Shown here: piece by piece, positions 1-37,806 of the stretch
Layout: every line of letters starts with the position of its first letter
How positions within the stretch are numbered: position 1 is the stretch's first letter
Assembly (NCBI GenBank): GCA_012838955.1
Contig: DUOH01000043.1
Span: 1-37,806, forward strand
Length of the DNA: 37,806 nucleotides
From: Bacillota bacterium
GTDB lineage: Bacteria > Bacillota > UBA4882 > UBA10575
Reading direction: 5' to 3'
Translations under genes and position numbers: made by a program
Notes under the pieces: generated by a model
Told to the model about the DNA's origin: nothing
Database searches by the model: none
Seen by the model: the letters and a program-made list of their open reading frames with translations, nothing else

Positions 1-2
1 AT

Positions 3-659
3 ATCATCTTGGAATTTGCTCCCAACCTGGCCTTTGCCTTTATCGACCGTTTATTGGGAGGGACCGGTTCATACACCGGCGGGATCCGGGAATTAACCGA
101 GATTGAGCAACAAGTCATCAAACGGGTAGTCATGAGGATCTTCGGTAATATCCACGATGCCTGGATGAATGTTTATGATTTAGAACCTGAATATGAGAAT
201 ATGGAGACAAATCCCTTATTTACTCAGGTTATTCCGCCGACCGAGATGGTGATCTTGGTTACTTTGGATTTAAAGATTGCAGAGATTAGTGGACTGATGA
301 ACTTATGTTATCCATATATGGTCTTAGAACCGGTGCTTAGCCGATTGAGCTCTCAGTATTGGTTTGCCAGCTCACGTAAGAATTTTTCTCCTGAGGATAT
401 GAAGAACCTCCAGAAAAAGCTGAAAGAGGCGGTGGTTCCGGTTAGCGTTAGTCTTGGCAAGACGACGATTACGATCAGGGAGATGCTGAACTTAGCTAAA
501 AATGATGTCATACGCTTGAACCAACCGGTCAAAAGCCCTTTAACGGTTAGCGTGGGACAGGAGGAAAAATACCTCGGGTTCCCAGGGATAGTTAAGAATA
601 AAGTCGCTGTTCAGCTATATGGGAAGAAAATTAAAGGCGGTGAAGACGATGGCCAGTGA
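3..659 (+). CDS. fliM: Flagellar motor switch protein FliM (5' truncated by window edge)
   Basis: This is the C-terminal 218 residues of FliM, a C-ring switch protein that binds phospho-CheY and sets rotation direction. The reading frame is open to the window edge, so the gene starts upstream. A TTG at position 9 is only an in-frame codon, not a start. The visible part carries the end of the FliM middle domain (around the GGTGS stretch, a typical FliM signature) and then a C-terminal SpoA/FliN-like domain over roughly the last 80 residues (VPVSVSLGKTTITIREML). Full-length FliM is usually about 330 residues, so about 110 are missing. The stop codon overlaps the start of fliY by 11 bases, indicating translational coupling. 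Identification rests on domain order and position before fliY and cheY. Confidence 0.95.
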   Translation: MILEFAPNLAFAFIDRLLGGTGSYTGGIRELTEIEQQVIKRVVMRIFGNIHDAWMNVYDLEPEYENMETNPLFTQVIPPTEMVILVTLDLKIAEISGLMNLCYPYMVLEPVLSRLSSQYWFASSRKNFSPEDMKNLQKKLKEAVVPVSVSLGKTTITIREMLNLAKNDVIRLNQPVKSPLTVSVGQEEKYLGFPGIVKNKVAVQLYGKKIKGGEDDGQ

Positions 660-1707
660 GATGCTTTCTCAAGAAGAGATTGACGCTTTATTAAAGGATG
701 ATTCCACTGAAATAACTCCAGCGGAAGAAGACGCTCTTGGTGAAATCGGAAACATTGCATTTGGTTCCGGTTCTACCGCACTGTCTCTTTTGCTAAACCG
801 TAGAGTGGAGCTTAATACCCCTACTGTTGATGTGACCAACATGAAACAGTTAATCGCTGATCATCCAACTCTGTGTGTGTGCGCGGAAGTCGATTATCTG
901 ACGGGGCTGAAAGGATCAAACCTTCTTCTGGTGGAGATTCCAGACGCCGCGATCATCGCCGATTTAATGCTAGGTGGAGACGGAATCGACCCGAAGATGA
1001 AATTGGGGGAGATGGAGTTAAGCGCGATTGGAGAGGCGATGAACCAAATGATTGGTAAAGCCTCCACCGCAATGTCTTCCATGTTTGATATGAGGGTAGA
1101 GATTGCGCCCCCTAAAACGTCGATCTTGGACTTGAATGACGCTGAGCAAGTTAATGAGCACTTTTCAGAAGATAGTAAGATCGTGCGTATTCATTTCCGC
1201 CTGATCATCGAAGGATTGGTCAATAGTAAGATAATGTTGATTATCCCTTATGGTTTTGCCCGGGAGATGGCGTTGAATTTGATTAAAAAAGGTTCTGACG
1301 GACGGGATGAAGAGGCCCTGCGACAGGCACAGGTTGCTGCCACAAGTATGCCGGAGACAGCCGGGTCCATGCCGGGCGGGGGCGGACCGCAGACAGTTCA
1401 ACCTGTACAATTTGGGCCGATTACTCCTTCTCCGGTTCCACGTGGCGGTGGTAATCTTAATTTACTTTTGGACGTTCCTTTGCAAGTCAGTGTCGAACTA
1501 GGGAATACCAGAATGAAGATTAAAGAAATACTCGATCTGGGGATCGGATCCGTCATTGAATTGGATCGCTTAGCCGGCGAACCTGTTGATATTTTGGTCA
1601 ACGGTAAACTCATAGCTAAAGGAGAAGTTGTAGTAATAGATGAAAATTTTGGAGTGAAGATTACCGATATAGTCAGTCCATTAGAAAGAGTAAATAATCT
1701 TCAGTAA
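649..1707 (+). CDS. fliY: Flagellar motor switch phosphatase FliY
   Basis: FliY is the Gram-positive C-ring protein that combines a CheC-type CheY-P phosphatase with a FliN-like switch domain. The 352-residue product begins MASEMLSQEEIDALL, the N-terminal peptide typical of FliM/FliY that binds CheY. Two CheC-family active-site helices are visible (EIGNI near residue 30 and an AIGEAMNQ helix near residue 135), each with the expected Glu and Asn. A low-complexity Pro/Gly linker (about residues 240-265) leads to a C-terminal SpoA domain (VPLQVSVELGNTRMKIKEIL). The start at 649 was chosen because it gives this canonical N terminus. An ATG 30 bases upstream in the same frame lies deeper inside fliM. 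It overlaps fliM by 11 bases and precedes cheY. Confidence 0.95.
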   Translation: MASEMLSQEEIDALLKDDSTEITPAEEDALGEIGNIAFGSGSTALSLLLNRRVELNTPTVDVTNMKQLIADHPTLCVCAEVDYLTGLKGSNLLLVEIPDAAIIADLMLGGDGIDPKMKLGEMELSAIGEAMNQMIGKASTAMSSMFDMRVEIAPPKTSILDLNDAEQVNEHFSEDSKIVRIHFRLIIEGLVNSKIMLIIPYGFAREMALNLIKKGSDGRDEEALRQAQVAATSMPETAGSMPGGGGPQTVQPVQFGPITPSPVPRGGGNLNLLLDVPLQVSVELGNTRMKIKEILDLGIGSVIELDRLAGEPVDILVNGKLIAKGEVVVIDENFGVKITDIVSPLERVNNLQ

Positions 1708-1724
1708 GTAGAGGGGGGATAACC

Positions 1725-2087
1725 ATGGGTAATCGGGTGCTTGTGGTGGATGACGCGGCTTTTATGAGAATGATGATTAAAGACATTCTAAAAAAGGGTG
1801 GTTTTGAAGTAGTCGGCGAGGCGGAGGACGGGCTGAAAGCCGTGGAAAAATATAAAGAGTTAAAGCCGGATTTAGTGACTATGGATATAACCATGCCCGA
1901 GATGGACGGGATTGCCGCAGTTAAAGAAATCCGTAAAATAGACCCTAATGCCGTGATTGTAATGTGTAGCGCCATGGGGCAGCAAGCAATGGTGATCGAC
2001 GCGATTCAAGCGGGAGCCAAAGACTTTGTAGTCAAACCGTTTCAACCGGATCGTGTTTTAGAGGCCATTCGTAAGGTACTGTCATGA
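1725..2087 (+). CDS. cheY: Chemotaxis response regulator CheY
   Basis: This is a single-domain response regulator of 120 residues, the standard CheY length. It is phosphorylated by CheA and binds the flagellar switch. The acidic pocket (D9, D10), phospho-acceptor D54 (in MDITMPEMDG), conserved Ser/Thr-region residues (MCSAMGQ) and the Lys of KPF are all visible. The ribosome site is a run of Gs in TAGAGGGGGGATAACC just before ATG. It sits directly downstream of fliY, the usual place in Bacillota flagellar operons. Its last bases (ATGA) overlap the start of fliO by 4 bases, so the two are probably translationally coupled. Confidence 0.96.
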   Translation: MGNRVLVVDDAAFMRMMIKDILKKGGFEVVGEAEDGLKAVEKYKELKPDLVTMDITMPEMDGIAAVKEIRKIDPNAVIVMCSAMGQQAMVIDAIQAGAKDFVVKPFQPDRVLEAIRKVLS

Positions 2088-2629
2088 GCTGGCTACAGTC
2101 TTTCGCCTTTGCCTTAACGGCCAACAATTCCATAACAGCTTTTGAGAGTGCCTTTGAAGAGAATCCGGATCTGGCGCGAACCGCAGAAATCGGGCTGCAT
2201 AACAGTGGCGCCAATCTAATCTGGTATTTACTGTCGTTCCTTGTTGTTCTGTCCTTAGTGGTCTTAGGTATTAGGTGGATGGCTGGGAAGACGGGGCGGA
2301 TCGGAGGACGCTATTTGAAATTGATGGAAAGTTTATATCTGGGTCCGAACCGGGGTGTACATATGATCCGTGTCGCCAATCGCGTCTTCTTAATCGGGAT
2401 GGCTGATCGGCATATGGAATTATTAGCGGAGATTACTGCCCCGGAGGTGATCGCTGAAGCGGAAAGGGAAGCTTCAGCCGCTCAACAAAAGGACGGGATT
2501 CCATCATATAAGGATTTTTCCTTTTATTTGCAGCGGATTTTACGAATGAAGAATAATAAACCGGATACTTCCGGTAGCTCCCGTGTGCAGGATGAGTTAA
2601 CCAAATTTAAAGGCTTCCGGGATAGATAA
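2084..2629 (+). CDS. fliO: Flagellar biosynthetic protein FliO
   Basis: FliO is a small membrane protein that helps assemble the FliP ring of the flagellar type III export gate. The 181-residue product has one clear transmembrane segment (around residues 43-62, LIWYLLSFLVVLSLVVLGIR). This is followed by the cytoplasmic beta-rich FliO domain, with the typical LKLMESLYLGPNRGVHMIRV stretch. The C-terminal tail is charged and probably flexible. The gene overlaps cheY by 4 bases and is followed by fliP after 23 bases. The family is poorly conserved, but position and the conserved core make the call secure. Confidence 0.9.
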   Translation: MSWLQSFAFALTANNSITAFESAFEENPDLARTAEIGLHNSGANLIWYLLSFLVVLSLVVLGIRWMAGKTGRIGGRYLKLMESLYLGPNRGVHMIRVANRVFLIGMADRHMELLAEITAPEVIAEAEREASAAQQKDGIPSYKDFSFYLQRILRMKNNKPDTSGSSRVQDELTKFKGFRDR

Positions 2630-2652
2630 TTACGGGGATTAAGGAGAAGACG

Positions 2653-3426
2653 ATGTATAATTCGCGTTTAAAACGTTTCTACCTATGCATAAAACTTCTG
2701 TTGGGATTGGGATCAGTCTTCTCTTGTCCGAGCCTATGCTCTGCGCAGCCAGTGTTTCCCAGCATCCAGATTGGGGTAGGTCCGGCGGAAAATCCGCAGC
2801 AAGTGGCGTCCAGCATACAGATTCTTGCCCTAATTACTATTATTTCTCTGGCCCCGTCCATCTTAATGATGACTACAGCTTTCATCAGAATAGTGGTAGT
2901 CTTATCTTTTACCAGGAATGCGATGGCTCTGCAACAATCTCCGCCAAACCAAGTATTAATTGGCTTGGCTTTGTTTATCACTTTTTTTGTAATGGCGCCT
3001 ACCTGGGCGAAAGTGCAAACCCAAGCCCTTACTCCTTTTTTGGAGGGAACAATTACTCCGGAAGAGGCTTTTGACCGGGCGGTAGGACCGGTGAAGGAGT
3101 TCATGTACAAACAAACCAGACCCAAGGATTTACGACTCTTTTTGAAACACGGCCGGATTGATCGGCCACAAAGCTTGGAAGACATACCGCTGCATACGTT
3201 AATTCCGGCATTTATCATCAGTGAACTACGGACCGCTTTTATGATGGGTTTTCTGTTATATGTTCCATTTTTAGTAATTGACATGATCGTGGCCAGCACC
3301 CTGATGTCTATGGGGATGTTAATGTTGCCCCCGGTCATGATCTCCATGCCGTTTAAGATTCTCCTTTTTGTAATGGTTGACGGGTGGAACTTGGTGGTCA
3401 GTTCGGTTCTGGCTGGTTTTCGTTAA
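2653..3426 (+). CDS. fliP: Flagellar type III export gate protein FliP
   Basis: FliP forms the central pentamer of the flagellar export gate with FliQ and FliR. The 257 residues begin with a hydrophobic N terminus that looks like a cleavable signal peptide (cleavage probably after the CSAQP region near residue 30), as FliP proteins usually have. The FliP signatures are visible: FTRNAMALQQSPPNQVLIGL and, near the C terminus, MGMLMLPPVMISMPFKILLF. Four transmembrane segments are expected and seen as hydrophobic blocks. The ribosome site AAGGAG lies 6 bases before the ATG. It is followed by fliQ after a 72-base gap. Confidence 0.97.
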   Translation: MYNSRLKRFYLCIKLLLGLGSVFSCPSLCSAQPVFPSIQIGVGPAENPQQVASSIQILALITIISLAPSILMMTTAFIRIVVVLSFTRNAMALQQSPPNQVLIGLALFITFFVMAPTWAKVQTQALTPFLEGTITPEEAFDRAVGPVKEFMYKQTRPKDLRLFLKHGRIDRPQSLEDIPLHTLIPAFIISELRTAFMMGFLLYVPFLVIDMIVASTLMSMGMLMLPPVMISMPFKILLFVMVDGWNLVVSSVLAGFR

Positions 3427-3498
3427 TTAATAGGCTGAAAAAATAGCGGATAAGCACACTGCAGTAATCTTATCTAGTTAAACGGTGGTGGCAAAAAA

Positions 3499-3771
3499 AT
3501 GGATGATGTCATGGTCGTCAGTATTATACGCCATGCTCTGACCACTATTCTACTGGTTGCCGGGCCGATGTTAGGCTCGGGTCTGCTGGTCGGGTTGCTC
3601 GTTAGTGTCTTCCAAGCCACAACCCAGATCCAAGAACAGACACTCTCTTTTATCCCGAAGATAATAGTAATCTTTTTGATGCTGGCAATCTGCGGGCCAT
3701 GGATCTTGCGAACGCTGTTGGACTTTACCAGCGAGATCTTCCTTTATTTGGAACAGATTCACAGATGGTGA
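3499..3771 (+). CDS. fliQ: Flagellar export gate protein FliQ
   Basis: This is a 90-residue protein of standard FliQ length with two long hydrophobic helices (about residues 14-40 and 52-78) and the family core SVFQATTQIQEQTLSFIPKI between them. FliQ packs around FliP-FliR in the export gate. The ribosome site is weak (GGTGGTGG about 7 bases before ATG), perhaps limiting expression. fliR follows after 11 bases. Confidence 0.96.
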   Translation: MDDVMVVSIIRHALTTILLVAGPMLGSGLLVGLLVSVFQATTQIQEQTLSFIPKIIVIFLMLAICGPWILRTLLDFTSEIFLYLEQIHRW

Positions 3772-3782
3772 GGTAAGTAAGG

Positions 3783-4577
3783 TTGAACCTGGCAGAATGG
3801 ACTGAACTACAATTCGTCTTTTATCTCTTGGTATACTCCAGAGTCTTCGGCCTCTTGCAAACCGCACCGGTCTTCCAGAATAAGGGTATCTCGGGGTTTC
3901 TCCGTTCCGGATTGGCGCTCTTTGTTTCGTTAGTGATCTTTCCGCCGCTGGCAAGCATGACAGATATTAGTCTGCCTAATATCGGAAGTTTTCTTCTGTT
4001 AGTCTGCGGAGAGTTAATCATCGGTTTGACTATTGGTTACATATTGAACCTGGCTTTTGCCGGAATACAGTTAGCCGGATCATTTATTGAGACACCGATG
4101 GGCTTAGGCATGGTTAATGTGATTGATCCGCAGTATGGAGGACAAATTCCCATTATTGGTCAGCTTTTTCAACTCATCGCCTTATGGCTGTTCTTGCTGG
4201 TCAACGCCCATCATTTACTCTTTGACTTTCTCTTGATGACCTATAGGCTACTGCCAGTCGGTGAAGTGCTCAATATCAGTAATGGCGCTACCATGATCCT
4301 GCAAGCCTTTAGCGGAATCTTCTGGCTCGGGCTGCAAATTGCCATTCCTATTATGGGAGTGCTTTTCCTGACCGACCTGGGCCTAGGGGTGCTGTCCAGG
4401 CTGATTCCGCAGATTAATGTGTTTGTGATCAGTTTTCCAGTAAAAATCTCCTTGGGACTGGTTCTGATTCTCCTTTCTTTACCGGTTTTTGTCAGGTGGC
4501 TGGCTCAGTTCTTTTCTTCCATCGGCAAATATTGGCCGGAGGCCGTCAGCATTATCAAGAGTCTGGCTGGCCCATAA
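3783..4577 (+). CDS. fliR: Flagellar export gate protein FliR
   Basis: FliR is the single-copy subunit of the FliP5Q4R1 export gate. The product is 264 residues, the normal length, and is almost entirely hydrophobic with about six membrane segments. Family-typical stretches include TAPVFQNKGISGFLRSGLA, SFIETPMGLGMVNVIDPQ and LGVLSRLIPQINVFVISFP. It begins with TTG, which aligns with the usual FliR N terminus and follows a GAGGTAAGTAAGG stretch that can serve as ribosome site. flhB follows after 83 bases. Confidence 0.95.
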   Translation: MNLAEWTELQFVFYLLVYSRVFGLLQTAPVFQNKGISGFLRSGLALFVSLVIFPPLASMTDISLPNIGSFLLLVCGELIIGLTIGYILNLAFAGIQLAGSFIETPMGLGMVNVIDPQYGGQIPIIGQLFQLIALWLFLLVNAHHLLFDFLLMTYRLLPVGEVLNISNGATMILQAFSGIFWLGLQIAIPIMGVLFLTDLGLGVLSRLIPQINVFVISFPVKISLGLVLILLSLPVFVRWLAQFFSSIGKYWPEAVSIIKSLAGP

Positions 4578-4660
4578 GGAACTTTGTCTGGTCTGAAAAT
4601 TAACCGGGATGTAATCGGGGTTATGGATCTGGCCGATGAAATGATGGGGAGCGAGTTACT

Positions 4661-5791
4661 GTGCTGGAAGTCAGGGAAGGGGAGAAGCTTTATATAGATT
4701 CTGCTTTTGATCTTCAATTCTTTGCGGATGAAGAAAAAACGGAAGAAGCAACGCCAAAGAAGAAGAGAGAAGCGAGGGAAAAAGGGCAGGTTCCCAAGAG
4801 TGTCGAATTAAGCACAGTGTGTACGCTGTTAGTTGGTGTTTTAGCACTTAATGCTTTTAGCAGTGGTTTTATCACCCGCCTTTATGAGTATATGAAATAT
4901 AGTTTTTCCACACGTGTCCTTAATTATAACCTGACGGATCTCGCGGTGCATAATATCTTTACCACCAATCTATTGTTTATTATAACTTGTTTTCTTCCAA
5001 TTGGGATCTTTGTTTTACTCGGCGGAGTGGCCGTGAATCTTCTCCAGACCGGTTGGCTCTTTACTACGGAGACCTTGAAGTTTAAGTTTGATAAACTCAA
5101 TCCGATTGCCGGATTCAAGCGGATTTTCTCACCAAAGAGTCTGGTGCAGTTAGTGAAGTCCGTCTTTAAATTGGTTATTGTGGGCTGGGTAATCATGGGG
5201 ACCTACCGTAAGCAAGCGCTGCCTTTGGCCGAGTTGTCTTTGCTCACCCCTTCGCTGCAAGCAGTCACCCGAATCTGGCGGATGATAATAAATATGATTA
5301 TCAGAATCTGCCTGATTCTGCTGGTCTTAGCGATATTTGATTACATGTACCAGCGCTATGAATACCGTCGTAGTCTGCGAATGACCAAAAAAGAAGTGAA
5401 AGAAGAATTTAAACAGGCGGAAGGGGACCCGCAAGTCAAGGGTAGAATCAAGCAGAAACAACGGCAGCTGGCGATGAGAAGAATGATGCAACAGGTGCCA
5501 AAAGCGGACGTGGTGATTACCAACCCGACCCACTTGGCCATCGCCCTTTTGTATGACGAAGAAAAAATGACCGCTCCCCAAGTATTGGCTAAAGGGGAAG
5601 GGTTCATAGCAAATAAAATAAAAGAACTGGCTAAGGAGAACCGAATTCCCGTGGTTGAGAATAAGCCGTTAGCCAGGATGATCTATAAAACGGTGGAAAT
5701 CGGTGATTTTATACCGCCTAATCTGTATCAAGCAGTGGCGGAAGTCTTGGCCTTTGTTTATAACCTACGCAAGAGGCGGAGTAGTGTTTAG
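4661..5791 (+). CDS. flhB: Flagellar export substrate-specificity switch FlhB
   Basis: FlhB is the membrane protein that switches the export apparatus from rod/hook to filament substrates after self-cleavage. The 376-residue product has the FlhB N-terminal signature EKTEEATPKKKREAREKGQV, four transmembrane segments and a cytoplasmic domain. The autocleavage motif NPTH is at residues 288-291, followed by the usual HLAIALLYDEEKMTAP stretch. All key residues are present, so it should be functional. The start is GTG at 4661 with GGGGAG about 8 bases upstream. The N terminus carries about 25 residues before EKTEEAT, longer than some homologues. Confidence 0.96.
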   Translation: MLEVREGEKLYIDSAFDLQFFADEEKTEEATPKKKREAREKGQVPKSVELSTVCTLLVGVLALNAFSSGFITRLYEYMKYSFSTRVLNYNLTDLAVHNIFTTNLLFIITCFLPIGIFVLLGGVAVNLLQTGWLFTTETLKFKFDKLNPIAGFKRIFSPKSLVQLVKSVFKLVIVGWVIMGTYRKQALPLAELSLLTPSLQAVTRIWRMIINMIIRICLILLVLAIFDYMYQRYEYRRSLRMTKKEVKEEFKQAEGDPQVKGRIKQKQRQLAMRRMMQQVPKADVVITNPTHLAIALLYDEEKMTAPQVLAKGEGFIANKIKELAKENRIPVVENKPLARMIYKTVEIGDFIPPNLYQAVAEVLAFVYNLRKRRSSV

Positions 5792-5874
5792 AACGATCAG
5801 TCGTCTGATCCGGCAGGAGATATCCCTGACCCGGAAGGGACGGCTACAGATCTGTAGTGGGAATTGGTGAAAAC

Positions 5875-7941
5875 ATGGCGCAAAATATAAGTCGAAGATC
5901 ATATCTATCCAGAATTGGCGGAAGCGGCGAATTGATCGCGGTGGGGATTATTATCATAATTTTAGGGATGTTCTTTATCCCCCTGCCTTCATTTATCTTA
6001 GATTTCTTCTTGTCGATTAATATTTCGCTCTCCTTTTTAATATTGTTATTAACCATGAATGTCCGCAAGACGCTGGAGTTTTCGGTCTTTCCTTCCTTGC
6101 TTTTGGTCACAACTCTTCTCCGGTTGGCCTTGAATGTCTCGTCCACCCGACTAATTCTGCTTCACGGTTATGCCGGACAGGTCATCCAAGCCTTCGGGGA
6201 TTTTGTAGCCGGAAGCAATCCGGTGGTTGGCTTTGTGATCTTTATTATCTTAACGATCATTAATTTCATGGTGATTACTAAAGGCTCGGAACGCGTAGCT
6301 GAAGTGGCGGCCAGATTTACCCTGGACGCCATGCCCGGTAAACAAATGAGTATTGACGCGGATTTGAATGCCGGGCTCATCAATGAAGAGCAAGCCCGGG
6401 CCAGAAGAAGAGAGATTGAAAGGGAAGCGGATTTTTATGGGGCGATGGACGGGGCCAGCAAATTCGTGAAGGGTGACGCCATTGCCGGGATTATCATTAC
6501 GATCATTAACTTACTCGGCGGACTGGCCATCGGTATCCTCCAAAGAGGACAGGATTTGGCAGGCGCGGCCCAAACTTACGCGCTCTTAACGGTTGGAGAC
6601 GGTCTGGTTTCACAGGTGCCGGCGTTGCTGATCTCCACCGCCACCGGTATCTTGGTGACCAGATCCGCTTCAGAGGATGACCTAGGTTCCGATCTCAGCA
6701 GACAGCTTACGTTTTATCCGAAAATTATTGCGCTGGGGTCCGGAGTCATCGCTCTCTTTGGTTTGGTCAGAGGTATGCCGACCATCCCATTCTTAATGGT
6801 CGCTATCGTCTTGGCAGTCTTGAGCCGCTATTTAATTAGAAAAGAGGAGAAAATGGCTGAGGTGGAAACAGAAGAGAAGGCAGCCACAGCGGAGTTGGAG
6901 ACACAACGTCCGGAGAATGTTTTAACCTTACTGACCGTAGATCCGATGGAACTGGAGATTGGCTACAGTCTGATTCCTTTGGTTGATAAATCCCAAGGTG
7001 GAGACTTGTTTGAACGGGTTAGTTTAATTCGGAGACAGGTTGCTTTGGAGCTGGGAATTATCTTGCCGCCCATCCGGATTAGAGATAATATGCAGCTTTC
7101 TCCCGGTCAATATCTGATCAAAATTAAAGGTGTTGACGTGGCGCAAGGAGAATTACTGACCAATTATTATCTGGCGATGGACGCCGGCGCCGTTACTGAA
7201 GAGATCGACGGAATTCCCACCAGAGAACCGGCTTTCGGTTTACCGGCCATCTGGATCACGGAAAAGCAAAGGGAAAAGGCGGAGCTTAACGGTTACACTG
7301 TGGTCGACGCTCCCTCGGTCCTGGTTACTCACCTTACTGAGATTATCCGGAACTATGCCCATGAATTACTGGGCAGACAAGAGACTCAGACCATGCTGGA
7401 TCATATTAAAGAAGATTACCCAGTGGTCGTGGAAGAGCTGATTCCGAACTTGATGTCCGTCGGAGAGGTGCAAAAGGTCTTAGCACAACTTCTAAAAGAG
7501 GGTATTCCCATCAGAAATCTGGTTTCGATCCTGGAAACACTGGCAGATTATGCCCCGATGACCAAAGACACCGGGTTGCTCACTGAGTATGTGCGGGCGA
7601 CTTTAGCCCGGCAGATTACGAAATTACTGGTGGGCGAGGAAAATATCTTATACGTCTTGACGGTGGCGCCAAAAATCGAACAAAGAATTCAGCAAGCGCA
7701 GAACGAAGGTCAACCCCTGGAACCCGCCTGGATCAACCAGTTTGACCAATCTTTGAGCAAGGAAGTTAAGAAGGTGATGGAAAACGGATATAATCCGGTG
7801 ATCATGGTTTCGCCGGCGATTAGGAGATTTACCAAGAGTTTGGTGGAAAGACTCTATCCGAAAATTCCCGTTGTATCCTTTCAGGAGATCACCTCGGAGA
7901 CTGATGTTCACTCATTAGGAATGGTAGGTGCAGGAGATTGA
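5875..7941 (+). CDS. flhA: Flagellar export protein FlhA
   Basis: FlhA is the large export-gate protein that forms a nonameric ring and docks export chaperones. About 688 residues are predicted. The N-terminal half has about eight transmembrane segments. The conserved cytoplasmic FHIPEP-family loop is seen in ARRREIEREADFYGAMDGA. The C-terminal domain carries LGIILPPIRIRDN and GLPAIWI. An alternative GTG start exists 18 bases upstream, but the ATG at 5875 has a GGTGA ribosome-like site at good spacing. It overlaps flhF by 4 bases (TTGA). Confidence 0.96.
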   Translation: MAQNISRRSYLSRIGGSGELIAVGIIIIILGMFFIPLPSFILDFFLSINISLSFLILLLTMNVRKTLEFSVFPSLLLVTTLLRLALNVSSTRLILLHGYAGQVIQAFGDFVAGSNPVVGFVIFIILTIINFMVITKGSERVAEVAARFTLDAMPGKQMSIDADLNAGLINEEQARARRREIEREADFYGAMDGASKFVKGDAIAGIIITIINLLGGLAIGILQRGQDLAGAAQTYALLTVGDGLVSQVPALLISTATGILVTRSASEDDLGSDLSRQLTFYPKIIALGSGVIALFGLVRGMPTIPFLMVAIVLAVLSRYLIRKEEKMAEVETEEKAATAELETQRPENVLTLLTVDPMELEIGYSLIPLVDKSQGGDLFERVSLIRRQVALELGIILPPIRIRDNMQLSPGQYLIKIKGVDVAQGELLTNYYLAMDAGAVTEEIDGIPTREPAFGLPAIWITEKQREKAELNGYTVVDAPSVLVTHLTEIIRNYAHELLGRQETQTMLDHIKEDYPVVVEELIPNLMSVGEVQKVLAQLLKEGIPIRNLVSILETLADYAPMTKDTGLLTEYVRATLARQITKLLVGEENILYVLTVAPKIEQRIQQAQNEGQPLEPAWINQFDQSLSKEVKKVMENGYNPVIMVSPAIRRFTKSLVERLYPKIPVVSFQEITSETDVHSLGMVGAGD

Positions 7942-9089
7942 GGATCAAGAGATATGTGGCGGATACGGCGCAAAAGGCAATTATTCAAGTAAAACAAGAT
8001 CTAGGAAAAGACGCCTTGATTTTGCACTCAAGACCTTTTAAAGAAGGGGGTTTTTTGGGCCTTTTTGGGAAAAAGCGTTTTGAGGTGTTGGCGGCGGTTG
8101 ATGAAAATATAGAGCGCGCCCGTGTTAACTCTCACTTCTCCGTCGTTGCCAAGAAGGACTCAGCGCCGATGACTCAGGTAAACCATCAGGTAAACCATCA
8201 GGTTAACCCTCAGGTAAACTCCGTAGTAAAGTCCGAAGCAAAGCCGGAGAAGAGCAGTATCATCCCTGAGATTCAACTGCTGCGTAAAGAATTGGAGGAA
8301 TTGAGGCAGGCGGTGGAGGAAGTCTCAAAACGGGTTCAGGCGGAACGAGACGAATCCTCCTTGGCGCCTCAAGAATCCCTAAAGCGCCAGTTGGAGCCGG
8401 AGACGTCTCGTACACACGAGACAAAGCAGAACACTACCGTACAGAAGCGGCGACTAACTCTTCCGGCGCCTGCGCCAATAAAAATAAACAGTAGGCCCAC
8501 AGTGGTTGTGTTGATTGGGCCGACCGGGGTGGGTAAGACGACAACCATCGCCAAACTGGCGGCTAACTTTGCCCTCTTTGAAGGTAAATCCGTAGGTTTA
8601 ATCACCATTGACACCTACCGGATCGCCGCGGTTGAACAATTAAAGACCTATGCTGAGATTATCAATCTGCCGATAGAAGTAGTGTATACAGTCGGTGAGT
8701 TTAAGAAAGCCCTTAGTAAATTGGGAGACAAAGATCTGATCTTGGTGGATACGGCGGGACGTAGTCAAAAAAACAAACATCATATCAAAGAATTAAAGCA
8801 GTTTTTAGCAGGTCGTAATCCCGATGAAACACATTTGGTCTTAAGCGCCAACACCAAGCTGGATGACTTGTTGGAGACGGCCGAGGCTTTTCAAGCGGTC
8901 TCTTATAACCGTCTGATCATTACCAAACTTGATGAGACCAATGAATTAGATAATATTATCGAATTTTTAGATAAGATTAATATTCCCATTTCCTATGTGA
9001 CAACCGGTCAGAGTGTTCCCGAAGACATAGAAGTGGCGGTATCTGAAGTTTTTAAGCGGTTTATAGATAGGGAGTATAGCCATGCGTGA
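7938..9089 (+). CDS. flhF: Flagellar placement SRP-family GTPase FlhF
   Basis: FlhF is an SRP-type GTPase that helps decide where and how many flagella form, and is switched by FlhG. The protein is 383 residues: an N-terminal basic domain (MRIKRYVADTAQKAIIQVKQ), a variable linker, an NG-type GTPase core with P-loop GPTGVGKT (residues 194-201), DTYRIAAVEQLK, DTAGRS and TKLDET. The start is TTG overlapping the flhA stop, with a GCAGGAGA ribosome site. The linker contains a 12-bp direct repeat (8175-8219) encoding QVNH-type units. The gene overlaps flhG by 8 bases. Confidence 0.95.
   Translation: MRIKRYVADTAQKAIIQVKQDLGKDALILHSRPFKEGGFLGLFGKKRFEVLAAVDENIERARVNSHFSVVAKKDSAPMTQVNHQVNHQVNPQVNSVVKSEAKPEKSSIIPEIQLLRKELEELRQAVEEVSKRVQAERDESSLAPQESLKRQLEPETSRTHETKQNTTVQKRRLTLPAPAPIKINSRPTVVVLIGPTGVGKTTTIAKLAANFALFEGKSVGLITIDTYRIAAVEQLKTYAEIINLPIEVVYTVGEFKKALSKLGDKDLILVDTAGRSQKNKHHIKELKQFLAGRNPDETHLVLSANTKLDDLLETAEAFQAVSYNRLIITKLDETNELDNIIEFLDKINIPISYVTTGQSVPEDIEVAVSEVFKRFIDREYSHA
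8175..8219 (+). repeat. 12-bp tandem repeat inside flhF linker
   Basis: The unit CAGGTAAACCAT occurs twice exactly (8175-8186, 8187-8198), then as CAGGTTAACCCT (8199-8210), and ends with a partial CAGGTAAAC (8211-8219). It encodes about four copies of a Gln-Val-Asn-His/Pro unit between the FlhF N domain and the GTPase core. Being a multiple of three, copy-number change would keep frame. Confidence 0.9.
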
Positions 9090-9957
9090 CCAAGCAGAAA
9101 AGCTAAGAGAACTAGTGAATGAACATGCCAATAATAAGCAGAAAACCTCGGGGACCAGAGTGATCGCGGTGACCAGCGGTAAGGGAGGAGTCGGGAAGTC
9201 CAATCTCGCTGTTAATCTGGCGATTTACCTATCCACGCTGGGCCAGAAGATTACCTTGATCGATACGGATTTGGGTTTAGCCAATATAGATCTGATTCTT
9301 GGGATAACCCCCGAGTATCATCTGGGACATTTCTTCTCCGGGGAGCGTAGTCTTTCTCAGATTGTTATGGAAGGACCGGGTGGACTAAGAATTATAGCCG
9401 GCGGATCGGGTTTTCAAGAGTTGGCTGATATCAGTGAATGGCAGCTGGATAAGTGTTTGCAACAATTTTATAGCTTGGAAAAGAATTCCGATATAATACT
9501 CTTTGATACGGGCGCGGGGATCTCCAATAAGGTATTGCGCTTTGTGGTTGCGGCCAAAGAGGTGATGGTCGTGACCACTCCGGAGCCTACGGCAATCGCC
9601 GACGCATATGGCGTAATCAAGGTGCTGGCCAGGGAGAATTCAGCCTCCAAAGTTTATTTAGTCGTTAATATGGTGCATAAGGAAGACGAAGGACAGCAAG
9701 TGATGAATCGTTTGGTCATGGTGGCGGAGAAGTTTCTTGATTTCCCGGTGGAGCCCTTAGGGATGGTCTTTTATGACCCCGTTGTCACCCAAGCGGTAAA
9801 ACTGCAGCAACCCTTCTCCTTAATGGATCCGCATTGTAAAGCCGCCAAGAATGTACAAAACTTGGCCCACAGAATCTTGTCTCTCCCAGAAGTTCCCGCC
9901 GGCGGTTTCATTTCCTTCTGGCGCCGGTTGGTGAAGATGAGGCATCTAGGAGAATAA
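9082..9957 (+). CDS. flhG: Flagellar number regulator FlhG (MinD-like ATPase)
   Basis: FlhG (also FleN/YlxH) is a MinD/ParA-type ATPase that activates FlhF GTP hydrolysis and binds FliM/FliY during C-ring assembly. The 291-residue product has the N-terminal FlhF-activating helix, the deviant Walker A motif SGKGGVGKS near residue 31, the switch I region DTDLGLANIDLILG, and the Walker B-like ILFDTGAG. A C-terminal amphipathic stretch (FISFWRRLVKMRHL) fits a MinD-like membrane-targeting helix. It overlaps flhF by 8 bases and is followed by a 102-base gap before cheA. Confidence 0.94.
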   Translation: MRDQAEKLRELVNEHANNKQKTSGTRVIAVTSGKGGVGKSNLAVNLAIYLSTLGQKITLIDTDLGLANIDLILGITPEYHLGHFFSGERSLSQIVMEGPGGLRIIAGGSGFQELADISEWQLDKCLQQFYSLEKNSDIILFDTGAGISNKVLRFVVAAKEVMVVTTPEPTAIADAYGVIKVLARENSASKVYLVVNMVHKEDEGQQVMNRLVMVAEKFLDFPVEPLGMVFYDPVVTQAVKLQQPFSLMDPHCKAAKNVQNLAHRILSLPEVPAGGFISFWRRLVKMRHLGE

Positions 9958-10059
9958 GCCGGTTATTTTATGCTCAAAGATGGACCGGTTTATGATAAAT
10001 ATAAAGGAATTCCCGGTGGAAAAGTCTAAATTATTTATATATCCCGGAGGTGAATTGCT

Positions 10060-12096
10060 GTGGATACGTCACAATATCTAAATGTATTTATGGATGAGTG
10101 CCAGGAACATTTACAAATCTTAAATCAGTCTCTCTTGGATTTGGAGAAGGACCCGGAGAACATAGATATATTACATGCGATCTTCCGTTCAGCTCATACT
10201 TTGAAGGGCGCATCCGCCACTATGGGCTTTAATAAAATGGCCAATGTCACACATGCCATGGAAGATGTACTGGGGCTCTTGCGCAAACAGGAGCTTCAGA
10301 TCGACCCGGAGATTATTAACCTGCTCTTTGATGCTTTGGATCTGTTAGAAGCTTTAGCGAAGGGAATTACCGAAGGAAGAGAAGAAGACATTGAAGTGGC
10401 CGGGATCTTGCAACGCTTGAAAAAGTATTCCCAGCAATCGGAGGAAGAGGTAACACCGGCCGATAGCAATGATCGGCGGAAGAAGCTTCAACTGCGTTAT
10501 ACTACGGAGGAAAAAGAGAATATCTTCAAATTGCTGGAGAGCGGGAGCTTCCTCTATCACCTGGATATTCAGTTGAAGAAGGATTGTCTCTTAAAAGGCG
10601 CCCGGGCTTTTATGATCCTGCGTGAACTGGAATCCGTAGGAACAATTATACGTACGATTCCGACCGCGAAAGAACTCGAGGATGAGCAGTTCGACCTAGA
10701 GTTCATCATCGGTTTGTGTAGTAAAGAACCGATTGAAAAAATCGTCAAGCTCGTAAAGAGGGTAACCGATGTCCAAGAAGTGAAAAGCGAGAGTGTGAAG
10801 GCGGAAGAGATTCTAATCGAACGAAGAGAAAGTAAACCGCAGTATGTGGAGACCGCCGCTGCAAAGATAGAAACTCCGGATAGTGCTGAACAGAAGAAAG
10901 ATGAACCAGCCAAAAAATCTTCTTCCCCAGTTCACACCGGTCCTAATATCTATCCCACTGTCAGGGTGGATATTCGAAAACTCGATACTCTGATGAATCT
11001 CATTGCGGAACTTGTCATCAATCGTTCACAGATTGAACAATTGAGTTCCGAAATTAGAGATCAACGGTTGGAGGAGACAGTAGAGCACTTAAACAGGTTA
11101 ACAATTGATCTGCGTGATCAGGTTCTTAAGACCAGGATGGTCTCGATCGATCAAGTCTTTTCACGTTTTCCAAGGTTGATCAGGGATCTGGCCAAAGGCA
11201 CCCAAAAAGAGGTGGAATTGCGGCTCAGTGGAGTCGATACTGAGCTGGATCGGACGGTAATTGATGAAATTGGGGATCCCCTGGTTCATATCATTCGTAA
11301 CTGCGTCGATCATGGGATTGAAAAACCGGAGGAGCGGGAAGCCGCTGGTAAACCCAGAACCGGTGTGGTGGCGTTGGATGCTTACCAAACAGGAAACAGT
11401 GTGATCATCACTGTCGCAGATGATGGAAAGGGTATGGATCCGGAGAAAATCGGCGCTTCTGCGGTTGAGAAAGGGTTTATCACCAAGGATGCGCTGAACG
11501 ATCTCTCCGATCAGGAGAAGATTAACTTGATCTTTTTGCCCGGATTCTCGACGGCAAAAGAAGTCAGTGATGTATCCGGACGGGGTGTGGGGATGGATGC
11601 GGTCAAAAACAAGATCTCTGCTTTGGGTGGTGTAGTAAGTATTAGTTCGGTACCGGGCGAGGGAACCAAATTTACTATCCAATTGCCCTTAACCCTGGCG
11701 ATCATCCAAACATTAATGATTCAACTGGGCGAAGAGGTTTATGCCATCCCTACCAGCTTTGTTGATCAAACAATCAGTGTAAGTAGGAAAGATATAAAAA
11801 TCCTCCGTCATCAGGAGGTGACCCTCTTGCGCGGGGAGGTTATCCCGCTCTTGCGATTACAGGATTATTTGGGAATTCAGGGCGCTAAAAATTCCGACCT
11901 GGATGAGTTGGATGTGGTGGTCTTTAAAAGCGGCGAGAAGCGGGTGGGATGTGTGGTAGACAGTCTCCTTCGTCAACAGGACGTGGTCATCAAATCTTTA
12001 GGCGGTTTCTTGGGAGATATCCCCGGGATTGCCGGCGCTACTATCTTGGGTGACGGAAGAGTAGCCTTGATTCTCGATCTGAGAGACGTAGCCTGA
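10060..12096 (+). CDS. cheA: Chemotaxis histidine kinase CheA
   Basis: CheA is the soluble sensor kinase that phosphorylates CheY. The 678-residue protein shows the full five-domain order. P1 (HPt) has phospho-accepting H46 in RSAHTLKGASATMGF. A P2-like domain lies at about residues 150-235, followed by a linker. The P3 dimerization helices start near residue 305 (VRVDIRKLDTLMNLIAELVI). The P4 ATPase has N-box HIIRNCVDHGIE, G1 DDGKGMD and G2 GRGVGMDAVKN. The C-terminal P5 CheW-like domain ends at the stop. It starts with GTG preceded by CGGAGGTGA at 7-base spacing. cheW follows after 29 bases. Confidence 0.97.
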   Translation: MDTSQYLNVFMDECQEHLQILNQSLLDLEKDPENIDILHAIFRSAHTLKGASATMGFNKMANVTHAMEDVLGLLRKQELQIDPEIINLLFDALDLLEALAKGITEGREEDIEVAGILQRLKKYSQQSEEEVTPADSNDRRKKLQLRYTTEEKENIFKLLESGSFLYHLDIQLKKDCLLKGARAFMILRELESVGTIIRTIPTAKELEDEQFDLEFIIGLCSKEPIEKIVKLVKRVTDVQEVKSESVKAEEILIERRESKPQYVETAAAKIETPDSAEQKKDEPAKKSSSPVHTGPNIYPTVRVDIRKLDTLMNLIAELVINRSQIEQLSSEIRDQRLEETVEHLNRLTIDLRDQVLKTRMVSIDQVFSRFPRLIRDLAKGTQKEVELRLSGVDTELDRTVIDEIGDPLVHIIRNCVDHGIEKPEEREAAGKPRTGVVALDAYQTGNSVIITVADDGKGMDPEKIGASAVEKGFITKDALNDLSDQEKINLIFLPGFSTAKEVSDVSGRGVGMDAVKNKISALGGVVSISSVPGEGTKFTIQLPLTLAIIQTLMIQLGEEVYAIPTSFVDQTISVSRKDIKILRHQEVTLLRGEVIPLLRLQDYLGIQGAKNSDLDELDVVVFKSGEKRVGCVVDSLLRQQDVVIKSLGGFLGDIPGIAGATILGDGRVALILDLRDVA

Positions 12097-12125
12097 TTCT
12101 GAAAAAAGTCTTAGGGGGGAGAAAC

Positions 12126-12608
12126 TTGAAGAAAGAAGAAGTAAGAGAAGAGACTACGCAGTTGGTAGTCTTCAAATTGGGAGAGGAAGAGTTCGGAGTC
12201 AATATTCTCCAAGTACGTGAAATTGAAAAACTAGATCAGGGCTTGACCAGAGTGCCAAAAGCTCCCCATTTTGTCGAGGGTGTTATTAATTTGCGGGGTG
12301 AAATCATCCCCATTGTTGATCTACGGAAAAGGTTTGGGTTGACCCTGCCGCCTTTGGGCTTGGATTCCAGGGTGATTATTGTGGAGGTCGGGGAGGAGGC
12401 CGTAGGCATGCTGGTCGACGCCGTGGTCGAAGTTTTACGGGTTCCTGTCTCCGCCATTGAATCCGCTCCATCCATTACCAAAGGAGTTAATTCGTATTAT
12501 TTGGCCGGTGTGGCCAAGATTGAAGAACGGCTGATTGTCTTACTCAACTTAGAACGGGCGTTAAGTCCGGAGGAGGCCGAGGAGTTATCAAAGGCTGAAT
12601 TGGGGTGA
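12126..12608 (+). CDS. cheW: Chemotaxis coupling protein CheW
   Basis: CheW couples CheA to chemoreceptors. The 160-residue product is a single CheW domain: QLVVFKLGEEEFGVNILQVREI at the start, then VEGVINLRGEIIPIVDLRKRFG, the most conserved family stretch. The start is TTG, preceded by TTAGGGGGGAG. A short charged C-terminal tail is present. It lies between cheA and cheC with only 6 bases before the next start region, so it is certainly co-transcribed. Confidence 0.96.
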   Translation: MKKEEVREETTQLVVFKLGEEEFGVNILQVREIEKLDQGLTRVPKAPHFVEGVINLRGEIIPIVDLRKRFGLTLPPLGLDSRVIIVEVGEEAVGMLVDAVVEVLRVPVSAIESAPSITKGVNSYYLAGVAKIEERLIVLLNLERALSPEEAEELSKAELG

Positions 12609-12614
12609 TAGGTG

Positions 12615-13268
12615 ATGACGCAATTTGCGGATCTTAGTTCAATACAGCTTGATGCCATGAGAGAAGTGGGTAACATCGGCGCCGCGCACGCGGCAACGGT
12701 TCTTTCACAATTGCTCAAGCAAAAGGTTCAAATGTCTGTGCCTCGGGTTAGCGTTACCCCACTGACTGAGGCGGCGGAATTTATTGGAGTTCCGGAAATG
12801 CCTATGGTCGGCGTCTATCTTAGAGTATTTGGTGACGCTCCCAGTAAAATACTGTATCTTTATCCAAAGGAGCAGGCGTTGTTCTTAGCCGGGCTGCTCC
12901 TGGGAGAGACGTACAAAGTCCGAAACATCCTCGGAGAGATGGAGGTTTCCGCTTTAAAGGAGATCGGTAACATTCTGACCGGCGCTTATGTCAACGCTTT
13001 TTCCAACTTTACAAAGCTTAATATGATCTCATCAGTACCGGCCCTGGCCTTTGATATGGTTGGAGCGATTGTAAATACAGTCTTGGCTGATCTGGGTGAG
13101 GTAGGCGATTATGCCCTGATTATTGAGACCAAGTTAACCACAAGTGATTCCAGTATTGATGGACATTTCTTTTTAGTACCGGATTCGGATTCCTTGGGCG
13201 TAATCTTGAAAACGTTAGGAGTGAATGGCGAATGTCAGAACTCATCCGGGTCGGGATGTCGGAAATAG
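12615..13268 (+). CDS. cheC: CheY-P phosphatase CheC
   Basis: CheC dephosphorylates CheY-P and forms a complex with CheD. The 217-residue product has both CheC active-site helices, LDAMREVGNIGAAHA and VSALKEIGNILTGAYVNAF, each with the Glu and Asn needed for phosphatase activity. ATG 12615 is preferred to the GTG three bases upstream because it is better spaced from GGGGTGA. The last 37 bases overlap cheD in another frame, giving CheC a short Cys/Ser/Gly-rich tail that is probably a by-product of the overlap. Confidence 0.93.
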   Translation: MTQFADLSSIQLDAMREVGNIGAAHAATVLSQLLKQKVQMSVPRVSVTPLTEAAEFIGVPEMPMVGVYLRVFGDAPSKILYLYPKEQALFLAGLLLGETYKVRNILGEMEVSALKEIGNILTGAYVNAFSNFTKLNMISSVPALAFDMVGAIVNTVLADLGEVGDYALIIETKLTTSDSSIDGHFFLVPDSDSLGVILKTLGVNGECQNSSGSGCRK

Positions 13269-13717
13269 CCTGCTCCCGTTCGCCGGATGTGTTAGCCACT
13301 TATGGCTTAGGCTCTTGCGTAGGGGTTTGTGTTTATGATCCCCTGCTGAAGATCGGGGGGATGGCCCACGTAATGTTGCCTGATAGTAGTTTATCCAAGA
13401 CAGTGGCGAATAGGGGCAAATTTGCCGACACTTCTATCGCCGATCTAATAGCCGAATTAACACAGATGGGAGCATTAGTCCCCCGCATGGTAGCTAAGAT
13501 TGCCGGAGGTTCCCAGATGTTTGCTTTTATGGGAAAGGATGATAAACTGCTGATTGGTCCCAGGAACGTGGCGGCAGTGGAGAACGCCTTGGCTCAGCAA
13601 AAGGTTAAGCTATCCGCCAAGAATGTCGGTGGAAATGTGGGCCGCTCAATCTTGTTTGATTTGGCGACCGGAGAGGTAACCGTCAAGATGTTGAACTCAG
13701 CGGATATCATTTTATGA
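13232..13717 (+). CDS. cheD: Chemoreceptor glutamine deamidase CheD
   Basis: CheD deamidates glutamines in chemoreceptors and stimulates CheC. The protein has 161 residues, the usual size. The catalytic Cys is C29 in GLGSCVGV and the catalytic His is H46 in GGMAHVMLP, with T23 nearby. The later KIAGGSQMF and GRSILFDLATGEVTVK stretches are family-typical. The start lies inside cheC with TAGGAG about 8 bases upstream, so translation is probably coupled. A 71-base gap precedes the sigma factor gene. Confidence 0.95.
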   Translation: MSELIRVGMSEIACSRSPDVLATYGLGSCVGVCVYDPLLKIGGMAHVMLPDSSLSKTVANRGKFADTSIADLIAELTQMGALVPRMVAKIAGGSQMFAFMGKDDKLLIGPRNVAAVENALAQQKVKLSAKNVGGNVGRSILFDLATGEVTVKMLNSADIIL

Positions 13718-13788
13718 GAGGAGTTTACCCGAAAACGTAGAAATTATTATTATCAGAATATTACAACGGATAGGTAGGGGGGTATATA

Positions 13789-14571
13789 ATGAGTCAAGGG
13801 CGGGAAGAACGGCTTTGGCGGGAATTTACAGAAAGCAAATCTGAAACTGCCCGGGAAGCCCTGATCCTTGAGTATGCTCCACTTGTGAAATATGTTGCCG
13901 GCAGGATTGCCATTGGGTTACCGCCTAATGTGGAATTTGATGATCTGGTCAGTAGCGGAATATTTGGCTTAATGGATGCCATCGACAAGTTCGATCCGGA
14001 GCGGGGGATAAAATTTGAGACTTACGCCATTGCCAGAATTAGAGGCTCGATCTTGGACAGCTTACGCAGTAATGACTGGATTCCCAGGTCTGTGCGGCAA
14101 AAAGCCAAAGATTTAGAACGGGTCACCCTAGAGTTGGAAAACCGTTTGGGACGTTATGCCACGGATCAAGAGATTTCTGAGGCTTTACATATTACCTTAC
14201 CCGAGTTTTATCAAATGTTAAGCGAAGTGAGTTGTACGACCTTGGGTTCATTGGATGAACTTTGGATTACCAGGAAACCGGATGATGACAATGTACGGGT
14301 CTTGGACCTGGTTGAGAATGAAGGAAGTTCGGACCCGGAGATCCAAGTTGAGATCGAAGAATTAAAAAGCGCGCTTTTTCAAGCCATCGATAATCTCTCA
14401 GAGAGAGAACGCATGGTTATTACTTTATATTATTATGAGGGCTTGACTTTGAAAGAGATCGGGAAGATCCTGGAGATCTCCGAATCTCGTGTGTCGCAGA
14501 TCCATACTAAAGCCATTTTCAGATTACAAGGGAGATTAAGTAGATGGCGTTCGGCTGCGGCGATTTTTTAG
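13789..14571 (+). CDS. sigD: Flagellar/motility sigma factor SigD (FliA/WhiG family)
   Basis: This is a sigma-70 family factor of 260 residues that in this context directs late flagellar, chemotaxis and autolysin genes. Regions 2, 3 and 4 are visible: LVKYVAGRIAIGLPPNVEFDDL and FETYAIARIRGSILDSLRSNDWIPRSVR (region 2 to early 3, the FliA/WhiG signature), then LSERERMVITLYYYEGLTLK with the region 4 helix-turn-helix (LEISESRVSQIHTKAI). A strong AGGGGGG ribosome site precedes ATG. Its place right after cheD matches B. subtilis sigD. No anti-sigma factor FlgM is in the window. Confidence 0.95.
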   Translation: MSQGREERLWREFTESKSETAREALILEYAPLVKYVAGRIAIGLPPNVEFDDLVSSGIFGLMDAIDKFDPERGIKFETYAIARIRGSILDSLRSNDWIPRSVRQKAKDLERVTLELENRLGRYATDQEISEALHITLPEFYQMLSEVSCTTLGSLDELWITRKPDDDNVRVLDLVENEGSSDPEIQVEIEELKSALFQAIDNLSERERMVITLYYYEGLTLKEIGKILEISESRVSQIHTKAIFRLQGRLSRWRSAAAIF

Positions 14572-14589
14572 TCTGGGGGGAGATGGATC

Positions 14590-16026
14590 ATGAGCGAGGT
14601 AAATAAAGATAAACTTAATCCGGATAAAATTCTACAGGATATAATGAAGCCGGATTTAATTGTGCTTGAGGTATCTCAGGATGAGATGAAGGCTTACCTT
14701 CATCTGGAAAAACCTGGTAGCAACGAAGAATGGCCTACTTATGAAGAGGTGATGGCGAAGATTAATGAGTATGGGATCGTCTTTGGCTTGAAGGATCTGG
14801 TAGTCAAGCGGGTAGTGGAGGAGAAGATTACTTCTCCGGTATTGATCGCCGAAGGACAGGATCCTGTCCGCGGGGAAGATGCGCAAATCAAATATTTATT
14901 CGAGACTAACCGGATGAAGCTTATTCCCAAGGAACTTGAGAACGGACGGGTTGACCATAGAGAACTTTCACTGATTCATAATGTAAAAAAAGGCGATAAA
15001 CTAGTTGAGCGAAGACCACCGACTCCCGGAATCCCCGGTCAAACCGTTACAGGTAAGGAGTTAAAAGCCAGGCCAGGTAAGGATATGCAGGTTATTGCCG
15101 GGAAGAATGCCGCTTGGAATGAGGAGAAGACGATCCTGACCGCCACAATTGATGGTGAACCCAGCTTGGTCGGGCGGAAGGTTTCCGTGCAAGATCTACA
15201 CCGGGTGGCCGGTAATGTCGGCTATGGTACTGGAAATATAGATTTTACCGGTAGCGTGCAGGTCCGGGGTGATGTAGAAAATGGTTTTACTGTGAAGGCA
15301 GCCGGTGATATTTTTATTTATGGGAATGTAGACGGAGGTTTTCTTTATGCGGACGGGAACATCACGGTGAACGGCGGGATCATCGGTCAAGATAAAACTA
15401 TAGTTCAGTGTAAAGGGGATCTTTATGCCCGGCACATCGAACGTTCTAAAGTTGATGTGTTAGGCAACATTCAAGTGCGCGACACAATTATTCATAGTCA
15501 TGTGAATTCCGGCGGTAAAATCTCTTTGGGTACGCAAAAGGGATTAATTATGGGTGGAGTAGTCCGGGCTAAAGAAGAAATCAGCGCACAGGTGCTTGGT
15601 TCCAGGATGGGCACTATTACTGAAGTAGAGGTGGGGACGGATCCGGCCTCACGTTTAGAATTGAACGACATCGAAAAACGCCTGGCCGAACTGGAAAAAG
15701 AAATGGACAAAGTAGAGAAGGCTTTGGTAATCTTGAATAAGCAGGGCTTTAATCTTCCACCGGAAAAAGCTGAAATGAAGGCCAGGATTACGCGGACTAG
15801 TTTTGTGATGAAAGGTGAAAAGCGAAAACTGGAAGCCAGAAGAGACGAAATCCTGGAAGAGATGACCCAGAGGAGTGTGGATCGGGGACGGATTAAGGTA
15901 CAAAGAATTATCTTTCCTGGTGTCAGAGTAATAATCGGCAAGGCGGTCCGGATCTTCCAAGACGAGGTGCGTTATTCCATCCTGACCTACCACGAAGGGG
16001 AGGTAGTAGTACAGTCTTACCGGTAA
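14590..16026 (+). CDS. FapA family (DUF342) polymer-forming protein
   Basis: The product is 478 residues. The N-terminal part resembles the DUF342 N-terminal fold. It is followed by a long right-handed beta-helix region of repeating short strands rich in Gly, Val and Asp (about residues 210-340, for example GDIFIYGNVDGGF and GNITVNGGIIG). A coiled coil lies at about 360-430. The C-terminal end carries a KVQRIIFPGVRVIIG strand that is typical of FapA proteins. Members sit after sigD in many clostridial flagellar clusters, but their role is not well established. A link to the cell surface or to membrane localisation is inference. Confidence 0.85.
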   Translation: MSEVNKDKLNPDKILQDIMKPDLIVLEVSQDEMKAYLHLEKPGSNEEWPTYEEVMAKINEYGIVFGLKDLVVKRVVEEKITSPVLIAEGQDPVRGEDAQIKYLFETNRMKLIPKELENGRVDHRELSLIHNVKKGDKLVERRPPTPGIPGQTVTGKELKARPGKDMQVIAGKNAAWNEEKTILTATIDGEPSLVGRKVSVQDLHRVAGNVGYGTGNIDFTGSVQVRGDVENGFTVKAAGDIFIYGNVDGGFLYADGNITVNGGIIGQDKTIVQCKGDLYARHIERSKVDVLGNIQVRDTIIHSHVNSGGKISLGTQKGLIMGGVVRAKEEISAQVLGSRMGTITEVEVGTDPASRLELNDIEKRLAELEKEMDKVEKALVILNKQGFNLPPEKAEMKARITRTSFVMKGEKRKLEARRDEILEEMTQRSVDRGRIKVQRIIFPGVRVIIGKAVRIFQDEVRYSILTYHEGEVVVQSYR

Positions 16027-16038
16027 GGGGGTGTTAGT

Positions 16039-16371
16039 ATGTTGGGGCCTCTGGATGTACAGGTGTTAACCAATCGCACCATGGAAATCCAGAAAACGCA
16101 AGGCGCCGCTCTCCGTCAACCTCAGGATGAAAGAGAAAGGGCTCAGATTCGCTTGGAGCAAGAGATTCAAAGGCAGGAAAGGCAAGTTCACCGGAAGGAG
16201 CAGATGGTGGATGGGCGAATCGATCAACGTCAGCAAAGAAGCAGAGGAGAGAGGAACTTTAAACAGAAACGAACGCCCGTAGAGGAGAAAGCCCAGACAT
16301 TACCGGAAAAGAATGACGCACAGTCACAGAAAGCAGATTTTAGGGGACGCATCATTGATATTCAGGCTTAA
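16039..16371 (+). CDS. Small conserved flagellar-cluster protein, coiled coil
   Basis: This is a 110-residue protein with a short ordered N terminus (MLGPLDVQVLTNRTMEIQKTQ), a long Gln/Arg/Glu-rich coiled-coil centre and a conserved-looking C-terminal tail RGRIIDIQA. I know of no assigned function. Similar small genes with the same start and the RGRIID end occur between FapA and SwrB-like genes in clostridial flagellar operons, which I recall but cannot confirm here. Ribosome site TAAGGGGGTG precedes the ATG. It lies 12 bases after the FapA gene and 20 before the next gene. Confidence 0.75.
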   Translation: MLGPLDVQVLTNRTMEIQKTQGAALRQPQDERERAQIRLEQEIQRQERQVHRKEQMVDGRIDQRQQRSRGERNFKQKRTPVEEKAQTLPEKNDAQSQKADFRGRIIDIQA

Positions 16372-16391
16372 CCCACTAAGGGGGATCAAAA

Positions 16392-17261
16392 ATGTCTTGG
16401 TTTGCTGTGGTAATGTTTTTCTTCTATTTTCTCTGGGAAAAACGAAAGCTGAATAAGAGACTCAAAGCGACTATTACCAGGTTGGAACAGGTTGAAGAGT
16501 TATTGTTGGAGATGTGTGGGCTCATCGAACCCTTTGAAGAAGAAGCGGCGCTGATTTCCAAGGAAAAGAAGGAACAGGAGAAATCTACTGATTCACCGGT
16601 GGAAAGGAAAGAGGATTCCGCGTACGAGCCCGCAAAACAACCCGTTATAGCAGAAGCAGGGGATAAACAGCAAGAACCTGTCCCTAGAACTAAGGCGCAA
16701 GACGTTGGGGGCGGTTCTTTTTTATTCGAGGAGCGGACAGCAGAGGGGCCACCATCAGAAGGAGAACCGGTTGGCTCCACACCTGCGGAGACAGGAGGCC
16801 GGATCGAACCGGAGGCAGTTGAGGATCAGAAATTCTCCCTGCCAAAAACGGCGGTAGAGGAAACGTCGAAAGGTTCAACCACTGGTACTTCAGCGAAGAG
16901 TAAAGGGGGCAGTAAATCTTCGCCCGGCTCAACCACGCGTAAGCGAAAACCTGCGCCGAAGAGGCATGCCGGAACCGAACAGCAGGAAAAAGCCGGTAGC
17001 CCACAGCGAGCGGAAGAAACAGTTCAGCAGCGAAAAAAAGCAGAAAATCGGAAGAAGGCTCAAACACAGCCGTTAGATGCGAAGAAAGATCCTTCCGGCA
17101 GTAGCTTTATCGCCCCAGAACCGATCAATCCCAGCGCAAATAAGCGCCAGATGATCATTGACTTGAGCAATGAAGGGGCCCCGATCAAAGAAATCGCCAG
17201 ACAAGTGGGGATGGGCCAGGGAGAGGTGCAGTTGATCATCGATCTGTATTCCAAAAAATAG
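16392..17261 (+). CDS. SwrB/DUF6115-like membrane protein with long low-complexity middle
   Basis: The product is 289 residues. One N-terminal transmembrane helix (residues 1-18) is followed by a short coiled coil (about 19-60). A long low-complexity region rich in Lys, Glu, Ser, Pro and Gly follows (about 60-245). A compact C-terminal helix-turn-helix-like domain (MIIDLSNEGAPIKEIARQVG, then MGQGEVQLIIDLY) ends the protein. Membrane anchor plus this C-terminal domain, right after the sigD cluster, fits the SwrB/YlxL group, which promotes flagellar export assembly in Bacillus. Here the linker is much longer than the 167-residue Bacillus protein. The C-terminal domain need not bind DNA. Confidence 0.7.
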   Translation: MSWFAVVMFFFYFLWEKRKLNKRLKATITRLEQVEELLLEMCGLIEPFEEEAALISKEKKEQEKSTDSPVERKEDSAYEPAKQPVIAEAGDKQQEPVPRTKAQDVGGGSFLFEERTAEGPPSEGEPVGSTPAETGGRIEPEAVEDQKFSLPKTAVEETSKGSTTGTSAKSKGGSKSSPGSTTRKRKPAPKRHAGTEQQEKAGSPQRAEETVQQRKKAENRKKAQTQPLDAKKDPSGSSFIAPEPINPSANKRQMIIDLSNEGAPIKEIARQVGMGQGEVQLIIDLYSKK

Positions 17262-17347
17262 AATTTTTTTGTTACAGAGGAAGGCGAGATTACCCCGAAA
17301 ACTTGGAGTTATCAAAAATTAACATACCGGCTGGATAATTTTCGCTC

Positions 17348-17376
17348 CCACAAAAGGGTTCCGTCTTCTTTTGTGG
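17348..17376 (+). terminator. Hairpin after the flagellar cluster
   Basis: A perfect 9-bp inverted repeat, CCACAAAAG and CTTTTGTGG, is separated by 11 bases. It lies between the SwrB-like gene and ftsZ. The downstream sequence AAATTTAATAAG is AT-rich but has no clean T run, so it is a weak intrinsic terminator or a processing site. Confidence 0.45.
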
Positions 17377-17408
17377 AAATTTAATAAGAATATATTTATC
17401 CGGATGAA

Positions 17409-17436
17409 TTGTAAAGTATATTGAAGGAAATATATT
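17409..17436 (+). promoter_or_regulatory. Candidate sigma-A promoter for ftsZ
   Basis: TTGTAA at 17409-17414 and TATATT at 17431-17436 are separated by 16 bases, about 95 bases before the ftsZ start and after the hairpin that probably ends the flagellar transcript. Other AT-rich -10-like stretches lie closer to the gene, so this assignment is tentative. Confidence 0.35.
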
Positions 17437-17535
17437 ACTCTTGTCATTTGTTTTGTGGATAATACCGAGTGTTCAACGATATAACAGTCTCTTGTAACTG
17501 GTCTTAACTTGATATACGGAATAGGAGGAGCATTT

Positions 17536-18585
17536 ATGCTTCAATTTGAAGTGACCAACCAACAGTTTGCTTCGATCAAAGTGATCGGTGTCGGGGGTGG
17601 CGGCAGTAATGCGGTAAACCGGATGATTGAAGCGGGTTTGCAAGGTGTGGAGTTTATTGCCATTAACACTGACGGACAGGCTCTTCTGCGCTCGAACGCC
17701 GACATCAGACTACGCATTGGGGACCAGTTGACTAAAGGTTTAGGAGCGGGCGCTAATCCGGAGATTGGACGGCAAGCCGCTGAAGAGAGCAGAGATGAGA
17801 TTGTCAAGGTATTACAGGATGCGGATATGATTTTTGTCACTGCCGGGATGGGCGGGGGAACAGGCACTGGGGCCGCTCCGGTTATTGCCGATATAGCCAA
17901 AGAGATGGGCGCCCTAACGGTCGGTGTGGTTACCAAACCCTTTAGTTTTGAGGGAAAGGTCCGAAAAACCCAGGCGGAAGAGGGAGTCAAATCTTTAAAA
18001 GATCGCGTGGACACCTTGATCACCATTCCCAATGAGCGCTTGTTACAGATTGTCGATAAAAAAACTTCTATTGTCGACGCTTTTCGCATTGCCGATGATG
18101 TATTACTCCAAGGTGTGCAGGGGATCTCCGATTTAATCACCATTACCGGATTGATCAATGTGGATTTTGCCGATGTGAAGACAATCATGAGCAATGCCGG
18201 ATCAGCCTTGATGGGTATTGGCTTGGCCAAAGGAGATAACAGAGCTTCTGAAGCGGCCAAAACCGCTGTTTCATCACCATTATTGGAAACCTCCATTGAA
18301 GGAGCAAAAGGAGTTCTTTTAAATATTACCGGTAGTTCCAATCTGGGTCTCTTTGAGATTAACGAGGCAGCCGCCATCGTTACTGAGGCTGCTGATCCGG
18401 ACGCTAATATTATTTTTGGCGCTGTGATCGATGAAGAGATGGGAGATGAAATCCGGGTTACTGTGATCGCCACTGGTTTTAACCAACGGAAAGCCGAACG
18501 TTTGGGCTTGGATGATTTAGAGATTAAGTCATTTACCGACACCGGAGAGCTTGAAGTTCCAGCTTTTCTGCGTAAAAAAGGCTGA
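17536..18585 (+). CDS. ftsZ: Cell division protein FtsZ
   Basis: FtsZ is the tubulin-like GTPase that polymerises into the division ring at midcell. The 349-residue product has the N-terminal nucleotide loop [15 protein letters not shown], the tubulin signature GGGTGTG at residues 106-112, the catalytic T7 loop [11 protein letters not shown], and a C-terminal tail ending in VPAFLRKKG that matches the usual membrane-tether-binding peptide. ATG 17536 is chosen because TAGGAGGAG lies 6 bases upstream. An ATG 27 bases upstream in frame lacks a ribosome site. ftsA is not adjacent, which is unusual. A terminator follows, so ftsZ is probably transcribed alone. Confidence 0.98.
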
Positions 18586-18682
18586 GCGCCTGCGTTGGCT
18601 GGACTATATGATACGTGCGCTATCCCGCACCTATCTAAATGATATATGTAGCGGATGAGGATGGTTATCCTTTATGCTGTCT

Positions 18683-18714
18683 GAAAATGGCGTTTCGCCA
18701 TTTTCTTTCGTTTT
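18683..18714 (+). terminator. Intrinsic terminator after ftsZ
   Basis: GAAAATGGCG, a TTT loop and CGCCATTTTC form a perfect 10-bp stem, followed by TTTCGTTTT. This is a good Rho-independent terminator about 100 bases after the ftsZ stop, separating it from spoIIGA. Confidence 0.85.
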
Positions 18715-18760
18715 AGGAACCTCCGTCAAAATCCGGGCTTTTATCATAAGATATTGGGTT

Positions 18761-18777
18761 TTTCGTCGATTTTGACA
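18761..18777 (-). promoter_or_regulatory. Possible paired Spo0A boxes upstream of spoIIGA
   Basis: The minus strand reads TGTCAAAATCGACGAAA. It contains TGTCAAA and CGACGAA, each one mismatch from the Spo0A box TGNCGAA, about 9-10 bp apart as in the Bacillus spoIIG promoter. The 303-bp gap between ftsZ and spoIIGA also contains the ftsZ terminator and an imperfect inverted repeat (CCAGCCGT near 18779, ACGGATGG near 18795). No convincing spaced -35/-10 pair was found, so the boxes are suggestive only. Confidence 0.35.
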
Positions 18778-18888
18778 TCCAGCCGTACATACGCACGGAT
18801 GGCTTCTATTATGGCTGATGAAAATAAACCATATTTTATAAAGGATATGCTATCTACCAATGGTATCATCTAACAAAGGGGAGTTGTG

Positions 18889-19815
18889 ATGGTCAGAGAG
18901 GTTTTTATTGATGAATGGTTGATTGGCGCAATGATCAGTTGGGTGATGAATGCTCTTTTATTATGGGCGACAGGAAGGATCTTTTTTCGGAAACAAGCTC
19001 AGCAAAAAGCCAAGACCTGGCGATTAGTACTTGCAGGATTCTTTGGAGGCGCTTACTTCTTTTATTTTTGTTACCGCTGGGAGATTGGATTGTTGGGCCA
19101 AGAAGAACTCCTCTTTTTTATCGGTACCGGGATTGTCATGAATGCCATAGCCTTTACACAGCTGCGTAAGAGACAATGGATTATTGAGTTAATCAAAACC
19201 ACCGGGCTCTTCTTTGTGCTGGCTATTATGACCGTGGGTATTACTTCGCTCGTCTATTACTTATATCAGTTCTATTTTCACCGGGTTTTACGGGGATGGG
19301 AGATCGTAATTGTCAACGTCTTCTCTTTATTGGTCTTGACCGAGCTGGGATGGGGACTGGTTCATGAGACTATCTGGGAGAAGAGTTGTCTGGTACCGTT
19401 GAAGATTACCATCGCCGACCGGACCGTAGAGCTTCCGGCTCTGCTTGATACAGGAAATTTGCTCGTTGATCCGATTACCAAGAATCCAGTGGTAATGGTA
19501 GAAGTCCATTCCATTGAGGATCTTCTGCCGGAAAAAATCAGGAGGTTATCACATACTATTTTACAGGGGGATCTACCTAATGAGGAAGAACTTGATTTAC
19601 CACTGGACTGGCTGGTGCGGGTCAGGTTTTTATCCTTTAAGAGCGTAGGAAGGGAGAAAGGTTTCTTGCTGGGCATTAGGCCGGATGAGGTGAGAATTGG
19701 AGGACAGAGTACCGGAAAACAGGCTCAGGTGATCATCGGTCTTTATCATATGGATTCAGTAGAAGACCGGAATTATCAGGCGTTATTACCTGGAATACTA
19801 TTGGCTGCGGAATAA
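18889..19815 (+). CDS. spoIIGA: Sigma-E processing aspartic protease SpoIIGA
   Basis: SpoIIGA is the mother-cell membrane protease that cuts the pro-peptide from sigma-E. The 308 residues show five hydrophobic membrane segments in the first 150 residues, then a pepsin-like domain. Its catalytic Asp is D187, in the motif ALLDTGNLLVDP, which is the family signature. ATG 18889 is better spaced (5 bases) from AAAGGGGAG than the GTG just before it. It is followed by a hairpin and then sigE, the standard arrangement. Forespore-secreted SpoIIR, which activates it in known systems, is not in the window. Confidence 0.96.
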   Translation: MVREVFIDEWLIGAMISWVMNALLLWATGRIFFRKQAQQKAKTWRLVLAGFFGGAYFFYFCYRWEIGLLGQEELLFFIGTGIVMNAIAFTQLRKRQWIIELIKTTGLFFVLAIMTVGITSLVYYLYQFYFHRVLRGWEIVIVNVFSLLVLTELGWGLVHETIWEKSCLVPLKITIADRTVELPALLDTGNLLVDPITKNPVVMVEVHSIEDLLPEKIRRLSHTILQGDLPNEEELDLPLDWLVRVRFLSFKSVGREKGFLLGIRPDEVRIGGQSTGKQAQVIIGLYHMDSVEDRNYQALLPGILLAAE

Positions 19816-19823
19816 AGTGTGTT

Positions 19824-19851
19824 ACAGCGTATAACATAAGTTATACGCTGT
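19824..19851 (+). terminator. Strong 12-bp hairpin between spoIIGA and sigE
   Basis: ACAGCGTATAAC, loop ATAA, GTTATACGCTGT: a perfect 12-bp stem starting 9 bases after the spoIIGA stop. It is followed by GTTCTGTGTTG, which has no proper T run. It may attenuate, stabilise or process the spoIIGA-sigE transcript rather than end it. Confidence 0.5.
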
Positions 19852-19912
19852 GTTCTGTGTTGAACGCCTCGTTTTTCTGGCTATTGGGAAGATCCTGGAG
19901 GGGGTATGATTC

Positions 19913-20647
19913 ATGATGAGAAAAATTTGGATTAGAATCAAGCTCAACTTGCAGTTGCTGGTGGTTCGCATCTTACAAAGATTATCGTTATATCCGGACA
20001 AAATATTCTATATCGGGGGGAGCGAAGCTTTACCGCCTCCTTTAAGCGCTGATGAAGAAGGGTACCTGCTGGAGAAGTTGAGAACCGGCGATCGGGCGGT
20101 ACGGGGCTTATTGATCGAACACAATCTGCGCTTAGTGGTCTATATTGCCAGAAAATTTGAGAATACCGGGATTGGAATTGAAGATTTAGTGTCCATTGGG
20201 ACGATCGGTTTAATTAAAGCGGTCAATACTTTTGATCCGGAAAAAAAGATCAAACTAGCCACTTACGCTTCACGGTGCATTGAAAATGAAATTCTCATGT
20301 ATTTACGGCGTAATAATAAAACCCGTTCTGAAGTATCCTTTGACGAACCGCTTAATATAGATTGGGACGGTAATGAATTACTCCTCTCCGATGTATTGGG
20401 AACGGAGAATGATTCAGCCTATAAGCATTTAGAGGAGGAAGTCGATAAAAATCTTTTGCTGACTGCCATGTCCAGCCTGTCCGGGCGGGAAAAGTCCATT
20501 GTTGAACTGCGTTTCGGCTTGAAGGACGGGATTGAAAAGACCCAAAAAGAGGTGGCTGATTTTTTAGGGATTTCTCAGTCATATATTTCCAGACTGGAAA
20601 AGAGAATTATTAGAAAATTGCAGAAAGAGATGAAAAAGTTGGGATGA
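19913..20647 (+). CDS. sigE: Sporulation mother-cell sigma factor SigE (pro-sigma-E)
   Basis: This is the early mother-cell sigma factor, made as an inactive precursor. The 244-residue product starts with a hydrophobic and basic pro-region (about residues 1-30) that SpoIIGA would remove. The diagnostic [13 protein letters not shown] follows, then region 2 ([51 protein letters not shown]) and region 4 ([27 protein letters not shown]). It is nearly identical in these cores to Bacillus sigma-E as I remember it. GGAGGGGG lies about 9 bases before ATG 19913. sigG, which follows sigE in most relatives, is absent here. Confidence 0.98.
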
Positions 20648-20748
20648 TTTTCATGAAAAAAAAAGGATTTTACCGCAAAAAGACGAAAATTATCTTAAGT
20701 TATTCATCCATTAATTATTTTAGATCATAGAGAGGGGAACATTCATCC

Positions 20749-22020
20749 ATGTCTCATCAGCAGAAAACACCCAAAGATACACTATTAGTAAAGTTGTTAA
20801 CTCCCGGTCCCTTGTATGAATTATGGTTAAAACCTCTCAAAGAACAGATGACAATCCTCTTAGACTTTTTTGTGCTGGTTTTTTTGGCCGGATTGTTCAC
20901 CCTTTTGTTTATAAAATCACTATACGGAATCATAGCCCTATTTGTCGCTGTATTCTTAATCTTCCTGTATATCCGGTCTTTTTTGAAACTGTCGGTAAAT
21001 AACTTCTTGTCTGAGGTGGAAGAAACCGCCTTTCTCTCAGTAAAAAAGGCGGTTAACTCTGAAACGCTTGAAGAGACTTCACAAGAATTGAACAGAGTTT
21101 TGACCGAGTTGAGGGAGGCTTTTACACAGACCGTAGCCACTATAGAGCAGTTGAAGAAGGCGGATCAGGAGCAAGCGGATTCTACTGATTCAATTAATGG
21201 TGTTATTTCGCAGATTAGTAAGGTATTCTTGAATTTTCAACAATGGTCCGGGAAGATTGCTGATTACGCGCGTAAGGTGACGGAGGTAGCAAACTGCACT
21301 TCAAATGAGCTGAGAGCCGGCTTTGAAGAAGTAAGCTCCACTCTATCGGTGGTTATCGAGAATGTGCGCAGGTTTTCCGGCATGACGGACCGGTTCTTTC
21401 GTTTGGAAGAGGAGATCAACAAGATTGATTCGGTGTTGGAAACGATCCTCCGCATCAATGAACAGACGAACCTATTATCACTCAATGCGGCTATCGAGGC
21501 GGCAAGGGCTGGAGATTCTGGTCGCAGCTTCGCCATAGTGGCCGATCAAATCGGGAAGCTGGCTGAGGAGACTAAGGAAGCAGCCGAGGAGATTAAGAAC
21601 ATCACTGACGCGATCCGCCAGGCCACTTCCGGTTTGAACGGGGTATTCACTTCAGTGGAAGCAGAGGTTAGTTTACTTCCTGGACGTACGCAAGATTTCC
21701 ATACTCTATGTGGGAGGGTGGAAGAATTATGCCAGGAAATTATTAAAGTCTCAACGGATATGGAGAAAACCATAGGACAGCAGGAGCATAATTCTGATCA
21801 GGTTAAGCAGGAACTTTTACAGATTAAGTCGATCTCCGGACGGATCAAGGAAGATTTTGATCGCAACAAACTCGCTTTGCATTCTCTCTATGCCCAACTA
21901 GACCAGGTAGTAAAAGTCAATGATCACCTGTTACTGAACATCAAAAAATTTACAGATCAACTTTCTACACAGATGCAGGAGTTAAATGAGGTTTCGCGAA
22001 AAGTGCTTAATATAGTATAA
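20749..22020 (+). CDS. Transmembrane MCP-like signalling protein without sensor domain
   Basis: The 423-residue product begins with a short cytoplasmic tail and two adjacent transmembrane helices (about residues 41-85) with almost no extracellular loop. A long predicted coiled coil follows. It contains the chemoreceptor hairpin tip [20 protein letters not shown], then [22 protein letters not shown], which contact CheA and CheW. No ligand-binding or obvious HAMP domain is seen. It could sense membrane state or pair with other receptors. The location after sigE is not explained by known operon logic. Ribosome site AGAGAGGGG lies about 11 bases before ATG. Confidence 0.85.
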
Positions 22021-22045
22021 TAAGTATAGTAAAGGTTGAGGGTGT

Positions 22046-22546
22046 ATGACTATAGCTAATCTGTTTACTATTATTCGTCTTTTATTGGCGCCCATATTGT
22101 TATGGGCTTTTTCCACTTCTGATCGGTGGATCGTGATCCTGATTCTTTCCATGGCCGCGCTCACTGATTTTCTGGACGGATGGGTAGCCAGGAAATTTAA
22201 TCAAATCAGCATGCTTGGGAAGATCCTTGATCCGATTGCCGACAAATTGACTGTAGGCTTTTCCCTGCTTGGACTAGCGATCTGGAAGGACTTTCCCTTT
22301 TGGGTAGCCATTATCTACTTCATTAAAGAAGCGCTTCAGATTTTTGGCGGTGCTTATCTCTATTATAAAAGGGCGGAGATCCAATCTAGTAACTTATGGG
22401 GCAAAGCAGGAACTTTTCTATTCTTTACCGGGTTCTTCCTTTATTTCTGGCTGGAAACCGTTGGTATCGCCTGTATTGGCTTGGGCTTTTTCGTCTCTTT
22501 CATCGCTTTATGCACTTATACTAAAGCCGCACTTAATAGAAAGTAA
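22046..22546 (+). CDS. pgsA: CDP-alcohol phosphatidyltransferase, probably PgsA
   Basis: This is a membrane enzyme of phospholipid synthesis, most likely CDP-diacylglycerol-glycerol-3-phosphate phosphatidyltransferase. The 166 residues contain the family motif with all four aspartates (DFLDGWVARKF, then GKILDPIADK) near residues 32-58 and about four membrane helices. It is somewhat shorter than typical PgsA (about 180-200 residues). A different head-group acceptor cannot be excluded from sequence alone. It begins 25 bases after the MCP-like gene, probably in the same transcript. Confidence 0.85.
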   Translation: MTIANLFTIIRLLLAPILLWAFSTSDRWIVILILSMAALTDFLDGWVARKFNQISMLGKILDPIADKLTVGFSLLGLAIWKDFPFWVAIIYFIKEALQIFGGAYLYYKRAEIQSSNLWGKAGTFLFFTGFFLYFWLETVGIACIGLGFFVSFIALCTYTKAALNRK

Positions 22547-22837
22547 TATTTTCAATGGTTGTGAAGGGAAGCTTTTATAGACCTTCCTTGGCGGCGCTAA
22601 GGAAGGTCTATAAAAAATACTAAGGTTACCGGTCCACCGGCGTCCACCGGAGGGGAGCGGTTTTTTTCAATCTTGGACAAAGCAGGCGCTGGGGGATCTG
22701 TAGTATTACGGAACTAGTTTCCAGAAGAGTAAGGCATAATCCGGAGACACCGGGGAGCAGAATATAAAGGTCGTAAATAGAACATTACGCACACAAGGGG
22801 CGTAGGACGTGTTTATCTTGGAAAGGAGCTTTTGCTG
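22547..22837 (+). other. Intergenic region between pgsA and prsW, with long palindrome
   Basis: The main feature is a 17-bp hairpin (22573-22589 with 22599-22615, core ATAGACCTTCCTT and AAGGAAGGTCTAT, 9-base loop). T-rich sequence lies before it and A-rich after it, so neither strand has the usual U run. Downstream GTCCACCGGCGTCCACCGG is a direct repeat within a CCGG-rich stretch that leads to GGAGCGGTTTTTTTC at about 22651-22669 and could act as a terminator. No gene was found in the rest. Confidence 0.6.
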
Positions 22838-23518
22838 TTGGCATCGGTTTTTTTAGTCTCCATCCTTCCGGGAATTCTCTGGCTTTTTTACTTTTATCGA
22901 AAGGACCTTCATGAACCGGAGCCCAAAAAGCTTATAGGACAAGTCTTCCTCGGCGGTATGTTGATGGTCTTCCCGGCCGGGTATTTAGAGGGATTCGGCC
23001 GGGCCGGGTTGGCGTTCGCCCGGGAGTCCGGGGATCTTTTTCTGCTCTTCTTTTATTCTCTCTTTTTAATCGGCTTGATTGAGGAGGGTTTAAAGTTTCT
23101 AGTATTAGGAGTTGTGCTGAGACCCTTCGGGGAATTGGATGAGCCGGTTGATGGGATGATCTATGGGATCACTGTTGGCTTGGGTTTTGCCGCTTTGGAG
23201 AATCTTCTGTATACTCAGGCTCTCGGAATTCAGGTAGGCTTATGGAGAGCCGTGGTTACCTCTTTGGCTCATGCCGCCTTTACCGGTTGGGGGGGCCGGC
23301 TTTTGACCCGGTCTGACCGGGCTTCCCGGTTCCGGCGTTTTTTGGGTGGTTGGTGGGTGGCCCTCTTTTTTCACGGGTTGTATGATTTTCTGTTACTCAC
23401 GGGCGTTTCCTTCCTTTCCTGGAGTGCCTTTCTACTCGCTGGCGCCTTACTCTATCTTTTACTGAGGGAAATCCATAGAACTGTTTCCGCCTCACCCTTT
23501 CGCCCGGAAAAAGGTTGA
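22838..23518 (+). CDS. PrsW family intramembrane metalloprotease
   Basis: PrsW-type proteases are membrane CPBP-related metalloproteases. In Bacillus, PrsW starts cleavage of the anti-sigma factor RsiW. The 226-residue product has about seven hydrophobic segments and the key motifs LIEEGLKFLVL (EE..K), FAALENLLYT, AHAAFTGWGG and FFHGLYDFLL, carrying the Glu and His residues expected to bind metal. The start is uncertain. TTG 22838 is 9 bases from GAAAGGAG, and a TTG six bases upstream is too close. No anti-sigma factor is nearby, so its substrate is unknown. A link to sporulation or germination is only contextual. Confidence 0.88.
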   Translation: MASVFLVSILPGILWLFYFYRKDLHEPEPKKLIGQVFLGGMLMVFPAGYLEGFGRAGLAFARESGDLFLLFFYSLFLIGLIEEGLKFLVLGVVLRPFGELDEPVDGMIYGITVGLGFAALENLLYTQALGIQVGLWRAVVTSLAHAAFTGWGGRLLTRSDRASRFRRFLGGWWVALFFHGLYDFLLLTGVSFLSWSAFLLAGALLYLLLREIHRTVSASPFRPEKG

Positions 23519-23543
23519 TTGTTACAGACTTAAAGGGTATACT
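23515..23543 (+). promoter_or_regulatory. Candidate sigma-A promoter upstream of yebC
   Basis: TTGATT at 23515-23520 and TATACT at 23538-23543 are separated by exactly 17 bases. The -35 overlaps the prsW stop codon. The predicted transcript would start near 23550, directly before a terminator-like hairpin. Confidence 0.5.
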
Positions 23544-23556
23544 TTTATTACAAGCG

Positions 23557-23580
23557 CACGCAAGTTATTTGCGTGTTTTT
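23557..23580 (+). terminator. Intrinsic terminator after prsW
   Basis: CACGCAA, loop GTTAT, TTGCGTG, then TTTTT: a 7-bp perfect stem with a T run. It lies 39 bases after prsW and 36 bases before yebC, just downstream of a promoter-like sequence. Confidence 0.75.
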
Positions 23581-23615
23581 GCGCATTAATATTCCCTAAT
23601 AAAAGAGGTGGTATC

Positions 23616-24362
23616 ATGGCAGGTCATTCCAAATGGTCAACGATAAAAAGGAAGAAAGAAAAGACCGACGCCCAGAAGGCCAAAGCCTTCACTAAGATCA
23701 CCAGAGAAATCATTGTGGCAACCAAAGCGGGAGGAGGTGATCAGGAGGCCAACTTCAAGCTGAGAATGGCTATCCAAAAGGCTAAAGAGGTTAACATGCC
23801 TAATGATAATATTGCCCGTGCCATTAAGCGAGGACTGGGGGCCAGTGAGAGCGAGCAATATGAAGAAATAATCTATGAGGGTTATGGACCGGCGGGTGTA
23901 GCCTTTTTTGTGGAGGCTTTATCCGATAACCGTAACCGGACGGCAAGTGAAATACGGTACATCTTTTCCAGAAACGGTGGCAACCTGGGAGAAACTGGCT
24001 GTGTTTCCTGGTTGTTTGAGCAGAAGAGCCAAATTCAAATTTTAAAGAAAGAAGCCAAGATCTCCGAAGAAGACCTTTTTGAATTAGCCATAGAAGCAGG
24101 AGCCGATGATTTGGAGCAAGAGGACGAATACTACGTAATTACCGGCGCTCCCGCTAACCTGGACTCCATTCGCCGGAAGATCGAAGAACAGGCGCCGGTG
24201 GAACGGGCAGAACTTACCTATATTCCCCAAAATACGGTTACTGTCACCGGAGAGGATGCCCAGACGGTGGTTAGACTCTTTGAAGCCTTGGAAGAGCATG
24301 ATGATGTGCAAAATGTTTATGCCAATTTTGAAATCGATGATGAAGAATTAAAGACTATGTGA
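23616..24362 (+). CDS. YebC/PmpR family DNA-binding or translation-associated protein
   Basis: This is a 248-residue member of the YebC/PmpR family, with the almost invariant N terminus MAGHSKWSTIKRKKEKTDAQ and the usual three-domain length. Later family blocks include GYGPAGVAFFVEALSDNRNRT and the C-terminal FEALEEHDDVQNVYANFE. Members were described as transcriptional regulators. Work on Bacillus and Streptococcus homologues supports a ribosome-linked role in polyproline translation, which I cite from general knowledge. Ribosome site AGAGGTGG precedes the ATG. In relatives it lies near bofC and ruvCAB, and only the bofC-like gene follows here. Confidence 0.95.
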   Translation: MAGHSKWSTIKRKKEKTDAQKAKAFTKITREIIVATKAGGGDQEANFKLRMAIQKAKEVNMPNDNIARAIKRGLGASESEQYEEIIYEGYGPAGVAFFVEALSDNRNRTASEIRYIFSRNGGNLGETGCVSWLFEQKSQIQILKKEAKISEEDLFELAIEAGADDLEQEDEYYVITGAPANLDSIRRKIEEQAPVERAELTYIPQNTVTVTGEDAQTVVRLFEALEEHDDVQNVYANFEIDDEELKTM

Positions 24363-24482
24363 CAGAAAAGGCCAGGAGTATTGGTGGTAATTCAGTCTTC
24401 ATCCCGGTTTGATAATAACTAATAATTTCTGCCTTAAATTGGGAATGCTAACGGTAATAAATCAGGTTGGAGGGGATCTTTA

Positions 24483-25058
24483 ATGACAATTTACCGTCGG
24501 CATCTCCCTTACATAATCGGAGTAATTATCGGATTAATCATCGTTTTTGCCATAGGTTTCTTTTATTCAGCTTCTGATTTTCCGCTGAAGAGAGGAGACC
24601 GTGTCCAGAAAGGGGGTCCGATCGCGCCAGAAGAAGCGCGCGCGCAAGAGCAAATACAGGTCCGTGTCATCGACTATTACCGCAGGTGCCACCATAATAC
24701 GGTAAAAGTTCTCACCATCCGGGAAGAAGATTATCACAGCTTTCTCTCGGAGTTAACCTGTGACTGGGAAGCCAGAGGAGTCGCGGAAGAAAGGATTCTT
24801 ACCAAGAGACTGAACACACTCTGTGAGAATTGTCAGCATCAAGAGCATTTGGGGATTTACCAAGATTATGTGGCGGTTTATCATGGAACCCCGGATTGCC
24901 CGGGTCCGGTTAAGGAAGTGACCGGGATTAGGGTAACGGGGTTGCCTGAAAATGAAGTGTTGGACTTAAAAACCGGAGTCCCCTATCGGGAGACAGAAGA
25001 AAAACTACTTATCCTCGAGGGTTATTCGGAATTGGCTGTGGAGAATCGCGGACGCTAA
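24483..25058 (+). CDS. BofC-like (BofC C-terminal domain) membrane-anchored protein
   Basis: The 191-residue product has one N-terminal transmembrane helix (residues 8-28, YIIGVIIGLIIVFAIGFFY) and a domain outside the cytoplasm. The C-terminal 65 residues (from about HLGIYQDYVAVYHG through VKEVTGIRVTGLPENEV and LLILEGYSE) match the BofC C-terminal domain pattern. In Bacillus, BofC is a forespore-exported inhibitor of the SpoIVB protease in the sigma-K checkpoint. Five cysteines are present, two of them in a CENC pair; disulfides are possible. The middle region is not recognisable. Position after yebC supports the call. A strong TTGGAGGGG site precedes the ATG. Confidence 0.75.
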   Translation: MTIYRRHLPYIIGVIIGLIIVFAIGFFYSASDFPLKRGDRVQKGGPIAPEEARAQEQIQVRVIDYYRRCHHNTVKVLTIREEDYHSFLSELTCDWEARGVAEERILTKRLNTLCENCQHQEHLGIYQDYVAVYHGTPDCPGPVKEVTGIRVTGLPENEVLDLKTGVPYRETEEKLLILEGYSELAVENRGR

Positions 25059-25087
25059 AGCACGCGCGGTATATTTTTTAGTTCATA

Positions 25088-25176
25088 ACTCGTCCAGACC
25101 TACTGTCTCATCACTTTACCTCATCGTCACTCGTCCAGACCCACTACCTGATCACTCACTACCTCATCGTCTGGAC
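25088..25176 (+). repeat. Two imperfect 41-bp tandem repeats closed by an inverted repeat
   Basis: ACTCGTCCAGACC begins a unit at 25088, and the unit recurs with about 41-bp period at 25129 (ACTCGTCCAGACCC). Both end in ACCTCATCGTC. GTCCAGAC (25092-25099 and 25133-25140) can pair with GTCTGGAC at 25169-25176. With two copies only, this is not a CRISPR array. It abuts the structured region 25,196-25,632. Confidence 0.7.
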
Positions 25177-25195
25177 AGAGGGGGAGCGTAAATAT

Positions 25196-25640
25196 TTCTA
25201 GGGGGTGATCAGCCCCCTAGAAGATCAAAGCAGGAAACAGCCGTGCTTTGACCACAACGGGCCGTGATCCCGACCTGCGTGCCGGCTAAGAGAGATTCCT
25301 ACCGGACCGACTACTGCAGCTATCGATCCTTCGCTGTAGTTATTTCAGAACCTCTCATAACCTTTACCCGAACCATAGACCTCCCTTTTTGCACTGGATG
25401 GAATACTGACAGTACGCAAGAGAAGCATAAAGCTCTTGACTCAGCTCCAGTGACTCATCTACACAACACAACCTCTGTCGCATCCCATAGACAAATCAGT
25501 GGAACCTTCGCTCCGGCCGAGTTCGATATGGATAAACTTACACCATATCCACCTCGACCTTTGCCCGACCTCCTCCAGCCGGTGGTAAACTACAGCTTTA
25601 CCAGGGACCAGATTCAGTCTTCGTTCAGCCGGGTCACTTG
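25196..25640 (-). ncRNA. Candidate large structured non-coding RNA (minus strand)
   Basis: No convincing gene lies here, but nested helices are abundant. A long-range helix (25282-25289 with 25625-25632) closes a multibranch loop. Inside are hairpins 25290-25356 (with inner 25310-25340), 25392-25452 (inner 25411-25441), 25515-25559 (two helices of 7 bp each) and 25583-25603. On its 3' side (minus strand) lie hairpins 25225-25251 and 25196-25222, the latter with a 10-bp G/C-rich stem. In three helices the only non-Watson-Crick pair is an A-C mismatch on the plus strand and a G-U pair on the minus strand, so a minus-strand RNA is favoured. No clear promoter was found. I could not match it to tmRNA, RNase P, SRP or 6S RNA. 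OLE RNA is an untested alternative. Confidence 0.6.
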
Positions 25641-25869
25641 CCTTCTTTATGTTAACCAAATTTTTGAGACCTAAACGCATTATTACTAGAAATTTTTAGC
25701 AAACTATCACTATAGATATGGGATTCTCCTGTATATAGGTGTGGTCTAATAAGGACCTGGTAAGAAATAGAAGGGTTTCGCCTCGGAAAGAGGTTTAAAA
25801 AAAGATTGGCCTAGGGAGGAAAACAATAAAGACAGTAGAATAATTATTAAATGTTACTTAATGGTTTAG
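25641..25869. other. Intergenic stretch without recognisable gene
   Basis: AT-rich sequence between the minus-strand RNA candidate and the plus-strand leader structure. Any promoters for both would be expected here, but no well-spaced -35/-10 pair was found on either strand. A GGGAGGAAAAC stretch near 25814 resembles a ribosome site but no open frame follows. Confidence 0.5.
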
Positions 25870-25870
25870 G

Positions 25871-26020
25871 AAGCGTTGTAAAATGGTTAAATTTTAGGCT
25901 CCTGCCTGAACAGGCGGGAGCAAGCGACGGGTTTCGCGCGCGGACGCGGGCATCTGCAGAAGAGTTGAAAGCTTCTACAACCGCTTACTCTTACTGCCAG
26001 GCCTTCGGAGTCTGGAACAG
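25871..26020 (+). promoter_or_regulatory. Structured 5' leader upstream of the EF-G-like gene
   Basis: AAGCGTTGTA (25871-25880) can pair with TACAACCGCTT (25976-25986) with one bulged C, closing a domain. Inside, GCTCCTGCCT and AGGCGGGAGC (about 25898-25921) form a 10-bp hairpin with a GAAC tetraloop. Its one non-Watson-Crick pair is U-G on the plus strand, pointing to plus-strand transcription. After the domain, CCAGGC and GTCTGG (about 25997-26015) form another hairpin, again with a plus-strand G-U pair. It lies about 75 bases before the EF-G-like start, as a riboswitch or autoregulatory leader would. No known riboswitch core was recognised. Confidence 0.5.
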
Positions 26021-26093
26021 TTAATAATTGATTGAAGCGAAGGTGGGGCAACTCTTTTCAGTTTCTATTTTTCTATTTTGAGGAGGGTGTTGG

Positions 26094-28148
26094 GTGAAGA
26101 ATTACAGTTCCAATCAGTTAAGAAACCTTGTTTTAGTCGGGCATGGTGGGTGCGGTAAAACCATGTTGGCCGATGCGATGCTTTTTACGGCAAAAGCTAC
26201 TGACCGTTTGGGAAAGGTTGATGAAGGCACTTCCGTGTTGGATTATGATCCTGAGGAGACCAAAAGAAAAATTTCAATAAATACGGTAGTAGCGCCTTGT
26301 GAGTACAATTCTTGTAAAATCAATATCCTGGATACCCCCGGGTTCTTCGACTTTATCGGCGAAGTAAAAAGCGCGGTAAAAGTAGCTGATACCGGTGTGA
26401 TTGTCGCCTGTGCAGTCAGCGGCGTAGAGGTTGGCACCGAGAAAGGCTGGCGTTTCTTGGAGGAGAATGATGTAGCCAGAGTCTTCTATATCAACAAAAT
26501 GGACCGGGAAAATGCAAATTTCCGTAAAGTTTTAGCTGCTTTACAAGATAAATTCGGATCACGGGTGGTCCCTGTTTATCTGCCAATCGGCGAAGCGGAA
26601 AACTTTCAAGGAATTGTGGATCTGATTAGAGGAAAAGCTTATATTAACGGTAAAGAAGGAGAAATCCCCGCTGAGTTGGAGAGTGAGGCTAAGGAGTACT
26701 ATCATCAGTTGGTGGAAGCAGCCGCTGAAGCAGACGATGACCTGTTAGGCAAATATCTGGAGGGAGAAGAATTAACTCCTGCGGAGGTCATGACGGGTTT
26801 TAAAAAAGGCATAGCCGCTCGACTGATTTTTCCGGTATTTTGTGGTTCCGCGTTACAGAATAAAGGTATTGACCGATTTTTATTGGATATCACGGAGTTC
26901 TTCCCGTCTCCGCTGGACGTTGAGGCTATTAAAGTCCGCAAAGGATTAAGCGATGAAGAAACAGAATTGTCTCCGGGGGCCGATGGCGCCACAGCTGCGT
27001 TGGTCTTTAAGACCATGGCCGACCCGTTTGTCGGAAAACTAACTCTCTTTCGGGTCTATTCCGGTGTGTTGAAATCCGACTCCCATATCTGGAACGTCAC
27101 CCGGAATCAAGACGAGAGAGTAGGGCAACTTTTTGTCATAAAAGGAAAGAACCAAGAACCTGTCTCCCAAATCACCGCCGGAGATATCGGCGCCGTGGCG
27201 AAACTGCAGTACACCGAGACCGGAGATACACTCTGCCTCAAGGAAAACCAGGTTATAATCCCTCCCATCGACTTCCCCCAGCCTAAACTTTCCATGGCCG
27301 TTGTGCCTAAAGGCAAAGGAGATGAGGAGAAGATCGGATCCGGCTTGGCCAGGTTAAGGGAGGAGGATCCTTCGATTAAAGTAGAGAAGGATACCACTAC
27401 CCACGAATTAATCCTCTCCGGCTTGGGTGACCTTCATCTGGAAGTGATCACCAGCAAACTACAGAAAAAATTCGGTGTAGAGGTGGAATTAAAGACACCG
27501 AAGGTTCCTTATAAAGAAACGATTAAGGGAACGGTAAAGGTAGAGGGCAAGCATAAGAAGCAATCCGGGGGCCGCGGTCAATATGGCCATGTTTGGCTGG
27601 AGCTTGAACCTTTACCAACTGGGAACGGCTTTGAATTTGTGGACAAAATTTTCGGCGGCGCCGTTCCAAAACAATATATTCCTGCTGTGGAAAAAGGACT
27701 ACGGGAGACAATGGAAGAAGGCATTCTGGCCGGGTATCCTGTGGTGGATATACGCGCGACTTTATATGATGGTTCCTACCATAGCGTAGACTCCTCTGAA
27801 ATGGCCTTTAAAATCGCCGCCTCCATGGCCTTGAAAAAAGGGTTTATGGACGCTAAGCCCATTCTGTTGGAACCTGTGATGCTGATTGAAGTGACCGTGC
27901 CTGAAGAATTCATGGGTGATATCATGGGAGACTTGAATAAGAAGCGAGGCCGGATCCTCGGGATGGAACCCCAGGACGGTATGCAGATTATTCGGGCTCA
28001 TGTTCCTTTGGCCGAGGTTTTCCAGTACTCAATTGACCTGCGTTCCATGACCCAAGGGCGGGGTGATTTTACTTTAACCTTTGACCACTACGAAGAAGTT
28101 CCGGGTAATATTGCCGAAGAGGTAATCGCCGCTGCAAAAGCCGAATAG
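26094..28148 (+). CDS. Elongation factor G paralogue (EF-G-2-like GTPase)
   Basis: This 684-residue translational GTPase has EF-G domain order: a G domain (P-loop GHGGCGKT at 16-23, DTPG at 80-83, NKMD at 134-137), domain II, then domains III-V (GKHKKQSGGRGQYGHVWLEL, RGRILGME, and a C-terminal DLRSMTQGRGDFTLTFDHYE). The canonical His after DTPG, which helps GTP hydrolysis, is replaced by Phe 84. The P-loop also differs from the AHIDAGKT of housekeeping EF-G. Both features suggest the EF-G-2 paralogue group, not the main translocase. It stands alone rather than in the str operon. GTG start with AGGAGGG 6 bases upstream. Role under stress or special conditions is inference. Confidence 0.88.
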   Translation: MKNYSSNQLRNLVLVGHGGCGKTMLADAMLFTAKATDRLGKVDEGTSVLDYDPEETKRKISINTVVAPCEYNSCKINILDTPGFFDFIGEVKSAVKVADTGVIVACAVSGVEVGTEKGWRFLEENDVARVFYINKMDRENANFRKVLAALQDKFGSRVVPVYLPIGEAENFQGIVDLIRGKAYINGKEGEIPAELESEAKEYYHQLVEAAAEADDDLLGKYLEGEELTPAEVMTGFKKGIAARLIFPVFCGSALQNKGIDRFLLDITEFFPSPLDVEAIKVRKGLSDEETELSPGADGATAALVFKTMADPFVGKLTLFRVYSGVLKSDSHIWNVTRNQDERVGQLFVIKGKNQEPVSQITAGDIGAVAKLQYTETGDTLCLKENQVIIPPIDFPQPKLSMAVVPKGKGDEEKIGSGLARLREEDPSIKVEKDTTTHELILSGLGDLHLEVITSKLQKKFGVEVELKTPKVPYKETIKGTVKVEGKHKKQSGGRGQYGHVWLELEPLPTGNGFEFVDKIFGGAVPKQYIPAVEKGLRETMEEGILAGYPVVDIRATLYDGSYHSVDSSEMAFKIAASMALKKGFMDAKPILLEPVMLIEVTVPEEFMGDIMGDLNKKRGRILGMEPQDGMQIIRAHVPLAEVFQYSIDLRSMTQGRGDFTLTFDHYEEVPGNIAEEVIAAAKAE

Positions 28149-28183
28149 TAAGCGATAAAGTAAATATCTGGTCTTTGTAGCTG

Positions 28184-28230
28184 AACCCCCTGAACGTAAG
28201 GAAATCTCCTTACATTCAGGGGGTTTTTTT
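28184..28230 (+). terminator. Strong intrinsic terminator after the EF-G-like gene
   Basis: CCCCCTGAACGTAAGGA and TCCTTACATTCAGGGGG form a near-perfect 17-bp stem with an AATC loop, followed by seven Ts. This is a clear Rho-independent terminator ending the EF-G-like transcript. Confidence 0.95.
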
Positions 28231-28253
28231 CTTACTTCCTAATCTTTTCAACT

Positions 28254-28281
28254 TTGACTGAAGGTAAAAAATGTTTATAAA
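28254..28281 (+). promoter_or_regulatory. Candidate sigma-A promoter of the sugar-uptake operon
   Basis: TTGACT (28254-28259) and TATAAA (28276-28281) are separated by 16 bases. This is the best -35/-10 pair between the terminator and the binding-protein gene, and would give a leader of about 250 bases. Confidence 0.5.
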
Positions 28282-28294
28282 AAGAAGGAAATGA

Positions 28295-28318
28295 AAGTAT
28301 TCTATAGAATTAATACTT
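28295..28318 (+). promoter_or_regulatory. Possible operator for the sugar-uptake operon
   Basis: AAGTATT and AATACTT form a perfect 7-bp inverted repeat with a 10-base spacer, just downstream of the predicted transcription start. The position suits a repressor operator, but no regulator gene is in the window. Confidence 0.35.
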
Positions 28319-28537
28319 ATATTTATTTTCAATTTATTCCGTTTATAACACGGTGAACTGTATCTTCCTCACGTTAAAGAAAGGTTTATGTACAGAAAAG
28401 CATGGATGATTAGGGGCAGTATTGACTACGGCTCGTGCCCGGGTGGGTGCGAAGTAAATATTAGCGAGGTGGTGCCGACAATAAAGTTTCGTCTTTATTT
28501 ATTCGCTGGGAATTATTTGGACGAAGGAGGAAACAAG
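28319..28537 (+). other. Long 5' leader of the binding-protein gene
   Basis: This 219-base stretch holds no gene. An open frame continuous with the binding protein extends to 28388 but lacks a ribosome site and a signal-peptide-like start. AATAAAG and CTTTATT (28480-28499) form a hairpin nested inside AGCG/CGCT (28463-28507). GGGCA and TGCCC pair near 28414-28440. Confidence 0.45.
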
Positions 28538-29833
28538 GTGAAAAGAAGTTTGGTCTTGTCGATTCTGGTAGTTGTGTTGCTGGTTCTGCTAGTACTCATC
28601 GGATCGCAGATGCTTCCCGCGCGGGAGGAGAGAGAAAGAACCATCACGGTCTGGTGTTGGGATCCTGCCTTCAATATTTACGCCATGGAAGAAGCGGCAA
28701 AAATCTATAAGCAGAAGGAACCTCAGGTAAATATTGATGTGGTGGAAACACCCTGGGCTGATGTTCAGACTAAATTAACCACAGCGGTCCTTTCAGGGCA
28801 GACCTCCACCCTACCTGACATCTTACTAATGCAAGATAATGCCCTGACCAAAAACGTCATCAATTATCCGGGGACCTTTGTTGATTTAACTGATTCAGAG
28901 ATTGACTTCTCGAAATTTGCCGATTACAAGGTAGCCTTGACTAAGGTCAATGGTAGAAACTATGCGGTACCGTTTGATAATGGGACGGCAATTAATGTCC
29001 TACGGGCCGATGTCTTACAGGAGGCTGGCTATACTGTAGAAGATTTCACCGATATTACATGGACCGAATACATAAAAATGGGCCGGGATGTACTGGCCAA
29101 GACCGGAAAACCTATACTGTCATGTGTGGCCGAGAGCCCGGATCTGTTGATGATCATGCTTCAGAGCGCAGGATCATGGCTTTTTGATGAGAATGGCGAA
29201 GTATACATCGCCAAGAATGATGTCTTACGGGAAGTAATTGACGTCTATATTGATATGGTCAAAAGTGGCGTACTGGTTCAAGTAAACGATTGGGAACAAT
29301 ATATCAGTTCATTTACTACAGGTACAGTGGCGGGTACCATTAATGGGTGCTGGATTATTGGCTCAATTACTGCTCAAACAGAGCATAAAGGTTTGTGGAG
29401 AATTACAAATATTCCCAGGCTGCCGGAGGCGGCCAAAGCTACTAACTATAGCAACCAAGGCGGCTCCAGCTGGATGGTATTGGCCACTTCAAAAAATGCG
29501 GATGTGGCCATAGATTTCCTAACCCATACTTTTGCCGGAAGTGTTGAATTATACGAAACAATCCTGCCTTCTTCAGGGGCGCTGGCTACTTATCTTCCGG
29601 CCGGAGATAGCCCTGTTTATAATGAACCTCATGAATTCTTTGGCGGGCAGGCAATCTATGCTAACATTACAGAGTATGCGGCTAAGGTGCCACAGGTGAA
29701 ATATGGTGTTTATAATTACGAAGCAAGAGAAGCTGTAGGAACCGCCATTACACGGATCCTTTCCGGAATGGATATTGATTCCGCTTTACGGGAAGCCGAA
29801 GAAGCAGTGAAGTTCCTAATGGTAGCGGAATAA
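28538..29833 (+). CDS. Carbohydrate ABC transporter substrate-binding protein
   Basis: This is the extracytoplasmic solute receptor of a sugar importer (SBP family 1, COG1653-like), 431 residues. A hydrophobic N-terminal segment (MKRSLVLSILVVVLLVLLVL) acts as signal or anchor. No lipobox Cys follows, unlike most Gram-positive binding proteins. The mature part starts ITVWCWDPAFNIYAMEEAAK, typical of the family. A GGSSWMVLATSKNADVAIDF block near residue 305 supports it. The GTG start at 28538 has GAAGGAGG 8 bases upstream. The neighbouring GH42 gene suggests a galactoside or galactose-containing oligosaccharide as ligand, which is inference. Confidence 0.92.
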   Translation: MKRSLVLSILVVVLLVLLVLIGSQMLPAREERERTITVWCWDPAFNIYAMEEAAKIYKQKEPQVNIDVVETPWADVQTKLTTAVLSGQTSTLPDILLMQDNALTKNVINYPGTFVDLTDSEIDFSKFADYKVALTKVNGRNYAVPFDNGTAINVLRADVLQEAGYTVEDFTDITWTEYIKMGRDVLAKTGKPILSCVAESPDLLMIMLQSAGSWLFDENGEVYIAKNDVLREVIDVYIDMVKSGVLVQVNDWEQYISSFTTGTVAGTINGCWIIGSITAQTEHKGLWRITNIPRLPEAAKATNYSNQGGSSWMVLATSKNADVAIDFLTHTFAGSVELYETILPSSGALATYLPAGDSPVYNEPHEFFGGQAIYANITEYAAKVPQVKYGVYNYEAREAVGTAITRILSGMDIDSALREAEEAVKFLMVAE

Positions 29834-30169
29834 AGGGAGATATCTGTGAAGCATAAGTCATCAGCGCTATTTACTAATCAGGTTACAATATTTGATCTAT
29901 AAACATATCTTCTTTGAGCAGGTGGGTATATGGAAACGTAATGCTTCAAAAGGAGAAGGAGCCTGAAAAAAGAGTAGGTCTGTTCACGGATATTGTCAGG
30001 TCTAACTGATTAATATTGAAGCGATGAGTAACACGGGTGGAGTTAAGCCATGCCCACCTGCTTGATTTCTCCAATAGGCTTCCAGATAGCGCCTTTTTTA
30101 TGCCTTTTTGATTCGTAATAACTGTGGGGTCAGGAACGGCAAACCACCACACAAGAAGGAGGGATAATA
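29834..30169 (+). other. 336-bp structured gap between binding-protein and permease genes
   Basis: No gene is convincing here. Two long-range inverted repeats interleave: GAAGCAT (29848-29854) with ATGCTTC (29941-29947), and GAGCAGGTGGG (29916-29926) with CCCACCTGCTT (30053-30063). The second 3' arm can also pair locally with GGTGG at 30036-30040. A weak hairpin AGGC/GCCT followed by six Ts lies near 30082-30107. It may set the usual excess of binding protein over permease by processing or attenuation. Confidence 0.5.
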
Positions 30170-31111
30170 ATGGAAAGGGAATTAACACCGGATAAACAGA
30201 AACTGGAAAAAATGTTGATGAACGAAAAACCGACTAACGTGATGAAACTTAAGGTAAAGCAGAATATGATTGGGTGGGGGTTTGTTTTGCCTGCGGCCCT
30301 CCTTATCTTTACCTTCTATTTTTATCCAATATTCCGGGCTTTTATTCTGTCTTTTCAAACAGGGGTGGGAGCCAATATTCGCTTTGCCGGACTGGCTAAT
30401 TATAAAAGAATCTTCCTGGACCCCTTATTCAAAACTTCCCTCAGTAATGTCTTTATTTATTTAGTCCTCCAGGTGCCAATGATGCTTTTTTTAGCTTTAA
30501 TCCTGGCCAGTCTGGTTAATGATGAGAAGCTGAGAGGCAGGGGCCTCTTCCGCACAGCTCTATTTCTGCCTTGCGCTACTTCGTTAGTCTCTTACGCCAT
30601 TATCTTTCGTTCCTTGTTCGCCCTGGATGGATTCGTCAATGCACTTTTAATGAATCTTTCCATTATAAGCAGGCCGATTAATTGGATTGGTCATCCATGG
30701 ACAGCGCGGATTCTGATTGTAATCGCCCTCACCTGGAGATGGACCGGATATAACATGATCTTTTACTTGGCCGGTTTGCAGAATATAAACTTTTCTATTT
30801 ATGAAGCGGCAAAAATCGATGGCGCCAATGCATTTTCCAGTTTTTTTCGGATTACCATTCCTCTTCTAAAACCCATTATTCTGTTGACCACGATTATGTC
30901 GACCAATGGAACCCTGCAAATATTTGATGAAACAATGAACTTAACCAATGGCGGACCGGCAAACTCCACCCTCTCCATCTCCCAGTATATATATAAGCTG
31001 TCTTTTGTTTATTCACCCCGCTTTGGGTATGCGGCTGCCATTTCTTTTGTTGTCTTCATTATCGTGGCGATTCTAGCCTTTATACAGCTCAAGGTAGGTG
31101 ATGAGCGATGA
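30170..31111 (+). CDS. Sugar ABC transporter permease (MalF/UgpA type)
   Basis: This is the first membrane subunit of the importer, 313 residues with six or seven transmembrane helices. The ATPase-docking EAA loop is visible as EAAKIDGANAFSSFFRITIP near residue 205. The N-terminal block GWGFVLPAALLIFTFYFYPI is typical of UgpA/LacF-like permeases. A strong GAAGGAGGG site lies 8 bases before ATG. It overlaps the next permease by 4 bases. No ATPase gene is in the operon, so a shared MsmX-type ATPase elsewhere is likely. Confidence 0.94.
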   Translation: MERELTPDKQKLEKMLMNEKPTNVMKLKVKQNMIGWGFVLPAALLIFTFYFYPIFRAFILSFQTGVGANIRFAGLANYKRIFLDPLFKTSLSNVFIYLVLQVPMMLFLALILASLVNDEKLRGRGLFRTALFLPCATSLVSYAIIFRSLFALDGFVNALLMNLSIISRPINWIGHPWTARILIVIALTWRWTGYNMIFYLAGLQNINFSIYEAAKIDGANAFSSFFRITIPLLKPIILLTTIMSTNGTLQIFDETMNLTNGGPANSTLSISQYIYKLSFVYSPRFGYAAAISFVVFIIVAILAFIQLKVGDER

Positions 31112-31920
31112 TAAAAAGGAAACTGATTACTCTGGTAAAATATTCAGTCCTCTCTGTGGCCGCGTTCTTATCAGTATTTCCACTCCTTTGGATGTTGATT
31201 TCGGCGACAAATAAAAGTGTGGATGTGATAGCCGGAAGTTTATTACCAGGCGCGCATCTGGTGGAGAACTTTAGAACTCTGGTAGAAAGAACTGATATCT
31301 TCAGCGCTCTCTGGAATTCTCTCCGCAATGCTTCAGTTGCCACCATCGCCAGTCTGATTGTTTGCTCTATAGCTGGGTATGGATTTGAGATCTACCATGA
31401 CCGGGGTAAAGACTTCTTAATGAGTGTGTTATTGTTATCAGTGATGGTTCCTTTTGCCGCCATCATGATTCCCTTGTTTATGATGTTCGGAAAAGCAAAT
31501 TTATTGAATACTACGGCCGGTTTTGTTTTGCCGACAATATCTACGGCTTTTCTCATCTTCTTGTTCAGGCAGAGTACCAGAACTTTTCCGCAAGAAGTGA
31601 TTGAATCCGCTAGACTAGAGGGTTTGGGAGAGTTAGGCATATTCTTCAGAATGTATGTTCCGATTATGCGTTCAACTTACGCGGCTGCAGCGGTCATTAC
31701 TTTTATGAATGCGTGGAACAGTTATCTGTGGCCGGTGATTATTATGCAAAAAGCGGAAAGTAAAACCATGCCTTTGTTGATTTCTGATTTAATAGCGGGC
31801 TATGTTACTGATTACGGTATGGTGATGTTAGCGGTGACCATCAGCATCTTACCGACGATTCTACTTTTTCTGATTCTCCAGAAGAACTTTGCTGAGGGGA
31901 TTACGGCTTCTATTAAATAA
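31108..31920 (+). CDS. Sugar ABC transporter permease (MalG/UgpE type)
   Basis: This is the second membrane subunit, 270 residues with six transmembrane segments, of the MalG/LacG group. The EAA-like loop reads ESARLEGLGELGIFFRMYVP near residue 170. NAWNSYLWPVIIMQ and the C-terminal LFLILQKNFAEGITASIK are family hallmarks. The 4-base overlap (ATGA) with the first permease indicates translational coupling, and the beta-galactosidase gene follows after 20 bases. Confidence 0.95.
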   Translation: MIKRKLITLVKYSVLSVAAFLSVFPLLWMLISATNKSVDVIAGSLLPGAHLVENFRTLVERTDIFSALWNSLRNASVATIASLIVCSIAGYGFEIYHDRGKDFLMSVLLLSVMVPFAAIMIPLFMMFGKANLLNTTAGFVLPTISTAFLIFLFRQSTRTFPQEVIESARLEGLGELGIFFRMYVPIMRSTYAAAAVITFMNAWNSYLWPVIIMQKAESKTMPLLISDLIAGYVTDYGMVMLAVTISILPTILLFLILQKNFAEGITASIK

Positions 31921-31940
31921 GAGAAAGGGAAGGAAAGAGG

Positions 31941-34010
31941 ATGGAAAGATACAAACCGATTAACGCAAAGGCTCCTCATTTTTGGCACGGAGCGGATTAC
32001 AACCCCGATCAATGGCTACAGGATTCGCATATCCTCGAGGAAGATCTCAGGCTAATGAAACTGGCCAACTGTAATGTAATGTCTGTGGGGATTTTTGCGT
32101 GGGCGGCCTTAGAGCCGGAAGAGGGAAAATTTGATTTTGCTTGGTTGGACCGGGTCTTGGACAGGATGGCGGAGAACGGGGTATATGCGGTCTTAGCTAC
32201 TCCCAGCGGGGCCAGGCCGGCTTGGCTTAGCCAAAAGTATCCAGAAGTCTTACGGGTGGGCGCGGATCGGAAAAGGATTCTCCATGGTAACCGGCATAAT
32301 CACTGTTATTCTTCACCCGTTTACCGGGAAAAGGTAGAGCTGATCAATACTAAACTGGCGGAGAGATACAAAGAGCATCCTGCTTTACTGGTTTGGCATG
32401 TCTCAAATGAGTACGGCGGGGAATGCCACTGCGCATTGTGTCAGGAAAAATTTAGACAATGGTTGCAACAGCGGTATCAAACCCTTGATGCGTTGAATCA
32501 AGCCTGGTGGACTGCGTTTTGGAGTCATACTTATACGGACTGGTCACAGATTGAATCCCCAGCGCCGCACGGAGAGAGCTCTATTCACGGTCTTAATCTT
32601 GATTGGAAGAGATTTGTGACCCAGCAGACGATTGATTTCTTCCAACACGAATGTAAGCCGCTTGCGGCGATCACCCCGGACATACCGGTGACCACAAATT
32701 TTATGGGGACCTATCCCGGCCTTGATTACTGGAAATTTGCCCCTGCCGTGGATGTAGTATCGTGGGATAATTACCCACGCTGGCATGGGAAGGAGGAGGA
32801 CTGGCGCCTGGCTTCAGAAGTGGCTTTTGTACATGATCTCAACCGGTCGCTGAAGAACGGAAAACCGTTTATGCTGATGGAAAGCACTCCCAGTATGACG
32901 AATTGGATGGAGGTGGCGAAGAATAAAAGACCCGGTATGCATCTGCTCTCCTCCATCCAAGCGGTAGCCCATGGCGCTGATACTGTCCAGTATTTCCAAT
33001 GGAGAAAGGGCAGAGGAGGAGTAGAGAAGTTCCACGGGGCGGTGGTGGGCCATGTCGGGCATGAACACACCAGAGTGTTTCGGGATGTGACACAAGTGGG
33101 GGAGGTGCTGAAGAAATTGGATCCGGTGCTTGGCGCCACTGTTCACCCGGAAGTTGCCATAGTTTTTGACTGGGAGAACCGGTGGGCGTTGGAGGACGCC
33201 TGTGGTTTCATCAGAGAGAAGAAGTATGAGGAGACTTGTCAGCGGCATTATCTCCCGTTTTGGAAACGAGGAATTCCGGTTGACATCATCAATGAAGACA
33301 GTGATTTCTCCCGTTACCGGCTGTTGATCGCGCCCATGCTGTATATGGTGAGAAAAGGGGTGGGGGAACGGATTACTGAATTTGTTGCCACCGGAGGAAC
33401 CCTTGTTACCACTTACTTGTCGGGAACAGTAGACGAAAATGACTTATGCTTTTTGGGAGGTTTCCCCGGTCCCTTACGGAAGGTATTGGGGATTTGGGTG
33501 GAGGAGAACGACGCTTTGTACGATGATGAGGTAAACCACGTCGCAATGCTGCCCGGTAATGTTCTGGGCTTGCGGGCTCAATACGCAGTCACGGAGTTGT
33601 GCGACTTAATTCATTTGGAAACTGCCCAGGCAGTGGCAGTCTATAAAGAAGACTTTTATACAGGTCGTCCAGCGGTTACTGTCAACAAGTACGGGGCAGG
33701 CGAGGCATATTATATAGCTTCCCGTAACGAAGACCGGTTTTTGGATGACTTTTACCGGTCCGTCATAGAAAGAATAGGACTGCATCCAGTAGTGAAAGGA
33801 CAGTTACCGCCGGGAGTAACTGCGCAAATGAGAACGGACGGGGAGCGGGATTTTGTTTTCTTGCTGAATTTCACTACCGAGGAGCGGAGAATTGACTTAC
33901 TGGAGGAAGAGTTCACTGATCTCCTCACCCAGGAGACGACTCGGGGCATAGTGGAGCTGCCGCCATACGGCTTACGAATTTTAGAGAGGGCGCACGGTTC
34001 ATTAGTTTAA
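31941..34010 (+). CDS. Glycoside hydrolase family 42 beta-galactosidase
   Basis: This is a cytoplasmic GH42 enzyme, 689 residues, with no signal peptide. It hydrolyses beta-galactosides, probably those imported by the adjacent transporter. The N-terminal TIM barrel starts FWHGADYNPDQW. The acid/base Glu is E157 in HVSNEYGG and the nucleophile Glu is E314 in LMESTPS. A Cys cluster (GECHCALCQ, residues about 160-168) matches the zinc site of many GH42 enzymes. A trimerisation domain (about 400-620) and a small C-terminal beta domain follow. A terminator follows, so it ends the operon. Confidence 0.95.
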   Translation: MERYKPINAKAPHFWHGADYNPDQWLQDSHILEEDLRLMKLANCNVMSVGIFAWAALEPEEGKFDFAWLDRVLDRMAENGVYAVLATPSGARPAWLSQKYPEVLRVGADRKRILHGNRHNHCYSSPVYREKVELINTKLAERYKEHPALLVWHVSNEYGGECHCALCQEKFRQWLQQRYQTLDALNQAWWTAFWSHTYTDWSQIESPAPHGESSIHGLNLDWKRFVTQQTIDFFQHECKPLAAITPDIPVTTNFMGTYPGLDYWKFAPAVDVVSWDNYPRWHGKEEDWRLASEVAFVHDLNRSLKNGKPFMLMESTPSMTNWMEVAKNKRPGMHLLSSIQAVAHGADTVQYFQWRKGRGGVEKFHGAVVGHVGHEHTRVFRDVTQVGEVLKKLDPVLGATVHPEVAIVFDWENRWALEDACGFIREKKYEETCQRHYLPFWKRGIPVDIINEDSDFSRYRLLIAPMLYMVRKGVGERITEFVATGGTLVTTYLSGTVDENDLCFLGGFPGPLRKVLGIWVEENDALYDDEVNHVAMLPGNVLGLRAQYAVTELCDLIHLETAQAVAVYKEDFYTGRPAVTVNKYGAGEAYYIASRNEDRFLDDFYRSVIERIGLHPVVKGQLPPGVTAQMRTDGERDFVFLLNFTTEERRIDLLEEEFTDLLTQETTRGIVELPPYGLRILERAHGSLV

Positions 34011-34025
34011 AGTCGGAAGTAGAAG

Positions 34026-34047
34026 ATCGGCCGTTGGCCGATTTTTT
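34026..34047 (+). terminator. Intrinsic terminator after the GH42 gene
   Basis: ATCGGCC, GTT loop, GGCCGAT, then a run of six Ts. A compact Rho-independent terminator 16 bases after the stop codon. Confidence 0.92.
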
Positions 34048-34405
34048 GTCTATAAAATGCTTTCCTTGGTAGGCGATACTTGGCTGAAAAGAGGAAGAGT
34101 CAGTCTCTCCTTTGTATTTACCAGCCGGTATAGACGGATACCTGTGGAAGAGTCTTACCGCGCATATCCGTCGTGCATAAACCTATTTTCGTTCGGGAAA
34201 TATAAGTGGACACTTGAGTTTGGGCGGAAGTCTGTTTTCCCCCAATACTAATCTCTGGTATTCCGATATTTCGATGTTTAAGAAGGAATATCATAATAAT
34301 GCAGCTTTAAGCCGGTCGATAGCAGGTTGTGTTATGCGACTGGTCTGGGCTTTAACAGCCAATCTCTTCATGAACAGTATTAAAATGAAGGAGCATCGGT
34401 TAAAG
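34048..34405 (+). other. Intergenic region before the radical SAM gene
   Basis: About 360 bases with no gene I can support. A perfect 8-bp inverted repeat, GACGGATA (34133-34140) and TATCCGTC (34165-34172), could be an operator or RNA hairpin. An open frame continuous with the radical SAM gene reaches 34214, but its translation does not resemble the family and has no ribosome site. Confidence 0.5.
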
Positions 34406-35707
34406 ATGAAGATTTTATTAATCAATCCCGGAAACGAAAGAAAAGCCCATAGACACAAGAGAATGAAGGGTCTATTCCCGCCACTGAATTTAGGGGTTGT
34501 GGCCGCTTGTACGCCAAAGGAGCATGAGGTGGAAATTAGTGACGAGCATATTTCCGAGGTAGATTTGGAAGCAAATGTAGACTTAGTAGGGATTACCGTG
34601 ATGACAGCCTTCGCGCCCAGAGCCTATCGATTGGCGGAGGCCTACCGTAAGAGAGGAATTCCTGTAGTCTTAGGGGGGATGCACCCCTCCGCCTTACCAG
34701 AGGAGGCGCAAGCGCATGCCGATAGTATTGTCATTGGGGAAGTGGAGAAGATTTGGCCGCAATTGATTAAGGATGCTGAGGAGGGCAGGTTAAAGCAGAG
34801 CTATCGTTCTGAGCATTATCCATCATTAGCAGGCGCTCCTATCCCCCGCCGTGATCTTTGGCGGGCAAACGATTACTATTTGCCGCAAACTGTCCAGACT
34901 ACCAGGGGATGTCCTTTTTCCTGTGATTTCTGCGCGGTCTCGAATTTTTTTGGCAAGACCTATCGCCTGCGTCCGGTGGCCGAAGTGATTCAGGAGGTAA
35001 AGAGCCTTCCCGGAAAGATTATTGTCTTTGTCGATGATAATATCGTCGGAAATCCCAGGTATGCCAAAGAACTCTTCACCCAATTGATTCCCTTGAAAAA
35101 ATATTGGGTCAGCCAAGGCTCGCTCCAGATGGCCCGTGATGATGAATTGTTAAGCCTGGCGGCAAAAAGCGGTTGCCTGGGCATGTTTATCGGCCTCGAG
35201 TCCCTTTCTCCGGAGTGTCTGAAGAGTGTAGGAAAGAATGTAAACTTGGTGAATATGCGAGAAGCAATTAAAAACATAAAGAAGCATGGGATTGCGATTG
35301 AAGGTGCTTTTGTCTTCGGTTTTGATCACGATGAGGAGAGCGTCTTTGAACGAACCCTAAATTTTGCGGAAGATCTTCGCTTGGAAGGCGCACAGTTCGG
35401 AGTCTTGACCCCTTTCCCCGGGACCAGGCTTTATCAGCGTTTGGAAGCAGCAAATAGAATCATCGAGCGTGACTGGTCCAAATATACGGTAAACCGAGTG
35501 GTTTACCAGCCTTTACGAATGTCCCCCCATCGGCTGCAGGAAGGCTTGGACTGGGCGTGGCGGCATTTCTTTTCCTACCGGTCCATATTAAAGCGTTTGG
35601 GGATCTTCAGGAACCATACCACCCTGATGTGGTTCTTTAACCTGGTCTCCAGGAGCCGGGTGTATAATTACCTGAAAAACAGTGACTCACCAATGGCCTG
35701 GCAGTAG
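34406..35707 (+). CDS. B12-binding-domain radical SAM protein
   Basis: The product is 433 residues. An N-terminal cobalamin-binding-like Rossmann domain (about 1-140: MKILLINPG, VDLVGITVMTAFAPRAYRLA, VVLGGMHPSALPEEA) precedes a radical SAM core whose cluster motif is CPFSCDFC (C-x3-C-x2-C) near residue 170. The C-terminal region with a WSKYTVNRVVYQPLRMSP stretch resembles the DUF4070-type tail found in this group. The substrate is unknown; related enzymes methylate or rearrange lipids and natural products. The cobalamin His motif D-x-H-x-x-G is not obvious, so B12 binding may be base-off or lost. ATG 34406 gives the canonical start, with GAAGGAG 12 bases upstream. Confidence 0.88.
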   Translation: MKILLINPGNERKAHRHKRMKGLFPPLNLGVVAACTPKEHEVEISDEHISEVDLEANVDLVGITVMTAFAPRAYRLAEAYRKRGIPVVLGGMHPSALPEEAQAHADSIVIGEVEKIWPQLIKDAEEGRLKQSYRSEHYPSLAGAPIPRRDLWRANDYYLPQTVQTTRGCPFSCDFCAVSNFFGKTYRLRPVAEVIQEVKSLPGKIIVFVDDNIVGNPRYAKELFTQLIPLKKYWVSQGSLQMARDDELLSLAAKSGCLGMFIGLESLSPECLKSVGKNVNLVNMREAIKNIKKHGIAIEGAFVFGFDHDEESVFERTLNFAEDLRLEGAQFGVLTPFPGTRLYQRLEAANRIIERDWSKYTVNRVVYQPLRMSPHRLQEGLDWAWRHFFSYRSILKRLGIFRNHTTLMWFFNLVSRSRVYNYLKNSDSPMAWQ

Positions 35708-36394
35708 CTAGAAACCGTTTTCACCGGAGAAGAGAACGGACTCCACCACAATGCCGACTAAATGCCCGAAAATAATGAAGACCTCCTCCAAACGTAGGCG
35801 GTTGTTCAATGGTATACAAAAGAGCCGGTCCGGGTGGAGCCCTTTTGGCAGAGGATATCCACATAGCAGTAGGGTTTTGATCTTTTTTTCTCTGGCTCTA
35901 GCCATCAGCTGAGTAATATTCTTTGTCGCCTCTTGAGTCAGCAAGAATAACAAATCTCCCGGGCTTAGCGACTCATCGATTTTGGCCACGATTGGGTCCA
36001 CATCGTTTGTGCCATAAGGAACCGGTCGCTTTTCACCAGTTTTCCTTCGGCCAGTATTGTCTATCGTATCCAGATTGAGGGCGCCTACTGTTTTACGGTC
36101 GGCGCTGTCTACCTGGTTTTGCCGGAAGTCTCCTGCCGGGCGATGGTTATTGATTAACACAACCGGTAAGTCCCCTCTTTTTATTGTTAATCCCGACCGG
36201 AATTCGGCGGCCAATAACTCTGCGGCTTTCGCAAAAGGTTCGGCGCCAAAAAAACCCAGTTTATTTTGGTTTTGTAGAGTATCAATAATCTCTTCCGCCA
36301 TCTGTTCGGCCAGGCGGATTCCTTTCACCCCAAGAATTACGGGATGGTGAGCGACGTCCAGCAACTGTTCTAATAAAAAATCTCGGTTGGACAT
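35708..36394 (-). CDS. Divergent SIS-domain (GmhA/DiaA-like) protein
   Basis: This is a 228-residue cytoplasmic protein. The fold pattern matches SIS phosphosugar isomerases of the GmhA/DiaA type: an N-terminal helical part, GFFGAEPFAKAAELLAAEF where GmhA has GNGGSAADA, LSPGDLLFLLTQEATKNITQLMARAREKKIKTLLLCGY where GmhA has the STSGNS loop, and FIIFGHLVGIVVE at the C terminus. Both Ser/Gly-rich phosphosugar loops are changed, so isomerase activity is doubtful. A charged insert lies near residues 112-130. GCAGGAGGG precedes the ATG. It converges with the radical SAM gene, whose stop directly abuts this gene's stop, and diverges from the next gene. A scaffold or sensing role is inference. Confidence 0.65.
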   Translation of the reverse strand: MSNRDFLLEQLLDVAHHPVILGVKGIRLAEQMAEEIIDTLQNQNKLGFFGAEPFAKAAELLAAEFRSGLTIKRGDLPVVLINNHRPAGDFRQNQVDSADRKTVGALNLDTIDNTGRRKTGEKRPVPYGTNDVDPIVAKIDESLSPGDLLFLLTQEATKNITQLMARAREKKIKTLLLCGYPLPKGLHPDRLFCIPLNNRLRLEEVFIIFGHLVGIVVESVLFSGENGF

Positions 36395-36503
36395 TTAGAT
36401 CCCTCCTGCTTTATTACAACCGCTTCAGGCTCTTCCTGTGTCACCTGGGATATTGTATGAACATAAGATATTAAAAGTGAAAGCACAGGAGGAGGTTGAA
36501 AAG

Positions 36504-37238
36504 ATGCGACGAAAACGTTTTCCCGGGGAATATATCGGCCGTTCCCAACTGAACCAGGCACAGCGTGCGCGCGGGGGCAGGTCGAATTTTTGGCCGCCAG
36601 GCGTCAATAGTTCTGGAAAATTGAACGCAGACGGATTGAACTATCCAGATTCTTGGGGTGACTGGACAAATTATCCTTTAGTGGCTTGGCCGCAGCCTAC
36701 CCCCGGAAGTAATCAGCCACCGGGAAACCAGAGGCAGTCACTGAATGCTCACTTTTCCCAAGAGGCTAATTATGCACCTGGCTATTTTATGAACTTCTCA
36801 GAGCAGCAAGGAGAAGAAATATTAAGCAAGTCGGTCTCATTCAGACCTGCTGTTCCATTGGATACAGAGTCATTTATAGAAAATAAAAGCACAGAAAATG
36901 AAGTGCCGACCGCTGCCGAACTTCCGCCACAGGAGGAAGAGGATATTCATTCAAATTGGCAGCAGATAGCAGAGAGTCTGGGCGGGGAGGAGCCGGAGCA
37001 TGATCATGAGCCGGACCAGGGATACGAGACAAAACTCCAGGCCACAGGAGGGGCTGAAAATACGGTACTTCCTCAACAGATGACGGGCGTCGGACGCACA
37101 GATATTGGCGGATCCGAAGAAGATGGAGATGAGGCCGACGCGCATCAGGAACCCGTTCCAGAGCCTGAAATAGAAATAAATGAAGAAAATATTACTCAAC
37201 AGGAGAAGATTATTGTGTGGCGAAATTTTCCTAAGTAA
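36504..37238 (+). CDS. Acidic, probably disordered hypothetical protein
   Basis: I do not recognise this 244-residue protein. The N terminus is basic (MRRKRFPGEYIGRSQLNQ), followed by a Trp/Pro/Asn/Gly-rich part (WPPGVNSSGKL, SWGDWTNYP) and a long acidic tail rich in Glu, Asp, Gln and Pro. It ends in IVWRNFPK. No transmembrane helix, signal peptide or catalytic motif is visible. It is probably largely disordered. ATG 36504 is chosen over an upstream in-frame ATG because AGGAGG lies 8 bases before it. Such compositions occur in spore-coat and surface-associated proteins, but that is a guess. It is divergent from the SIS-like gene. Confidence 0.7.
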   Translation: MRRKRFPGEYIGRSQLNQAQRARGGRSNFWPPGVNSSGKLNADGLNYPDSWGDWTNYPLVAWPQPTPGSNQPPGNQRQSLNAHFSQEANYAPGYFMNFSEQQGEEILSKSVSFRPAVPLDTESFIENKSTENEVPTAAELPPQEEEDIHSNWQQIAESLGGEEPEHDHEPDQGYETKLQATGGAENTVLPQQMTGVGRTDIGGSEEDGDEADAHQEPVPEPEIEINEENITQQEKIIVWRNFPK

Positions 37239-37448
37239 TACCCTTGACACTAAAATTGATCAAGGTAGGGTGAAGAATGTGTATAAACGTGCCACTTACA
37301 GCTAGGGTTTATTCTATCTTCAGCCAGTTTCCTAAATAAAATGAGGATCGTATAATTTATTTATATTATATTAAAGGAGATATATTATATGGAACGGAAT
37401 AAATATCTTAACGACTATGGTTAGTTTCTAAAAAAGAGACTTTTTCTC
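37239..37448 (+). other. AT-rich intergenic region with possible leader peptide
   Basis: CCTTGA and TCAAGG form a small inverted repeat near 37247-37265. AAAGGAGA followed 8 bases later by ATG (37389-37424) could encode an 11-residue peptide, MERNKYLNDYG. A short hairpin, AAGAGA/TCTCTT (37434-37450), touches the -35 box of the next promoter. No larger gene is present. Confidence 0.4.
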
Positions 37449-37477
37449 TTGACATGGGATACGGGACATGTTAATAT
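37449..37477 (+). promoter_or_regulatory. Strong sigma-A promoter P1 (extended -10)
   Basis: Perfect TTGACA (37449-37454), a 17-base spacer and TAATAT (37472-37477), with a TG extension one base upstream of the -10. One of the best promoters in the window; it drives whatever lies past the window end. Confidence 0.85.
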
Positions 37478-37539
37478 ATAAAAGTTCCGTTTCCTAAGGG
37501 ATAAGCCACAGAAAAGCAAAAAATCCCTAAAGAAAAGTG

Positions 37540-37568
37540 TGGACATGGAAAGAAAATTATGATATAAT
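37540..37568 (+). promoter_or_regulatory. Strong sigma-A promoter P2
   Basis: TGGACA (37540-37545), a 17-base spacer and perfect TATAAT (37563-37568), 91 bp downstream of P1. Tandem strong promoters like these are typical of rRNA operons or other abundant RNAs. Confidence 0.85.
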
Positions 37569-37609
37569 AGCTAAGCGGCCTGAAACCAAAAAGTTTTGGG
37601 AAGCGAGGA

Positions 37610-37806
37610 AAAACCTTCTGGACCTTGACAACTGAACAGCAAGTGAACGAACTTACAGTTCGTTTAGGAGGTTACTCTATAAATTCCATGAACTTGTATG
37701 AATATGTAAGTTCTATGGAAGGTGTAACTCCATGAACGGATGAGTAAGAAAGTTCAGGACAGGTAAGTAATGTGGATCAAATCTGAACTCTGCGTAAGCG
37801 GGGGGA
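37610..37806 (+). ncRNA. Structured RNA or leader, truncated at window end
   Basis: The sequence after P2 contains CCTTGACAACTGAACAGC (37623-37640), similar to the TTGAAAACTGAACA element found before rRNA genes in Bacillota. Then come AACGAACT/AGTTCGTT (37646-37664), a two-part long hairpin (37667-37675 with 37724-37731; inside it 12 bp, 37684-37695 with 37708-37720, one bulge), and AGTTCAG/CTGAACT (37751-37789). No 16S start is seen. Parts such as GACAGGTAAGTAA and CTGCGTAAGCGG remind me of HEARO/omega-RNA consensus, which I cannot verify. A group II intron 5' domain is another option. No long frame is open, so an RNA is likely. Confidence 0.45.

Follow-up and report, generated by a model that had tools for sequence, protein, structure and literature searches.

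The window, by which we mean the whole stretch of DNA that was analysed (37,806 nt, forward strand of contig DUOH01000043.1, assembly GCA_012838955.1, Bacillota bacterium), contains bofC and a fusA-like EF-G gene, fusA2. The gap between these genes amounts to 1035 nt, which is unusually long for a single copy of the RNA described here, and no credible gene was found in it. A preliminary description had reported a gene-free stretch with strong minus-strand structure at 25196-25640, and both observations were borne out: the minus strand of 25180-25680 has a folding energy of -196.9 kcal/mol and a z-score of -5.8 (0/100 shuffles were as good), compared to only -1.9 for the plus strand. The structured RNA lies on the minus strand of 25197-25676, is present in a single copy and has a six-way junction in its own minimum-energy fold (Table 1).

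Table 1 Features of the bofC-fusA2 locus and parts of the six-armed RNA in the window.
Feature	Position	Strand	Sequence or remark
bofC	24483-25058		Pfam BofC_C domain
Terminator hairpin	25197-25221	-	TCTAGGGGGCTGATCACCCCCTAGA, then A/T-rich stretch
Extra hairpin 3' of P1	25223-25253	-	GGTCAAAGCACGG...CTGCTTTGATC
Closing helix P1, 3' strand	25260-25275	-	GGTCGGGATCACGGCC
Linker gamma2	25276-25283	-	GGCACGCA
Arm H5	25284-25362	-	
Linker beta2	25363-25369	-	GGGTAAA
Arm H4	25370-25435	-	
Linker alpha2	25436-25442	-	GAGTCAA
Arm H3	25443-25506	-	
Linker gamma1	25507-25514	-	GGAGCGAA
Arm H2	25515-25559	-	GGU...GCC with U.G third pair
Linker beta1	25560-25566	-	GGGCAAA
Arm H1	25567-25619	-	
Linker alpha1	25620-25626	-	GAACGAA
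Closing helix P1, 5' strand	25627-25642	-	GGCAAGTGACCCGGCT; pairs with 25260-25275
Promoter -10 element	25648-25657	-	GGTTAACATA; sigma-F/sigma-G type, one mismatch
Promoter -35 element	25672-25676	-	GTTTA; forespore type
fusA2	26094-28148		fusA-like EF-G gene

The predicted transcript is longer than the interval first proposed, with a promoter that extends to 25676 and a terminator hairpin at 25197-25221. The 8-bp long-range helix of the preliminary description (25282-25289 with 25625-25632) is not the conserved pairing and is replaced by P1, which encloses five arms and not a loop holding four hairpins; 25284-25289 are part of the 3' arm of H5 and 25620-25626 form a junction linker. The strand had been deduced from positions that read A-C on the plus strand but G-U on the minus strand, an argument that was right in kind: 25517/25557 is the third pair of H2. 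Position 25295/25352 lies inside arm H5, and 25288/25626 is not a conserved pairing. The RNA itself had been recognised, but its forespore promoter, its six-way architecture and its phylum-wide distribution had been missed. The extra hairpin 3' of P1 was not seen in the aligned relatives, which have a GC-rich hairpin and a T-run at the position of the terminator.

Pieces of the RNA were found by BLASTN in 14/15 other genomes of the window's family (f1), and a covariance model of its 5' domain (R1) matched all 15 of them, giving 16/16 with the window genome. R1 also matched a genome of a second family of the same order (G016) and one of another family of the same class (G018); matches in family f5 were weak. 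In family f1 every contig that covers the bofC-fusA2 gap has the RNA in it, and the RNA converges with bofC and diverges from fusA2. When 84,980 species were scanned with a degenerate pattern of one conserved unit, the family was retrieved together with intact RNAs in other Bacillota (L114, L116/L120, L119, L128, L129, L132 and L133, with L119 and L128 being two loci of one genome). Matches of this pattern in Pseudomonadota, Bacteroidota, other groups and one viral contig lie inside coding genes, look like chance and were rejected. At L128, a CRISPR-like repeat array is located downstream of the RNA (about 4400-6960).

For a wider search, 398 genomes were sampled evenly across the phylum. A second covariance model (R2), built on the beta-H2-gamma unit, matched 150 of them (about 38%) in 109/266 genera, mostly at unrelated loci; since R2 misses diverged copies such as those of f5, this distribution is a lower bound. 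From R2-positive genomes, 79 loci were extracted. The sporulation gene spoIIR was present in 332/398 genomes, in 144/150 with the RNA versus 188/248 without a match, an association with an odds ratio of 7.7 and a Fisher p of 2e-8 (two lists compared by hand), where the p-value is too small because related genomes are not independent. Of the six RNA-bearing genomes without spoIIR, G303 is 61% complete and G003 is closely related to genomes that have the gene. Among the genomes with spoIIR, more than half had no R2 match. Many spore formers thus lack the RNA or have a copy that is too diverged to be recognised, which means that it cannot be essential to sporulation generally.

The RNAs follow the plan P1, alpha1, H1, beta1, H2, gamma1, H3, alpha2, H4, beta2, H5, gamma2, P1, in which six helices are separated by six near-identical linkers of 7, 7, 8, 7, 7 and 8 nt, all variants of GRGCNAA. 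The window copy has six such linkers with this spacing and six arms closed by P1, which is the definition of the class. The size is about 400 nt, with homologues of 300-460 nt and a minimal version of about 230 nt in G018 in which none of the six linkers and arms is missing. Conservation is highest in the unpaired linkers that surround the junction, several positions of which vary between lineages (GAGCUAA, GGCCAAA, GGCGGGAA and others). Arm lengths are nearly fixed and arm sequences variable: the median is about 36-37 nt for H1, 36 nt for H2, 75 nt for H3, 94 nt for H4 (74-135 in most) and 74 nt for H5, the latter being exactly 74 nt in 37/56 RNAs. The hairpin loop of H5 is a GNRA loop in 43/58, mostly GAAA, and H4 often carries GAGA. 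At a distance of 11-15 bp from the junction, the arms tend to contain a GGNUC/GGNUC element; depending on the arm, both strands have it in 14 to 36 of the 56 RNAs. Helices after beta and gamma linkers mostly start with GGU/GCC, whose third pair is U.G (27/27 RNAs in H3 and H5, 24/27 in P1, 19/27 in H2), and helices after alpha linkers mostly start with GA/UC. Strict geometry is not required everywhere, since the arms of family f1 no longer have the fixed lengths although its junction is kept, and f5, at the same fusA2 locus, has a recognisable junction only in its first half (the first linkers).

A first sign of an internal repeat was that the 3' half of the same RNAs was also matched by R1; 48 of 60 loci searched again with R2 gave two matches, mostly 200-300 nt apart. 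A circular permutation of two half-molecules was considered and dropped, although linker types swap order between lineages, because the arm-length pattern follows the position from the 5' end and not the linker type.

Conservation and covariation among homologues, on which the preliminary description had made its RNA depend, were clearly present. A family alignment analysed with RNAalifold revealed covarying helices and highly conserved unpaired blocks, and in 27 RNAs the matching arms paired better than wrong combinations of arms. With one RNA from each of nine lineages, arm positions 4-7 were paired in 92% versus 58% with shuffled partners (0/5000 shuffles). Since these positions had helped to choose the anchors, the test was repeated on new material. 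A junction finder without linker constraints scored shuffled controls equally high and was rejected; therefore, the linkers were added. This linker-aware finder was run on 78 loci of the phylum and 234 shuffled controls; it found a solution in 61/78 loci, and 56/78 had a score of at least 127, compared to 112 for the best control. Arm positions 8-12, which are not scored by the finder, were paired in 94% in these 56 RNAs versus 67% on average and 69% at most in shuffles, which do not model relatedness; the nine-lineage test agrees in direction. The choice of anchors can therefore not explain the pairing. Moreover, 78 of 96 junction-proximal arm positions covary in the 56 RNAs, i.e. they are paired in at least 75% with pair types differing on both sides. 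The number of branches in minimum-energy folds was uninformative as a test because the selection rule favoured six.

Two patterns, GHWTA-N14-16-GGNNANAHTR and GHATR-N16-18-CATNHTA, were searched for upstream of the RNAs, allowing one mismatch at most; we take them to be the forespore sigma-F/sigma-G consensus. The elements of the two sigma factors are alike and conserved between B. subtilis and C. difficile (PMC3789822, PMC7438776), and the consensus cannot separate sigma-F from sigma-G. A forespore-type promoter was found upstream of the RNA in 67/73 cases (null mean 5.3, maximum 9), with 28 perfect matches compared to 0.2 in the null, and nearly all homologues have 20-27 nt between the end of its -10 element and linker alpha1; in the window, GTTTA-N14-GGTTAACATA ends 21 nt before this linker. 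The search was calibrated with the alpha/beta SASP genes, classic forespore genes, of 16 genomes of the family: 19/30 had such a promoter with at most one mismatch (null 3.3) and 12/30 a perfect one (null 0.15), and in one genus (g4) a SASP gene and its RNA have the -35 element GATTA in common. SpoIIR had also been tried for calibration but had no such promoter directly upstream, perhaps because it is part of an operon, and the SASP genes were used instead. With a forespore-type promoter at a fixed distance, the RNA groups with the forespore (sigma-F/sigma-G) non-coding RNAs and is predicted from this promoter to be produced within the developing spore. In f5, few linker motifs occur in a further diverged stretch of the fusA2 locus (L077, L082, L087, L090, L092), which has a sigma-G-like promoter (GHATA-N17-CATAATA or a close match); this family may keep a forespore RNA there while the sequence changes.

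The preliminary description had read the minus strand as a large, multibranched RNA not described before, which recalls OLE but could not be matched to a known family, and this reading is supported: at gathering thresholds, no Rfam 15 family matched the RNA in the window or in 21 homologous loci, and permissive searches (E<=10, E<=5) gave nothing but matches at chance level, far below the gathering scores. Matches with gathering scores at these loci lie outside the RNA (rRNA, tRNA, RNase P, riboswitches, T-box, intron), and no covariance model of OLE, ROOL, GOLLD, raiA or another Rfam 15 family matched it. An earlier description of the six-armed RNA was not found in the open-access literature; an account in a closed journal or preprint is conceivable. 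In sum, it is very probably a new RNA class with a forespore promoter. OLE, ROOL and GOLLD, ornate large non-coding RNAs solved by cryo-EM (PMC12286853), are likewise large, free-standing and highly structured with multi-way junctions, and the near-fixed geometry of the six-armed RNA suggests that it may form a defined three-dimensional particle; it differs from them in junction, size, hosts, promoter and in having no Rfam match. The raiA motif RNA (ModT in C. difficile, PMC11706538) is also a widespread structured non-coding RNA of spore-forming Bacillota, for which sporulation defects are reported in a study cited by PMC12286853, but it is about 205 nt long (PMC12286853) and has another fold, and the six-armed RNA has no match in Rfam.

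The ylbH leader motif is presumably an Rfam family, and no match to this ylbH/csfG element was found on either strand. CsfG of B. subtilis, encoded on the reverse strand of that motif (PMC3574147), is a forespore non-coding RNA under sigma-F and sigma-G that has been described as conserved among endospore formers (PMC3574147, PMC9147052). Identity with CsfG was rejected since Rfam element, size, locus and conserved sequence differ: CsfG is smaller, with CU-rich conserved stretches, and lies at ylbG-ylbH, whereas the six-armed RNA has 300-460 nt and purine-rich linkers and lies at bofC-fusA2 in the window and at different loci again elsewhere. Bvs196 of Bacillus velezensis is a forespore-specific non-coding RNA of 294 nt with a stable structure under sigma-F/sigma-G (PMC9147052); it was reported from Bacillus at hinT-ecsA, and the six-armed RNA is set apart from it by description only. 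A forespore sRNA that acts on mRNAs by base pairing, like these two, would have the same compartment and sigma factors (PMC9147052; promoter). This function is quite unlikely for the six-armed RNA, since the molecule is almost wholly paired, its single-stranded parts are short purine-rich linkers inside the junction, and arm sequences turn over while lengths stay, the reverse of what is expected of seed pairing.

In search for a conserved partner gene, 794 neighbour proteins were clustered, but no family common to many lineages was found except for one large cluster of apparently generic ABC ATPases. One bofC-fusA2 locus is kept in the window's class and in other families the RNA adjoins unrelated genes. 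Because no neighbour family other than these ATPases is shared outside the window's class, action of the RNA in trans is most likely. Tuning of bofC or fusA2 by a cis-acting element or antisense transcript would suit the position between convergent bofC and divergent fusA2 in the window's class, but the same structure stands beside unrelated genes in other families and has a promoter-like sequence of its own, which makes this explanation very improbable; the varied loci nearly exclude a role in cis. Copy number varies as well, with tandem copies in G004 (L023, 9685-10705) and at the G233 locus (L193); G171 (Bacillota bacterium Ch109; L169, L170) and G066 carry the RNA at two loci each. This variation and the different loci between lineages are what a mobile or repetitive element without host function would show, yet one locus is kept across the window's class, covariation is strong, the promoter is a developmental one of the host, and a protein gene belonging to the element itself was not found among the neighbours, so that such an element is a very improbable explanation. 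In four genomes, each from a different family, an RNase P RNA gene is located within about 5 kb of the RNA (L174, L177, L191 and L214), which exceeds the chance expectation.

Since arm number, arm length, junction and tetraloops are kept while arm sequences drift, selection appears to act on the shape of the RNA, and its promoter points to the forespore. We propose that the class is a free-standing, trans-acting structural RNA of endospore formers. It would be transcribed in the forespore by RNA polymerase with sigma-F and/or sigma-G, up to an intrinsic terminator, and the transcript would fold into a compact particle in which six arms, whose lengths are nearly fixed in most lineages, radiate from a ring made of the six near-identical linkers. 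In the developing spore, it would serve as a rigid scaffold on which a ribonucleoprotein or homo-oligomer assembles, and hold something needed for maturation, dormancy or outgrowth; this trans-acting scaffold is the function that we cautiously favour. The conserved linker ring could instead be the active or binding site of a ribozyme or ligand-binding RNA of the spore, for which unpaired linkers would be expected to be the most conserved parts, but they vary by lineage (GAGCUAA, GGCCAAA, GGCGGGAA), six similar copies suit an architectural role better than one active site, and no substrate or processing site is apparent; we consider such an activity unlikely. Extending the scaffold model, a phylum-wide RNA particle of endospores with six arms of near-fixed length and tetraloop tips that assembles alone or with spore proteins into a defined structure in the forespore is a tentative idea which, if true, would add an RNA component of the spore described by nobody so far. 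Few large ornate RNAs are known from bacteria, and the study of each has so far raised new questions. The present one occurs in about 38% of the sampled genomes of the phylum, with a precise architecture under strong selection, and its developmental promoter indicates where and when to look for it. The forespore is regarded as a well-charted compartment, and the prediction of a new RNA particle in it can be tested directly in any culturable carrier.

Three further elements were noted in the gap of the window. Direct repeats around TCGTCCAGACC...CTACCTCATCG lie between bofC and the RNA terminator (25089-25178); they were not seen in the bofC-fusA2 gaps of relatives. The fusA2 leader contains a GC-rich hairpin and a CG-rich stretch (25890-25960). 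Upstream of fusA2, on the plus strand of 25817-25841, AGGAAAA-N14-GAAT, which is conserved in the family as AGGAAAT...GAAT, looks like a sigma-H promoter and, therefore, the EF-G paralogue may be induced early in sporulation.
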